Shown here piece by piece: positions 1-51,682 of a stretch of 51,682 nucleotides of DNA (position 1 is the first letter of the stretch; each line of letters begins with the position of its first letter). The notes beneath the pieces are model-generated. The model searched no databases and was not told where the DNA came from. It was given only the letters and a program-made list of their open reading frames with translations. The stretch is from the NCBI RefSeq assembly GCF_016652235.1, contig NZ_JAEPKU010000014.1, positions 1 through 51,682 on the forward strand, written 5' to 3'. Made by a program: the position numbers and the translations under genes. The DNA comes from Dysgonomonas sp. Marseille-P4677. Its GTDB lineage: Bacteria > Bacteroidota > Bacteroidia > Bacteroidales > Dysgonomonadaceae.

Positions 1-31
1 TCTCTAAAATTCTATTTTAGAGAGTTTTTTT
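1..31 (+). terminator. Rho-independent terminator of an upstream chromosomal gene
   Basis: A perfect 10-bp stem (1-10 with 14-23) with a 3-nt loop is followed by a run of seven T (25-31). It lies outside the mobile element, left of attL, so it most likely ends a chromosomal gene before the window. Confidence 0.75.
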
Positions 32-58
32 ATTTTCTACCGGAAATCTGTCTGTTCG

Positions 59-87
59 TTTCCGAGTTTTCAGTGATCCGAGCGGGA
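59..87 (+). other. attL: imperfect copy of the tRNA-Arg 3' end
   Basis: This 29-bp stretch matches 50833-50861 at 26 of 29 positions. Positions 72-87 are identical to the end of the tRNA-Arg gene, and 59-65 (TTTCCGA) are also identical. The three differences all fall in the 6 bp between them (66-71). Direct repeats at both ends of an element that carries an integrase at one end mark its boundaries. Identical arms around a mismatched centre fit an IntDOT-like recombinase, which tolerates mismatch between the cut sites. Confidence 0.8.
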
Positions 88-148
88 ACGCTACTTTATG
101 CTTTAAATGACTAGTTGTCAGTATTTTATTTTTCCTTGATGTGACAAT

Positions 149-161
149 GGTAACGATTTGG
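149..161 (+). promoter_or_regulatory. Candidate integrase arm-type site (left end)
   Basis: GGTAACGATTT occurs here 62 bp inside attL. The same 11 bases occur in reverse at 50663-50673 and near-copies at 50694 and 50706, inside attR. A motif shared by the two ends of the element and sitting beside the att cores is what arm-type sites for a tyrosine integrase look like. Binding itself is inferred. Confidence 0.55.
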
Positions 162-282
162 CAACTCGTAATTAATACGGCACTTTCATTCGCTCAATAA
201 GCTGTCTAACAAAGAATTATGTACAAATATAATCAATACTTCTGAATAAACACTCTTGTTTTTTATTTTTTATTACTACAGA

Positions 283-313
283 TTTGTTTTTGTTAATATT
301 TTGAGTAAATTTA
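283..313 (+). promoter_or_regulatory. Promoter candidate for the AAA ATPase gene
   Basis: TTTG (283-286) is followed after 19 nt by TAAATTTA (306-313), a 7 of 8 match to the Bacteroidetes -7 element TAnnTTTG. The ATG lies at 341. TTGAGTAAAT also occurs twice (301-310 and 324-333), which could be an operator. Confidence 0.4.
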
Positions 314-340
314 CTTGTAATATTGAGTAAATTAAATATT

Positions 341-1525
341 ATGTTTAAAAGGTCACATATAGAAACACTTACCAATCGGGTAAAAGAAGAAAGAAAGTTT
401 ATTCAGGTGGTAATGGGACCACGTCAGGTGGGAAAAACGACATTAGTGTCACAGATGCTAGAAAACATATCCATTGAACACCACTTTGAATCCGCTGATG
501 CTATTCCCAATTCAAATGCTACATGGCTGCAACAGATTTGGGAAAGTGTGCGTCTGCGAATGAAAGCAGGTAATATTGCTGAATATCTATTGGTAATAGA
601 TGAGATTCAAAAGATAGATAATTGGAGCGAGGTCGTAAAGCAACAATGGGACAGAGATACACGAGAAAAGATAAACATAAAGGTAGTCATACTCGGTTCA
701 TCACGTTTGATGATTCAGAGAGGGTTAACAGAATCGCTTGCAGGACGTTTTGAAACCTTATATCTAGGTCATTGGTCGTATGCTGAAATGGAGAGTGCTT
801 TTGGTTGGTCTAAAGAACAATATATCTATTTTGGAGGTTATCCGGGATCTGCATCTTTAATTAAGGATGAGGATCGTTGGAAAAACTATATTAAAGACTC
901 TCTGATTGAAACAAGCATATCCAAAGATATTTTAATGCTCACTCGTGTTGATAAACCTGCTTTACTTAAACGATTGTTTGAGTTGGGCTCACTCTATTCA
1001 GGGCAAATCTTATCCTACACCAAGTTGATTGGAGAATTACAGGATGCAGGCAATACAACAACGTTAGCTCACTATCTAAATCTGTTATCTGATTGCGGGC
1101 TTTTAGGAGGATTGGAGAAGTATGCAGGAAATGTAATACGAAAACGGTCATCCAGCCCGAAATTTCAGGTATATAACAATGCTTTATTGACATCTCAGGA
1201 TGATAAGTTATTTGAAGATGTCGTTGTAAATGCTAAAGAATGGGGACGATTGGTTGAATCTGCTGTGGGTACACATCTAATCAATCACTCTATTTCTGAA
1301 CGCTATAATCTATATTATTGGCGAGAAGGGAATGAAGAAGTTGATTTTATTCTCGAAAGAAATGGTAAAGTGGTGGCTTTGGAGGTTAAGAGTGGACAAA
1401 AATCAGATAACACAGGTATGGCTGTATTTGCTAGGAAATTCAATCCTTCACGGATGATGCTTGTTGGTACAGGAGGTATTCCTTATGATGAGTTTTTAAA
1501 GATTAATCCAAAAGAATTATTTTGA
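341..1525 (+). CDS. AAA-family ATPase with DUF4143 C-terminal domain
   Basis: This protein of about 394 residues starts with an AAA_14 ATPase domain: Walker A (GPRQVGKTT) near residue 25 and Walker B (LLVIDEIQ) near residue 90. The C-terminal part is the DUF4143 type, ending in a PD-(D/E)XK-like block (EVDFIL, then ALEVKSG). I chose the ATG at 341; a TTG 18 nt upstream is in frame but would place the start inside the promoter. Such ATPases are common single-gene cargo in Bacteroidetes mobile elements. Their substrate is not known, so no role beyond ATP-driven activity should be assumed. It is the first gene inside attL and stands alone, 60 bp before the next gene. Confidence 0.85.
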   Translation: MFKRSHIETLTNRVKEERKFIQVVMGPRQVGKTTLVSQMLENISIEHHFESADAIPNSNATWLQQIWESVRLRMKAGNIAEYLLVIDEIQKIDNWSEVVKQQWDRDTREKINIKVVILGSSRLMIQRGLTESLAGRFETLYLGHWSYAEMESAFGWSKEQYIYFGGYPGSASLIKDEDRWKNYIKDSLIETSISKDILMLTRVDKPALLKRLFELGSLYSGQILSYTKLIGELQDAGNTTTLAHYLNLLSDCGLLGGLEKYAGNVIRKRSSSPKFQVYNNALLTSQDDKLFEDVVVNAKEWGRLVESAVGTHLINHSISERYNLYYWREGNEEVDFILERNGKVVALEVKSGQKSDNTGMAVFARKFNPSRMMLVGTGGIPYDEFLKINPKELF

Positions 1526-1585
1526 AATGGTATTATGAAAATTGGTAATCGTTTAATTTAGAATATTTTTAGCTCCATAAAACAA

Positions 1586-3412
1586 ATGAAATACATATAT
1601 ATAACGATATTACTCACACTCATAACTATTTCCTGCAATAAAGGAATAGATATTCTTCCTTTTGACATTGATAAGGCGCAAACACAGATACTACAAAATC
1701 CAGATAGCATAGCAAATATCTTGGAAGGACAGATAAACGCGTTTACTTTATCTGGTCAAAATAAAGCTGATTATTGGTTTTTACTCACGAAAACTCACTT
1801 GCAACAAGGAAGAAGTCTAATCAATGATTCATTAATACATTTCTCTGCTGAGTATTATAAAACAAATAACTCACCTCATCTATCCACTGCGTATAGATTA
1901 GCTGCCTATCAAATAAATTGGCAGGGAAATAAGTATGCAGAGAAAGAGAATCTTTTACTAAAATCATTAGAAGTCGCAAAAAACAACAGAGATACAATTG
2001 AGATTGTTAAAACCTATAATGACTTGGCTTATTCTTATTTTAAAGCAAAAGAATATTCAAAAGCAATAAATACTTATGAAAGAATTATAGAACTATCATC
2101 CTGTTCGAGAACAATATCCGTATCAACTGCTATGATAGGAGTTGAGTATGCTATGCTTGGACTGAAAGATTCCTGCGTTACTTATTTTGACAAGGCTATT
2201 GCACTTGTTAAAAATGAAAATAACCAAGCCTTACTATATGATATGCTTCGCAGCTACGCCGATTGTCTTAACAGTTTTGGAGATAGCAAAAAGGCACTTG
2301 ATATAATTAACCAAGCCAATCAACTAGATGGGAGTTTCAATAATGAATATTACTCTAATTTTACATCTTTAAATGCCTTCTTAAATCTAAATCAGTTAGA
2401 TTCCGCAAAGGTTTATCTTGATTACCTGAGAAATAATAATCTCGCTATATCTCCCACCGATGAAAGTTACTTTTATGTCAATGATGTAACCTTAATGTTC
2501 CAATCTTTATATAATGAGAAAAAAGGACTACCATTAGAAATACTGAGTATGGCTCATCATGGAGACAATGCAATGAATGTTATTTGGAATAATTCAAGTG
2601 CAGATAAGGAACGAATTTTTACACAAAACAAACTCTCTAAGGAAAAAGACAAACTTGAAATAGAAAAAGCACAGCAATTACAGACTTATCTTATAATTAT
2701 AATTATTCTACTATTCATTATCGGCGTTATAATATTTACCTATCAACGAAAAGTCCTGAATAAAGAAAGACTTATTCAAGAAGCAAAAGAGCGTTTACAA
2801 GAGAATACTATCAGGTTATATGAAAATGAAAATCAGATAAAAGAGAACGAGGATCTAATTGGGGATTTGACAAGTCAGATTGAAGAGAATAATAGGACTG
2901 AAGAGGACTTAGCCAATATTGAACAGATTGTCGAATCAAATAGAGTATTACAAAAACAGAACAAAATTCTGAATGAGGAAATAGATAAATTCTCTGAGTT
3001 ATTGAATAAAAAAGGTACTGAGAAGATAAGTAATCAAAATATAGCTTTACAAGAAAGAGAGAAATTTCTTCTTGACCAATTGATTATAAATCATGATGTG
3101 TTGAAGAAGCTTAAATATTCTCCTCAGTTTGTTAAAGATGAACAATGGCCTTCAATAATAAATACCATTAATGTTTTGTATAATAACTATGCTGTACGTT
3201 TACAAACAGAATATCCAACTCTTACAGAAGAGGATATTCGTTATTGTTGTTTGATAGAATTACGTTTAAGCATATCGATAATCGGTACACTTATGGCGGT
3301 GTCTGCAACATCGGTATCCAAACGTAAGCAACGTATAAAAGAGAAAATGACCAAAATAAATAGCAAATTATTCAGCGAGCAATCCCTTGAAAATTACCTT
3401 TGGAATTACTAA
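1586..3412 (+). CDS. Membrane-anchored TPR regulator with C-terminal HTH
   Basis: The 608-residue protein starts with a lipoprotein-like signal (ILLTLITISC), followed by tetratricopeptide-like helices up to about residue 330. A strong membrane helix lies at about 368-388 (LIIIIILLFIIGVIIF). A long charged coiled coil follows (about 390-490). The end holds a helix-turn-helix resembling LuxR-type domains (SISIIGTLMAVSATSVSKRKQRIKEKM). Bacteroidetes carry many such TPR-membrane-HTH regulators, often beside the surface genes they control. Here the next gene encodes an outer-membrane barrel, so that gene is the likely target. Periplasmic sensing by the TPR part and DNA binding by the cytoplasmic tail are inferred from the layout. 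Confidence 0.8.
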   Translation: MKYIYITILLTLITISCNKGIDILPFDIDKAQTQILQNPDSIANILEGQINAFTLSGQNKADYWFLLTKTHLQQGRSLINDSLIHFSAEYYKTNNSPHLSTAYRLAAYQINWQGNKYAEKENLLLKSLEVAKNNRDTIEIVKTYNDLAYSYFKAKEYSKAINTYERIIELSSCSRTISVSTAMIGVEYAMLGLKDSCVTYFDKAIALVKNENNQALLYDMLRSYADCLNSFGDSKKALDIINQANQLDGSFNNEYYSNFTSLNAFLNLNQLDSAKVYLDYLRNNNLAISPTDESYFYVNDVTLMFQSLYNEKKGLPLEILSMAHHGDNAMNVIWNNSSADKERIFTQNKLSKEKDKLEIEKAQQLQTYLIIIIILLFIIGVIIFTYQRKVLNKERLIQEAKERLQENTIRLYENENQIKENEDLIGDLTSQIEENNRTEEDLANIEQIVESNRVLQKQNKILNEEIDKFSELLNKKGTEKISNQNIALQEREKFLLDQLIINHDVLKKLKYSPQFVKDEQWPSIINTINVLYNNYAVRLQTEYPTLTEEDIRYCCLIELRLSISIIGTLMAVSATSVSKRKQRIKEKMTKINSKLFSEQSLENYLWNY

Positions 3413-3514
3413 GGTCATTCTTTGTCCATATTCTAGGATGTATCTTCAATAGCAAACTGCTGTAATATAATCGTTTATCAGTTTCTATTTGTCCATATGA
3501 TGCCAATACCAAAA

Positions 3515-3547
3515 TAGTCTAATCAATATATGGTTAGTCTAACTTTG
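3515..3547 (+). promoter_or_regulatory. Promoter with paired GTCTA sites before the barrel gene
   Basis: TAACTTTG at 3540-3547 fits the Bacteroidetes -7 element, 22 nt before the ATG at 3569. Two copies of TAGTCTAA lie at 3515 and 3535 (GTCTA at 3517 and 3537, 20 bp apart), the second overlapping the -7 element. TTTGTCCATAT is also repeated at 3421 and 3488. Direct repeats two helical turns apart suggest a regulator dimer. Confidence 0.55.
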
Positions 3548-3568
3548 TCATGAAATAAAATTATTTTC

Positions 3569-5914
3569 ATGATGAAATCAAATCGACTTCCCACGGCGTT
3601 GTTTATATTTAGCTTTTTGCTATTATCTTGTACACTTTGCTATTCTCAGAATTTCAACGTCAAAGGGAGAGTTTTAGACGTAACAGGAAAGCCTATTGAA
3701 TATATTAATATTGTTTTCCTAAATATGCCTGATAGTTTATATTGCGGTGGGACAGTAACAGATAGTTTGGGCAATTTTAATTTTTCAGCAAAAGAGGCTC
3801 ACTTTTTAGTAGAATTCTCACTGATAGGCTATAATACTGTCCAACGCTCTTTCTCGTTGGAAAACGATATTGATCTGGGAAATATAACTATCACTGAAAA
3901 TGTATATGACTTAAGTGAAATTACTGTTACAGCTGTACGACCTCAATTTAGAATGACAAACGGCAATCTTGTTACCAATGTAGATAATACCCTATTAAGT
4001 ACGGTAGGAACAGCTAATGACATTTTGGAACACATACCGGGAATTTCAACTAAAGGAAGTTCGGGAATTACAGTATTCGGAAAAGGGGTTCCAGTCATAT
4101 ATATAAATAATCGGAAGCTATATAATTCTCAAGAATTAGACCAGTTGCAATCCTCCGACATATTAAGTATAGAACTATTAAACAATCCCGGCTCTAAATA
4201 TGATTCAGAGAACAAGGCAGTAATTATTATAAAAACAAAGCCCAAATCTTTAGGCTTTTCCGCTAATATTTCCGAAAGAATTAGGGTTGGAAATTATATT
4301 GGAAATACAGAAAACATCAATTTAACCTATACGAATAACAAGTTCAGTGCATATTTTTCGTATTATCATCATTATTTGAAGAACAAAACGCAGGAGAAAT
4401 CATCTTATCAGATTTATACTGATACGCTTTGGGGACAGTATATAAATCAACCATATATTTATATGGATAATACACATGATCTTTCGGCAAGTTTTGACTA
4501 CTCCTTTACAATGGGGCACATTGCCGGAATGAAATATCAAGGGACATTTTCTTCAAGCAAAAATACACTTAATGGAGATGAAAGTTTCTATGCTAATGAC
4601 AATCTAGAAGAAAGCATTATTAGTCGCACCTTGCAAACACAAAAACCAAATACACATTTGCTTAATGCTTTTTATGATGGACAGCTTAATGATAAATTCA
4701 GACTTCATTTCGATATGGATTATATACAAAAGAAATCTCCATCTAATCAAGTAACCGAAGAGAAATCTAGTATAGCGACAAATAGCAGAAAAGTTACGAT
4801 AAACAGCGAATCAGATTTCAAATTGATTGCAGGGAAAATGACGGCAGCATATGCTTTCAAGGAAAATTCCCAAATCGAACTTGGCACTGAATACAATATT
4901 ATTAAAGGCAAAGGTTTCTATACAAATAATGCTGATTTGAGTAAGAGCAACATATACACCAACGATGAAGAAAAAATTGCTGGATTTATTAGCTATAAAA
5001 CAGTTATAAAAGATTATCAAATCGGTCTTGGATTACGCTATGAATATGCACACGAAAAAGCAACCGAAGATTCTATAAAGATAGTGAGAGTAAATAAACA
5101 CTATAGTAACATATATCCGAATATAACCTTATCCAAAAACTTTAGGAAGGTAAACATGAGCCTAAATACCAATGGAAGAACAAGGCGACCTACTTTTTCT
5201 GAATTAAATAGTAATGACTTATATCTGAATCCATATTTGACCCAAAAGGGGAATCCGTATTTGAAAAAAGAAGATTACTATGAAGTGAACTACAACCTTA
5301 TGTATAAAATCCTAAACGTCAGTATGGGATATTCGTATGTGAAAAATCCGATAGGAATAGACTTCCTTCAAGATGAAAATTCTTCTGCCAATACGATTCT
5401 TACCTATAAGAATTACGACAAATATCAAAACTTTAATATACTCGCTACTATTAATTACTCTTTGGAGTTCTGGCGACCACAATTAACAGTAGGCATGACA
5501 AAACCTTTCTTTACAACAATGTATAGGGATGAGAAAAGTGTACGAAATAAAACCAGTTATAATATTGAGTTTTATAACCATTTTGTTCTACCTAAAGATT
5601 ATACTATTTCAGTTTATTTCACTCATCAGAGCGATTATGATTCATACATGACACGTTGGAATGGTTATACTGAAATGGATTTGAGGATTCGTAAATCTCT
5701 TTTCGACAAAACACTCACTTTGAATCTATATATCAATGATATATTTAACCGGAAGAAAGATGTAAACAATACATATATAGGGAAGCATAATCTTACAATA
5801 GATAGAAAGAGAGAAAGCCTATATGCTACTTTTTCTATTCAATACATATTTAATAACAGCAAGAAAAGGTATCAAGGGCAGAATGCATCTTCTGATGATA
5901 TAGATAGATTATAA
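3569..5914 (+). CDS. Outer-membrane beta-barrel protein (TonB-receptor-like)
   Basis: This 781-residue protein has a signal peptide (LFIFSFLLLSCTLCYSQ), then a carboxypeptidase regulatory-like domain (VKGRVLDVTGKPIEYINIVF, about residues 31-100). A plug-like segment (ANDILEHIPGISTKGSSGI) follows, then a long barrel rich in alternating aromatic strands. The overall plan is that of the Bacteroidetes outer-membrane beta-barrel family related to TonB-dependent receptors; there is no SusD partner next to it. It follows the membrane-bound TPR/HTH regulator by 156 bp and has its own promoter with repeated sites. The ligand cannot be read from the sequence. Confidence 0.85.
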   Translation: MMKSNRLPTALFIFSFLLLSCTLCYSQNFNVKGRVLDVTGKPIEYINIVFLNMPDSLYCGGTVTDSLGNFNFSAKEAHFLVEFSLIGYNTVQRSFSLENDIDLGNITITENVYDLSEITVTAVRPQFRMTNGNLVTNVDNTLLSTVGTANDILEHIPGISTKGSSGITVFGKGVPVIYINNRKLYNSQELDQLQSSDILSIELLNNPGSKYDSENKAVIIIKTKPKSLGFSANISERIRVGNYIGNTENINLTYTNNKFSAYFSYYHHYLKNKTQEKSSYQIYTDTLWGQYINQPYIYMDNTHDLSASFDYSFTMGHIAGMKYQGTFSSSKNTLNGDESFYANDNLEESIISRTLQTQKPNTHLLNAFYDGQLNDKFRLHFDMDYIQKKSPSNQVTEEKSSIATNSRKVTINSESDFKLIAGKMTAAYAFKENSQIELGTEYNIIKGKGFYTNNADLSKSNIYTNDEEKIAGFISYKTVIKDYQIGLGLRYEYAHEKATEDSIKIVRVNKHYSNIYPNITLSKNFRKVNMSLNTNGRTRRPTFSELNSNDLYLNPYLTQKGNPYLKKEDYYEVNYNLMYKILNVSMGYSYVKNPIGIDFLQDENSSANTILTYKNYDKYQNFNILATINYSLEFWRPQLTVGMTKPFFTTMYRDEKSVRNKTSYNIEFYNHFVLPKDYTISVYFTHQSDYDSYMTRWNGYTEMDLRIRKSLFDKTLTLNLYINDIFNRKKDVNNTYIGKHNLTIDRKRESLYATFSIQYIFNNSKKRYQGQNASSDDIDRL

Positions 5915-6047
5915 GAATTTAAATTCGAATTACTATAATCGTAGTATTGACTGTTCATTGGAACAGCTCAGAATTTTAAATAAGAAAGAGAAAAATAGGC
6001 ATAAAAATTTTTGTATATGTCTATTATTTGGAGATAAATATTTGTTT

Positions 6048-6078
6048 GTCTACGAATCTATTAAATTGGTCTACATTA
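6048..6078 (+). promoter_or_regulatory. Paired GTCTA direct repeat in a 278-bp gene-free gap
   Basis: GTCTA occurs at 6048-6052 and 6069-6073, 21 bp apart, the second as GTCTACATTA. The same ten bases recur at 7119-7128. The gap 5915-6192 otherwise holds no convincing gene. The pair lies about 120 bp before the lipoprotein gene at 6193. Confidence 0.45.
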
Positions 6079-6192
6079 TACAACTGCAGATGTTTTATCA
6101 TTATATATTTAGTAGCAATATAGGGATGAATAAGATTAAATCAGTTTAACTCGAAAATAATTTAAAAAGTATAACATTAAAAATAAACAATT

Positions 6193-6600
6193 ATGCAAGC
6201 ATTAAGAATTTTATTCCTATTTACAATGTGTATTTCATTTTTTAATTGTAGTGATGATGATTTCAAGTTTAGTACAGAATCACTAATTCAAACAAAATGG
6301 AAAGGAGATTTAAAGGAGTATCATAAGGGAGAAAACATTCGTAATTCGACAGTAGGAATCATATTTTACAATGAACAAGAGGGAGAGTATGATGTTAAAG
6401 CAGAAAATGCTTCTAACCCAACTAATACAGAGTTTAGTTATTCAATAGAAGAGAAAGTCCTCATTATAATGCCTAGTGGCATAACACTTGGAGGTCGATG
6501 GATAATTTCTCATTCAGAAAAAAACAAGATGACATTAGAACGAGGAACTGGCTCTGATGATGGATATAATGGAATAATGACTTTGACTAAAGTAAATTGA
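6193..6600 (+). CDS. Small lipoprotein, lipocalin-like fold
   Basis: The 135-residue product has a lipoprotein signal with lipobox FFNC (Cys 19), followed by an acidic stretch (SDDDF) typical of Bacteroidetes surface lipoproteins. The mature part starts with a W-K-G-D motif and shows short beta strands ending in a NGIMTLTKV strand, as in the lipocalin-like lipoproteins of Bacteroides. That family call rests on pattern only. It precedes another small lipoprotein gene by 42 bp and may be co-transcribed with it. Confidence 0.7.
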   Translation: MQALRILFLFTMCISFFNCSDDDFKFSTESLIQTKWKGDLKEYHKGENIRNSTVGIIFYNEQEGEYDVKAENASNPTNTEFSYSIEEKVLIIMPSGITLGGRWIISHSEKNKMTLERGTGSDDGYNGIMTLTKVN

Positions 6601-6642
6601 TCAAAATAAGGTCAAATTATATTAAAACGTAAATAAATAATT

Positions 6643-7026
6643 ATGAAATATATACTCATCTTATTTATTACTAGCCTTATCGCTTTTAGTTCCTCTTGTA
6701 AGAAAGGCGAAGCTAAATATGAGATGTCAGATTCTATCAAAAAAGAATTAAACTTAATAAATTTCACACCTGATAGTCTACTCAGTGTTGAATTAAGAGA
6801 TAAAAAGCTGAATCTGCTAAAGATTATTAACGACTGTATTATTGTCAAGAATAATCAGATAATAACTACTGCTACGCCTGAGACATTTAGAGATGTAAAT
6901 CTTTCTGAAGAATATTATAATCTCCTCTTGAAAAATATTGATGAATTTAACAACTATACGAAAGAGAATAATATTGAAAATGTGGATAAGATGATAGATA
7001 AAGCAAAAAATGAGATGTTTCGCTAA
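6643..7026 (+). CDS. Small lipoprotein, unknown function
   Basis: The 127-residue product has a clear lipoprotein signal (FITSLIAFSSSC, Cys 19 followed by KKGEAKYE). The rest is a charged, mostly helical chain with no motif I recognise. It lies 42 bp after the lipocalin-like gene in the same direction. The pair sits between the outer-membrane barrel and the excision genes, so both are probably part of the same envelope-related cargo. Confidence 0.65.
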   Translation: MKYILILFITSLIAFSSSCKKGEAKYEMSDSIKKELNLINFTPDSLLSVELRDKKLNLLKIINDCIIVKNNQIITTATPETFRDVNLSEEYYNLLLKNIDEFNNYTKENNIENVDKMIDKAKNEMFR

Positions 7027-7097
7027 CTTATAAACTTATAATTATATGGCTAGTATACTTTTACTCCTCAAGTTAGAAATAAACGTTTAGTCCGTTC

Positions 7098-7128
7098 GTC
7101 TACCAATAGCCTACATTTGTCTACATTA
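7098..7128 (+). promoter_or_regulatory. Paired GTCTA direct repeat before a decayed gene
   Basis: GTCTA at 7098-7102 and 7119-7123 are 21 bp apart, the second reading GTCTACATTA exactly as at 6069. The pair precedes the signal-peptide ORF at 7185 by about 60 bp. It is the third such pair in this 4-kb cargo block. Confidence 0.45.
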
Positions 7129-7184
7129 AATAATTAGACTTCTCTGATTGCATACATTTACTACTGAAATTAAAATAGGTAATT

Positions 7185-7283
7185 ATGCAATGCAAATCAG
7201 TAAAATCAATAATTCAAGTCTTACTGTTACTATTAGTAGGAAGTAATGGGTATGCACAGATATGCCTGAAATCAGAGTATTGA
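7185..7283 (+). pseudogene. Remnant of a secreted-protein gene (signal peptide only)
   Basis: ATG at 7185 opens a 32-residue frame that is an almost pure Sec signal peptide (basic start, LLLLLLVGSNGYAQ and a cleavage-like end) followed by seven residues and TGA. A signal peptide without a mature protein suggests a gene truncated after its first 100 bp. It retains an upstream paired GTCTA site like its neighbours. Confidence 0.5.
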
Positions 7284-7284
7284 G

Positions 7285-7314
7285 TAATTAATTCTAAATT
7301 AATAGAATTAATTA
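7285..7314. repeat. Perfect 12-bp inverted repeat upstream of rteC
   Basis: TAATTAATTCTA (7285-7296) and TAGAATTAATTA (7303-7314) are perfect complements around a 6-nt spacer. It is very AT-rich and has no T-tract, so it looks more like an operator or a cruciform than a terminator. It lies 83 bp before rteC. Confidence 0.45.
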
Positions 7315-7397
7315 TCTAATTATAAATTATTTACATGTAATTCTAGAGCTGTCGTTAAATTAAAAGGAGACAACTACCTATAGATATCAATGTTATT

Positions 7398-8246
7398 ATG
7401 GAGCAATTTATTCAAGATATACGACAAGAATTTAATGAAGAGATTCAGAATATTCAACAATCAGAATATGATATTATAAAAGAATCGACTCAGATTATTT
7501 CTGTATTAGAAGAGGTTTTCGAAAAGCTAAAAAAGTTTGTAACCAACCTGACTTTTAAAAATCAATCTGAAGAAATACAGTTTTTTAAAGAGGTAAAACC
7601 TCAGATGTTCAGTTTGCTGATTTATTACAATAAGGTTTACAACGTTGAGATGCGAATGCCCAATGGAACTGTAAATGACAAAAAACTATATTTAGAGAAT
7701 ATCCTTGGACGGATAAAATATTTCTTCGAAATGAATTTTGATTTCTATCACTATTATCGTTCAGGAAGTACGCATTTGGACAAATATTATTTTCTCAGGA
7801 GTAAGCCTGATATACAATTACTATTAGATAGCTTCTATTTTGAGAGAGATTCTAAATTTTCAACGAGTCATGATTTTAAGGTCTCAAAAATACTAGCTTA
7901 TGAGATGCTCACAGTGTATCTAAATAATAAGTTGATTCAATTAAACAAAAATGAATTTCCAACTGATACAATCAACTCTATACCAAAGGTAAAACTAACA
8001 TGGACAGGGAAGAAAGCGGAGCTTGTAGAACTTATATATTCTTGGGATACTGCAAAGTGCTTTAATAACGGAAATACTAATATAAAAGAGTTAGCAGAGT
8101 ATATTGAATCTGCATTCAATATCAATTTGGGCGATTTTTATCATACATTCCTTGAAATCAGAGAACGTAAAGGTAGTCGGACTCAATTCTTAGACAAGCT
8201 TATCAAATTTCTTAATGATAGAATGGATAATTTAGATAATAAATGA
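7398..8246 (+). CDS. rteC: RteC-family excision activator
   Basis: The 282-residue protein matches the RteC family, best seen in its C-terminal half: LTWTGKKAELVELIYSW, then a short helical region and IRERKGSRTQFLDKLIKFLNDRM. In CTnDOT, RteC activates the promoter of the excision operon (xis2c/xis2d/exc). Here it stands 1.1 kb before two Xis-like HTH genes, which fits the same job. Unlike CTnDOT there is no tetQ-rteA-rteB cascade, so the signal that turns on rteC is unknown. The ATG at 7398 has an AAGGAG-like purine run about 28 nt upstream, rather far; initiation may be weak or SD-independent. Confidence 0.85.
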   Translation: MEQFIQDIRQEFNEEIQNIQQSEYDIIKESTQIISVLEEVFEKLKKFVTNLTFKNQSEEIQFFKEVKPQMFSLLIYYNKVYNVEMRMPNGTVNDKKLYLENILGRIKYFFEMNFDFYHYYRSGSTHLDKYYFLRSKPDIQLLLDSFYFERDSKFSTSHDFKVSKILAYEMLTVYLNNKLIQLNKNEFPTDTINSIPKVKLTWTGKKAELVELIYSWDTAKCFNNGNTNIKELAEYIESAFNINLGDFYHTFLEIRERKGSRTQFLDKLIKFLNDRMDNLDNK

Positions 8247-8290
8247 ATCAGAATAATAAACTATATTTGTATGAATAAAATTGATAATAG

Positions 8291-8482
8291 CGGAAGTGTC
8301 AAGGATACTTCCTGAAATATAACATAACGTTCGCTGAACGTCTCGCTACGAAAACTGGTAATTTTTAGAAGGATGAGACGAGCAGAGTATCGTTCATACT
8401 ATACGAAAGTATGGTGTGGACGTGCCTGTTTCGTCCTTCGGGTATACCAGTACCTCGTAGCGGAGCGGTGCATGTTCCACAC
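8291..8482 (+). ncRNA. Candidate structured RNA between rteC and the reductase gene
   Basis: This gap (8247-8518) is richer in GC than its surroundings and full of complementary segments: GGAAGT/ACTTCC (8292, 8307), ACGTTC/GAACGT (8327, 8336), CGTCTC/GAGACG (8339, 8375), CGCTACG/CGTAGCG (8344, 8456), CATACT/AGTATG (8395, 8408) and GTGTGGA/TCCACAC (8414, 8476). Some pairings exclude others. In CTnDOT a small RNA, RteR, lies just downstream of rteC and lowers tra expression; this could be a counterpart, but no sequence match was tested. It could also be a leader of the reductase gene. Confidence 0.4.
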
Positions 8483-8518
8483 TTCTTTTTTGTATATTGC
8501 ATTCTAAATACGGAAAAC

Positions 8519-9052
8519 ATGAGAAAAATTAAATTATACATTGCATCATCTATTGATGGTTATATTGCTGGCTCAGACGGAAGTTTAGATTGGCTTTCCG
8601 GATATCCTATTACTCCCGAACTTAATTATGGATATGACCAGTTCTTTGAGTCTGTAGATACTGTTGTTATGGGAGGAAGGACATATCGTGATATTTTAAA
8701 TATGGATGTGATATATCCGTATGAAAGTAAAATATCATACATTATAACTAGGAATCAGATAAATCATTCAAACGAGAATATTCATTTTATTACAGATAAT
8801 ATAGTCGAAAGTATTTCGGATTTGAGAAAGGGGCAAGGAAAAGATATTTGGCTTGTTGGAGGTGGAGAACTGATCTCAATACTCCTAAGCCATGATTTGA
8901 TTGATGAAATGATAATAACATATATTCCAACCTTACTTGGTGATGGAATTCCTCTATTCCCCAAGTCGAAGAAAGAATCTAATTGGAAACTTATTAATAA
9001 CCAGTCTTACAATAATGGTGTTCTAACTATTGAATATCAACGAATAGTGTAG
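8519..9052 (+). CDS. Dihydrofolate-reductase-fold protein (RibD C-terminal family)
   Basis: The protein of 177 residues starts MRKIKLYIASSIDGYIA, then VVMGGRTYRDI, IWLVGGGELI and LLGDGIPLFP. These are the conserved blocks of the RibD C-terminal/YyaP reductases, which bind NADPH in a dihydrofolate-reductase fold. The reading frame is open further upstream, but the extra 36 codons overlap the structured segment and do not look like protein; the ATG at 8519 fits the family. Genes of this type occur beside rteC in other Bacteroides elements. Its substrate is unknown, and trimethoprim resistance should not be assumed. Confidence 0.85.
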   Translation: MRKIKLYIASSIDGYIAGSDGSLDWLSGYPITPELNYGYDQFFESVDTVVMGGRTYRDILNMDVIYPYESKISYIITRNQINHSNENIHFITDNIVESISDLRKGQGKDIWLVGGGELISILLSHDLIDEMIITYIPTLLGDGIPLFPKSKKESNWKLINNQSYNNGVLTIEYQRIV

Positions 9053-9079
9053 ATAAATACATTTTTAATTTACAATATA

Positions 9080-9117
9080 AACTCCCAAGCTATCCCCAAG
9101 TTTGGGAGTTCTTTTTT
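9080..9117 (+). terminator. Rho-independent terminator after the reductase gene
   Basis: A 9-bp stem (9080-9088 with 9102-9110) is followed by a T-run at 9112-9117. It separates the rteC/reductase block from the Xis-like genes, which therefore need their own promoter. Confidence 0.8.
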
Positions 9118-9308
9118 CTATATTATTCTTTCAAAATATCTCACTAAACGACCGTTTTATTGAACTTGAATTTCTGAAAAGATCCTTTCCTCTGATTATT
9201 TTACTCACACTATAAAAACTACCTCTTACACCTACTAAGCATAAGGCAATTAGGACTTTATTCGAAAATACTTATCCCAACATGGGAGTTTAATCTATCA
9301 GTATATCA

Positions 9309-9335
9309 GACCTTTGTATCAAACGAAATTTGATA
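9309..9335 (+). promoter_or_regulatory. Promoter and palindromic operator of the Xis-like pair
   Basis: GACCTTTG (9309-9316) is a 6 of 8 match to TAnnTTTG. Directly after it, TATCAAA (9317-9323) and TTTGATA (9329-9335) form a perfect inverted repeat with a 5-nt spacer that reaches into the ATG at 9335. A protein bound here would block both transcription start and translation. The gap 9118-9308 shows nothing else convincing. Confidence 0.45.
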
Positions 9336-9700
9336 TGGAAGTTATTACAATAGATTCTGAAGCATATAAAAATATAGTAGAGAAGATAGACACTATTGCT
9401 GATTATGTCAAAGGACAGGGAAATCCAAATACTTCTACCAACTTAGACAATGAATGGGTAGACAGTTATGAAGTCTGCACTTTCCTGAAAATAAGCGAAC
9501 GTACATTACAACGTTTACGCACCAATGGAATAATATCTTATTCTATTATTTCTGGTAAAACTTACTATACTATTGCAGAAATCAAACGTGTACTCAAAGA
9601 GCGATTAATAAAATCTACAGATGAGCATCTGCAAGACCTGATAAAAGGTCATCAGGAGTATGCTGAACAAAGGAGGAAGAATAAACCTAAAATGCCATAA
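9335..9700 (+). CDS. Xis-like helix-turn-helix protein 1
   Basis: The 121-residue protein has a winged HTH of the excisionase/MerR-like type in its middle (WVDSYEVCTFLKISERTLQR, then a wing YSIISGKTYYTIAEIKRVL, about residues 41-87). The start is taken as the ATG at 9335; the frame also opens at a TTG 21 nt earlier, inside the -7 element. It is followed after 2 nt by a paralogue. In CTnDOT two small HTH proteins (Xis2c, Xis2d) are encoded together under RteC control and help Int excise the element; this pair likely does the same. Its overlapping palindrome suggests self-regulation. Confidence 0.75.
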   Translation: MEVITIDSEAYKNIVEKIDTIADYVKGQGNPNTSTNLDNEWVDSYEVCTFLKISERTLQRLRTNGIISYSIISGKTYYTIAEIKRVLKERLIKSTDEHLQDLIKGHQEYAEQRRKNKPKMP

Positions 9701-9702
9701 TT

Positions 9703-10065
9703 ATGCTACGAGTAGATGACGAAATATTTGAAGCAAATATCTCAGCTTTGGCTAAACTCATAAAAAGAGTTGAGGAGAAGATAGATAAATTGATAGTCAG
9801 CAGCAATACCGTTATGGATGAGCGTTTACTTGATAATCAGGACTTGTGCCTTTTCTTGAAAGTCACACCTCGTACACTCCAACGGTATCGCAATATGGGA
9901 TTGCTTCCTTTCAAAACGATCTGTCGTCGGAACTACTATCGGGAATCGGATGTAAAAGAGTTTATAGAAAAGTATTTTGGAGGAAAAGATAATCTTACTG
10001 ATAAAGATAAATGGGGAAGAAAAAACAAACGTAGAGATGACGATGAAGAGAGTGTACTAGTTTGA
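9703..10065 (+). CDS. Xis-like helix-turn-helix protein 2
   Basis: The 120-residue paralogue has the same layout: an N-terminal helix-rich part, then an HTH (LLDNQDLCLFLKVTPRTLQRYR) and wing (FKTICRRNYYRESDVKEFI, about residues 44-90), and a basic tail. It follows the first gene after 2 nt, so the two are translated together. It is the likely second excisionase-type DNA-bending or regulatory factor. Immediately after its stop, sequence homologous to the large methylase/helicase gene begins, a sign that the rest of the CTnDOT-like excision operon (orf3, exc) has been lost or replaced. Confidence 0.75.
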   Translation: MLRVDDEIFEANISALAKLIKRVEEKIDKLIVSSNTVMDERLLDNQDLCLFLKVTPRTLQRYRNMGLLPFKTICRRNYYRESDVKEFIEKYFGGKDNLTDKDKWGRKNKRRDDDEESVLV

Positions 10066-10077
10066 TTATTTTTTATT

Positions 10078-10200
10078 GATTTGGATCAGCGAGGGGGGAG
10101 AGGAGCCAGAAAAGGCAATGAAGTAGCAAGGTTATATGCCGATAATAAAGTAGATAATATTATGTATGCAAACCATGCATACATAACAGGCACATTATGA
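10078..10200 (+). pseudogene. Fragment of a methylase/helicase gene (helicase motif VI)
   Basis: Positions 10078-10170 align without gaps to 13494-13586 (opposite strand) inside the intact giant gene; I count 68 of 93 identical bases. The translation (DLDQ..GR.ARKGNEVARLYADNK) is the C-terminal helicase motif. The frame then runs into unrelated residues and a stop at 10198. It is a remnant of a diverged second copy, not a recent duplication. Confidence 0.75.
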
Positions 10201-10402
10201 GTCTTAAATAATCCTTTGACATTTGCTGCCATCTTTTCATAAACATTTTTTCAAATTGTATACCTTCTAAGACAAAAAGAGAATCTCTAAAATAAAAATA
10301 ACCATATCCTCTTGATACAAAATCTTTATAATAAGAACGACTAATATAGAAGCTTATCGCATCTGACAGATTCTTTGCCCCTACACTATTTTCTACTCGA
10401 TA
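10160..10402 (-). pseudogene. Open fragment of unknown gene
   Basis: The minus strand is open for 80 codons between stops, without a suitable start until a Met two-thirds along. It reads like real protein (AISFYISRSYYKDFVSRGYG, then EKMFMKRWQQ), but I do not recognise it. It overlaps the end of the helicase fragment and lies in a zone of gene remnants, so it is probably the tail of a truncated gene. Confidence 0.3.
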
Positions 10403-10628
10403 TTATTAACACAATATTCATCAATATCACAAGCCCTGCCCAAGAACGTTTAGGCGGGGGCTTATAATATTTGAAGTTTATTTAGAGTAAATCATTTTTT
10501 TAGTAACACAAGAGAGACAGAAAAATATAATTGAAATAGTACGTAAGATATCTTTCTCCCATTTTGTGAAAATAACTTCTGATTTTTTAGAATAATATAA
10601 AGTTGGTAAGATATTGTCATTAATGTTC

Positions 10629-10870
10629 TTATAACCCTGTTTCGTCATCCAACTCTTTGGCATTGAAGAGATATGGAGTATTCCACTTGTTGTTACGTTC
10701 TTCGATGAACACCTCACCAAACGGAACATACTCGATAAGAAGCTGACTTATTATCTGCTCCTGCATAAGTTCCTGTTGCCGATGCCAGACGATACAAACC
10801 ATCGTAAGTATAAGTATGCTCCATCTGACCTCCCATACCTGTTGCCGGACGTGATGCTCTAGAGCGAATG
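10629..10870 (-). pseudogene. Rhs/YD-repeat core remnant
   Basis: On the minus strand, YTYDGLYRLASATGTYAG (a YD repeat) is joined by an internal deletion and frame break to EYVPFGEVFIEERNNKWNTP and LFNAKELDDETGL, then a stop. The second part matches the Rhs core of the gene at 11387-12424: the 98 bp at 10639-10736 correspond to 12204-12301. It is a broken second Rhs copy. No complete frame remains, and an 83-codon minus-strand frame at 10478-10729 is in another phase. Confidence 0.7.
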
Positions 10871-10928
10871 ATTACTGTTCATCTACCGACAAGCCTGACA
10901 CAACCCAACAGAAATCGTGCGGTAGTGG

Positions 10929-10961
10929 AAAAAATAGGGACGACCTAATTATCGTCCCTAT
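10929..10961 (-). terminator. Terminator of the Rhs toxin/immunity operon
   Basis: A perfect 10-bp stem (10934-10943 with 10952-10961) with an 8-nt loop is followed on the minus strand by six T (10929-10934). It lies 52 bp after the stop of the immunity candidate and ends that transcript. Confidence 0.8.
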
Positions 10962-11012
10962 CCATTCAAAGGTTTCTTGTAAAAAATATCCAATCACTTA
11001 TAATAGCAGTAC

Positions 11013-11390
11013 TTAATTCGATGCACTACCACTGTTTAACAATAAATTACTTAATTTTCTTGAGGTACTTTTATCCATTAAATAAGTGAGACCTTCAATA
11101 CTGAAAAATTCCTTATCTTTATCTATAATTACGGAATTTTGATTCTTTTTTTTAAATATTAAAGTTTCTCTTGAAATAAATACAGCAGGACTTCTTTTTG
11201 ATAATTTAATCAAATTAATAATGTGATTTATTTTATCCCTATCAGTAATTACGATAGAATCAGTAACTGACGTTTTATAATAAACTTCATCAACCTCAGA
11301 AAATAATTCCTTTTCCATCTTTCCATTTGTTGTTATACATCCATACAGAAGACCTAAAAGCGACATCAAATATAAATATTTCATAATCAT
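11013..11390 (-). CDS. Lipoprotein, probable immunity protein for the Rhs toxin tip
   Basis: The 125-residue protein has a lipoprotein signal (MSLLGLLYGC). The rest is a small mixed alpha/beta chain I do not recognise. Its ATG overlaps the stop codon of the Rhs C-terminal gene (11387-11390), so the two are translationally coupled, and a terminator follows. A small gene coupled behind an Rhs toxin tip is usually the immunity gene. A periplasmic lipoprotein would fit a toxin that acts in the periplasm or on the cell envelope. Function is inferred from position only. Confidence 0.6.
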   Translation of the reverse strand: MIMKYLYLMSLLGLLYGCITTNGKMEKELFSEVDEVYYKTSVTDSIVITDRDKINHIINLIKLSKRSPAVFISRETLIFKKKNQNSVIIDKDKEFFSIEGLTYLMDKSTSRKLSNLLLNSGSASN

Positions 11391-12424
11391 TTTTCCTTTT
11401 CTCCCTTTAATCCCCCTCTAAAAGAATTGTCTATATTACTACCAGGATCGACTAATATCGTACCTGAAATATCCCCATTATCTACTTTTTTAGTAATATC
11501 TTTCCATAACTTATTTGGTGTTATGGATCTTATTAAGAATGTAAAGATATTTTCTTTGCCTAATTTTTTCTTAAAGACGGTTTTATGAAGTACCTCGCTA
11601 ACATATGTCGCACAATTAAAAGATTTTCCTTGATACTTATGCTTATTTGCATTCAAATAACTAGCTTTTTCGTGAGCTTGTTGATCTGTATCATAATCTG
11701 TATGCAACTGTAGAACACCTTCTTGCATAATATCTTCTTTAGGAATTCCTGTATCACTTAAAGGGTTATAAGGGTGTAGCTTTGTTAAATTATCACTAGT
11801 AAATTCAGATATGTCAGAAATTATAACACCGTCCTTTCCGGCATCATGCGATCTATATCAATCTACAGTCGATAATGCACCTTTTACTCCAGCCAAATTT
11901 ACTCCTTCTTGAGGCCAATTATCATAGTAGGTAAATGTCCCATTTGGAACCATGACCTCCTTTCCATCTATTGTAGTCTTTTCATAATTAGAAATTGCAA
12001 CTCCAGCATGACCTACTTGACCATTAGACGTCGTCCATATAATAATAAAAATATCTTTTCCATCTGGATCAATAAACTTGATCGGATTCTGGAAAGTATA
12101 AGCATATGTAGATATATTCGGATACTTCTCCTGTAGCGGGTCAGTACTTATCCATAGACTAATTCTTGGATCATAATAGCGTGCTCCATAATAGTATAGT
12201 CCTGTTTCTTCATCCAACTCTTTGGCATTGAAGAGATACGGAGTGTTCCAACGGTTATTTCTTTCTTCTATAAAGACTTCTCTAAACGGAACATACTCGA
12301 TATGCTGAACTACTTCGCCGTCTAAATTAGTAATTAGCGACGAACTATCCAAATGATCGGAGTGATAATAATACTGGAACAGTTCAGGATTGTCATTCTC
12401 TTGCGGTACGAATGATTTAGTCAT
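11387..12424 (-). pseudogene. Orphan Rhs C-terminal toxin, split by one in-frame TGA
   Basis: The frame runs 345 codons with a single TGA at codon 189 (11858-11860). Codons 1-124 are the end of an Rhs core (YYYHSDHLDSSSLITNLDGE, YYYGARYYDPR, then PDGKD), the usual junction with a variable toxin tip. The tip holds GHAGVAI (His 139) before the stop and FNCATYVSEVL (Cys 271) after it. His before Cys resembles permuted NlpC/P60 (LRAT-like) enzymes. The stop reads VD-stop-YRSHD and could come from TGG by one change. The core is cut off upstream where the methylase/helicase gene ends, so the rest of the Rhs protein is missing. The two halves may also be read as separate ORFs (11858-12424 and 11387-11728). 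Confidence 0.7.
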
Positions 12425-12458
12425 CGGTTTGTCATCACAGCAGAAACCACCTCCATTT

Positions 12459-15400
12459 TTAAATTCTCATCTTATAAGGCTGTTGCTCCTGCCTATTCTC
12501 CTCCGAATCAACTTTTCCAATTAAAATTCTATCCCTATTAGCATCAATAATATCCTTGATGCTCATGGGTTCGCCCGAACGAATAGAATTATCCGTTACA
12601 CTAACTTTAGGAGTAGAGTCTACAACCTGTGCTTCCTGCACAGGATCATCCTTTGTTTTGAGCGTTTGTAGAATTTGCCTGTCTAAAGTAATAAGTTGTT
12701 CTTTTAGGTCTTTCAATTCAGGATCTTTTTTGAATATCGAGTTTATAACCTCTTTGAGTATAGGTAGGTCTTTAGACAAACGCTCGTTATCGGTCTGGTA
12801 TTTCTCAATCAGTTTCGGAATACGCTCCAAAGCATTGAGAAAATTCATAGATGCCAATTTCGGATCAGTGGCAATATGACCATTATTGTAATTGTATTTG
12901 ATACCACCTTCTCCCTCAATAAAGAAACGGTTGTCTTTAAAAACAGAGCCTTCTTTTTGACTTTCCTCTGTTTTGACAAGCAACCTAAAGCCATAAAGTT
13001 CTCCAATCTTAAAATACTCGCCGTTGGTTCGGGCATTGTCTGAAAGTTGATTCAACTTTTCTCCGACTATTTTAATGTCATTGGAATTAATTCCCTCCAA
13101 TTGAATTGGATTAAGTTTATTCCCATCTTTATCCACCTGAACACGGGCATTGAAATCATCCCAGTCCTTTTGAATACGGCTAAGCATCTGGGTATTCCCT
13201 TCAATAGTGCGTGCACTGTCCTCAAACTTGAAAGTCGCCGAAGATTTACTTTTGATAAAGGCTTTTTTCTCACTCTCCAAAGCGTTGATTTTCTTTTCCA
13301 ATTTGGCTTTTTCCAACAGATCTGTATTACCCGAAAGAATAGCCACATACTCCGAAAAATTCATACCCGCACTTTCGTCCATACTGCCCTCATCAATGGT
13401 ACGGCTACCCATGCTGTTGTTCTTTAACTGATTGATAAAGGTCTGTTTGTTCTGCAATAGGTTAAACTTGTAAGAGTCCAAGCTCTTTTCGACTGCATAG
13501 ATTAATACATCTACCTTGTTATCGGCATATAGTTTGGCTATTTCATTACCTTTTCTGATTGCCCGACCATCACGCTGTTGCAAATCCGAAGGTCGCCACG
13601 GCGTATCTAAATGATGAATAGCTATGGCACGTTGTTGTGCGTTTACACCTGTTCCCAACATAGAGGTAGAGCCGAATAAAACACGAATACGTCCCTCATT
13701 CATCCCATCTATCATTGCTTTACGAGCCTTGTCCGTTTTAGCCTCCTGAATAAAGCGAACTTCATGGGCAGGAATGTTATGATCTTCCACCAGTTTACGC
13801 TTAATCTCCGAATAGGGATTCCATTCATTGGGCTTGTATGTTCCCAAATCAGAAAATACAAATTGTGTCCCTTTATACGAATTGTACTGATTGTAATATT
13901 CTGCAATTTTAGCAGCACAATGCGAAGCTTTGTTGTCGATATGATCGCCATAGTGCGGACTAATCATACGCATATCGAGCGACATCTTTCGGGCATAGTC
14001 GGTCGCAATCAACATCTTTGCCTTCTCTTCACTATCCGACAATGGGGCTCGTCCGAGTAGGGTGGCATCGCCACTCTTGGCGAACTCCATCAACTTTCCA
14101 ATAAATATCTCCTGTTGTGGAGTCGGTGGAATATTATACAGAACTTCGTTCTTCTCCGGTCTGTCAATACCAATATCCTTTGCTGTACGAAAATCTGTTA
14201 TCTCTGCATAAAAATTAGCCAACTCAGGAACTTTGATAAAATACCGGAAGCGTTCTTTCTGCACAATCTGATTGGTAACCGAGAACTCATAATCAGTCGT
14301 TTTCTTGGCATAGATTGCTGCCCAAGCATCGAAAGAATTGACACCCTGTTTCTCCAACTCTTTCGGACGTAAATATTTGAAGAGCAAGTAAAGCTCTGTT
14401 AAAGAGTTGGAAATAGTTGTACCCGAAAGAAATGTAGCACCTAAGTCTTTGCCTGTACGCTCTTGAATAGTACGCAAAGCAAAAAGCATATTCAAAGCTC
14501 GCTGACTGCCTTCAGGATTACCCAATCCCGCCACTCTATCGTGACGAGTGGTAAAGGTCAGATTTTTGAACTGATGCGATTCATCTACAAATAGATGGTC
14601 GATGCCCATCATCTTAAAATCGACTACGTCGTCTGTTCGATTTTTAATTTGGTCTGCTAATACACTTAGTTTTACTTCCAGATTATTCTTTCGTATCTCC
14701 AAGCCTCTCAGCATACGTTTAGATGCAGCTTTACCCGTCATTGATTGAAGTACCCGAAGGTTCTCCTCTACCGAATCCAATTCTTCTTGGAATATCCGCT
14801 GTTGCATTTCAGGTGATTGAGGTATTTTCCCGAACTGGTCGTGTGTTAAAATAATGGCATCCCAAGAATTATTCTTTATCTCGTTAAAAATCTTTACCCG
14901 TTTGGATGGTGTAAAGTCTTCTTTGCCGGGATAGAGAATCTTTGCATTCGGATAAGCTGTCTTAAAGGTATGGGCTATTTCGTGTACGTTGGCTTTCAGC
15001 CCCAATATCATCGGCTTATTAACCAATCCCAATCGCTTCATTTCATAAGCAGCAACACACATAATAAGTGTTTTTCCTCCACCGACCTCATGGTCTGCAA
15101 TACCTCCACCCATCAATTTCTGCATCCAAATACAATCCTTTTGACTCGGATAAAGGTCGGGTATTCCCAACCCTTTGAGATCTAAATCAGGAAAGGTTTG
15201 ATGTGAGCCGTCATACTGTGGACGGACATAACAATTGAACTTCTGATTGTATAAATCAGCTAACTTATTCTGAAAGTCGGACGATTGCTCATTGAGCCAG
15301 TTCGTAAAACCATTTCGTATTTCATCTATCTTGGAATTGGCAAGTTGTATGGCTTCCGAGTCGGCAACCTTTACTTTTTTCTGCTCTCCGTTATCATCCA

Positions 15401-17822
15401 ATACCTGAATAGTCTTGGTTATATTCGGAGTAGTGTTCAGTAACGCATTTTTCAATAAATGAATACCCGTGAATAATTGGCTCTCGCTTTGTACGGCAAA
15501 TTTTTCCCGAATAATCAGATTGTTACTGTTAGTCGATACATTAAAATCATCACGGGATGCGTAATATTCAATGTTTACATCGGCTTCAAATAGCTGTGAG
15601 GCATAGTCCCGATAGATTTGCATCGGTATCCATCGTTCCCCAAAGTTAAAATCAAGCTCGGCATACTGTATCGGTTGTGGCATTGCATCCTGTAAAGCTT
15701 TAAGTGAGATTTGTGCATGTTTGTCTTCGGGATTATTCAGTACGTATCGCTTTACCTGTGCTTCTTTCTCGACTACATTCCCTGCAATAAACTTATCACG
15801 AATCTCATAGTTTTTAATGAGTGGATTGAAATAGATCTGTCCCTCTAAATCTCGGATTATATCATCTCTATTTTGATTGTCCAACAAAGATGACATATAA
15901 TCCAATCGTATTTCTCCATATTTGTTGAGAGAAGCAACCAAAGCCTCGTGCGAGGTTTCGGCGTGTTTAATTTCATTGGGATTAAAGGCAACAGGTTTGT
16001 GAAAAATATCCGCTTTCTGAAATTTCCCATTCACCGAACGTTCCAAAGAAAGTATCTGTACACCTCCTGTATCCATCTTGAAAATATCCAGATTCTTCTT
16101 GTCGTTGAGATTTCCGTATCGTTTGATAAAATTATTATAGACGATATTCAGGTTGCTTCGAAGCGAAGCGTGTTCTGTCAGATGTTTGGCTTCGTGATTA
16201 TATAAAGTGTGATAGATATCCCGAATCTCAATATAACGGCTGATTTTGGCTTTCTGTACAAAATCTATATCCATCGGTTGAAACTTCGCTCCATCCCGAT
16301 AACGTTCTTTCAAGTAACCGACTTGTCCCAAGTCTTCAACCAGAGAGCCTTGCTTGTGGTATTCTTGTAATTCTCCGCTATAGGATCGAAGCTCCATAGG
16401 TAATTTGGGAGCTTCCTCTTTAGGAGAAATTTTCTTTTCTTCTTTGTCTTTGGAAAACAGACTAAGTTGAACAGGCTTTTGATTAGCATTGACTTTTCGT
16501 TTCTTACCTCTGCTTGGTTTAATCTGTGTTCGTTCTTCCTGTGAAAAACCGAGCAGATCGTATAAGGACATTGTTGATTGAGAAACATCCAATTCGATAG
16601 TTTGCTGTTTTTGGGGGACAGGCTCTAGTTTCGGTACTGAAGGAATACTGATCTTTTGAGCAGCTACAGTATGTGTATTGTACAAATCCAAACTTATATT
16701 TTGTTTAAAATCAGCCTGTAACATCTTACTTAAGTCCGTTGCAATTCTCTCTATTCCTCCATCATGTAGAAATACTTGCGCAGGTCTGCCGTAGGGATCT
16801 GTATCTATAAGCCCTCTGGTATGGACCACTCGCTCTGTATTATTGAAATAACTATTGGTAGTTACATTTGAAGTAATTTCAGATATTGTCAAAAATTTCT
16901 TCTCCGATTCTGTTAATGCCTGTTTGTTTGTGTTCTTTTGAAGAATGATTAAATCGCTACCGACTTCCGTTCCTGCATTATCTACAAACAGATTATTTGG
17001 TAAACGAACGGCAGATACAAGGTTGGTATGATCCATCAGCCACTTTCTTACGGTCTGATTATTTGGCGAGTTTAATACCCCTTGCGATGTGATGAATGCC
17101 AATACGCCACCATCACGCAAAGTCTCCACTCCTTTGATAAAAAAGTAGTTATGAATAGCTCGTGTAGCATCCCTATGTAGTTTATCGGTTTTCATAAATT
17201 CCGCATCAAAGACACTCATTTCTCCAAAGGGGATATTAGAGGTTACGACATCGAAATAGTTGTTGTAGCGACTTTCAATCGTTTCAAAACCTTCAACTAA
17301 AACTCTATCATCCGGATTGATACGAGAAAGTATTTTACCTGTGAGCAGATCTTTTTCAAAGTTTGTAATCTCTGCTTTTAAATATCGAGAAGAAAATGCA
17401 GAAGAAAATGCTCCCATTCCTGCGGATGGGTCCAATAAACGATTTACTTCGAGTTTGCTTTCTCGAAAAGCATCCGATATGGTTTGTACGACTAAAGGTG
17501 GGGTATAAAATGCAGATAGCACAGAATTCTTGATGCTATTAAAATATAGCTTGTATTCCAGTGCTGAATTGGTGTTTTCTCTAATAACCTGATGCAGTTC
17601 GGCAACCATCGGGAAAAGGTCCAGTTCCGACTTTGCCCAATGTACTGTGTCTGACAAACTATTTACAGGATTGAGCACACATTTGAGTCCTCCAAAACCT
17701 GAATATTGCATCAATACATCCTGTTCATATTCTGTAATAGTCCTTTGTTCTCTTTCAAGGCTAAGGACAATCTTGATAGCATCAATATTGGCTCTAAGAT
17801 GAGCTTTTTTATTATAGCTCAT
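12459..17822 (-). CDS. Giant N6-adenine methylase / SNF2-like helicase
   Basis: The 1787-residue protein joins an N-terminal adenine methyltransferase (SAM motif [11 protein letters not shown] at about 129-139; catalytic NIPFG at 196-200, a variant of NPPF/Y) to a C-terminal SF2/SNF2 helicase (Walker A VGGGKT near 912-917, DESH near 1077, motif [15 protein letters not shown] near 1411-1423). QLSLF at 452-456 matches the beta-clamp binding motif. This architecture is standard in Bacteroides ICEs and resembles phage P1 DarB, an antirestriction protein; protection of transferred DNA is plausible but unproven. It overlaps the DUF1896 gene by 11 nt and ends the three-gene minus-strand operon. Confidence 0.85.
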
Positions 17823-18249
17823 TTTGTTCCTCCCAAATATCGATTTGACCTGTCAGTTCCGTATAGAGTTGATTGTATTCAGGGGAATTGGCAAACTCAT
17901 CGTGCAGAGTATATTCGGCAAAGACTTCTTCACAAAAAGGAAGGAGCAACAAGGTCTTTTGATCAACTTCGTTTTCGTGGATATAGGAAAATTCTTCCCA
18001 AAGGATATTGCGTATGGTATCAAACTTGGAGAACAGAAGCCCTGTGTACAGACTTTTGGTTGCTATCTCTTCGGCTCGGTCGTGCGAGTATCCATCCTTT
18101 TTAGATTTGGAGTAAATTTCTGAGGCGATATCAGCACGTACTTTTATAAACTTGTAGTCGTAAGCTATTTGTGGGTGGCTTTCTTTGAGAAACGAATGGA
18201 GCAATAAGCCATAGTAGGATAGCTCCTCTATTTTATTTTTGGATTTCAT
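17812..18249 (-). CDS. DUF1896 protein
   Basis: The 145-residue protein fits the DUF1896 family found in Bacteroidetes conjugative elements: [17 protein letters not shown] at the start, [12 protein letters not shown] in the middle and [14 protein letters not shown] with [10 protein letters not shown] near the end. It is soluble and mostly helical. It overlaps the methylase/helicase gene by 11 nt, and the two genes travel together in related elements, so a shared role in handling element DNA is likely. No biochemical activity is known to me. Confidence 0.8.
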
Positions 18250-18322
18250 ATTTTAGGAAAATTAGTGGAGGTCTTATCCAGACCGTTTTTTGAAATGGAA
18301 TTTTGCTTGTTAAAAGCAGAAC

Positions 18323-18349
18323 GGCTCTTGGGTTTTCATCCCAAGAGCC
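18323..18349. terminator. Strong hairpin between the DUF3945 and DUF1896 genes
   Basis: GGCTCTTGGG (18323-18332) pairs perfectly with 18340-18349 around a 7-nt loop. Neither side has a clean T-run. It may be a partial terminator or a stability element in the 219-bp gap of the minus-strand operon, and would lower expression of the downstream genes relative to the first. Confidence 0.5.
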
Positions 18350-18468
18350 TCCACCAATTCCTCAATTATTACAAGTAACCATTGTACCTCCCGATACCAT
18401 AGTAACTATAAAGTAATATTGTAGAAATCAGTGGTAAATATACAGAATTATCTCTTAGGAGTTTTCAT

Positions 18469-19854
18469 TTACATTCTTCTTCCTCGTGATTGTTGCTGAG
18501 ACTCATCCTGCTCTTGTTGGGTGTCCTGCTTTTCTTTCTGCTGCTCAGTCGGAGTTGTCTGTCCCTGCTCTAACGGCTCTTTGACATTCTTGGTGGCTTC
18601 GGTGGTTTTCCCTTCGGAATTAACTGCGACCTGTACTTTGTGTCCGTCATCAGGCTTAACAAGTCCCTGTTCCAATGCTTTTTTGTAGTCGGTAGCAAAC
18701 ATAAAGTCTGTTTTACCCTCTTCGGGTTTCCATGTGATATAGCCGTTGTAGTTCTTGCCGTTGCGATCGGTAAGTCCACTCACATAAACAGTTTTTCCTT
18801 CCTGTAAGCTGGCTCGCTGATCTTCGGTCAGTTCTTTTTTACGAAAAGTCTTAGGAACTCTGTCTTGCTCCTGCGTTTGTATTTGGCTTTGTCGCTGATT
18901 ATTTCCAAAGTAGATTTCAAGACCTCTTCGGTCAGCATTGATTTGGATATTGGCACTAAATAAAGTTCCTTTCTTCGATAGCATATCTTTCAAAAACACA
19001 GCCTTCCCTTCAGCCAGATCTTTCTTTTGTTCGTCATTTAGCACCACACCTTTAAACTCGGCAGGGAGTTTAATCCGATCGGCACGGAGAGCAACCAATT
19101 CATTGGTTAGTTTATCTACTGAAATGAAAGCCTGCATCTTCATACCTTCTCTTGGCTCAATCTCGATCAATCGCCCTGCATTACCTGTTTCACGAAGATT
19201 CTTTTTATCTTCATCCGTAAATGTGGCTCCCATAAAAGGATAATTGAGTTCGGGAGCGTTGCGTATGTTATGAATACGCAGTTTCAGATTGCCATCGGCA
19301 TCCTCCCGAAAGGATAAACGAGCATCAGAATAGATAGATTCGCCTAGTGCATCGGTCTTGATGGTTACCAATACAGGGGATTTTTGCCAATTGAGCATAG
19401 GCTCTAAGCTTCCCGACCTTTCCAATTTTTCTTTGGTAATACCCAATTGTCCCAACTGCTCCCAATTGATTCGGGATTCGTCAATAGCCTGATAGGCTTT
19501 GGGTGCAAAGGCTTCGGGTAAAACACGATGTTCTCCTAAGAACTTCTCATTGGATGGATTATCCGGATCTTTGAGCATATTTTCCATCACGGAAACCATA
19601 TTTTCAAAAGCATTGATCGGAACTTTGAAAAAATTGAAGTGTGTAGGATCTTTGTACTGGCTCAGGAAGTTTTTGAAGAAATTCTCCAATACATCTGCAT
19701 TCTTGTCAATCTTTAAAAAGTCTGGCTCATTTTCTTTGCTAGGCTTGACAGTTTTGGGACTTCCATCTTCATTAATACCACTGACAACATTGAGGTCGTT
19801 ACTGCCTTCTTCTGTGACCAATAGGATTTCTTGGTCGTTTACTTGTTCATTCAT
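18469..19854 (-). CDS. DUF4099/DUF3945 protein
   Basis: The 461-residue protein has a DUF4099-like N-terminal part (about 45-210, with INWEQLGQLGITKEKLERSG) and then repeated DUF3945 units (GVVLNDEQKKDLAEGKAVFL, and again ELTEDQRASLQEGKTVYVSG). It ends in a Gln-rich, low-complexity tail (TQQEQDESQQQSRGRRM). Such proteins are conserved next to the methylase/helicase gene in Bacteroides ICEs, and often next to topB, which is absent here. The function is unknown. It is the first gene of the minus-strand operon; its upstream region is shared with the WYL gene, transcribed the other way. Confidence 0.8.
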   Translation of the reverse strand: MNEQVNDQEILLVTEEGSNDLNVVSGINEDGSPKTVKPSKENEPDFLKIDKNADVLENFFKNFLSQYKDPTHFNFFKVPINAFENMVSVMENMLKDPDNPSNEKFLGEHRVLPEAFAPKAYQAIDESRINWEQLGQLGITKEKLERSGSLEPMLNWQKSPVLVTIKTDALGESIYSDARLSFREDADGNLKLRIHNIRNAPELNYPFMGATFTDEDKKNLRETGNAGRLIEIEPREGMKMQAFISVDKLTNELVALRADRIKLPAEFKGVVLNDEQKKDLAEGKAVFLKDMLSKKGTLFSANIQINADRRGLEIYFGNNQRQSQIQTQEQDRVPKTFRKKELTEDQRASLQEGKTVYVSGLTDRNGKNYNGYITWKPEEGKTDFMFATDYKKALEQGLVKPDDGHKVQVAVNSEGKTTEATKNVKEPLEQGQTTPTEQQKEKQDTQQEQDESQQQSRGRRM

Positions 19855-20016
19855 AAATCATAATTTTAGTGATGCATCAATAGTAATGCAGCCTAAAATT
19901 AGATTGAGAATAGGTGTATATAGTTGTGTTTTAAATAACTGTCATCTTGTGTCGTGTAAGTGTAGTAGATGTCTAACTAACCAAATTTCACACTACAATA
20001 TAGAACTAATAATGTT

Positions 20017-20024
20017 TATCTTTG
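20017..20024 (+). promoter_or_regulatory. Promoter of the WYL regulator gene
   Basis: TATCTTTG is an exact TAnnTTTG match 28 nt before the ATG at 20053; the -33 region is poor (TTTC near 19986). The TGCAG-N5-CTGCA palindrome found before hsdM and the HIRAN gene is absent here. Confidence 0.6.
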
Positions 20025-20052
20025 TAAGGAGGAATTTAATTTAGAATAATAT

Positions 20053-21069
20053 ATGGCAACTAATAAACATGCTATGATACGCTATAGAGCACTAGACAAA
20101 TGCTTTAGTAATTTTGGACGAAAATTTTTCATTAACGACTTGATAGAAGCATGTGATAAAGCTATATATGAATATAGTGGTAGTGATATCGGTATCAGTC
20201 GAAGACAAATTTTTGAGGATATAAAATACATGGAAAGTGATGAAGGGTGGAGTATACCTTTGGAAAGATTAAACGAAGGGCGTAAGATATATTATCGATA
20301 CGAAAATTCCTCCTTTTCAATCAATCAGCAACCATTAAGCCCAATGGAAATGGACCAGCTCAAAGATACAATTTATATGTTAAATCGTTTTAGTGGTATG
20401 CCGCACTTCGACTGGATGTACGAGATATTAGCTAGATTCGAAACTTCTTTCAATCTAAAAGGAGACACTTCTAATGTAGTAAGTTTCGAAGAGAATCCGG
20501 ATTTGAAAGGCTTGTATTTTTTCTCAGACCTATTTAATCATATTATTAATAAACAAGTTATCAGGATTACATATAAACGCTTTTCTAAACCAGCTTATGA
20601 AGCTGTATTCCATCCTTATCATCTCAAACAATATAACAATCGTTGGTTCCTTTTTGGTTATAATCCTGAATTTAAAGATAAATATCCAATAACAAGCTTA
20701 GCTTTAGACAGAATAGAACAAATAAAAACTATTCAAGAAAAATATATTGAGAATGATAGTATAGACTTTTATGACTACTTCTATGATGTAGTTGGGGTTT
20801 CAGTACCTGAGAACCAAGAAAAAGAAAGAATTATACTAAAAGCAAACAACAAAGCTTACCATTATATAGTGACAAAACCTATGCATGCATCTCAAAAAGT
20901 CTTAAAATATGATGGAGAGATTGCAACTATTGAACTCAATTTGATTATAAATTACGAATTTGAAACACTGCTACTTGGATATGCAAATGAATTGGAAATT
21001 ATTGCGCCCTTATATTTACGAGAAAAAATTAGGGAGAGAGCCGACAAAGTAATTTCAAAAAATTCTTAA
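20053..21069 (+). CDS. WYL-domain transcriptional regulator
   Basis: The 338-residue protein starts with a winged-HTH region (about 1-90; ISRRQIFEDIKYMES is the recognition part). A WYL domain follows (VFHPYHLKQYNNRWFLFGYN near residues 190-212) and then a C-terminal WCX-like part. WYL regulators of the BrxR/CapW type sit before phage-defence operons and usually repress them until a ligand, probably a nucleic acid, binds. This gene lies 62 bp before hsdM on the same strand but has its own promoter. It is the best candidate for binding the two TGCAG-N5-CTGCA palindromes at the hsdM and HIRAN promoters. Confidence 0.85.
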   Translation: MATNKHAMIRYRALDKCFSNFGRKFFINDLIEACDKAIYEYSGSDIGISRRQIFEDIKYMESDEGWSIPLERLNEGRKIYYRYENSSFSINQQPLSPMEMDQLKDTIYMLNRFSGMPHFDWMYEILARFETSFNLKGDTSNVVSFEENPDLKGLYFFSDLFNHIINKQVIRITYKRFSKPAYEAVFHPYHLKQYNNRWFLFGYNPEFKDKYPITSLALDRIEQIKTIQEKYIENDSIDFYDYFYDVVGVSVPENQEKERIILKANNKAYHYIVTKPMHASQKVLKYDGEIATIELNLIINYEFETLLLGYANELEIIAPLYLREKIRERADKVISKNS

Positions 21070-21072
21070 CAA

Positions 21073-21106
21073 TGCAGTTTAGCTGCACAAATAAATCCGA
21101 TATTTG
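21073..21106 (+). promoter_or_regulatory. hsdM promoter with TGCAG-N5-CTGCA operator
   Basis: TGCAG (21073-21077) and CTGCA (21083-21087) form a perfect inverted repeat with a 5-nt spacer. Nineteen nt after its last base stands the final G of GATATTTG (21099-21106), a near -7 element, so the operator covers the -33 region. The layout is identical to 28124-28157. A protein bound here would block RNA polymerase. Confidence 0.65.
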
Positions 21107-21131
21107 CACTAGAAATAATTAAAACTAAAAT

Positions 21132-23171
21132 ATGACGCCACAAGAATTAGCTCAGATGATATGGAGCATCAAGGAAATAATCAGGGATGACTATAATGAT
21201 AAAAACGTAGATGAGGTTATCCTTCCCTTTACACTATTACGCAGGCTCGACTGCGTAATGGAAAGCTATGCCGATAAAGTAAAAAAAACTATTGAGCAAC
21301 TTCCTGAGCAGATGAAGGAAATGAAAGAAACGGATGAGGATAAATACAACTCATTCCTTGCCAGAATACTCAAAACCAAAAATATATCTTTCTATAATAT
21401 TTCGGGCTTTTCTTTGGCACATATGTTAACTAATCCGAAATCGTTAGGGGATAATTTTAAAACATACCTTGAGGGATTTAGTGAGAATGTGAAAGAAATA
21501 CTTTACAACTTTACAGGAGGGAAAGAGAAAGGACTAGGTCCAATATACGAAACTCTATTACGAAAAAATCTTCTTTTTAATGTAACTCAAGAATTTGTCA
21601 CAAAAGCTGACTTACATCCCGAAAAAGTAGATAATCATACGATGGGAACTGTCTTTGAAATTATCATTCGTATGTCGAAAGAGAGTACAAATGAGACCGC
21701 AGGTCAGTATTATACCCCACGAGAGATAGTTAACCTATTGGTTAGCCTTGTCTTTACGGGACAAGAAGAATTAATGAAAACCCCTGGGCAACACTTTTCC
21801 ATCTATGACCCTTGCTGCGGTACGGGTGGTATGCTTACAGTTGCCAAAGAGTATATGCAAAGTCATTCAGGTAGAAATGATGTCAAAGTATTTCAGTATG
21901 GTCAAGAAATCAACGAGCAGACTTATGCTATCTGTAAATCAGATATTCTGATGAAAGGGGATGAAGCTGATAACATCAAGCTTGGTAATACAATATCTGA
22001 CGACAAGTTTCCGGGGAAAACATTCAGTTATATGATTACCAATCCTCCTTTTGGTGTAGATTGGAAAAAAGATAAAGGATATGTAGAAAATGAAGCACAA
22101 AACCCAAGGGGTCGATTCTCGGCAGGATTGCCCGATAGCAGTGATGGTTCACTTTTGTTTCTAATGCATATGATAAGTAAAATGGACGAAGGAGGATCAC
22201 GTATAGGTATCATTCTCAACGGATCGCCTCTTTTCAATGGAGATGCAGGAAGTGGATGGAGTAATATTCGCAAGATGTTGCTTGATAAAGATCTACTTGA
22301 TACGATTGTTTCACTACCTAAGAATCTATTCTATGGTACTGATATATCTACATACATGTGGATTCTCGATAATAAAAAACCAAAAGACCGAGAAGGTAAA
22401 GTATTGCTTATAAATGGGGCTCAATCTCAATATGCGTCCTTGCTTTCCCGTAGTCTCGGTAAAAAACGTTATGAGGTAAATGCTACTGGAATGAAAGAAC
22501 TTCAACGCTTTTACAGAGAATATAAAGATGCCTATCATGACTTTGGAGATGGAGAATTCATACAAGTAGCCAAACTAATGGATAAAGAAGATTTTCTGTA
22601 TACCAAAATAACAGTAGATAGACCCCTCAGACTAAAATACGAGAACTTAGAAAATAAGCTTCAAGACTTTTTGGAAAACACAAAAATGTCGGCAACCGAA
22701 AAAGATAAAGCAAAACAAATACTTCAACTGGTAAAAAAGGAGAGTCCGAAAACTCCATTGAATGATGAAGAGTTTTTCAATTATTTAGCTAAAAATAAAG
22801 TGAAACCAACAGCAGGACTGATCAAGAAACTACGAAGCTCTATTGGCGAAGTAGATGAAACTTTTGCTGAAGTGCTTGAATCTCCATTTGATCAAACATC
22901 GCCGTTTATCCCCGATACAGACTTACGAGATACCGAAAGCATACCATACAAACAAGATATAGAGACATACTTTAAGGAAGAAGTATTAAAGTTTGCACCT
23001 GATGCTTGGATGGACAGAAGTAAAGATAAAATAGGTTGCGAATTTCCATTTACCAAGCTGTTTTATGTCTATAAACCTTTACGAACTACCCAAGAAATTT
23101 GGGAAGAGATAATGACCCTCGAAAAAGATTTGGACAAGTCGCTAATGGATATAATGGAGGGTGAAGTATGA
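21132..23171 (+). CDS. hsdM: Type I restriction-modification methyltransferase HsdM
   Basis: The 679-residue subunit has the HsdM N-terminal helical domain (MIWSIKEIIRDDYNDKNVDE) and the N6-adenine methylase core: SAM motif DPCCGTGGML at 226-235 and catalytic NPPF at 304-307. The C-terminal part is longer than in small HsdM proteins, with a helical region that would contact HsdS. It should methylate adenine at the site recognised by HsdS and form the M2S and R2M2S complexes. It is followed by hsdS with a 4-nt overlap. Transcription likely depends on the palindrome-covered promoter just upstream. Confidence 0.95.
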   Translation: MTPQELAQMIWSIKEIIRDDYNDKNVDEVILPFTLLRRLDCVMESYADKVKKTIEQLPEQMKEMKETDEDKYNSFLARILKTKNISFYNISGFSLAHMLTNPKSLGDNFKTYLEGFSENVKEILYNFTGGKEKGLGPIYETLLRKNLLFNVTQEFVTKADLHPEKVDNHTMGTVFEIIIRMSKESTNETAGQYYTPREIVNLLVSLVFTGQEELMKTPGQHFSIYDPCCGTGGMLTVAKEYMQSHSGRNDVKVFQYGQEINEQTYAICKSDILMKGDEADNIKLGNTISDDKFPGKTFSYMITNPPFGVDWKKDKGYVENEAQNPRGRFSAGLPDSSDGSLLFLMHMISKMDEGGSRIGIILNGSPLFNGDAGSGWSNIRKMLLDKDLLDTIVSLPKNLFYGTDISTYMWILDNKKPKDREGKVLLINGAQSQYASLLSRSLGKKRYEVNATGMKELQRFYREYKDAYHDFGDGEFIQVAKLMDKEDFLYTKITVDRPLRLKYENLENKLQDFLENTKMSATEKDKAKQILQLVKKESPKTPLNDEEFFNYLAKNKVKPTAGLIKKLRSSIGEVDETFAEVLESPFDQTSPFIPDTDLRDTESIPYKQDIETYFKEEVLKFAPDAWMDRSKDKIGCEFPFTKLFYVYKPLRTTQEIWEEIMTLEKDLDKSLMDIMEGEV

Positions 23172-24502
23172 AGCGATATCCTGAATATAAAGACAGTAGT
23201 ATTGAATGGATCGGAATGATACCGGAACATTGGGAGGTAAGGAAAATAAAAACCTTTAGTCCTGTAAAACGTGGAGCTTCTCCTCGTCCAATAGATAATC
23301 CAATATATTTTGATGATAATGGGGAATATGCATGGGTACGTATTGCTGATGTTACAGCAAGTGAAAGATACCTTACAAGTACAACTCAAAATTTATCAGA
23401 ACTAGGGAGTTCATTAAGTGTAAAAAGAAAGCCTAATGATTTCTTCTTGAGTATTGCAGCAACTGTTGGAAAGCCGATTATAACTAAAATTAAGTGCTGT
23501 ATCCATGATGGTTTCGTATGGTTTCCTAAATTAAAAATGAACCCAGAGTATTTGTATTATATTTTCACATCGGGGCAACCATATTTAGGGCTAGGAAAGA
23601 TGGGTACACAGTTGAATCTGAATACTGAAACAGTAGGAGGTATATCAATACCTGTTCCTAATGATGAAGAAGTAAATCAAATTGTCTCTTTCCTCGACAA
23701 AGAAACGACCCGAATCGATAATATAATAGCTACACGCAAAAAACAAATCGACCTGCTGAAAGAATTAAAGTCGTCTATCATCAGTCGTGCCGTCACCAAA
23801 GGGCTAAACCCCGATGTCGTGATGAAAGACTGCGGTATCGAATGGATTGGAGAAATACCGGAGCATTGGGAAGTGAGAAAAATTAAAAATATTATAACTC
23901 TCCTAACGGACTACGATGCTAATGGTTCTTTCTCAGATATAGCAAAAAATACAAATATAAATAATGGAAATCCTTATGCTTGGATGGTTAGGGCTACTGA
24001 TCTTGTTAATAAAAGGTATGGAATTGTAGAAGGAAATAACTATTGTGATATAGAAACTTATAAATATCTAAAAAAATCATCTTTAAAACCGTTTGACCTT
24101 TTAATCGCTAAAAGGGGGGAAATAGGTAATGTTTACTTAGTTCCTGACTATAAATCACCAATGACACTAGCTCCAAATACATATCTATTAAAGCTTAATA
24201 CATCTATTATATCAAGCTATTATTTGTTTTTTGTTTTAAGTTCTAATATTGGTAAAGAACAATTAAAATTAAACAATAAATCAACAGCTATTGGAGCATT
24301 ATATAAAGATGACGTAAAGTCAATTTATGTATCTCTTCCATCACTATCCGAACAACAAGAAATAGTCACCTATATCGAAAATAAAACAGCCAAGATAGAT
24401 ACTAGCATTGAAAAATTTCAAAAACAAATAGATTTGTTAACTGAATATCGTTCGTCACTAATTACCGAAGCAGTAACGGGAAAGATAGACGTAAGAAGCT
24501 GA
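23168..24502 (+). CDS. hsdS: Type I restriction-modification specificity subunit HsdS
   Basis: The 444-residue protein has two target recognition domains, each opened by the same block (IEWIGMIPEHWEVRKIK at about 13-29 and IEWIGEIPEHWEVRKIK at about 225-241). Each is closed by a helical spacer (DKETTRIDNIIATRKKQIDL; ENKTAKIDTSIEKFQKQIDL). It would set a split DNA recognition site. Its ATG overlaps the hsdM stop. The two halves are direct repeats, and no second hsdS fragment or recombinase lies next to it, so shuffling of specificity is not indicated. Confidence 0.95.
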   Translation: MKRYPEYKDSSIEWIGMIPEHWEVRKIKTFSPVKRGASPRPIDNPIYFDDNGEYAWVRIADVTASERYLTSTTQNLSELGSSLSVKRKPNDFFLSIAATVGKPIITKIKCCIHDGFVWFPKLKMNPEYLYYIFTSGQPYLGLGKMGTQLNLNTETVGGISIPVPNDEEVNQIVSFLDKETTRIDNIIATRKKQIDLLKELKSSIISRAVTKGLNPDVVMKDCGIEWIGEIPEHWEVRKIKNIITLLTDYDANGSFSDIAKNTNINNGNPYAWMVRATDLVNKRYGIVEGNNYCDIETYKYLKKSSLKPFDLLIAKRGEIGNVYLVPDYKSPMTLAPNTYLLKLNTSIISSYYLFFVLSSNIGKEQLKLNNKSTAIGALYKDDVKSIYVSLPSLSEQQEIVTYIENKTAKIDTSIEKFQKQIDLLTEYRSSLITEAVTGKIDVRS

Positions 24503-24534
24503 TAAAAAGTAAAACTTGAAAAATTTAAACTGAT

Positions 24535-27500
24535 ATGACTTACACAACCAATAATCTGAATGGGCCTAACGAAGCCTATTTGGAAAACCTTATCACTTCC
24601 TATTTAGCAGATAGTCCCTTGTACAATCAGCGTAAGGCGAGCGATTTCGATATTGCTCGCATGTGCGATCTAGACATGTTACAACGCTTTATAGAAAAAG
24701 GACAACCCAATGCATGGAATAAATTGATCGGACGCTTTGGCGACAATGCCATGAATGAGGTTGTAAAAGAATATAACAAACGCTTGGATAATGGTATAGG
24801 TTTGCTCAAAGTGTTGCGTGAAGGTTTTACCTTGCAAGGCATAAAAATCAAACTTTTGCAATTCAAGCCAGACCAACAAAAGAACCTGCCCTTTGTAGAG
24901 TTGTATCAGAAAAACTGTTTCTCAGTAGTTCGCCAGATGCGTTATTCAAATTCAGGGAATGATCGTACCAATGAACTTGATTTAGTAATACTGATCAATG
25001 GTATTCCTTTTCTAACTTGCGAGCTTAAAAATGAATTTACAGGACAAAATATTGTGAATGGGATGACTCAGTATCGTACCAGTCGCGATATGAACAATCG
25101 ATTTTTGCGCAATTGCTTAGTTCATTTTGTGATCGACAACAATCGAGTAATGATGACTACCAAGCTCGCTAATGAAGATACACAGTTCCTACCTTTCAAC
25201 ATCGATACCGAAAATCCTATCGTTGAAGGAGATTATGCGACATCCTATATGTGGAAAGATATATTTCAAGCAGATAGTTTGCTAAATATATTACAAGACT
25301 TTATAAAGCAATATATTCCACGTAGCGATCTGAAAAAGCGTGTAGTCACTATTTTTCCTCGTTATCATCAGTTGCGTTGTGTTAGACGTATTATGAGCGA
25401 TGTTAAAGAAAAAGGCATTGGACACAATTATTTAGTACAGCATAGTGCAGGATCGGGCAAGTCGAAAAGTATTGCATGGCTGGCACATCAGCTTAGCGAC
25501 TTATTTGACAACGAAGACAAACCTATATTCGACAGTATAATTGTTGTAACAGACCGTATAGTATTAGACAAAGCCATATCTGACGAAATACACGATTTCG
25601 AGACCGTTGCCGGAGTAGTGAAATCGGTACAGAAAGGCTCTCAAAAACTAGCTGATGCCTTGGAGAAAGGCTATCGAGTCATTGTGACTACTATCCAAAA
25701 ATTCGGGAATGCTCGAAAGCACTTAGACGAACTTAGAGGTAGCCGATTTGCTATTATTATTGATGAGGCTCATAGTTCGCAAAATGGAGAAAATGCTAAA
25801 GACCTGAAACTTACACTAACAGACAAAGACTTACTCCAATCTATTGTTGATAAAGGTGATCCGGATATTGAGAACGACTTCGATCGTTTGATTAGCGAGA
25901 TACAAGCAGCACGACAAAATATGCCGCATATTTCTTATTTTGCATTTACAGCAACCCCAAAAGAACAGACACTAAATCTATTCGGACATAATGGCGAGGC
26001 ATTTGATGTTTACTCTATGAGACAAGCCATTGAAGAAGGTTTCATCATAGATGTTTTAGAAAACTATATCACTTTCAAGTCGTTATTTGAGCTTGTAAAT
26101 AGAGAACAAGTACCTGACGAAAATCAGGAAGAGTATGATAAGAAAAAAGCTCTTCGTTTGATGATGCAATATGTAAACGATAACCCGTATGTTATTACTT
26201 ACAAAGCCAATATGATGCTCAATCATTTTATGACTAAGACGATTCATAAAATTGAAGGTAAGGCTAAGGCAATGGTAGTTACCAGTTCCCGTGCCCATGC
26301 TGTGCGATACAAGCAAGCTTTGGATCAGCTGATCAATGAAAAATATAATGGACAGATATCTACCTTAGTAGCTTTTTCGGGGACAGTAGAGATCAATGAA
26401 CATAAATATACTGAAGAAAATATGAATGGTTTCGGTATTAAGGACGCTGCAATTCGTGATAAATTTAAGGAAGACCATTGCAGAATACTTATTGTTGCCA
26501 ATAAATTTCAAACTGGTTTTGACCAACCCCTTCTGCACACCATGTTCGTAGATAAACAACTCGGAGGTGTTCAGGCTATACAGACATTGAGCCGTTTAAA
26601 TCGTTGCTATACAGGTAAGAAAGATACGATGGTAATTGATTTTGTGAATGAGCAAGACCAGATACAAAAAGCCTTTCAGCCTTATTATCAAACAACTCGT
26701 TTGAGTGAAGAAGCAAATACTCAACAGTTATATGATTATAAATTGGAGATTGATAATTATAAGGTATTTGGGACAAATCAGATTGAAGAGGTCATAGCCG
26801 TATTGATGGATAAAAATCGAAATCCGGAAGAACTTTCTCCATTTTTTCGTTCCTTGGTACAAGATCACGTTGAACCGATGGAAAAAGCAGAGCAAGCCAT
26901 ATTTCGTAAGCAAGTTAATCGCTATGTTAGACGTTATGTATTTTTATCGCAATTAATGACATTTATAGATCCTGAACTGGAGAAGTATTATCTATTTTGC
27001 AAGCTTTTATATAAATTCTTGCCATATACTAAAGATACACTACCATTGGATGTACTAGAAAGAATTAATCTGGATAAGTTTAAGATAGAAGAACGGGAAA
27101 ATGGTTCTATTTTATTGGAAGAAGAGGATGGAAAATTGGGTATTAGTGATGCAACTATAACAAAAACAAATGTAGTGGAATTTGCTACGTTACATCAACT
27201 ACTAGAGGATATTAATGAGCCTTATGCAGGATTTTTAGAAGAGAATGATAAACTAATATATTCTCTATTATTGGAAGTACTTGCTGACAAAGAGATTCAG
27301 GAGGCATTTAATGCTCAAAACACAGTTGATATCCTGATAGAATTAATAAAGGATAAATTTACAACAAAGAGCATTGAAAAGATGAGTCAGTATTTTAGCC
27401 TGATGGATGTAATGTCTTCCAATCAAGCATTTTCTGAAACATTTTTTAGAAAAGCATTTGAGTTCTTAGCAGCTGCTACCATGAAAGGGAATCGTCCCGA

Positions 27501-28059
27501 TTATGATGAAGAAAAACTCAAACAGCTCATGTATGATAATCTGGTTGAAGAGTTTTCGGAATTAGCTGGAGTCACATATAGAGAGTTAGAAGAAGTTATT
27601 GACTGGTTATTCAAAATTTTCAATGCTACTACAGTAGAAAGTTTAGATGGACTAAATGATACATTGAAAGATACTTTCAATAATCTATACAGATCTGAAA
27701 ACAGAGATTTGGATCTGCAAATTTATTTCCAAACTTTAGTAACAAAATATGAAGCTTTTTTAAGAAAGATATATTATATGCGAGAGCATAAAGAACTAGA
27801 ATCTGAAAGTCGCACATCTGGGTTAGTCCATGTCGTTCAACAGTTTGCTGATATTCAAAAGTTATATAAGACCACAGATGAAAAACTTTCCAATATGCAT
27901 GCATATTATAATATGCTATATCAGTGGAGAAATGACCAAGCTCATATGTCTCCGATACTTAAAACTGAAGAGTTAACCCCAGCTCTTCATGCTATAGCTG
28001 TCATGTATGTATACGCAGCGATGGTAAACGCTACTGATTTGGAGATTAACGGATATTAA
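24535..28059 (+). CDS. hsdR: Type I restriction endonuclease subunit HsdR
   Basis: The 1174-residue motor subunit has an N-terminal PD-(D/E)XK nuclease (NELDLVILINGIPFLTCELK, with Asp and ELK near residue 163). An SF2 translocase follows: Walker A HSAGSGKSKS near 303-312, DEAH near 409, FTATPKEQ near 463 and a second RecA domain with TGFDQP. A long helical C-terminal part would bind the methylase complex. It ends the hsdM-hsdS-hsdR operon, 32 nt after hsdS, and a strong terminator follows. All key motifs are present, so the system looks active. Confidence 0.95.
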   Translation: MTYTTNNLNGPNEAYLENLITSYLADSPLYNQRKASDFDIARMCDLDMLQRFIEKGQPNAWNKLIGRFGDNAMNEVVKEYNKRLDNGIGLLKVLREGFTLQGIKIKLLQFKPDQQKNLPFVELYQKNCFSVVRQMRYSNSGNDRTNELDLVILINGIPFLTCELKNEFTGQNIVNGMTQYRTSRDMNNRFLRNCLVHFVIDNNRVMMTTKLANEDTQFLPFNIDTENPIVEGDYATSYMWKDIFQADSLLNILQDFIKQYIPRSDLKKRVVTIFPRYHQLRCVRRIMSDVKEKGIGHNYLVQHSAGSGKSKSIAWLAHQLSDLFDNEDKPIFDSIIVVTDRIVLDKAISDEIHDFETVAGVVKSVQKGSQKLADALEKGYRVIVTTIQKFGNARKHLDELRGSRFAIIIDEAHSSQNGENAKDLKLTLTDKDLLQSIVDKGDPDIENDFDRLISEIQAARQNMPHISYFAFTATPKEQTLNLFGHNGEAFDVYSMRQAIEEGFIIDVLENYITFKSLFELVNREQVPDENQEEYDKKKALRLMMQYVNDNPYVITYKANMMLNHFMTKTIHKIEGKAKAMVVTSSRAHAVRYKQALDQLINEKYNGQISTLVAFSGTVEINEHKYTEENMNGFGIKDAAIRDKFKEDHCRILIVANKFQTGFDQPLLHTMFVDKQLGGVQAIQTLSRLNRCYTGKKDTMVIDFVNEQDQIQKAFQPYYQTTRLSEEANTQQLYDYKLEIDNYKVFGTNQIEEVIAVLMDKNRNPEELSPFFRSLVQDHVEPMEKAEQAIFRKQVNRYVRRYVFLSQLMTFIDPELEKYYLFCKLLYKFLPYTKDTLPLDVLERINLDKFKIEERENGSILLEEEDGKLGISDATITKTNVVEFATLHQLLEDINEPYAGFLEENDKLIYSLLLEVLADKEIQEAFNAQNTVDILIELIKDKFTTKSIEKMSQYFSLMDVMSSNQAFSETFFRKAFEFLAAATMKGNRPDYDEEKLKQLMYDNLVEEFSELAGVTYRELEEVIDWLFKIFNATTVESLDGLNDTLKDTFNNLYRSENRDLDLQIYFQTLVTKYEAFLRKIYYMREHKELESESRTSGLVHVVQQFADIQKLYKTTDEKLSNMHAYYNMLYQWRNDQAHMSPILKTEELTPALHAIAVMYVYAAMVNATDLEINGY

Positions 28060-28084
28060 TTTATATATACATAAATAGTTCTAA

Positions 28085-28119
28085 AGAGATTATTCGAAAG
28101 AATAGTCTCTTTTTTTTTA
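28085..28119 (+). terminator. Terminator of the hsd operon
   Basis: AGAGATTATTC pairs perfectly with GAATAGTCTCT around a 4-nt loop (GAAA), followed by a run of nine or more T. It separates hsdR from the HIRAN gene promoter, so shared control of the two cannot come from read-through. Confidence 0.9.
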
Positions 28120-28123
28120 TCTG

Positions 28124-28157
28124 TGCAGATAGACTGCATAATAGTGGATCATCTTTG
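28124..28157 (+). promoter_or_regulatory. HIRAN-gene promoter with TGCAG-N5-CTGCA operator
   Basis: TGCAG (28124-28128) and CTGCA (28134-28138) form the same palindrome as before hsdM, with a different 5-nt spacer. The last G of CATCTTTG (28150-28157) again lies exactly 19 nt after the palindrome. The ATG follows at 28191. Confidence 0.65.
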
Positions 28158-28190
28158 TAATAGAATATTAAACAACAAAAATCAAAGATT

Positions 28191-28529
28191 ATGAAAAATC
28201 AATTTTATGCTACATTTTATATTGCCGGATTTACTTACTGGAATGGCTTAGAAGCAATAGAATCTATACGTGTGGGTACAAAGCTTTTACTTGAAGCAGA
28301 ACCTACAAATGGATTTGACCCCAACGCTGTAAAAATTATGTATGATAATATTATGTTAGGTTACATCCCTAGAGAGGAAAATGAGGAAATATCTAAATTT
28401 TTGCAGTTGGGACACAACAACTTATTTCACGTATTTATCAATCGGATAAATCTTGAGGCTCATCCAGAAAAGCAAATCAGTGTTGTTGTACGGATTATTG
28501 ATAAAAATACAGCTGTAAAGGATAATTAA
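28191..28529 (+). CDS. HIRAN-domain protein
   Basis: The 112-residue protein is essentially a single HIRAN domain: FYIAGFTYWNG, then GTKLLLEAEPTNGFDPNAV, then IMLGYIPREENEEISKFL. HIRAN domains bind DNA ends or damaged DNA; in eukaryotes they occur in HLTF and Rad5, and in bacteria often as small proteins near nucleases or helicases. It lies just after the restriction operon behind its own promoter with the same palindromic operator as hsdM. A role in handling DNA ends linked to restriction is an attractive guess. Confidence 0.8.
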   Translation: MKNQFYATFYIAGFTYWNGLEAIESIRVGTKLLLEAEPTNGFDPNAVKIMYDNIMLGYIPREENEEISKFLQLGHNNLFHVFINRINLEAHPEKQISVVVRIIDKNTAVKDN

Positions 28530-28603
28530 AGGTTACTTCGATACCTTAAAGAGAAGACAGGGTGATCTTTCCTGGAAAATTTAGGGTCATAACACTTGTT
28601 TTT

Positions 28604-28771
28604 ATGAGAGCACCGATAGGTACTACAGCAACTACAGGACAGAAATGCCCTGAGAGTGGAGTGTGGAAAGTTGTAGGAACTCCTACAACGACAGCGCCAA
28701 TAGCTAAGGGAAACACGATGCCTCCATATGGGGGAAAAGGGGTTACTTGGAAGCTTATCCAGTATGCTTAA
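28604..28771 (+). CDS. Small YjzC-like protein
   Basis: From the ATG at 28604 the product is 55 residues: TGQKCPESGVWKV, a Thr/Pro-rich link, IAKGNTMPPYGGKGVTWKL. The pattern (T-G-x-x-C-P-x-S-G near the start, K-G-N-x-x-P-P and a closing W) resembles the small YjzC proteins of Firmicutes, whose function is not known. It has one Cys only, so no zinc ribbon. It lies 74 bp after the HIRAN gene and may be co-transcribed with it. An in-frame GTG at 28562 is possible but less likely. Confidence 0.55.
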   Translation: MRAPIGTTATTGQKCPESGVWKVVGTPTTTAPIAKGNTMPPYGGKGVTWKLIQYA

Positions 28772-28781
28772 TTGCATATTT

Positions 28782-28816
28782 CTAAAGGGATAGTTCATAA
28801 TGGATTATCCCTTTAG
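28782..28816. terminator. Bidirectional hairpin between convergent genes
   Basis: An 11-bp perfect stem (28782-28792 with 28806-28816) lies between the small YjzC-like gene and the end of mobC, which converge here. T-rich but interrupted runs follow on both sides. It likely ends both transcripts. Confidence 0.7.
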
Positions 28817-28818
28817 TC

Positions 28819-30846
28819 TTATTTCTTCACCAACTTCATCAATTCAGGGTCTTTCTTTATCCGTTCCATCTCGATTTTAACAATTTGAGCAACATCTTTT
28901 TTGATGATGTAGTAATTATTATCAATAACCTCTTTCATAGGCTTATTGAAAGTCTGCTGAAAGTCCATGATAACAGGTATCTTCTGAAATTTTTTGGTTT
29001 CGGCAAAAACTTTGTCCGTATCAACAACAATCTCAGCATGAAACATTTTTTGCTCAATTCGTTCATCAAAATTATCGGAGACAGAGCCAACAAACATCCC
29101 TTGAGTGAGAGTTGAAATCTTCGATGCTGGAATTAAAGAATCTAGTTGGGTATTGATGGTCGTCGATTTATCCTGCTTGTTGATGGTCATGGATTGTCGT
29201 TTCTGTAAAACCTTTCCAAAACGATCGGAAAGATTTTTGGCTGTGTCGCCAACCACTTGTCCCGAAAAGATATTACCAACGGTATTCATCACAACATCGG
29301 CTTCCTCTCTCCCATAATCACGAGTGAGCTGCGATATATCTTGAAATCCCAGACAAACAGCGACCTTGTTACTTCGGGCGGTGGCAATCAGATTATCCAA
29401 TCCTCGAAAGTAGATAGTCGGTAATTCATCAATGATAACCGAACTTTTGAGTTGACCTTTCTTATTTATCAATTTCACTATGCGAGAGTTATACAAGCCA
29501 AGAGCAGCACCATAAATATTTTGTCTATCAGGGTTATTCCCAACACAAAGTATCTTCGGAGCATCAGGATTATTGATATCCAATGTGAAATCGTTACCCG
29601 ACATTACCCAATACAATTGAGGAGAGATCATTCTTGACAATGGAATCTTCGCACTTGCTATTTGTCCCTGTAATTGCTCTTGGGCATTCCCGTGCCATGC
29701 ATCCATAAACGGAGATAGGTAATTTTCTAATGCAGGATAAGATGTAAGGATTGGGAATATCTCTTTGTAGGGCTTGTTCAAAAACTCTATTGCATGGGGA
29801 AAAGTGCAGTATTTTCCATCATCGTATATTTTCAGATACCAAATAATAGCAGCCAACAGAATGATGGGCGATTCGACAAAGAAGTCGCCTTGTTTTTGTA
29901 TCCACGTTTTATTCAGATTGAGCATAATGGTATAGGCACTTTCGTAAGCATCCGAAATATCAGTCATAAATGCAGGGGCAATAGGATTACATCGATGGCT
30001 ACGTTCAGGATCGTCAAAATTAATAACATAGAATTCAGGAGCTACTTCGTATTTATACCCATATTGCAGCATCTTGTTATAAGCAATAGTCGATAAATCG
30101 GGGTATTTAAAATCGTAACAGTAAAGGGCAAAACCTTTACTAATTTGTTGGTCTATATAGTTATTGACAACAGCAAAAGACTTCCCGCTACCGGGAGTTC
30201 CTAAGACAATCGTTGCTCTGAAAGGATTAACAACATTTATCCATCCTTTATGTTGCTTTTTCAGATATTGGAATCGTGTTGGTAGATTAATAGAGTATTC
30301 ATTTTCAATTAATCGGGTTTCCTGCATAAAACTTTCATTCTCTGTATTGAATACATCATCCATCAGATTTATTTTCAATAACCGACTCATCCAAAGTCCT
30401 GCTATCAGTAAGAGGATATAACCGATTGTCATTGTGAAAATATAAAAGCCTGTATTGGTTACTAAAGGCAAAGGAAGTGCCAATATCCACCAATTTAGAA
30501 AGAAGAATATAAAGCCAAAAAATAGAAATACATAGATTTTATTCCAAGTGATTTTTTCTTCTTTCACGCCCTTAGTACCCAAGCAGGATAGGGCTAAAAA
30601 TACTACTGCGAATATCTTTGTCCATAAAATATTTGAAAATAATCCTGCTGTACGCTGAAAGTTCAGTAATATCTGATCCACAACTCCAATATTTATCCCT
30701 GCATCCAAAATAAATTGGTAACAGAACCAATAAATATGAATCACTACAAATAAAATACTAATGGCTCGCATAAACTCCATTACTTTAGCAAGTCCTCTTA
30801 AATCATCTTCATTCTGCATAATCTTTATTTTTATGTTTTGGCTCAA
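28819..30846 (-). CDS. mobC: MobC/VirD4-type coupling ATPase
   Basis: The 675-residue protein has several N-terminal membrane helices (about 25-155) and a TraG/VirD4 ATPase domain with Walker A GTPGSGKS at 216-223 and Walker B SVIIDELP at about 469-476. It is the type IV coupling protein that brings the relaxase-DNA complex to the channel at the inner membrane, called MobC in CTnDOT-type elements. The start may instead be the Met at codon 10 (30819). It is separated from mobB by an opposed 573-bp gene, whereas these genes are usually adjacent. Confidence 0.9.
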   Translation of the reverse strand: MSQNIKIKIMQNEDDLRGLAKVMEFMRAISILFVVIHIYWFCYQFILDAGINIGVVDQILLNFQRTAGLFSNILWTKIFAVVFLALSCLGTKGVKEEKITWNKIYVFLFFGFIFFFLNWWILALPLPLVTNTGFYIFTMTIGYILLLIAGLWMSRLLKINLMDDVFNTENESFMQETRLIENEYSINLPTRFQYLKKQHKGWINVVNPFRATIVLGTPGSGKSFAVVNNYIDQQISKGFALYCYDFKYPDLSTIAYNKMLQYGYKYEVAPEFYVINFDDPERSHRCNPIAPAFMTDISDAYESAYTIMLNLNKTWIQKQGDFFVESPIILLAAIIWYLKIYDDGKYCTFPHAIEFLNKPYKEIFPILTSYPALENYLSPFMDAWHGNAQEQLQGQIASAKIPLSRMISPQLYWVMSGNDFTLDINNPDAPKILCVGNNPDRQNIYGAALGLYNSRIVKLINKKGQLKSSVIIDELPTIYFRGLDNLIATARSNKVAVCLGFQDISQLTRDYGREEADVVMNTVGNIFSGQVVGDTAKNLSDRFGKVLQKRQSMTINKQDKSTTINTQLDSLIPASKISTLTQGMFVGSVSDNFDERIEQKMFHAEIVVDTDKVFAETKKFQKIPVIMDFQQTFNKPMKEVIDNNYYIIKKDVAQIVKIEMERIKKDPELMKLVKK

Positions 30847-30947
30847 AAATATGATCTATTGCAATAGAAGAGTAAGACATCTCTATGCCAATAATGGACA
30901 GCTATATTATTTAATCACTAACTTAGGCAATAAAATATTTATGAAGT

Positions 30948-31520
30948 ATGGGGTTATTATTTAGTATATCTGATAAGGAAATGGTAAAAGTGAAAAATCA
31001 AATTTTCATAGAGAAAGGACATCCTGCTCTTTTGGAATCTGGATTTGAAAAAGCTCCATTTACTTCATGTTGGAATGGTAGAGATAGCCATCATGGCTTT
31101 TCTTATACTTATTGTAGACTAAAAAATCATTTTCTGGAAACAATTGATGTCCATATTATTAAAGGAGATAAATTTATTCAACTTTACTTAAATATATTCG
31201 AACTAGATCCTCAGGTAAAATATCTGGAAGAACTAAAAGACTCAAATTATCTAAATTATATTATTCCACCTAACAGACTAAATAGGATGCGATTAAGAAG
31301 CGATGACTATGTTTGGATTCCAATTATCACATTGTGTTGCTTTAAAAAGCATAAAATCGGATGTTATAATTCAAGATGGCGACTAAAAAGACAGATTAAA
31401 AAACTAGAAAAACTTATAGAAAAAGATATGAGCAACATAGATTCATTTGTTTCTAGATGGCATAAATTACATATTCCTAAGAAAATAGATTGGAATGGAA
31501 ATATCTTAGAAAGAAAGTAA
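30948..31520 (+). CDS. Unknown cargo protein between mobC and mobB
   Basis: The 190-residue protein is not one I recognise. It has a His/Cys/Trp-containing first half (TSCWNGRDSHHGFSYTYC), a middle strand region and a basic helical end (RLKRQIKKLEKLIEKD). There is no signal peptide or membrane segment. It runs against the mob genes: its stop and the mobB stop are one base apart, and it diverges from mobC. A 12-bp palindrome (30856-30867) lies upstream. The position suggests an inserted cargo gene, possibly defensive. The start could also be the Met at codon 12. Confidence 0.6.
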   Translation: MGLLFSISDKEMVKVKNQIFIEKGHPALLESGFEKAPFTSCWNGRDSHHGFSYTYCRLKNHFLETIDVHIIKGDKFIQLYLNIFELDPQVKYLEELKDSNYLNYIIPPNRLNRMRLRSDDYVWIPIITLCCFKKHKIGCYNSRWRLKRQIKKLEKLIEKDMSNIDSFVSRWHKLHIPKKIDWNGNILERK

Positions 31521-31521
31521 A

Positions 31522-32799
31522 TCAGAATCCTTTGAATCTCATTCGTCTGCGTTTTTTATCTTCCATTTCCTTCCTTTTGGCAAAAGCTTCCGCTTCATAA
31601 TCAGTACCATGTTGCTCTAGCAGTGATGGGATTATTGTATAATCCTCTTCCCAATTGTTTTCATACTCTGTTTTTTCTATAGAATCATCTTGCCAAGAAG
31701 CATCTTTGTCTGAACTATTTATTGGATCTGGAACTATTTGTTGTTTGGTTTGAGGCTCATCCTTAAATAGTTCATTAAAAATATTAGCCGAAAACTCCTT
31801 ACCCATCTTAGAGCCATTGAATACACACTTGCTTTGATAGTCAATAAAAGTTGCCCCATAGATACGACCTTCCTGATTCTCTCGAAATACTGTACTTATT
31901 CTATTTTGTGCTAAAGTATTCAGGAAACCCTGTCTGTTGGTATAGTTGTCTATGGCTGATTGGATAATTGCTTTGGGAGATTTGAATACTTTATGCTCCT
32001 TCATGTATTTGGCTGAATACTCCAAGCGACTTAGCAGGGCATCATAACCGACACTTTTTCCGATAGCCGATGCTTTAATCGGATTGCCGACTTTCTCTCC
32101 CTTATTATCCAAAGCAGAATAAACCAATCCACTGTATTTCCTGCCATTCTTCTCTCCCTTGACTTCCTCTACAGATATACCATACAGCGAAAGCAAAGCA
32201 CGATACTCATTGACCGATTGGAAACGATAAGATTTAATCAAAGCTTTGGTCGTATTGGCTATCTGCTTCTTTACATTTCCCGATTGATAATCCACTCGTC
32301 TAAGTTGTGGCAGATCTTCGGATTGCTTCTTTTTATCGGCATGATGCAGATTATAAGTCTTTTCTAATTCGTTGGTGATATCTTTAGAACGCCTCTTCTC
32401 AAAAGAATCATCAATCTTTTTCCCATTTTCATCTATATTGACTGTCACGATATGAATATGCTTGCGGTCGAGGTCTTCATGCTTATAAACGATATAAGGT
32501 TGGTTCCCATATCCTAGTTTTTGCATATAAGTTTGAGCAATATCACTATACATTTCATCCGACACTATATCGTCAGGATGAGAGTTTAGGGATATATGCG
32601 AGATTACTTTTTCTGTGTTTTTATTAGCATCCAAATACGGAGCAAACGACAAACTAGCTAGATACATATTTGACGAACCATCCCGATTTAACATCACATG
32701 ATTACTAAAAATAACTTTTGCCTGTTGCTCTTTTACCTTCTCCTCATTGTAGGATAAAGCACCGTGAAGCGAGTTCCCTTTACTTATTTTTGCAACCAT
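31522..32799 (-). CDS. mobB: MobB relaxase
   Basis: The 425-residue protein is a relaxase/mobilization nuclease of the Bacteroides MobB type (MOBP-like). The metal-binding motif is visible as KHEDLDRKHIHIV (His 107, His 114, His 116), with HISLNSHPDD near residue 68. The nicking Tyr is expected in the N-terminal part (for example in ALSYNEEK). It cuts oriT and leads the strand into the recipient. It overlaps mobA by 16 nt, and the likely oriT lies upstream of mobA. Confidence 0.9.
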   Translation of the reverse strand: MVAKISKGNSLHGALSYNEEKVKEQQAKVIFSNHVMLNRDGSSNMYLASLSFAPYLDANKNTEKVISHISLNSHPDDIVSDEMYSDIAQTYMQKLGYGNQPYIVYKHEDLDRKHIHIVTVNIDENGKKIDDSFEKRRSKDITNELEKTYNLHHADKKKQSEDLPQLRRVDYQSGNVKKQIANTTKALIKSYRFQSVNEYRALLSLYGISVEEVKGEKNGRKYSGLVYSALDNKGEKVGNPIKASAIGKSVGYDALLSRLEYSAKYMKEHKVFKSPKAIIQSAIDNYTNRQGFLNTLAQNRISTVFRENQEGRIYGATFIDYQSKCVFNGSKMGKEFSANIFNELFKDEPQTKQQIVPDPINSSDKDASWQDDSIEKTEYENNWEEDYTIIPSLLEQHGTDYEAEAFAKRKEMEDKKRRRMRFKGF

Positions 32800-33233
32800 A
32801 AGTGTCCGTATTTCTGCTCAAACTCATCCGTTAGTTGCATCATTTGTTTTTGTAAAGCGACCAATTCGAGTGTCGCTTTTTCCAATTTATAGAGAAATGC
32901 CAATGCTTTTTTCTCTGAAAAATTAGACTTTAATGCTTTTACAATCTGGTTATAATTTGTCCCTATGGCTCTGTATTGTCCGAAAAAAGTAGTCATTCGC
33001 ATATAATAATCCTGTACTCCTTTATCTATTTTGACCACTTTGATGGGCTTATTGAAAATACAAGAGGTAATAAAATGGGCTTTTATAGTCTTTTCGGACT
33101 GTTCAAATAAGGAAAGAAAACGAGCATTGTCAGCACTGTTTAAGTAAATGACATAGCGATGTTTTGCAGGATCAGCTTTAGGATGTCTACCACCTTTCCT
33201 TTTTTTAGATTCATTGTTTGGCTTCATAAACAT
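32784..33233 (-). CDS. mobA: MobA relaxosome accessory protein
   Basis: The 149-residue protein has a basic N-terminus (KKRKGGRHPKADPAKHR), a ribbon-helix-helix-like start and IGTNYNQIVKALKSNF, the conserved block of MobA/MobC-type relaxosome proteins. It would bind oriT and help the relaxase. It is the first gene of the mob operon, 215 bp after the likely promoter on the minus strand. Confidence 0.85.
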   Translation of the reverse strand: MFMKPNNESKKRKGGRHPKADPAKHRYVIYLNSADNARFLSLFEQSEKTIKAHFITSCIFNKPIKVVKIDKGVQDYYMRMTTFFGQYRAIGTNYNQIVKALKSNFSEKKALAFLYKLEKATLELVALQKQMMQLTDEFEQKYGHLWLQK

Positions 33234-33447
33234 AATAAAGATTAGTAAATAAAATCATGACTTCGGAATGATTTTCTCCCCGGTAAGGGGCAAGGGTTTT
33301 GAGGCACGGAAATTTATTTCAAGTGCTTCAAAACACACCTTGCTGTATTCTGACGAATACTAAAATCCATCCGCTGATGGATTGCCCAAAAGCTGATTTC
33401 GGAACGGAATTAGCCCGTTCAAAAAATGAGAGATTATCATCACGCTA
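33234..33447. other. Likely oriT region
   Basis: This gene-free stretch directly upstream of mobA holds a short C4/G4 hairpin (33278-33290) followed by GCAAGGG, and a perfect 8-bp hairpin (33364-33371 with 33376-33383, loop CGCT). In CTnDOT-type elements oriT lies next to mobA. The exact nick site cannot be read from the sequence. Confidence 0.5.
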
Positions 33448-33478
33448 CAAAGGTAGAGTCTCTTAATTGAAAGATTAT
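33448..33478 (-). promoter_or_regulatory. Promoter of the mob operon
   Basis: On the minus strand TACCTTTG (complement of 33448-33455) is an exact TAnnTTTG match, with a TTTC-like -33 element about 19 nt upstream. It points to mobA, leaving a leader of about 200 nt that contains the oriT candidate. Confidence 0.6.
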
Positions 33479-33575
33479 CATTTATTTATCAGACAGAAGA
33501 TGACGGCAGGGGACACTAGATGACAATTAATCTGAAGATTGTATAAACAGCCCTATTTCTGTGTTTATTTGTGTG

Positions 33576-33895
33576 AATTAGTTCTTGGATTAGCTCATAC
33601 ATTCTGACAATAATTCATTAAGTATTGATTGCATACAATAGATAGTTCACTACCGAATTACTGTCTTAACTCATTACTTATAGAATGACAGCATACAATA
33701 ATTCTTGTATGAATGAGTGGCTTAGTGAGTGAATTAACCCATGAATTCATGACATCATGCTTTAACTCACTAAAGAATGTATGAATTATCACATGAAAAC
33801 AATCACTACTGACTGATTGAATGCTATCACTCACTAATGGGTTAGTTCATGAAGGATTGATTTAACACATGAATGAATTACTTAATTAAAACAAT
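33576..33895. repeat. Repeat-dense control region before traA
   Basis: No gene is seen here. Short words recur in both directions: GAATTA (five times), AACTCAC/CACTAA, TGAATGA, and GCATACAATA twice 60 bp apart (33631 and 33691). The density of ATGAAT/ATTCAT-type words is far above what simple AT-richness would give. It could hold the tra promoter with its operators or a centromere-like site for the ParA-type TraA. Confidence 0.5.
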
Positions 33896-33900
33896 ATCGT

Positions 33901-34665
33901 ATGAAAAAAGAAACATTATTTATCGCCGTAGCCACTCAAAAAGGAGGAGTCGGCAAAACTGCTTTGACAGTATTACTATCCAGTTATTTGCATTATCTGA
34001 AAGGCTATCGGGTAGCTGTAGTAGATTGTGATTATCCTCAGTATAGCATCAACGGGATGCGGGAACGTGATAAGAAAATGGTTACAGAAGATGCTCACTA
34101 CAAATCATTGTTCTACAAACAAAGCAAAGCTTTAAGCAAGAAAGCTTATCCGATAGAGGTCAGCCGTACTGCTGAAGCTATTGAAACAGCGAAAACGCTG
34201 ATCAATGAATCGGAAGTGCCTTTGGACTTTGTATTCTTTGATTTGCCGGGAACAATCAATGCGAAAGGGGTGCTAAGTACCCTTTCCCAGATGGACTATA
34301 TTTTTACGCCCATCACGGCAGATCGTATGGTTTTGGAAAGTTCGTTGGAATATGCAGCCCTTATCAATGAGCAGATCATCACTACAGGAAAGGGGAAAAT
34401 CAAAGATCTGTTTCTTTTATGGAATTTGGTCGATGCTCGTGAACACGGGCATCTCTACGAAGTATATGAAGATGTAATTGCCGAACTGGGCTTACAGATT
34501 ATGAAAACCTCGCTTCCTGATACCAAACGCTTTCGCCACGAGATAACGACAGAACACAGACCTATCTTTCGTTCTACACTTTTGCCTATCGATAAGCGAT
34601 TGATACGGGGAAGTAATCTGGAGGAATTTGTAGAGGAATTTCTTGAAATCGTAAAAAGTAAATAA
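33901..34665 (+). CDS. traA: TraA, ParA-family ATPase
   Basis: The 254-residue protein is a ParA/MinD-type ATPase with a deviant Walker A (KGGVGKTALT at about 14-23), VAVVDCDYP as the A' motif and FVFFDLPG as Walker B. It opens the tra operon in Bacteroides conjugative elements. Its job may be placing the element or the transfer apparatus in the cell. A DUF3408 gene follows after 2 nt, in the place of a ParB-like partner. The repeat-rich region just upstream is a natural candidate for its partner site. Confidence 0.9.
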   Translation: MKKETLFIAVATQKGGVGKTALTVLLSSYLHYLKGYRVAVVDCDYPQYSINGMRERDKKMVTEDAHYKSLFYKQSKALSKKAYPIEVSRTAEAIETAKTLINESEVPLDFVFFDLPGTINAKGVLSTLSQMDYIFTPITADRMVLESSLEYAALINEQIITTGKGKIKDLFLLWNLVDAREHGHLYEVYEDVIAELGLQIMKTSLPDTKRFRHEITTEHRPIFRSTLLPIDKRLIRGSNLEEFVEEFLEIVKSK

Positions 34666-34667
34666 GC

Positions 34668-35066
34668 ATGGCAGAAGAAATTGATGAGGACTTCCTATTG
34701 GCATCCATTGGAAATAGAAAAGAAGGAAGAATCCCTCCTGAAAAAGAAAAGGAAGTTGAGGTTATAAAGAAAGAAGAGGAAAAGCCAAAAGTGCCTTCCA
34801 AACGTGGGCGAAAACGTAATATAGTAGAGAGTAGCGGAGATTATGAAAATGATTTTCTCTGTCGTAACGAGATTAATGACCGTAAAAGCGTGTATGTCAG
34901 CACCTATATTCACGAGAAAGTGAAAAAGATTGTTTTGGAGATTGGAGGGCTATCCAATTTGTCCGTGGGTGGATATATTGACAATGTATTAAGGCATCAT
35001 TTGGAAAAACATAAAGATGAGATCAATACGCTGTATAAGCAAACTAAAGACGATTTATTGGAATAG
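34668..35066 (+). CDS. traB: TraB-position DUF3408 protein
   Basis: The 132-residue protein has an acidic/basic disordered N-terminal half (EKEKEVEVIKKEEEKPK, then KRGRKRN). A DUF3408 C-terminal domain follows (SVYVSTYIHEKVKKIVLEIG, SVGGYIDNVLRHHLE), a ribbon-helix-helix-like fold. It follows traA after 2 nt and precedes the next gene after 2 nt. A DNA-binding partner role with the ParA-type TraA is plausible. The letter name follows gene order in CTnDOT-like elements. Confidence 0.8.
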   Translation: MAEEIDEDFLLASIGNRKEGRIPPEKEKEVEVIKKEEEKPKVPSKRGRKRNIVESSGDYENDFLCRNEINDRKSVYVSTYIHEKVKKIVLEIGGLSNLSVGGYIDNVLRHHLEKHKDEINTLYKQTKDDLLE

Positions 35067-35068
35067 CT

Positions 35069-35719
35069 ATGGTAGCAGAATTAGTAATAGCAGCTTGTCT
35101 GGCGGGAATTGTCTTTCTCCTTTTGTCAGAGTATAAAATTGATATCCGAAAGAAAACCGATTTGTCTAAAAATGATGAAGCAATTCCTAAAAAGAAGGAA
35201 AAGAAAGTTGCTAGAGTTGGCAGAAGCATACCTGACACCAGACATATGATGACACAAAATGACAGTTCCTTGAAAGCTAATGATATAGCCGAAAAAGAAA
35301 ATAATTTTGAGCCGTCATTGAATGAGAGCGAACCTGATCCGAAGGATTTAGTAATAGATGCCGACCCCACAGAAACAGTAATTGATGAAGAGGAAGAAAT
35401 TGCTGCTTACACGAAGGAAGAAGTCTATACTGCCGGAGGAATGGATTACGATGTAATGATGAAAACTGTTGATGTGATTAACAGCAAGACTGCTTCTAAA
35501 GAGGAGGAACAAAAGGCAGGAGGAGTTTTGCATAAAAATCGGAATACGGAGCTGGTTAGTAAAATGAGTTCTACCAAAGGAGCATTAGCTGCCAGAATTT
35601 CTTCACTCATAGATCTGCGTATCCAACAACATACGGCTGAACAAATAGAAGGTGTTGATTCAGGTGTCGCTTCTCGTTCAAATGAATACGACGGATTTGA
35701 TGCGAGTGAATTTTTCTAA
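35069..35719 (+). CDS. traD: TraD-like conjugal transfer protein
   Basis: The 216-residue protein has one N-terminal membrane helix (LVIAACLAGIVFLLL) and a long, charged, largely disordered middle. Near the end comes a conserved segment (YTAGGMDYDVMMKTVDVINS, then ARISSLIDLRIQQHT). It fits the poorly characterised TraD-type proteins between the DUF3408 gene and traE in these operons. The function is unknown; it is probably anchored in the inner membrane. Confidence 0.65.
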   Translation: MVAELVIAACLAGIVFLLLSEYKIDIRKKTDLSKNDEAIPKKKEKKVARVGRSIPDTRHMMTQNDSSLKANDIAEKENNFEPSLNESEPDPKDLVIDADPTETVIDEEEEIAAYTKEEVYTAGGMDYDVMMKTVDVINSKTASKEEEQKAGGVLHKNRNTELVSKMSSTKGALAARISSLIDLRIQQHTAEQIEGVDSGVASRSNEYDGFDASEFF

Positions 35720-35735
35720 TATAAAATACGAACAG

Positions 35736-35848
35736 AAAGGAGGTAGCCTATGAGGAAGTAAGTTGTAGAACAATGGTCCATTGACCACCACCAATTTTCA
35801 ATTAAAACAAGTTTAACCCGGCTATGGGGAATATCCAACTCCATAGCC
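35736..35848 (+). promoter_or_regulatory. Three-codon leader ORF and hairpin before traE
   Basis: A strong Shine-Dalgarno run (AAAGGAGG at 35737-35744) precedes ATG AGG AAG TAA (35750-35761), a three-residue ORF (MRK). About 60 nt on, GGCTATGG (35820-35827) and CCATAGCC (35841-35848) form a perfect 8-bp hairpin, 16 nt before the traE start. This resembles the leader-peptide control of tetQ in CTnDOT, also with a three-residue peptide; here it would act on tra genes. Alternatively it is the scar of a lost gene. Confidence 0.45.
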
Positions 35849-35864
35849 ATTTTACAATTATCGA

Positions 35865-36164
35865 ATGAATAAAAAAATCGTATTTCTATTTACCCTGTTT
35901 TTGATAACAACTGTCAGTGCATTTGCACAGGGTAATGGTATGCAGGGGATAACCGATGCCACCAATATGGTAACTTCCTATTTCGATCCTGCAACCAAAC
36001 TGATTTATGCTATCGGTGCAGTTGTCGGACTTATCGGGGGCGTAAAGGTTTATAGTAAATTTTCGAGTGGCGACCCTGATACTTCTAAAACGGCAGCTTC
36101 ATGGTTTGGTGCATGTATCTTCTTGATTGTTGCAGCTACTATTCTTCGTTCATTTTTTCTATAA
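35865..36164 (+). CDS. traE: TraE (DUF4134), VirB2/VirB3-like membrane protein
   Basis: The 99-residue protein has a cleavable signal peptide (FLFTLFLITTVSAFAQG) and two membrane helices (LIYAIGAVVGLIGGVKVY and ACIFLIVAATILRSFF). It matches the DUF4134/TraE family. Size and layout resemble pilin-like VirB2 proteins, so it may be the pilus or channel subunit. It lies 11 nt before traF. Confidence 0.85.
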   Translation: MNKKIVFLFTLFLITTVSAFAQGNGMQGITDATNMVTSYFDPATKLIYAIGAVVGLIGGVKVYSKFSSGDPDTSKTAASWFGACIFLIVAATILRSFFL

Positions 36165-36175
36165 TCTGATGGCTG

Positions 36176-36511
36176 ATGGCAGAATATTCCATAAATAAAG
36201 GAATCGGAAAACCTGCGGAATTTAAGGGACTCAAAAGTCAGTACCTATTTATTTTCGCAGGAGGACTATTAGCTGTATTCGTGGTCTTTGTAATTATGTA
36301 TATGATCGGAATCGACCAAATAGTATGTATCGGTTTTGGTGTTGTTACGGCAGGAATATTAGTCTGGGTAACTTTCTATCTCAATGAGAAATATGGGGAA
36401 TACGGATTGATGAAATTGCAGGCGACAGCTAATCATCCCAGATACATTATCAACCGCCTGCGGATACAACGGTTGTTCGCTAAGGTTAGAAGAAAGGAGG
36501 AGACTCTATGA
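36176..36511 (+). CDS. traF: TraF (DUF4133), VirB3-like
   Basis: The 111-residue protein has two membrane helices (LFIFAGGLLAVFVVFVIMYMI and VCIGFGVVTAGILVWVTFY) and a conserved start (INKGIGKPAEFKGLKSQYL). It is the DUF4133/TraF protein, VirB3-like by position and layout. It overlaps traG by 4 nt. Confidence 0.85.
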   Translation: MAEYSINKGIGKPAEFKGLKSQYLFIFAGGLLAVFVVFVIMYMIGIDQIVCIGFGVVTAGILVWVTFYLNEKYGEYGLMKLQATANHPRYIINRLRIQRLFAKVRRKEETL

Positions 36512-39012
36512 GAAATACATTAAAAGCAGCGACACTCGAAAGTAAATTCCCATTATTGGCAGTAGAGCATGATTGCATTATCAGCAAAGATGCAGATATA
36601 ACAATTGCCTATAAAGTGGAACTACCCGAACTCTTTACAGTTACATCTGCTGAATATGAAGCGATGCATGCCTCTTGGCTCAAAGCCATTAAAGTATTGC
36701 CGAATTACTCTGTGCTATTGAAACAGGATTGGTTTATTGAAGAAAACTATAAGGGCGAAACGCAAAAAGAAGATATTAGTTTCCTGTCCCGTTCCTTTGA
36801 ACGACACTTCAATGAACGTCCATTTCTAAATCACACGTGTTATCTATTTCTGACCAAGACAACGAAAGAGCGAGCCAGACAACAAAGCAGTTTTAATGCT
36901 TTGACTCGTGGCTTTATTGTCCCTAAAGAAATTCAGGATAAAGAAACGGCACAGAAGTTCTTGGAGGCAGTCGAACAATTTGAGCGAATTATAAATGACA
37001 ATGGTTTTATCGAACTGACCAAGCTGACGACCGATGAGATAGTAGGAACGGAAAAAGAAGCAGGCATTGTTGAAAAATATTTCTCACTCTCTCAGGAGGA
37101 TACGACCTGTTTGCAGGATATGTCTTTAGGTGTAGGAGAAATAAAGGTCGGCGATCAGCGAATGTGTCTGCATACACTTTCCGATACGGAAGATATTCCA
37201 AGTAAGGTACAAACAGATGTTCGCTATGAACGGCTATCAACCGATAGGAGTGATTGCCGACTGTCCTTTGCTGCTCCCATTGGTGTGTTGTTATCCTGTA
37301 ATCACATTGTGAATCAGTATATCTTTATAGATGACCATGCGGAAAATCTGAAACGTTTTGAAAGACAGGCTCGAAATATGCACTCTTTATCCCGCTACAG
37401 TCGAAGTAACCAAATCAATAAAGCCTGGATCGAAGAATATTTGAATGAGGCACATAGTTTTGGGCTTACTTCGGTGCGTTGTCATGTCAATGTATTGGCA
37501 TGGAGTGATGATAAAAATGAACTCAAGCGTACAAAGAATGATGTAGGAAGCCAATTAGCTTTGATGGGATGTAAACCCCGCCACAATACGATTGATGTAC
37601 CTACACTTTATTGGGCAGGTATTCCGGGCAATGCAGGCGATTTTCCGAGCGAAGAGAGTTTTTATACGTTTATTGAACAAGCCTTATGCTTCTTTGTGGC
37701 AGAAACGAACTATAAAAACTCACCATCTCCTTTCGGCATCAAGATGGTAGACCGACTGACAGGAAGACCCCTTCATTTGGATATATCCGATTTACCTATG
37801 CAAAAAGGGATTATTACCAATCGTAATAAGTTCGTGTTGGGACCTAGTGGTAGTGGAAAATCATTCTTTATGAACCATCTGGTCCGTCAGTATTGGGAAC
37901 AAGGAACGCATATCATTTTGGTTGATACGGGAAATTCCTATCAGGGATTATGTGAATTAATTCACAATAAAACCAAAGGAGAAGATGGCGTGTATTTTAC
38001 TTATACGCAAGAGCATCCTATCTCATTTAATCCATTTTATACCGATGATGGGATCTTTGAAGTAGAGAAAAAAGAAAGTTTACAGACACTCTTGCTTACC
38101 CTTTGGAAAAGTGAAAACGAAAAGATTACCAAGACTGAATCGGCAGAACTAGGTAGTGCTTTGGAACAATACATTGAACTTATCCAAAAAGATCAAAACA
38201 TTGTTCCCTGTTTTAATACTTTCTATGAATTTCTGCGAGATGTATATCGAATCGAAATGGAGAGTCGAGAGATTGAAGTTAGCAAATCTGACTTTAATAT
38301 TTACAACCTTTTGACTACGCTCAGGCAATACTATCGGGGTGGGCGTTATGATTTTCTTTTAAATTCGGAAGATAAAATAGACCTATTATCCAAGCGATTC
38401 ATAGTCTTCGAAATTGACCAGATTAAGGAAAACAAGGAACTTTTCCCTATAGTCACCATCATCATTATGGAAGCCTTCCTGAACAAGTTGAGACGATTGG
38501 AAGGTATTCGGAAACAACTTATTGTGGAAGAGGCTTGGAAGGCATTATCTTCAGAAAATATGGCAGGCTATCTTCAGTATATGTATAAAACTGTTCGGAA
38601 ATATTTTGGAGAAGCCATTGTTGTTACTCAGGAGGTGGACGATATTATTTCCTCGCCTATTGTGAAAGAAGCCATTATCAACAATACCGATTGTAAAATC
38701 CTGCTTGACCAACGAAAGTATATGAACAAGTTCAATGCGATACAGGAAATATTAGGTCTGACTGATAAGGAGAAAGCCCAGATTCTTTCCATCAATATGT
38801 CCAATAATCCGAAACGAAAATACAAGGAAGTCTGGATAGGAATGGGAGGAGTGCAATCGGCTGTTTATGCTACCGAAGTCTCTTTGGAGGAATACTATAC
38901 TTACACTACCGAACAAACTGAAAAGGTAGAATTATTCCGATTGGCAGAGAAGTTAGATGGGAATTTGGAGTTAGCCATTAAACAACTCGCCGAAAGTAAA
39001 CGTAAGCGATAA
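36508..39012 (+). CDS. traG: TraG, VirB4-type conjugation ATPase
   Basis: The 834-residue protein is the VirB4-like ATPase of the Bacteroides transfer apparatus. Walker A (LGPSGSGKSFF) lies near residue 447 and Walker B (QLIVEEAWKAL) near residue 675, with a long N-terminal region that contacts other inner-membrane components. It energises assembly of the channel. It overlaps traF by 4 nt and precedes traI by 36 nt. All key ATPase motifs are intact. Confidence 0.95.
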   Translation: MRNTLKAATLESKFPLLAVEHDCIISKDADITIAYKVELPELFTVTSAEYEAMHASWLKAIKVLPNYSVLLKQDWFIEENYKGETQKEDISFLSRSFERHFNERPFLNHTCYLFLTKTTKERARQQSSFNALTRGFIVPKEIQDKETAQKFLEAVEQFERIINDNGFIELTKLTTDEIVGTEKEAGIVEKYFSLSQEDTTCLQDMSLGVGEIKVGDQRMCLHTLSDTEDIPSKVQTDVRYERLSTDRSDCRLSFAAPIGVLLSCNHIVNQYIFIDDHAENLKRFERQARNMHSLSRYSRSNQINKAWIEEYLNEAHSFGLTSVRCHVNVLAWSDDKNELKRTKNDVGSQLALMGCKPRHNTIDVPTLYWAGIPGNAGDFPSEESFYTFIEQALCFFVAETNYKNSPSPFGIKMVDRLTGRPLHLDISDLPMQKGIITNRNKFVLGPSGSGKSFFMNHLVRQYWEQGTHIILVDTGNSYQGLCELIHNKTKGEDGVYFTYTQEHPISFNPFYTDDGIFEVEKKESLQTLLLTLWKSENEKITKTESAELGSALEQYIELIQKDQNIVPCFNTFYEFLRDVYRIEMESREIEVSKSDFNIYNLLTTLRQYYRGGRYDFLLNSEDKIDLLSKRFIVFEIDQIKENKELFPIVTIIIMEAFLNKLRRLEGIRKQLIVEEAWKALSSENMAGYLQYMYKTVRKYFGEAIVVTQEVDDIISSPIVKEAIINNTDCKILLDQRKYMNKFNAIQEILGLTDKEKAQILSINMSNNPKRKYKEVWIGMGGVQSAVYATEVSLEEYYTYTTEQTEKVELFRLAEKLDGNLELAIKQLAESKRKR

Positions 39013-39048
39013 ATAAACAATTATTTATTCATTAAAAACAAATTCAAT

Positions 39049-39678
39049 ATGAGAATAAAATTCTTCATGTTATGCGTGAGCCTTGTGCTTTTCGCTGGCA
39101 AAATAAATGCCCAATGGGTAGTTGCAGATCCCTCGAATCTGGCTCAGGGAATAGTCAATACTACTCGCCAGATTGTACAGACATCATCTACTGCAAGCAA
39201 TATGTTGAACAATTTTAAGGAAGTTCAGAAAGTTTATAATCAGGGAAAAGAATATTACGATGCCTTGAAAGCTGTAAATAACTTAGTCAAAGATGCCAAG
39301 AAGGTACAACAAACGATTCTGATGGTCGGAGATATTTCGGATATCTACATCAGTAATTTTGGAAAAATGCTGAGCGATCCGAATTTCTCTGTGGATGAGT
39401 TAAATGCCATTGCCGACGGCTATGTGAAACTCTTGGAGCAAAGTAACGATGTATTGAATGAGTTGAAAGGTGTGGTCAATATTTCGACACTCTCACTATC
39501 CGATAAGGAGCGTATGGATGTAGTAGATAATACTTATGACAGAATGGTCAACTATCGAAATCTGGTCAAGTATTACACGAATAAAAATATCGGGGTCTCT
39601 CTGCTTCGTGCCAAGAAGAAGAACGATACAGACCGTGTGATGTCCTTATATGGTAATCAATCAGAAAGATACTGGTAA
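39049..39678 (+). CDS. traI: TraI (DUF4141), periplasmic VirB5-like
   Basis: The 209-residue protein has a signal peptide (MLCVSLVLFAGKINAQW) and then a mostly helical body (TTRQIVQTSSTASNMLNNFK, then DAKKVQQTILMVGDISDIY) typical of DUF4141/TraI. Location and helical form are like VirB5. Its stop overlaps the traJ start by one base. No traH lies before it. Confidence 0.85.
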   Translation: MRIKFFMLCVSLVLFAGKINAQWVVADPSNLAQGIVNTTRQIVQTSSTASNMLNNFKEVQKVYNQGKEYYDALKAVNNLVKDAKKVQQTILMVGDISDIYISNFGKMLSDPNFSVDELNAIADGYVKLLEQSNDVLNELKGVVNISTLSLSDKERMDVVDNTYDRMVNYRNLVKYYTNKNIGVSLLRAKKKNDTDRVMSLYGNQSERYW

Positions 39679-40670
39679 TGGATTTTGATAATCTACATCA
39701 GATACTCCGAGCCTTATATCAGGACATGATGCCACTCTGTGCTGATATGGCAGGGGTAGCCAAAGGGATTGCAGGTTTGGGAGCGTTGTTCTATGTCGCT
39801 GCCCGTGTATGGCAATCCTTATCGAGGGCGGAGCCTATTGATGTTTATCCCTTGCTTCGTCCTTTTGCTATCGGTTTGTGTATCATGTTCTTTCCAACGG
39901 TTGTATTAGGCACTATCAACAGCATTATGAGTCCTGTGGTACAAGGAACAAACAAGATGTTGGAAACTCAGGCTTTTGACATGAACACTTATCGGGAACA
40001 GAAAGACAAGTTGGAATACGAAGCTTTAAGACGAAATCCTGAAACAGCCTATTGGGTCGATAATCAGATTTTTGAGGAACAGTTAGATCAGTTGGGTATA
40101 ACCGATGCCCCTCAGATAGCAGGGATGTATGTCGAAAGGGGAATGTATTCTTTGAAAAAATCGGTGCAGAACTTCTTTCGGGAATTATTGGAACTACTCT
40201 TTCAGGCTGCTGCACTGGTTATTGATGTTATCCGAACCTTCTTTCTAATTGTACTTGCCATATTGGGACCTATTGCTTTTGCTATATCTGTTTGGGATGG
40301 CTTCCAATCGACACTTACACAATGGCTGACACGCTATATAAGCGTCTATCTGTGGCTACCCGCATCAGATTTGTTCAGTTGCATTTTAGCTCGTATTCAG
40401 GTGCTTATGTTGCAGAATGATATTACTGAATTACAAAATAATCCTGCTTACTCAGTGGACTCATCCAATGCAGTCTATATCGTATTTATGATCATTGGTA
40501 TTGTGGGTTATTTCACTATTCCCACTGTGGCAGGGTGGATTATTCAGGCAGGAGGTATGGGTAATATGAGTAAGAATGTGAACTCTTCGGCTCAAAAGGC
40601 AGGAGCTATTGCAGGAGGTGCTGCGGGTGCAGCAGCAGGAAATGTAGGAGGAAAATTATTAGGTCGTTAA
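39678..40670 (+). CDS. traJ: TraJ, VirB6-like inner-membrane protein
   Basis: The 330-residue protein has several membrane helices (GIAGLGALFYVAARVW, FAIGLCIMFFPTVVLGTI, TFFLIVLAILGPIAFAI, IVFMIIGIVGYFTIPTVAG) and ends in a Gly/Ala-rich tail. It is the TraJ family, the polytopic VirB6-like core of the inner-membrane complex. It begins on the last base of traI and precedes traK by 10 nt. Confidence 0.9.
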   Translation: MDFDNLHQILRALYQDMMPLCADMAGVAKGIAGLGALFYVAARVWQSLSRAEPIDVYPLLRPFAIGLCIMFFPTVVLGTINSIMSPVVQGTNKMLETQAFDMNTYREQKDKLEYEALRRNPETAYWVDNQIFEEQLDQLGITDAPQIAGMYVERGMYSLKKSVQNFFRELLELLFQAAALVIDVIRTFFLIVLAILGPIAFAISVWDGFQSTLTQWLTRYISVYLWLPASDLFSCILARIQVLMLQNDITELQNNPAYSVDSSNAVYIVFMIIGIVGYFTIPTVAGWIIQAGGMGNMSKNVNSSAQKAGAIAGGAAGAAAGNVGGKLLGR

Positions 40671-40680
40671 TTTTAAAATT

Positions 40681-41304
40681 ATGGAATTTAAATCACTAAA
40701 AAATATTGAATCAAGTTTTAAGCAGATACGCATCTTCGGTATTGTGTTCTTGTGCCTATGTGCTGTGGTAGCGGGATATTCTGTTTACAGTTCCTACCAG
40801 TTTGCAGAAGCACAACGCCAAAAGATTTATGTGCTTGATGGTGGAAAATCGCTGATGCTGGCTCTGTCGCAGGACTTATCACAAAACAGACCTGTGGAGG
40901 CTCGTGAACACGTGAAGCGTTTCCACGAACTCTTCTTTACGCTGTCTCCTGATAAGTCGGCAATAGAAAGTAATATTCAGAGAGCCTTGCTTCTAACAGA
41001 TAAGTCAGCTTTTAACTATTACAAAGACCTTGCAGAAAAGGGTTATTACAATCGGATAATTTCGGGGAATATTAATCAAACCATACAAGTGGATAGTGTC
41101 AATTGCAATTTTGATACCTATCCGTATGATATCTCGGTATATGCCCGAATGATGATTATTCGTGAGAGTAACATCACCGAACGTAGTTTGGTAACCCACT
41201 GTAAACTATTGAACTCTGTACGTTCAGACAATAATCCGCATGGCTTTACCATCGAAGGATTCGAGATCAAAGAGAATAGGGATATCCGAGTGTTGAATCG
41301 CTAA
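40681..41304 (+). CDS. traK: TraK, VirB8-like
   Basis: The 207-residue protein has a short cytoplasmic start (FKSLKNIESSFKQIRIFG), one membrane helix (IVFLCLCAVVAGYSVYS) and a periplasmic domain. It is the TraK family, VirB8-like in layout, bridging inner and outer complexes. Its last base is the first of traL. Confidence 0.9.
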   Translation: MEFKSLKNIESSFKQIRIFGIVFLCLCAVVAGYSVYSSYQFAEAQRQKIYVLDGGKSLMLALSQDLSQNRPVEAREHVKRFHELFFTLSPDKSAIESNIQRALLLTDKSAFNYYKDLAEKGYYNRIISGNINQTIQVDSVNCNFDTYPYDISVYARMMIIRESNITERSLVTHCKLLNSVRSDNNPHGFTIEGFEIKENRDIRVLNR

Positions 41305-41582
41305 TGGTACTGTCTATGAAAGAAAAAATCAAAGATGCAGGCTATTGGATAGAGGATAAGCTCAAAGACTTGTGCGGAGAAATTACTCCTGACAAGCGAC
41401 TGACCGTTGTCCTGATCATGCTTTTGCTTTTCACGCTACTCAATCTCTATTTTACATTTACCACAATTGCTAATTGGGGTAGAAAACAGGAGAAACGGGA
41501 GCAATTGAAGATAGAGCATATCAAACACTTGGATATTAGAGAGTCTGATAAAAATTATTTTAAAGAAGAAACAGATGAGTGA
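41304..41582 (+). CDS. traL: TraL (DUF3989)
   Basis: The 92-residue protein has a basic start, one membrane helix (LTVVLIMLLLFTLLNLYFTF) and a charged tail. It matches the DUF3989/TraL type found between traK and traM. It overlaps both neighbours (1 nt and 8 nt). An alternative start is the Met at codon 5. Its role in the apparatus is not known. Confidence 0.8.
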   Translation: MVLSMKEKIKDAGYWIEDKLKDLCGEITPDKRLTVVLIMLLLFTLLNLYFTFTTIANWGRKQEKREQLKIEHIKHLDIRESDKNYFKEETDE

Positions 41583-42837
41583 AACAAATAAAAATGTCGA
41601 GCTAAAACAGAAATTTAAAAGATATGGAATTTTTGCCCTGATGGGAGTGCTTTGTTTGGCTTCTATATGGATGATCTTTAGACCATCCGAAGTTGATAAA
41701 GCAAAAGAACAGCAGGGAGTCGGTTTCAACACGGATATTCCTGATCCCAATGAGCAGGGTATCATTGGGGACAAGAAAGATGCCTACGAACAGGAGCAAA
41801 TGAAGCGACAACTGAATGATCGGATGCAATCTTTACAGGGTTATGCGGATATGTTAGAAAATTCCAAAGCAGAAAAGGTAAATCTGAATTTGGGAGATGA
41901 ACTGAAACAAATAGAAAAACCTGCACCAATAAACAACTCTGTTTCAGCTTATCGGGATATTAATAAGACATTAGGTAATTTCTATGAAAAGCCTAAAGAC
42001 GATCCTGAAAAAGAAGAGATGAAAAGGAAGTTGGAAGAATTGGAAGCCAAGATGCAAGAAAAGGAGAGTAAACAAAATACCATTGACGAACAGTTAATAT
42101 TGATGGAAAAATCCTATGAAATGGCATCCAAGTATTTACCACAGGGGCAACATGAACAGAATAATTCATTGAAAAGTAAGATTGAAAACTATCCGAATAA
42201 TTCTACCAATGGAAAAACAAAAGTCAGCCCTGTTCGTCAAATACAAAAACAGACTGTATCGGCTTTAGGTCAGAATCTAAGTAATGAGGAATTATTCTAT
42301 TTGTACGACCAACCCCGAAACTTTGGCTTCAACACGATGAATGCCCAAACAGGTGCAAACGAGAAGAATACCATTTCGGCAGTTATCCATGACGATCAGG
42401 TAGTGGTAGATGGACAAACAACCCGACTTCGACTAACTGAGCCATTGGTGGCAGGCTCGACTCTGATTCCCGAAAATACTATTCTAACAGGTTTGGCTAA
42501 AATACAAGGGGAGAGATTGGATATTCTGATCTCTTCTATTGAGTATCAGGGAACAATTATTCCTGTAGAAATGGTAACCTATGACACCGATGGGCAAAAA
42601 GGGATTTACATCCCCGGCTCATTGGAGATGAATGCAGCCAAAGAGATAGTTGCCAATATGGGGAATAGTGTCGGCACAAGTTTTACTATGACACAGAGCA
42701 CAGGAGCTCAATTAGCATCCGATCTAAGTAAAGGAGCTATTCAGGGCGTATCGGCTTATATGCAAAAGAAGATACGTCAAGTAAAGGTTACGCTCAAATC
42801 AGGCTATCGCATTATGCTGATGCCAAAATCAAATTAA
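41575..42837 (+). CDS. traM: TraM, VirB10-like
   Basis: The 420-residue protein has one N-terminal membrane helix (YGIFALMGVLCLASIWMIF), a long coiled and disordered middle (EEMKRKLEELEAKMQEKESK) and a C-terminal beta domain (ISAVIHDDQVVVDGQTTRLR, AGSTLIPENTILTG). This is the TraM/VirB10 plan, a bridge across the periplasm between inner and outer rings. It overlaps traL by 8 nt. Confidence 0.9.
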   Translation: MSETNKNVELKQKFKRYGIFALMGVLCLASIWMIFRPSEVDKAKEQQGVGFNTDIPDPNEQGIIGDKKDAYEQEQMKRQLNDRMQSLQGYADMLENSKAEKVNLNLGDELKQIEKPAPINNSVSAYRDINKTLGNFYEKPKDDPEKEEMKRKLEELEAKMQEKESKQNTIDEQLILMEKSYEMASKYLPQGQHEQNNSLKSKIENYPNNSTNGKTKVSPVRQIQKQTVSALGQNLSNEELFYLYDQPRNFGFNTMNAQTGANEKNTISAVIHDDQVVVDGQTTRLRLTEPLVAGSTLIPENTILTGLAKIQGERLDILISSIEYQGTIIPVEMVTYDTDGQKGIYIPGSLEMNAAKEIVANMGNSVGTSFTMTQSTGAQLASDLSKGAIQGVSAYMQKKIRQVKVTLKSGYRIMLMPKSN

Positions 42838-42858
42838 TCAACTTTTAAATTCAAGAAA

Positions 42859-43842
42859 ATGAAGAAATATATAATTGTACTCACATTGCTTCTAATCACA
42901 ACTATGAGTATCCATGCACAAACCGAAGAGAATAATAAGGAGCAATATACTGATGAATTGCAGTATCAACTGCAAGATGCTGTAAAGCCATCTAAGGGAG
43001 ATTATTACGAAGGATTGTCCAAGAAAATCACTTTTGACAGAATGATTCCTCCTTACGGATTGGAGGTTACTTTTGATAAGACCATTCACATCATCTTTCC
43101 TGCATCCATTCAGTATGTGGACTTAGGCTCTAACCTGATTGTAGCAGGTAAAGCAGGAACTTCGGAGAATGTGTTACGAATAAAAGCGGCTATCCGAAAT
43201 TTTGAAACGGAGACCAATATGGCAGTCATTACTGAAGAAGGCAGCTACTATACTTTCAATATCAAATATTCGGATGAACCTGAAAAACTGAATGTTGAGA
43301 TGAAAGATTTTATGCACGATGGTATTGCAACAAATCGTCCCAATAACTCGATGGATATTTACCTGAAGGAGTTGGGTAGTGAGTCACCTAGAATTGTATA
43401 TCTGATAAATCGCTCCATCTATAAAAATGATAAACGTCTGGTAAAGCATATCGGTTCAAAACGTTTTGGTATTCAGTATCTTTTAAAAGGAATTTACACA
43501 CATAATGGACTTCTATATCTGCATACTTCGATTAAGAACTCGTCTAATGTTCCTTTTGATATTGATTTTGTAAGAATGAAGATTGTAGATAAGAAATTGG
43601 CTAAACAAACTGCTATTCAAGAAACGGTTATTTATCCACTTCGTGCTTACAACTTTATTTCTACAGTTGGCGGAAATCAAACTGAACGAACTGTATTTAC
43701 CATTGATAAAATAACTATCCCGAATGATAAACATTTGGTCATAGAACTTTTTGAGAAGAACGGCGGTCGGAACCAGACCTTTATTGTCAAAAACGCTGAT
43801 TTGTTGAGAGCCGAAGAGATTAATGAGCTAAAAGTAAAATAA
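42859..43842 (+). CDS. traN: TraN (DUF4138), VirB9-like
   Basis: The 327-residue protein has a signal peptide (VLTLLLITTMSIHAQ) and a beta-rich body beginning LEVTFDKTIHIIFPASIQYVD, the conserved DUF4138/TraN block. It acts with TraM and TraO in the outer-membrane ring and is VirB9-like in position. It precedes traO by 1 nt. Confidence 0.9.
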   Translation: MKKYIIVLTLLLITTMSIHAQTEENNKEQYTDELQYQLQDAVKPSKGDYYEGLSKKITFDRMIPPYGLEVTFDKTIHIIFPASIQYVDLGSNLIVAGKAGTSENVLRIKAAIRNFETETNMAVITEEGSYYTFNIKYSDEPEKLNVEMKDFMHDGIATNRPNNSMDIYLKELGSESPRIVYLINRSIYKNDKRLVKHIGSKRFGIQYLLKGIYTHNGLLYLHTSIKNSSNVPFDIDFVRMKIVDKKLAKQTAIQETVIYPLRAYNFISTVGGNQTERTVFTIDKITIPNDKHLVIELFEKNGGRNQTFIVKNADLLRAEEINELKVK

Positions 43843-43843
43843 G

Positions 43844-44419
43844 ATGAAACGAATAGTATTGTTAATATTGCTGAGTCTTGCCCTGATAGGGCAGACTCAG
43901 GCTCAACGCTACTTAGCAGGGCAAAATGGTATTCAGGTATCGGGTTCTTTTGTAGATGGTTTTAAGCTAAAAAATGAGGCCAAACAAGCCTTTGCAGCGG
44001 GAATTGCTTTATCGACCTATCTCAAGAATGGTAACCGATGGGTATTCGGTGCTGAATATCTGCAAAAGAAGCATGGGTATAAGGATATACTTATACCTGT
44101 GTCGCAAATAACAGCCGAAGGTGGTTACTATTTGAAATTTTTGTCCGACCCTTCGAAAACATTATTCTTCTCAATTGGAGCTTCTGCTATGGCAGGTTAC
44201 GAAACTGTGAATTGGGGCAAAGAATTACTCTTTGATGGGGCGACAATCACAAGTGAGGATAACTTTCTGTATGGTGGTGCAGTCACGTTTGAGGTAGAAG
44301 CTTTCTTGTCGGATCGCTTTGCAGTTTTGCTCCATGCTAGAGAGCGGATACTTTTCGGCTCGTCTATCAATAAGTTCCATACTCAGGTAGGAATAGGTTT
44401 TAAATTTATAATAAACTAG
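43844..44419 (+). CDS. traO: TraO, outer-membrane protein
   Basis: The 191-residue protein has a signal peptide (LLILLSLALIGQTQAQR) and alternating strands of a small beta-barrel (GVQVSG-like start, YYLKFL, LLHARERILFGS). It is the TraO family of Bacteroides conjugative elements. It sits between traN and traQ with tight spacing. TraP, the usual primase-like protein next to it, is missing. Confidence 0.85.
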   Translation: MKRIVLLILLSLALIGQTQAQRYLAGQNGIQVSGSFVDGFKLKNEAKQAFAAGIALSTYLKNGNRWVFGAEYLQKKHGYKDILIPVSQITAEGGYYLKFLSDPSKTLFFSIGASAMAGYETVNWGKELLFDGATITSEDNFLYGGAVTFEVEAFLSDRFAVLLHARERILFGSSINKFHTQVGIGFKFIIN

Positions 44420-44430
44420 GAAAATAGAAA

Positions 44431-44862
44431 ATGAAAAAAATAGCATCATATATAGTATACACGATACTGCTTGCCTGTATCGCCTGTGCTTGTAGTGATA
44501 ATCTTGATATTAAGCAGGATTATGAGTTCCAAGTTACTCACTTACCAGTCCCGAAGAAATTAAAGAAAGGGGAGGTCGCAGAAATCAGATGCCAGCTAGA
44601 GCGTTCAGGCAGATACGAAAATATAAAGTATTTCTTTCGCTACTTTCAGCCTGATGGTATTGGAGAGTTGAAAATAGATAATGGAACAATATTTCTCCCG
44701 AATGATTACTATGACTTAGATCGGGAAACGTTTCGCTTATACTACACTTCTCAATCCGAAGAGCAACAAGTGATTGATATTTATTTCTTCGACTCCTTTG
44801 GAAATAGCTTTACTCTTTCATTCAGCTTTAATAACGATAATTCAAAAGAGGAGGAAGAATAA
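44431..44862 (+). CDS. traQ: TraQ (DUF3872) lipoprotein
   Basis: The 143-residue protein has a lipoprotein signal (YTILLACIACAC, lipid Cys near residue 21) and a DUF3872 body (QDYEFQVTHLPVPKKLKKGE, then EIRCQLERSGRYENIKYFFRYFQPDG). It is the TraQ type closing most Bacteroides tra operons. The acidic GAGGAGGAAGAA end of the gene also serves as a strong ribosome binding site for the next small ORF. Confidence 0.85.
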   Translation: MKKIASYIVYTILLACIACACSDNLDIKQDYEFQVTHLPVPKKLKKGEVAEIRCQLERSGRYENIKYFFRYFQPDGIGELKIDNGTIFLPNDYYDLDRETFRLYYTSQSEEQQVIDIYFFDSFGNSFTLSFSFNNDNSKEEEE

Positions 44863-44864
44863 CT

Positions 44865-44972
44865 ATGATGACGATGATGGTTATCTCGTACATTATCACA
44901 TGGATAAATATAATTTATTCATTATTGACTGCTCCGAGTGATGTGGAATTGTGGGGCGAGGAAGTGGAATAG
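44865..44972 (+). CDS. 35-residue membrane microprotein after traQ
   Basis: The ORF starts with ATG at 44865, just after the traQ stop and behind AGAGGAGGAAG, an unusually strong Shine-Dalgarno for this element. It encodes Met-rich MMTMMVISYIITWINIIYSL (one membrane helix) and a short acidic tail with two Trp/Glu clusters. The operon hairpin follows 21 bp later. It could encode a small regulator or a subunit of the transfer apparatus; no family is recognised. Confidence 0.5.
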   Translation: MMTMMVISYIITWINIIYSLLTAPSDVELWGEEVE

Positions 44973-44993
44973 ATTGTCGCTATTTGGTTTTGG

Positions 44994-45028
44994 AGTAAAC
45001 GCTTGAATTTTTCTTTCAAGCGTTTACT
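44994..45028. terminator. End-of-tra-operon hairpin
   Basis: A perfect 14-bp stem (44994-45007 with 45015-45028) with a T-rich 7-nt loop stands after the last small tra ORF. It lacks a clean T-run but is very stable, and it likely ends or protects the tra transcript. Confidence 0.7.
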
Positions 45029-45162
45029 TGTATATTGAGAAATTTATGTTGAGAAAGTCTTACCTTTATGGAATATAGTAAGATAACTTATCTAATCTAG
45101 TAGAACATATATTAAAACTAAAATATATGGTAAAGTTTTTTATATTTAAATTTAGTTTTGCT

Positions 45163-47148
45163 ATGAAACGAATAATAATATTGGCTATATGTCTACTGGT
45201 AGTACATTCTACTGGTATTTGTCAAAATAATGAAATAGAATACTATACCTACAAAACAGAAACTTCTACAAATAATTATGATTTAGAATACTCTCGGATC
45301 GCAGCGAAGGATCATTCTTCTTGGGGTTTCATAAATAAAGCAGGGAAAATCGTTATTTCTTTGGGTAAGTACAAGTTCTTGAATCCAATAGATGAGAAAG
45401 GAATGATTTTGGCAAAAAAAGGAGATAAAGAGGGGTTTATAGATATTAATGAAAATATACTTATCTCTTTTATTTATGATGATGTAGGAGTCTTTTCTGG
45501 ATCTGTAGACTTAGCCCCTGTTATAAAGGATAAAAAACAAGGTTTCGTAAATCGTAAGGGAGAAATTGTCATTCCCTTGGAATACGATGCTTTTTCATAT
45601 GTCACTTATTTTTATGCTCCCGGACTTGCTATATTATTGAAAAATGGGAGATATGGAGTAATCGATTCAGTAAATAAAATTATTATACCATTCGAATATG
45701 ATAAAATAAAGTGGTCAGATACAAAAGACTTTTTTGTTGTTACAAAAGATAAAGAATTGGCGAATTTTTCATTTGAAGGTAAAAAACTAACAGACTGTAG
45801 AGATTATCAGATAGTTACAGGTTCTCCACTTGGATATCTTCCCACTAACGACAAAAATCTTCCAATATTGGTTAAATCCAGAGGTAACCAAAAGCTTTCA
45901 AGTGAAATAAAGAATAATATCGATTATATGAATGGAAGCGAAAGAGTTAAGGATTCAATGCTTTTACAAACAAACGAAAAGTTCGCCTATATTGACAAAG
46001 AGGGGAATTTTATTGTTCCATTTGGCAAATATGGTACTGCTAAACCTTTTGGACTAGGGAGAAAAGCTATAGTCGCGAATAAAGGAATATATGGAATTAT
46101 TGATGAATACGGTAAGCAAGTATTACCTCTCGAATACGAATTTGTAGAACGTCCTTCTCAGTATTCTAATTATGCTGATATTTTTGTGGCTACTAAAGGT
46201 AAGGAAATTACGATTCTTGACGAAAATATAAATGTTATACCTGTAAAAGGTATAGCTTCTTATATCGATTGGAATGGTAATTTGGTCGTTTCAGATATAA
46301 ACGATAAAAAGGGTGTTGTTAATTATTCGGGGCAACAAACCATACCATTTGAATACGATACATTATTTCAGCGCAGTTCTTCTGGATATATTGCAAAGAA
46401 GGGGGATATGTATGGATATATCACTCACAAAAATAAAATCATCAAACCCTTTAATTATAAATACATCTATGAAATTAAAGATGGACTAGTTTATGTGAAT
46501 CAGGAAGGCAAGGTTGGAATGTATGATGAAAAAGGTAGAATAAAAATCCCATTTGAGTACGATGCTATCTACGATACATGGTATAATAACTCTGATTCCG
46601 AAAAGACTCGATTTATTGTTGTTCAAAATGGGAAAGTTGGCACAATAGATGAAGATAACAATATTGTTATTCCAATTATATATGGAGCTTTATCAGGATG
46701 GGTAGAGTATGGACCCGAAGCTCATTTTGCGAGAAAAGATGGTAAATATGGACTTATATCTCATGAAGGGAATATTATTATTCCAATAGAGTACGAATAT
46801 ATAGGAATTCCTTCAGGAGGTATCATCAAAGTTCGTAAAAATGGGAAGTATGGTGCTGTATCATGGGAACATAAAGAAATCTTACCTTGTAAATATGAAA
46901 AGCTTGTTTTGGATATTCCTTTTTTTATATTTGATGACAAGCAAGAATCTAAGCTAGTGGCATTGGATGACGGTGTATGGAAGTATTTTAATACAGATGG
47001 AAAGCTTTTGCGAGATAATATAGCTGAGGGCGAGATAATGAAAAATTATGACTATATTTTTAAATGGGGAGAGCCATCCAACGAAGGATATGATTTTCAT
47101 ATGCAACAATATTCAATTATGGACTTATTAGAAGACAAAGTAAATTAG
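45163..47148 (+). CDS. Secreted WG-repeat protein
   Basis: From the ATG at 45163 the product is about 661 residues with a signal peptide (MKRIIILAICLLVVHSTGIC). About twelve WG repeats follow, of the form KNGRYGVIDSVNKIIIPFEY and KDGKYGLISHEGNIIIPIEY, running the length of the protein. The frame also opens 36 nt earlier, but that would bury the signal peptide. WG-repeat proteins are beta-rich and probably bind partners; no enzyme domain is present. It stands alone between the tra operon and the minus-strand accessory genes, with its own gap of 134 bp after the tra hairpin. Confidence 0.85.
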   Translation: MKRIIILAICLLVVHSTGICQNNEIEYYTYKTETSTNNYDLEYSRIAAKDHSSWGFINKAGKIVISLGKYKFLNPIDEKGMILAKKGDKEGFIDINENILISFIYDDVGVFSGSVDLAPVIKDKKQGFVNRKGEIVIPLEYDAFSYVTYFYAPGLAILLKNGRYGVIDSVNKIIIPFEYDKIKWSDTKDFFVVTKDKELANFSFEGKKLTDCRDYQIVTGSPLGYLPTNDKNLPILVKSRGNQKLSSEIKNNIDYMNGSERVKDSMLLQTNEKFAYIDKEGNFIVPFGKYGTAKPFGLGRKAIVANKGIYGIIDEYGKQVLPLEYEFVERPSQYSNYADIFVATKGKEITILDENINVIPVKGIASYIDWNGNLVVSDINDKKGVVNYSGQQTIPFEYDTLFQRSSSGYIAKKGDMYGYITHKNKIIKPFNYKYIYEIKDGLVYVNQEGKVGMYDEKGRIKIPFEYDAIYDTWYNNSDSEKTRFIVVQNGKVGTIDEDNNIVIPIIYGALSGWVEYGPEAHFARKDGKYGLISHEGNIIIPIEYEYIGIPSGGIIKVRKNGKYGAVSWEHKEILPCKYEKLVLDIPFFIFDDKQESKLVALDDGVWKYFNTDGKLLRDNIAEGEIMKNYDYIFKWGEPSNEGYDFHMQQYSIMDLLEDKVN

Positions 47149-47191
47149 GCTATTTCAATTTCTAAAAAAAACACACATAAACAACTTATTA

Positions 47192-47794
47192 CTAGATCAA
47201 TATATTGAAAAGTGATAACTGAACTGCTTTTCTTCCTGTAAGCTCATCAAATAGTTCTTTAGCTTGCATTAGAACCTTTGTTGTATATTTATCAGAGACG
47301 GAAGAATCCCTTTTCAAGCCTTTCATCATTTCTTCCAATGCTGTAACTAGACATTCTTTTCGGGAATCAAAGATTTTTCCCCAAGCATTTAGCCCATAAC
47401 CTGATCCTCCAGTAGAATGAGAATAGGACATTCCATAGGACCACTTTCCATTTATACCTCTGCCAATGGTTATATGATTGCTCACTGCCCATCCATCCCG
47501 ATGTGGAAATTCAAAATGCTCTTTCTCCAAAAACTCTGATCTCTCTAACCATCCATATTTATTAAATTCTTTTTTCGTAAAGCCGAATAGTAGATGACGG
47601 TCGTAATCTCTTTTGTTCATAATGATTTGTCGGGGAGAATCCCCAAAACTCTCATAATAATCAATTACATCCGTTTCGTTTTTCCAAAGAGCCTTCAAGT
47701 ATTTTGCAGCTTCATGCCTTTCAACCCTGCAATAATTAACTTCTTGCATTAGCTCTAACTTTTGATATTTATCTAGTGATTTATAGTTGTCCAT
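47192..47794 (-). CDS. Conserved ICE protein with C-terminal QLSLF clamp motif
   Basis: The 200-residue protein is of a kind often seen after tra operons in Bacteroides ICEs (WAVSNHITIGRGINGKWSYG, then a helical end), but I know no function. Its last residues, QLSLF at 192-196, match the bacterial beta-clamp binding motif. The methylase/helicase giant carries the same five residues. The N-terminal part is charged and helical. Recruitment to replicating DNA is an inference from the motif. Confidence 0.7.
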   Translation of the reverse strand: MDNYKSLDKYQKLELMQEVNYCRVERHEAAKYLKALWKNETDVIDYYESFGDSPRQIIMNKRDYDRHLLFGFTKKEFNKYGWLERSEFLEKEHFEFPHRDGWAVSNHITIGRGINGKWSYGMSYSHSTGGSGYGLNAWGKIFDSRKECLVTALEEMMKGLKRDSSVSDKYTTKVLMQAKELFDELTGRKAVQLSLFNILI

Positions 47795-47804
47795 AGCTGT
47801 GTTT

Positions 47805-48047
47805 TTAAAAGAAGAACATTAGGAATAAGGAGGTAAGAATGATAAGGGACAGGAGAGAGAAAATAACCTTTATCAGAAACCTGACAATTTTGAAAAGTAA
47901 ACATATCATCAGATAGGTACTGACGAGGCTTACTACCATAAGGATATTGATACTCACTTGACTGATTAGCCATAAGCCAAGAGCCACTACTGCTGCCCAC
48001 AACCCCAATTTTATGATGATTCCAGAGCGGAGGGAGTTTTGTTTCAT
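47805..48047 (-). CDS. Small membrane protein
   Basis: From the ATG at 48047 the product is 80 residues: a short basic start (MKQNSLRSG), then membrane helices (KLGLWAAVVALGLWLI, ILMVVSLVSTYLMICLLF, VIFSLLSLIILTSLFLMFFF). The frame extends to 48125 and another Met is at 48068, so the start is uncertain. It lies 10 bp before the QLSLF-bearing gene on the same strand and is probably co-transcribed with it. Confidence 0.6.
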   Translation of the reverse strand: MKQNSLRSGIIIKLGLWAAVVALGLWLISQVSINILMVVSLVSTYLMICLLFKIVRFLIKVIFSLLSLIILTSLFLMFFF

Positions 48048-48250
48048 TGTTTTTGTTTCGTTTCTCATAATTGCGACATTTTTTTGCGTCATCCGTCGGT
48101 CGGTCGTTTTATGTTTCAAGGGCAATAATGAGGTATAGGTATTTTAGCGAGGCATATTTTTTCGGAATAAATACGCTCACCTGAAAGGAACGAGGAAGAT
48201 TTGTTTCGAAAATCCGAAGGACTAGAATATGTACTACTAAAATCCGTACA

Positions 48251-48345
48251 TACCTTTGCCTATTGAACTAACGACCGACCTATGGATAACTCCGTTGAAA
48301 CGTGGAGTAATTATAACAGGAGAAATGAAAAAGAAAATTCGTTAG
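48251..48345 (+). promoter_or_regulatory. Orphan plus-strand promoter and six-codon ORF in a gene-free gap
   Basis: TACCTTTG (48251-48258) is an exact -7 element on the plus strand although no plus-strand gene follows. Downstream, an AGGAGA run precedes ATGAAAAAGAAAATTCGTTAG (48325-48345), a six-residue MKKKIR ORF, then a hairpin at 48358-48377. A short regulatory transcript antisense to nothing coding is possible. The rest of 48126-48403 shows no gene. Confidence 0.35.
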
Positions 48346-48349
48346 ATTA

Positions 48350-48377
48350 TTAAAATAGGCTATCCATCCGGATAGCC
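48350..48377 (-). terminator. Terminator after the ORF6N gene
   Basis: GGCTATCC (48358-48365) pairs with GGATAGCC (48370-48377) around a 4-nt loop. On the minus strand it is followed by TATTTTAA, 27 bp after the ORF6N stop. It could also end the short plus-strand transcript. Confidence 0.6.
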
Positions 48378-48403
48378 CATCTATATAAGTTATGTGTATC
48401 AAT

Positions 48404-48940
48404 TCACTCCTTCGGTTTCTTTTTTACTGTATGCTTGACTTTCAACACAGAAAAATTTAACTCGATTGTAGTTTCTGTTCCTACAGTTTGAAAATCACTA
48501 CTCAAGACATCTGAAATCAGTTCTCCACTTCGTTGCATCAGTGATTTTTGCATCTCCTTATCGGCAGTTTCTGAAATCTCAGCCATACTTCGAGATAATT
48601 CACGAACCTTTGCAAATGTTTCAATAATGGCGATGGTCGTTTCGGTTGCTTTAGGAGATTTGAGTATTGTTGCAACCATATACAAACCTTTTTCAGAAAA
48701 AGCTTTTGGACTAATTCTAGCCATATTTAATCTTGTGGTCGAAAATTTCGACCGCAAATTTTCAAACTCTTCTTCGGTTAGGGAGATAATATACTCATCA
48801 GGAAATTTATCAGGATTATTCTTCACTGCTTCATTGATACGTTTGGTCTTAACACCATAAAGTTCAGCTACATCACTATCCAAAATAACTTGTTTATCTT
48901 GAATCAAAATTATCTTTTCTTCTATTTTTTGCAGTTCCAT
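48404..48940 (-). CDS. ORF6N-domain protein
   Basis: The 178-residue protein begins with the ORF6N domain (ILIQDKQVILDSDVAELYGVKTKRINEAVK, then PDEYIISLTEEEFENLRS), a DNA-binding domain of phage and mobile-element proteins. A helical C-terminal part follows. It follows the RhuM-like gene by 1 nt. ORF6N proteins are taken to be regulators, but the target is unknown. It is frequent in Bacteroides ICEs near the integrase. Confidence 0.85.
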   Translation of the reverse strand: MELQKIEEKIILIQDKQVILDSDVAELYGVKTKRINEAVKNNPDKFPDEYIISLTEEEFENLRSKFSTTRLNMARISPKAFSEKGLYMVATILKSPKATETTIAIIETFAKVRELSRSMAEISETADKEMQKSLMQRSGELISDVLSSDFQTVGTETTIELNFSVLKVKHTVKKKPKE

Positions 48941-48941
48941 A

Positions 48942-49331
48942 TTAATTCAAATTAAATGACGAATACTCTTTGATAATTAAGTTACAGTCGATAAACTCGC
49001 TGTTCGATTTGCGTAATGAAGAAAATACCCATTCCCTAAACACTTTTGTACAAAGCGTTTCTATCCTAAAACTTAAAAAGATAATTACCTCCAAATTGTA
49101 ATATATCCGAATACACTCGCCGTGCTTCGGGCAAGTGTAACGATGCTCTTTGGTAACCTCATTTTCTTTCAAAAGATTATCTTTAAATATCCTTCTCTGT
49201 TGGTTATTTATTGCGGGAATATTCACTCCGAATAAATCAGCAATCTCATTTATAGTCATCCAAACTGTCCCATCTACTAATTTCACTTCGATGGTATTCG
49301 TTTCTGAAAATTTGATATATCCTGTTTTCAT
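48942..49331 (-). CDS. RhuM-like protein
   Basis: The 129-residue protein carries the RhuM/virulence-protein N-terminal block (VDGTVWMTINEIADLFGVNI, then IFKDNLLKENEVTKEHRY, IYYNLEVIIFLSFRI and FREWV), but is shorter than full RhuM proteins and may be a stand-alone domain. The short Cys motif CPKHGEC in the middle is unusual. It lies between the integrase and the ORF6N gene, 8 bp from the former, and these three are probably co-transcribed. Confidence 0.7.
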   Translation of the reverse strand: MKTGYIKFSETNTIEVKLVDGTVWMTINEIADLFGVNIPAINNQQRRIFKDNLLKENEVTKEHRYTCPKHGECIRIYYNLEVIIFLSFRIETLCTKVFREWVFSSLRKSNSEFIDCNLIIKEYSSFNLN

Positions 49332-49339
49332 AGGTCGTA

Positions 49340-50566
49340 TTATTTAGCGGTTTTTCTTGTTTTGTAGACTCTAGCTAGGCTATCCATATCCGAACTTAAT
49401 TTCTTATCTACAATGCGGGCATAGATTTGAGTTGTTCTTACATCTGTATGTCCGAGCATTTTTGAAACTGTTTCAATAGGCACTCCATTAGCGAGCGTAA
49501 CCGTACTTCCGAACGTATGCCGGGCAACGTGGCAGGTGATAGGCTTCGTTATCCCACAGATTGTAGCAATTTCCTTCAAGTATTCATTCATCTTCTGATT
49601 GGAACAAACAGGAAATAACTTCCCATCTTTTTGCTTACCTCTATAACGCTCTACAATTTCCAAAGGAATTTCAAGTAAACGGATATTGGATGGTACATTC
49701 GTCTTTTGACGCTTGGTCATTACCCACTGATGCCCATCAAAAGCAGTCTTGATATTATCTTCGGTCAATTGAGCTACATCAATATAACTAAGTCCGCTGT
49801 AACACATAAAAATGAAAACATCACGAATCTGGCAAAGTCGTTCAGTCAGAAACTCTTTCTTGTAGATTATATCAATTTCTTCTTGTGTAAGAACTTCACG
49901 AACGACTTTAGTCGTTTTAAATTTAAAACTAGCAAAAGGGTCCGCTTTAATATCTGCACCCGTACTCTTGATATAATTGAATACTGCTCTGAAACGTTGT
50001 ATAAATTTTAACGCCGTATTGTTACTACAATCGTGTTCATTCTGCAAGAACAAAAAGAATTTTTCAATAAAGAGGGGAGTAAGTTCTATAATCGGAATAT
50101 CCGACAACTTGTTTTCTTTCTTGATAAACTCTTGCAGTCGTTGTCTGGTCAGTTCGTAACGCATATGTGTCGTATGCGATGTGTGGTTTCCGATTTTGAG
50201 TTTATAGAATTCATTATGCTCTGTAAAATATTCCAGAAGCATTTTTCTTTTATCGGTATCAATACCTAATAAGATGTTTTTGATTTTTTCAGGCAGTACA
50301 TAGCCTTGTTCGTGCAGATACTTGTGATACAGATCCGTTGCTCTAACCCGCATAGCATCCAATAATCTGTTTAGTTGTATAATTTCAGACGAGCGTCCGA
50401 TTCCTCGTCCCATTTTTTGTTCCCATTGGTCGGGATCAATTTGTAACTTAGTACTGAATTGAGTCATCTCTCCATTAATAGTGATGCGAGCCATCACAGG
50501 CACTTGACCATTCTCATTTTTTCTGTTTTTCCTTAAATAAAACAGGATGGTGAAAGTTGATTTCAT
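49340..50566 (-). CDS. int: IntDOT-like tyrosine integrase
   Basis: From the ATG at 50566 the protein has 408 residues, close to IntDOT (411). It has an N-terminal arm-binding domain (ARITINGEMTQFSTKLQIDPDQW), a SAM-like core-binding domain and a catalytic domain with Lys 288, His 346 and Arg 349 (HVARH), His 373 (LGH) and nucleophile Tyr 382 (TTQIYA). The first catalytic Arg is replaced by Ser 260 (GLSYIDV), as in IntDOT. That family tolerates mismatched crossover regions, which fits the att sites here. The frame opens 26 codons earlier, but family length favours this start. It reads away from attR. Confidence 0.92.
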   Translation of the reverse strand: MKSTFTILFYLRKNRKNENGQVPVMARITINGEMTQFSTKLQIDPDQWEQKMGRGIGRSSEIIQLNRLLDAMRVRATDLYHKYLHEQGYVLPEKIKNILLGIDTDKRKMLLEYFTEHNEFYKLKIGNHTSHTTHMRYELTRQRLQEFIKKENKLSDIPIIELTPLFIEKFFLFLQNEHDCSNNTALKFIQRFRAVFNYIKSTGADIKADPFASFKFKTTKVVREVLTQEEIDIIYKKEFLTERLCQIRDVFIFMCYSGLSYIDVAQLTEDNIKTAFDGHQWVMTKRQKTNVPSNIRLLEIPLEIVERYRGKQKDGKLFPVCSNQKMNEYLKEIATICGITKPITCHVARHTFGSTVTLANGVPIETVSKMLGHTDVRTTQIYARIVDKKLSSDMDSLARVYKTRKTAK

Positions 50567-50662
50567 AATCTTCTCTTTTTTGTTGGTAAAACTATTATTT
50601 AACTCCAACTCTTTGGAAGATATTTCACTGCCAATATTCGACAAATGAGAAACTTATGATCT

Positions 50663-50716
50663 AAATCGTTACCTTAGTTTGATTTTTCAGAATGGTAACG
50701 AATTGGGTAACGATTA
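50663..50716. promoter_or_regulatory. Cluster of three candidate integrase arm-type sites
   Basis: GGTAACGATTT occurs at 50663-50673 (minus strand), GGTAACGAATT at 50694-50704 and GGTAACGATTA at 50706-50716 (plus strand), all between the int start and attR. The left end has the same word at 149. They may also autoregulate int, whose promoter must lie here. Confidence 0.6.
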
Positions 50717-50765
50717 ACTGTCTTTTAGTTGCTTTTTCGTGGCTATCGTTGTCATAGGGGGAAAT

Positions 50766-50797
50766 AAAAAAAGACTCCTAAATGTGTCATTTAGAAG
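50766..50797 (-). terminator. Terminator downstream of tRNA-Arg
   Basis: On the minus strand a 10-bp stem (50788-50797 with 50775-50784, one G-T or mismatch) and 3-nt loop is followed by seven T (complement of 50766-50772). It would end the tRNA transcript before it enters the int region. Confidence 0.75.
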
Positions 50798-50832
50798 CCT
50801 TTGTCTTGTTTTTGCGTTTTGTTGTCTCCAAC

Positions 50833-50861
50833 TTTCCGACCTTTTAGTGATCCGAGCGGGA
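50833..50861 (-). other. attR at the 3' end of tRNA-Arg
   Basis: This is the second copy of the 29-bp repeat. Positions 50848-50861 are the 3' end of the intact tRNA gene, so integration leaves the tRNA functional. Differences from attL fall at 50840, 50841 and 50845. Confidence 0.8.
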
Positions 50862-50921
50862 TTCGAACCCACGACCCACAGCTTAGAAGGCTGTTGCTCT
50901 ATCCAGCTGAGCTACCGGACC
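50848..50921 (-). tRNA. tRNA-Arg (anticodon TCT)
   Basis: On the minus strand the 74-nt gene folds as a full cloverleaf: acceptor GGTCCGG with TCGGATC (two G-U pairs), D-arm with GCTCAGCTGGATAGAGC, anticodon stem ACAGC/GCTGT with loop CTTCTAA, and T-arm GTGGG-TTCGAAT-CCCGC. Anticodon TCT reads AGA. CCA is not encoded. The element has used its 3' end as attachment site. Confidence 0.95.
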
Positions 50922-50945
50922 TCACCTTTTGCTTTTAAGCGAATG

Positions 50946-50976
50946 CAAAGGTAATAGATTTTTGCTTTAATGCAAA
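50946..50976 (-). promoter_or_regulatory. Promoter of tRNA-Arg
   Basis: On the minus strand TTTG (complement of 50973-50976) is followed after exactly 19 nt by TACCTTTG (complement of 50946-50953), a perfect Bacteroidetes promoter, ending 25 nt before the tRNA 5' end. Confidence 0.85.
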
Positions 50977-51620
50977 AGTTTTTTTGAAAGTTTGTAAGAT
51001 ATTTTAGGAAGGAATTTGGGGTGATAGAATTAAGGAGGAGATACTATAAATATTCAATAAAAAGCAGAATTGTTCCGTCCTGCAAAAGGAACTTGCATCA
51101 CCTTATTTTTTTAATAAGTATGCATTTATATAACACAACTAAATAAATATAAGAGGAATAAGTGATGTTCTTGTCGGATTTGGGTGGCCAAATTCAAAGT
51201 TTTAATCTCAAAAAATGATCTATTATGGTAAGTGTTTGTGAAATCAGATACCATATTTTAGATAAACTAAGAAAAGAAAAGTGTAGAAACGATAGGGGAT
51301 GAATGTATATTTGTAAAACCTGATAGGAAATCATTATCAATTAGTTTGACTATTTGATAGAACAATAGAGGCAGAATAATACTTTTCTTTTAAAAATATA
51401 TATGTAAGAATATAAGTTGTTAAACTTAAAGTGATGATTTTCTAGGAATACTATAATGTCAACAAGTTTTAGAGATATTGCTGATCACCTTTGCATAATT
51501 AAGGACTCGAAGTTTATTGTGAATGTCTGATTGTGTATAAGTTAGTGATAATATTTAGTGTAATTGGTTGAAACATGTCTATATTTTAGAAGTTTATATA
51601 GGCTAGAATTTCTTCTTTTA
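50977..51620. other. Gene-free chromosomal flank
   Basis: This AT-rich stretch right of the tRNA promoter has no open frame of useful length on either strand, no further tRNA and no convincing promoter or terminator. I see nothing to annotate in it. Confidence 0.6.
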
Positions 51621-51675
51621 ATAGTTATCTGTAAATCATATATTTACAGATAACTATATATAGTTATCTGTAAAT
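51621..51675. repeat. Triple repeat with perfect 16-bp inverted pair
   Basis: ATAGTTATCTGTAAAT occurs at 51621-51636, inverted at 51642-51657 (5-nt loop), and again direct at 51660-51675, where the window ends. It may be the edge of a longer repeat array, an insertion-sequence end or a strong hairpin. Confidence 0.6.
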
Positions 51676-51682
51676 ATATGAT

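Follow-up and report, generated by a model that had tools for sequence, protein, structure and literature searches.

The window, by which we mean the whole 51,682-nucleotide stretch of DNA analysed here, carries on its forward strand a regulatory gene followed by restriction genes and a small HIRAN gene. The regulatory gene (20053–21069), preceded by a −7 element read from the sequence, TATCTTTG (20017–20024), encodes a 338-amino-acid WYL-WCX transcription factor with predicted wHTH, WYL and WCX domains (Pfam WYL 7e-11, WCX 7e-7). It is the only WYL ORF that blastp found in the window, and a pair of WYL genes of the PafBC type (PafB plus PafC) is absent. A putative 21-bp operator (operator 1, 21070–21090, core palindrome 21073–21087) covers the −33 position of the hsdM promoter, whose −7 element is GATATTTG (21099–21106); hsdM (21132–23171; N6_Mtase 9e-61, HsdM_N), hsdS (23168–24502; Methylase_S) and hsdR (24535–28059; HSDR_N, SWI2_SNF2, T1R_D3-like) follow. 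A second putative 21-bp operator (operator 2, 28121–28141, core palindrome 28124–28138) covers the −33 position of the next promoter, with the −7 element CATCTTTG (28150–28157), which serves a stand-alone HIRAN-domain protein of 112 amino acids (28191–28529; Pfam HIRAN 6e-11). The gene of a 55-amino-acid protein (28604–28771), 75 nt behind HIRAN, is perhaps part of the same transcript. Pfam domain matches uphold the WYL/WCX, HsdM, HsdS, HsdR and HIRAN assignments of a preliminary description of this DNA, and the terminator it placed between the two promoters is borne out by an intrinsic-terminator-like hairpin after hsdR, whose 13-bp stem is followed by a T run (28083–28112; the fold of 28070–28125 has −18.3 kcal/mol and z −5.4).

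The core palindrome, TGCAG-N5-CTGCA, occurs exactly at the two positions first reported for it and nowhere else in the window, and it is far from a chance occurrence, with no copy in 100 dinucleotide shuffles of the window. At both sites, the 8-nt −7 box begins 11 nt past the palindrome and its TTTG 15 nt past it (hereafter gap 15), and the distance from the final palindrome base to the last G of the −7 element is 19 nt, as previously described. The WYL gene's own promoter was said to lack the palindrome, and a scan for gap-15 sites allowing up to two arm mismatches found none there. The 4.73-Mb host assembly contains two further copies, in C213 and C248, for a total of four; because both are inside ORFs and have no TTTG at the right spacing, they were dismissed as chance. 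The ORF that hosts the C248 copy resembles an XRE-type regulator, as judged by eye.

Relatives of the WYL protein are accompanied by the same element. In 131 loci around such relatives (1.61 Mb), there are 115 occurrences of TGCA-N7-TGCA-N15-TTTG, spread over 88 of the loci; the palindrome, whose lack of conservation in homologous loci had been named in advance as grounds for refutation, is therefore conserved there. The same loci yielded the pattern six times in total over 20 dinucleotide shuffles (0–1 each), a control added to supplement the backward-pattern and reversed-sequence controls because these alter dinucleotide content. From 114 distinct sites we derived the half-site consensus YTRTGCA-N7-TGCAYAR, a pseudopalindrome of about 20 bp with a 7-bp spacer. 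The preliminary description took identical arms and differing spacers as signs of a dimer-bound operator; the spacers do differ in the window, but across relatives the spacer is polar and ATAGA-like rather than free. The spacing to the −7 element is narrow, with TTTG at gap 15 in the 115 cases and at gaps 13, 14, 16 and 17 in 3, 5, 3 and 0, respectively. In the other promoters of these loci, TTTG −33 boxes are enriched at the position that the left arm occupies here. A TTTG in the −33 zone is present in 1 of 43 site promoters versus 41 of 286 others, which as evidence for a weak −33 box is partly circular because the palindrome arms fill that zone.

Presence of the element follows relatedness to the window's WYL protein. 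Counting distinct proteins, a site with 0–1 mismatches accompanies 16 of 18 at identities of at least 50%, 54 of 65 at 45–50%, 13 of 20 at 40–45% and 5 of 27 below 40%. For 48 WYL proteins, the site lies in the promoter directly 3′ of the WYL gene. Few WYL genes have a site with 0–1 mismatches in their own promoter (5 of 130 WYL loci, with L092 also having one at two mismatches); in L066, L074 and L078, the site that serves a divergent gene is near the start of the WYL gene and may act on it as well. Of 393 genomes of the order, 24 have a WYL match at E<=1e-68; the motif is present in 20 of these (a figure compiled by hand from two tables) versus 48 of the 369 others (Fisher p 3e-13), and in three of those 20 (G139, G192 and G443) it is found solely on contigs other than that of the WYL gene.

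No site with 0–1 mismatches was found for 20 of the 103 distinct WYL proteins of at least 40% identity. Two loci, L032 and L037, reach a contig edge, and L032 nonetheless has an exact palindrome. Eleven loci (L044, L046, L054, L061, L076, L090, L092, L095, L105, L106 and L114) have an altered half-site and/or one change in TTTG, with the spacing kept, and the scan near the WYL gene found nothing in L057, L086, L113, L118, L120, L131 and L132, with L086 showing a two-mismatch site in another scan. In a WYL tree made by a quick method, which warned of long branches at this very point, a clade of 17 members is entirely without the motif; residue 52, in the predicted third helix, is T in 17 of 17 members of that clade and Q in 93 of 97 motif carriers. 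A reading of the sequences beside these 17 WYL genes, in search of a different palindrome at the corresponding position, showed some GCGTA-like repeats and no consistent spacing. On plasmid records, WYL relatives have about 42% identity or less (best 20 of 21 records).

The genes behind the element are of many kinds, including operons of type I methyltransferase, reverse-transcriptase, TOTE-like, AAA/OLD-like and viperin genes as well as HIRAN genes. Among 97 first genes after the element, there are 33 N6_Mtase genes, 11 reverse transcriptases, 9 HIRAN genes and 7 TBP-TOTE genes; because ORFs were called mechanically, some of these first genes may be wrong. Since 27 of the 97 match the mad2 model, a link to the methylation-associated defence system (MADS) was considered, and it was rejected with the matches taken as general methyltransferase ones; in open-licence papers we found none joining MADS with WYL. 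Given the counts of the element around WYL relatives and the types of its targets, a WYL-linked defence regulon is well supported at the sequence level, and the restriction genes and HIRAN are indeed linked, as proposed, through a palindrome that tracks this WYL lineage. Among the matches listed in searches of open-licence papers (WYL with BrxR/CapW, WYL in Bacteroidota defence, HIRAN), there was no published account of this regulon.

The place of HIRAN in this regulon differs from that first suggested. All 11 HIRAN genes in WYL loci (that of the window and 10 others, one of which, in L111, was found by tblastn after a false ORF had hidden it) lie behind the element, which is absent before all nine more distant HIRAN relatives elsewhere; the divergent HIRAN loci L059, L068, L088, L092 and L094 belong to one WYL clade and are not independent. 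HIRAN had been tied to the restriction system, and this is contradicted by L030 and L036, in which the WYL gene, site and HIRAN are present and blastp found no HsdM, HsdS or HsdR homologues. To judge from these loci, HIRAN belongs with the WYL protein and not with restriction. The 55-amino-acid protein, earlier called YjzC-like and counted as a member of the regulon, matches no Pfam or NCBIfam model at E<=0.01. Its gene is behind the site solely in the window, where it follows HIRAN, and in L033, where an 89% identical copy lies about 330 bp behind the site, and seven relatives elsewhere have no site; it thus appears weakly linked to the regulon, and its membership is not upheld.

Searched by sequence, PDB chains gave no match to the WYL protein at E<=0.01, and we therefore compared folds. 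The AF2 model (pLDDT 82.5, pTM 0.54) has DriD as its best PDB match (1e-14), with DriD and PafBC ranking above BrxR and CapW, and it places the wHTH, WYL and WCX domains in one chain of about 330 residues. Identity to DriD is about 13%, and the full-length rmsd to it is 11–14 Å because the domain orientation differs. The least confident part of the model, residues 91–140 (mean pLDDT about 50–64; helices 97–111 and 120–132), is the region corresponding to the three-helix bundle with which DriD contacts RNA polymerase.

DriD (PDB 8tp8, 9pfv) is a homodimeric, ssDNA-triggered activator of the non-SOS DNA damage response in Caulobacter; its consensus is ATACGAC-N7-GTCGTAT, its sites overlap the −35 element at one distance from −10, and it does not regulate its own gene (PMC12340889). 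The window protein resembles DriD in its wHTH-WYL-WCX chain of similar length, the 21-bp 7-7-7 layout of its putative site, the position of that site over the −35/−33 region at a constant distance from −10/−7 and the occurrence of divergent promoter arrangements; with no site at its own promoter, it may also share the lack of autoregulation. It differs in its half-sites (TGCA versus ACGAC), in its Bacteroidota −7/−33 promoters and in its putative targets, which are defence operons and HIRAN; activation and a response to ssDNA are suggested here by analogy. PafBC, a mycobacterial ssDNA-triggered activator that acts at sigma domain 4 and the −35 region (PMC11804915), shares the WYL/WCX fold, but it is a heterodimer that reads one −26 motif through one contacting subunit, whereas here there is one gene and a palindrome. 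SiwR, a mycobacterial activator of DinB-like genes that binds ssDNA and responds to genotoxic stress (PMC10693628), likewise has a palindromic site in the promoter of a neighbouring operon, but this site lies between −35 and −10 and the targets are different.

The protein was initially assigned to the BrxR/CapW kind, WYL repressors of BREX and CBASS that also adjoin diverse defence genes and use palindromic operators (PMC9122601, PMC9122588). Published CapW sites overlap −10 and the BrxR R-BOX1 is downstream of the predicted −10, whereas the window sites end 11 nt before the −7 box; the BrxR layout is 11-5-11 bp rather than 7-7-7; and both proteins are autoregulated and proven repressors, in contrast to the window protein, which has no site at its own promoter and for which we do not expect repression. 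Their chains are also shorter (266–290 residues in PDB rows). On account of the fixed spacing, the −33 position, the 7-7-7 layout, the rarity of autoregulation and the predicted fold, the mode of regulation looks unlike BrxR/CapW repression and seems to match that of DriD; the original assignment is not supported.

We consider it probable that both palindromes are operators of the WYL protein and that it acts on hsdMSR and HIRAN as a DriD-like activator rather than as a repressor. A homodimer would bind a 21-bp site of two 7-bp half-sites and a 7-bp spacer, and this site, precisely spaced from the −7 element, would stand in for the −33 box. Like DriD, the dimer would help RNA polymerase to engage a promoter that is weak by itself. 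The inducer, by analogy with DriD and PafBC, may be single-stranded DNA that arises through damage, phage infection or restriction breaks. In the window, the regulon would consist of an hsdMSR transcript and a HIRAN transcript, the latter perhaps including the 55-amino-acid gene, and HIRAN might act on ssDNA ends or forks. Elsewhere in Bacteroidota, this portable element, RTGCA-N7-TGCAY followed by a TAnnTTTG-like box, precedes many unrelated defence operons and a recurrent stand-alone HIRAN gene.

The strongest competitor, which we regard as unlikely, is a repressor of the BrxR/CapW kind whose dimer occludes the −33 region and keeps expression of hsdMSR and HIRAN down until ligand binding releases it. 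BrxR and CapW do repress defence operons, restriction and abortive systems may need restraint, and a site centred near −33 would be sterically suited to block sigma. The fold is common to DriD, BrxR and CapW, so activation does not follow from it. Position, rarity of own-promoter sites and structural ranking all speak against repression, as does the near invariance of placement, with 37 of 44 exact palindromes having their own −7 element at gap 15; however, a repressor over −33 would also keep the spacing fixed if some bases of the palindrome act as the −33 box.

Ownership of the palindrome by another regulator or an alternative sigma factor, with the WYL gene a passive neighbour, seems improbable to us. 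Of the 369 genomes without a close WYL match, 48 do bear the motif, more than in the backward-pattern control (10 of 393), and among 20 of those 48 chosen by hand, 5 have a WYL protein at E<=1e-40 and 15 do not; against this stand the tracking of the WYL lineage and of the predicted recognition-helix residue, the sites directly 3′ of WYL genes and the site-less HIRAN relatives elsewhere. We give very little credence to TGCA-N7-TGCA being a restriction-modification recognition sequence through which the promoter senses methylation: its bipartite, spaced form resembles type I targets and many target operons encode methyltransferases, but the element also precedes other first genes (reverse transcriptase, TOTE-like, the viperin operon, HIRAN) and dissimilar HsdM/S sets. 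Chance or a local repeat is the least credible explanation; we found nothing in its favour, and it is refuted by the shuffles and other controls, with counts at or near zero.

Extending the DriD-like activator reading beyond the window is more tentative, and we offer it as a possibility that may well fail: a phylum-wide ‘defence alarm’ in which one Bacteroidota WYL lineage is an ssDNA-triggered activator, its site plus the −7 box is a portable promoter cassette, and adjoining defence operons (restriction, reverse transcriptase, TOTE-like, viperin, OLD-like) thereby join a DNA-damage-induced regulon, with HIRAN a recurrent partner that may bind to forks or to the 3′ ends of DNA.

The switching of defence genes is understood in few systems. 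In this case, a single operator predicts, by sequence alone, operons of one regulator type in many Bacteroidota, and new defence candidates can be found by their promoter, among them HIRAN, DUF2130 and a 64-amino-acid gene before viperin. If the activator reading is true, restriction and other systems would be induced by DNA damage rather than derepressed, a logic opposite to that of BrxR and CapW. These results suggest that regulators of one kind control bacterial defence genes jointly, as sets.

The window holds conjugative-transposon genes (RteC, a TraG P-loop protein, TraM, a MobA-type relaxase, a YWFCY/TraG coupling protein and a tyrosine integrase), which we take to belong to a CTnDOT-type element, and amid them lies a cassette of WYL regulator (20053-21069, + strand), hsdM, hsdS, hsdR, a terminator, a HIRAN gene and a gene for a 55-aa protein. 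The window has just two copies of the palindrome TGCAG-N5-CTGCA, before hsdM (21073-21087) and before the HIRAN gene (28124-28138), and 100 shuffles had none; the 4.73 Mb assembly has four copies, the two outside the window sitting inside ORFs without the spacing. At both window promoters the TTTG of the -7 element starts 15 nt past the palindrome (gap 15), so the exact pair at a fixed promoter position, as given in the preliminary description, is correct. A scan of the WYL gene's own promoter found no gap-15 palindrome site. The conjugative element also encodes a 1787-aa protein (12459-17822, - strand) with Eco57I-type methylase and Helicase_C/SNF2 matches.

Loci of WYL relatives (L numbers) were collected from named genomes (the best 80 of 391), 101 family and 393 order genomes, and viral contigs (six). 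These loci and the window contain 44 exact palindromes, and 37 of them are followed on one strand by TTTG at gap 15; any other gap has at most two cases. The seven others are two own-genome copies outside the window, one cut short by a contig end (L032), one with TGTG at gap 15 (L072, 9354), one with TTTA there (L074, 9976), one with TTTG at gap 14 (L098, 9953) and one with no TTTG nearby (L105, 5921). Relaxing the arms added 80 gap-15 sites with a single mismatch and 30 with two, other gaps giving about eight each at the two-mismatch level; sites with no or one mismatch number 114 across 130 distinct WYL proteins, and reversed sequences gave none. The core TGCA-N7-TGCA with gap-15 TTTG was counted 115 times, at 114 distinct sites spread over 88 of the 131 loci; dinucleotide shuffling of all loci, repeated 20 times, produced six in total and never more than one per shuffle. 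Loss of the palindrome in homologous loci had been named as a refutation of the proposed WYL-linked regulon, and the proposal withstands this comparative check. Flanking the core are R on the 5′ side (112/114) and Y on the 3′ side (113/114), and the -7 box has A in second place in 96 sites and T in first in 72, giving the consensus YTRTGCA-N7-TGCAYAR-N8-TAnnTTTG. The all-loci motif alignment has a smaller second TTTG excess at gap 28, 13 nt past the -7 TTTG (13 cases; 0-6 at gaps other than 15).

The site follows the WYL lineage. A site with at most one mismatch accompanies 16 of 18 relatives at 50% identity or more, 54 of 65 at 45-50%, 13 of 20 at 40-45% and 5 of 27 below 40%. In overlapping classes, for 48 WYL proteins it sits in the promoter of the immediate 3′ neighbour of the WYL gene, at a divergent gene for 21, further downstream for 15, elsewhere in the locus for 16 and at the WYL gene itself for five. 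On a tree of 129 WYL proteins made by a quick method, with the motif in 97 under a looser scoring rule, its distribution needs 13 changes (shuffled labels average 29). It is absent from all members of a clade of 17 with support 100 (L008-L020, L023-L025 and L027, of which L023 and L027 are the own-genome paralogues C93 and C234), a part of the tree for which the program cautions about long branches. Beside the invariant R51, residue 52 of the predicted third helix is Q in 93 of 97 motif carriers and T in all 17 of this clade. Across the 393 order genomes (G numbers), TGCASN5STGCAN15TTTG occurs in 20 of 24 with a close WYL versus 48 of 369 without (p = 3e-13), and the backward pattern in 10 of 393; in three of the 20 (G139, G192, G443) it lies solely on contigs other than that of the WYL gene. 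Among 20 of the 48 re-examined, five have a more distant WYL, and in one of these, G189, the site is right beside it. Some flanks of the motif-less clade contain GCGTA-like repeats.

What stands behind the site varies widely. With a minimum length of 60 aa, the 113 deduplicated sites with at most one mismatch (five gave no gene) yielded 102 different first genes, five of them WYL genes; the other 97 were scanned. Pfam families, among the best 25 of 45, include N6_Mtase (33), HATPase_c (16), RVT_1 (11), HIRAN (9), TBP-TOTE (7), HisKin-conflict (4), DUF2130 (4) and AAA_15 (3); N6_Mtase and HATPase_c share one protein in L089, the single case checked individually. In PADLOC, up to 33 matched a type I methyltransferase model, and the matches of single representatives were to defence reverse transcriptases, to the TOTE-like PDC-M16A/B and to NsnB/AriA-like ATPases; in L066 the second gene codes for a viperin (pVip), and in L068 the WYL gene is followed by a type IIG enzyme. 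Given this variety of families and defence matches, the site marks unrelated defence operons.

The L068 enzyme (11056-14655, +) is an MmeI-like restriction-methyltransferase whose methyltransferase parts flank an IS200-like Y1 transposase domain match (residues 617-722); it has relatives in L059 and, split over two ORFs, in L088. The viperin operons of L066 (9678-9869, -) and L078 (9671-9862, -) and a different operon in L074 (9662-9856, -) begin, under the site, with a conserved gene for 64-65 aa; both viperin operons also carry a ~310-aa protein without assigned identity, and L066 adds an LRAT-like protein. Members of a ~388-aa family (L042, 6375-7538, and 22 relatives) mostly come directly after a gene of the methyltransferase cluster that stands under the site; the member scanned had no Pfam, NCBIfam or PADLOC match.

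HIRAN is a recurrent companion. All 11 HIRAN homologues in the WYL loci and the window (L028, L029, L030, L036, L059, L068, L088, L092, L094, L111 and the window) are first genes after a gap-15 site, that of L092 having two arm mismatches to TGCAG/CTGCA while its TGCA halves are exact. From 395 class genomes came nine relatives at greater distance (27-45% identity), whose roughly 3 kb of sequence contains no site. The order WYL-site-HIRAN recurs in L030 (Capnocytophaga) and L036, where blastp found no HsdM/S/R homologue in the locus; PADLOC on their 37 other ORFs gave mostly single-ORF matches, chiefly one AAA protein that by its sequence we read as a putative RecF, with no restriction model among the best 25 of 57 families. 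The window layout is repeated in L029 (Parabacteroides), with 28% HsdM identity between the two type I systems; there the HIRAN site is perfect, and the hsdM promoter has a degenerate site of the same geometry, CTATGTGGATGTGTTGCATAG-N8-TACCTTTG. Because in these loci HIRAN is always behind the site, stands without Hsd genes in two loci and accompanies a dissimilar HsdM in another, it belongs to the WYL module, and the restriction genes look like exchangeable cargo. HIRAN and restriction had been described as one regulon: the shared site supports this, but HIRAN's partner is the regulator and not the restriction system. In the close kin L059, L068, L088, L092 and L094, the HIRAN and WYL genes diverge from an interval with a single palindrome that has gap-15 TTTG on both sides, a predicted symmetric bidirectional promoter serving both.

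The 55-aa gene, earlier called YjzC-like and placed in the regulon, finds little support there. In L033, sites precede hsdM and an 89% identical copy of this gene, the latter about 330 bp upstream, and seven relatives elsewhere have no site; it is thus at most an occasional passenger.

The regulator, initially assigned to the BrxR/CapW kind, is now read as DriD-like. According to the literature, PafBC and DriD are activated by ssDNA, SiwR binds ssDNA, and the HIRAN domain of HLTF binds ssDNA and forks; the title of entry 9c5g describes a CapW structure with ssDNA. By analogy with these proteins, a DNA-damage or infection signal is plausible for the WYL system of the window.
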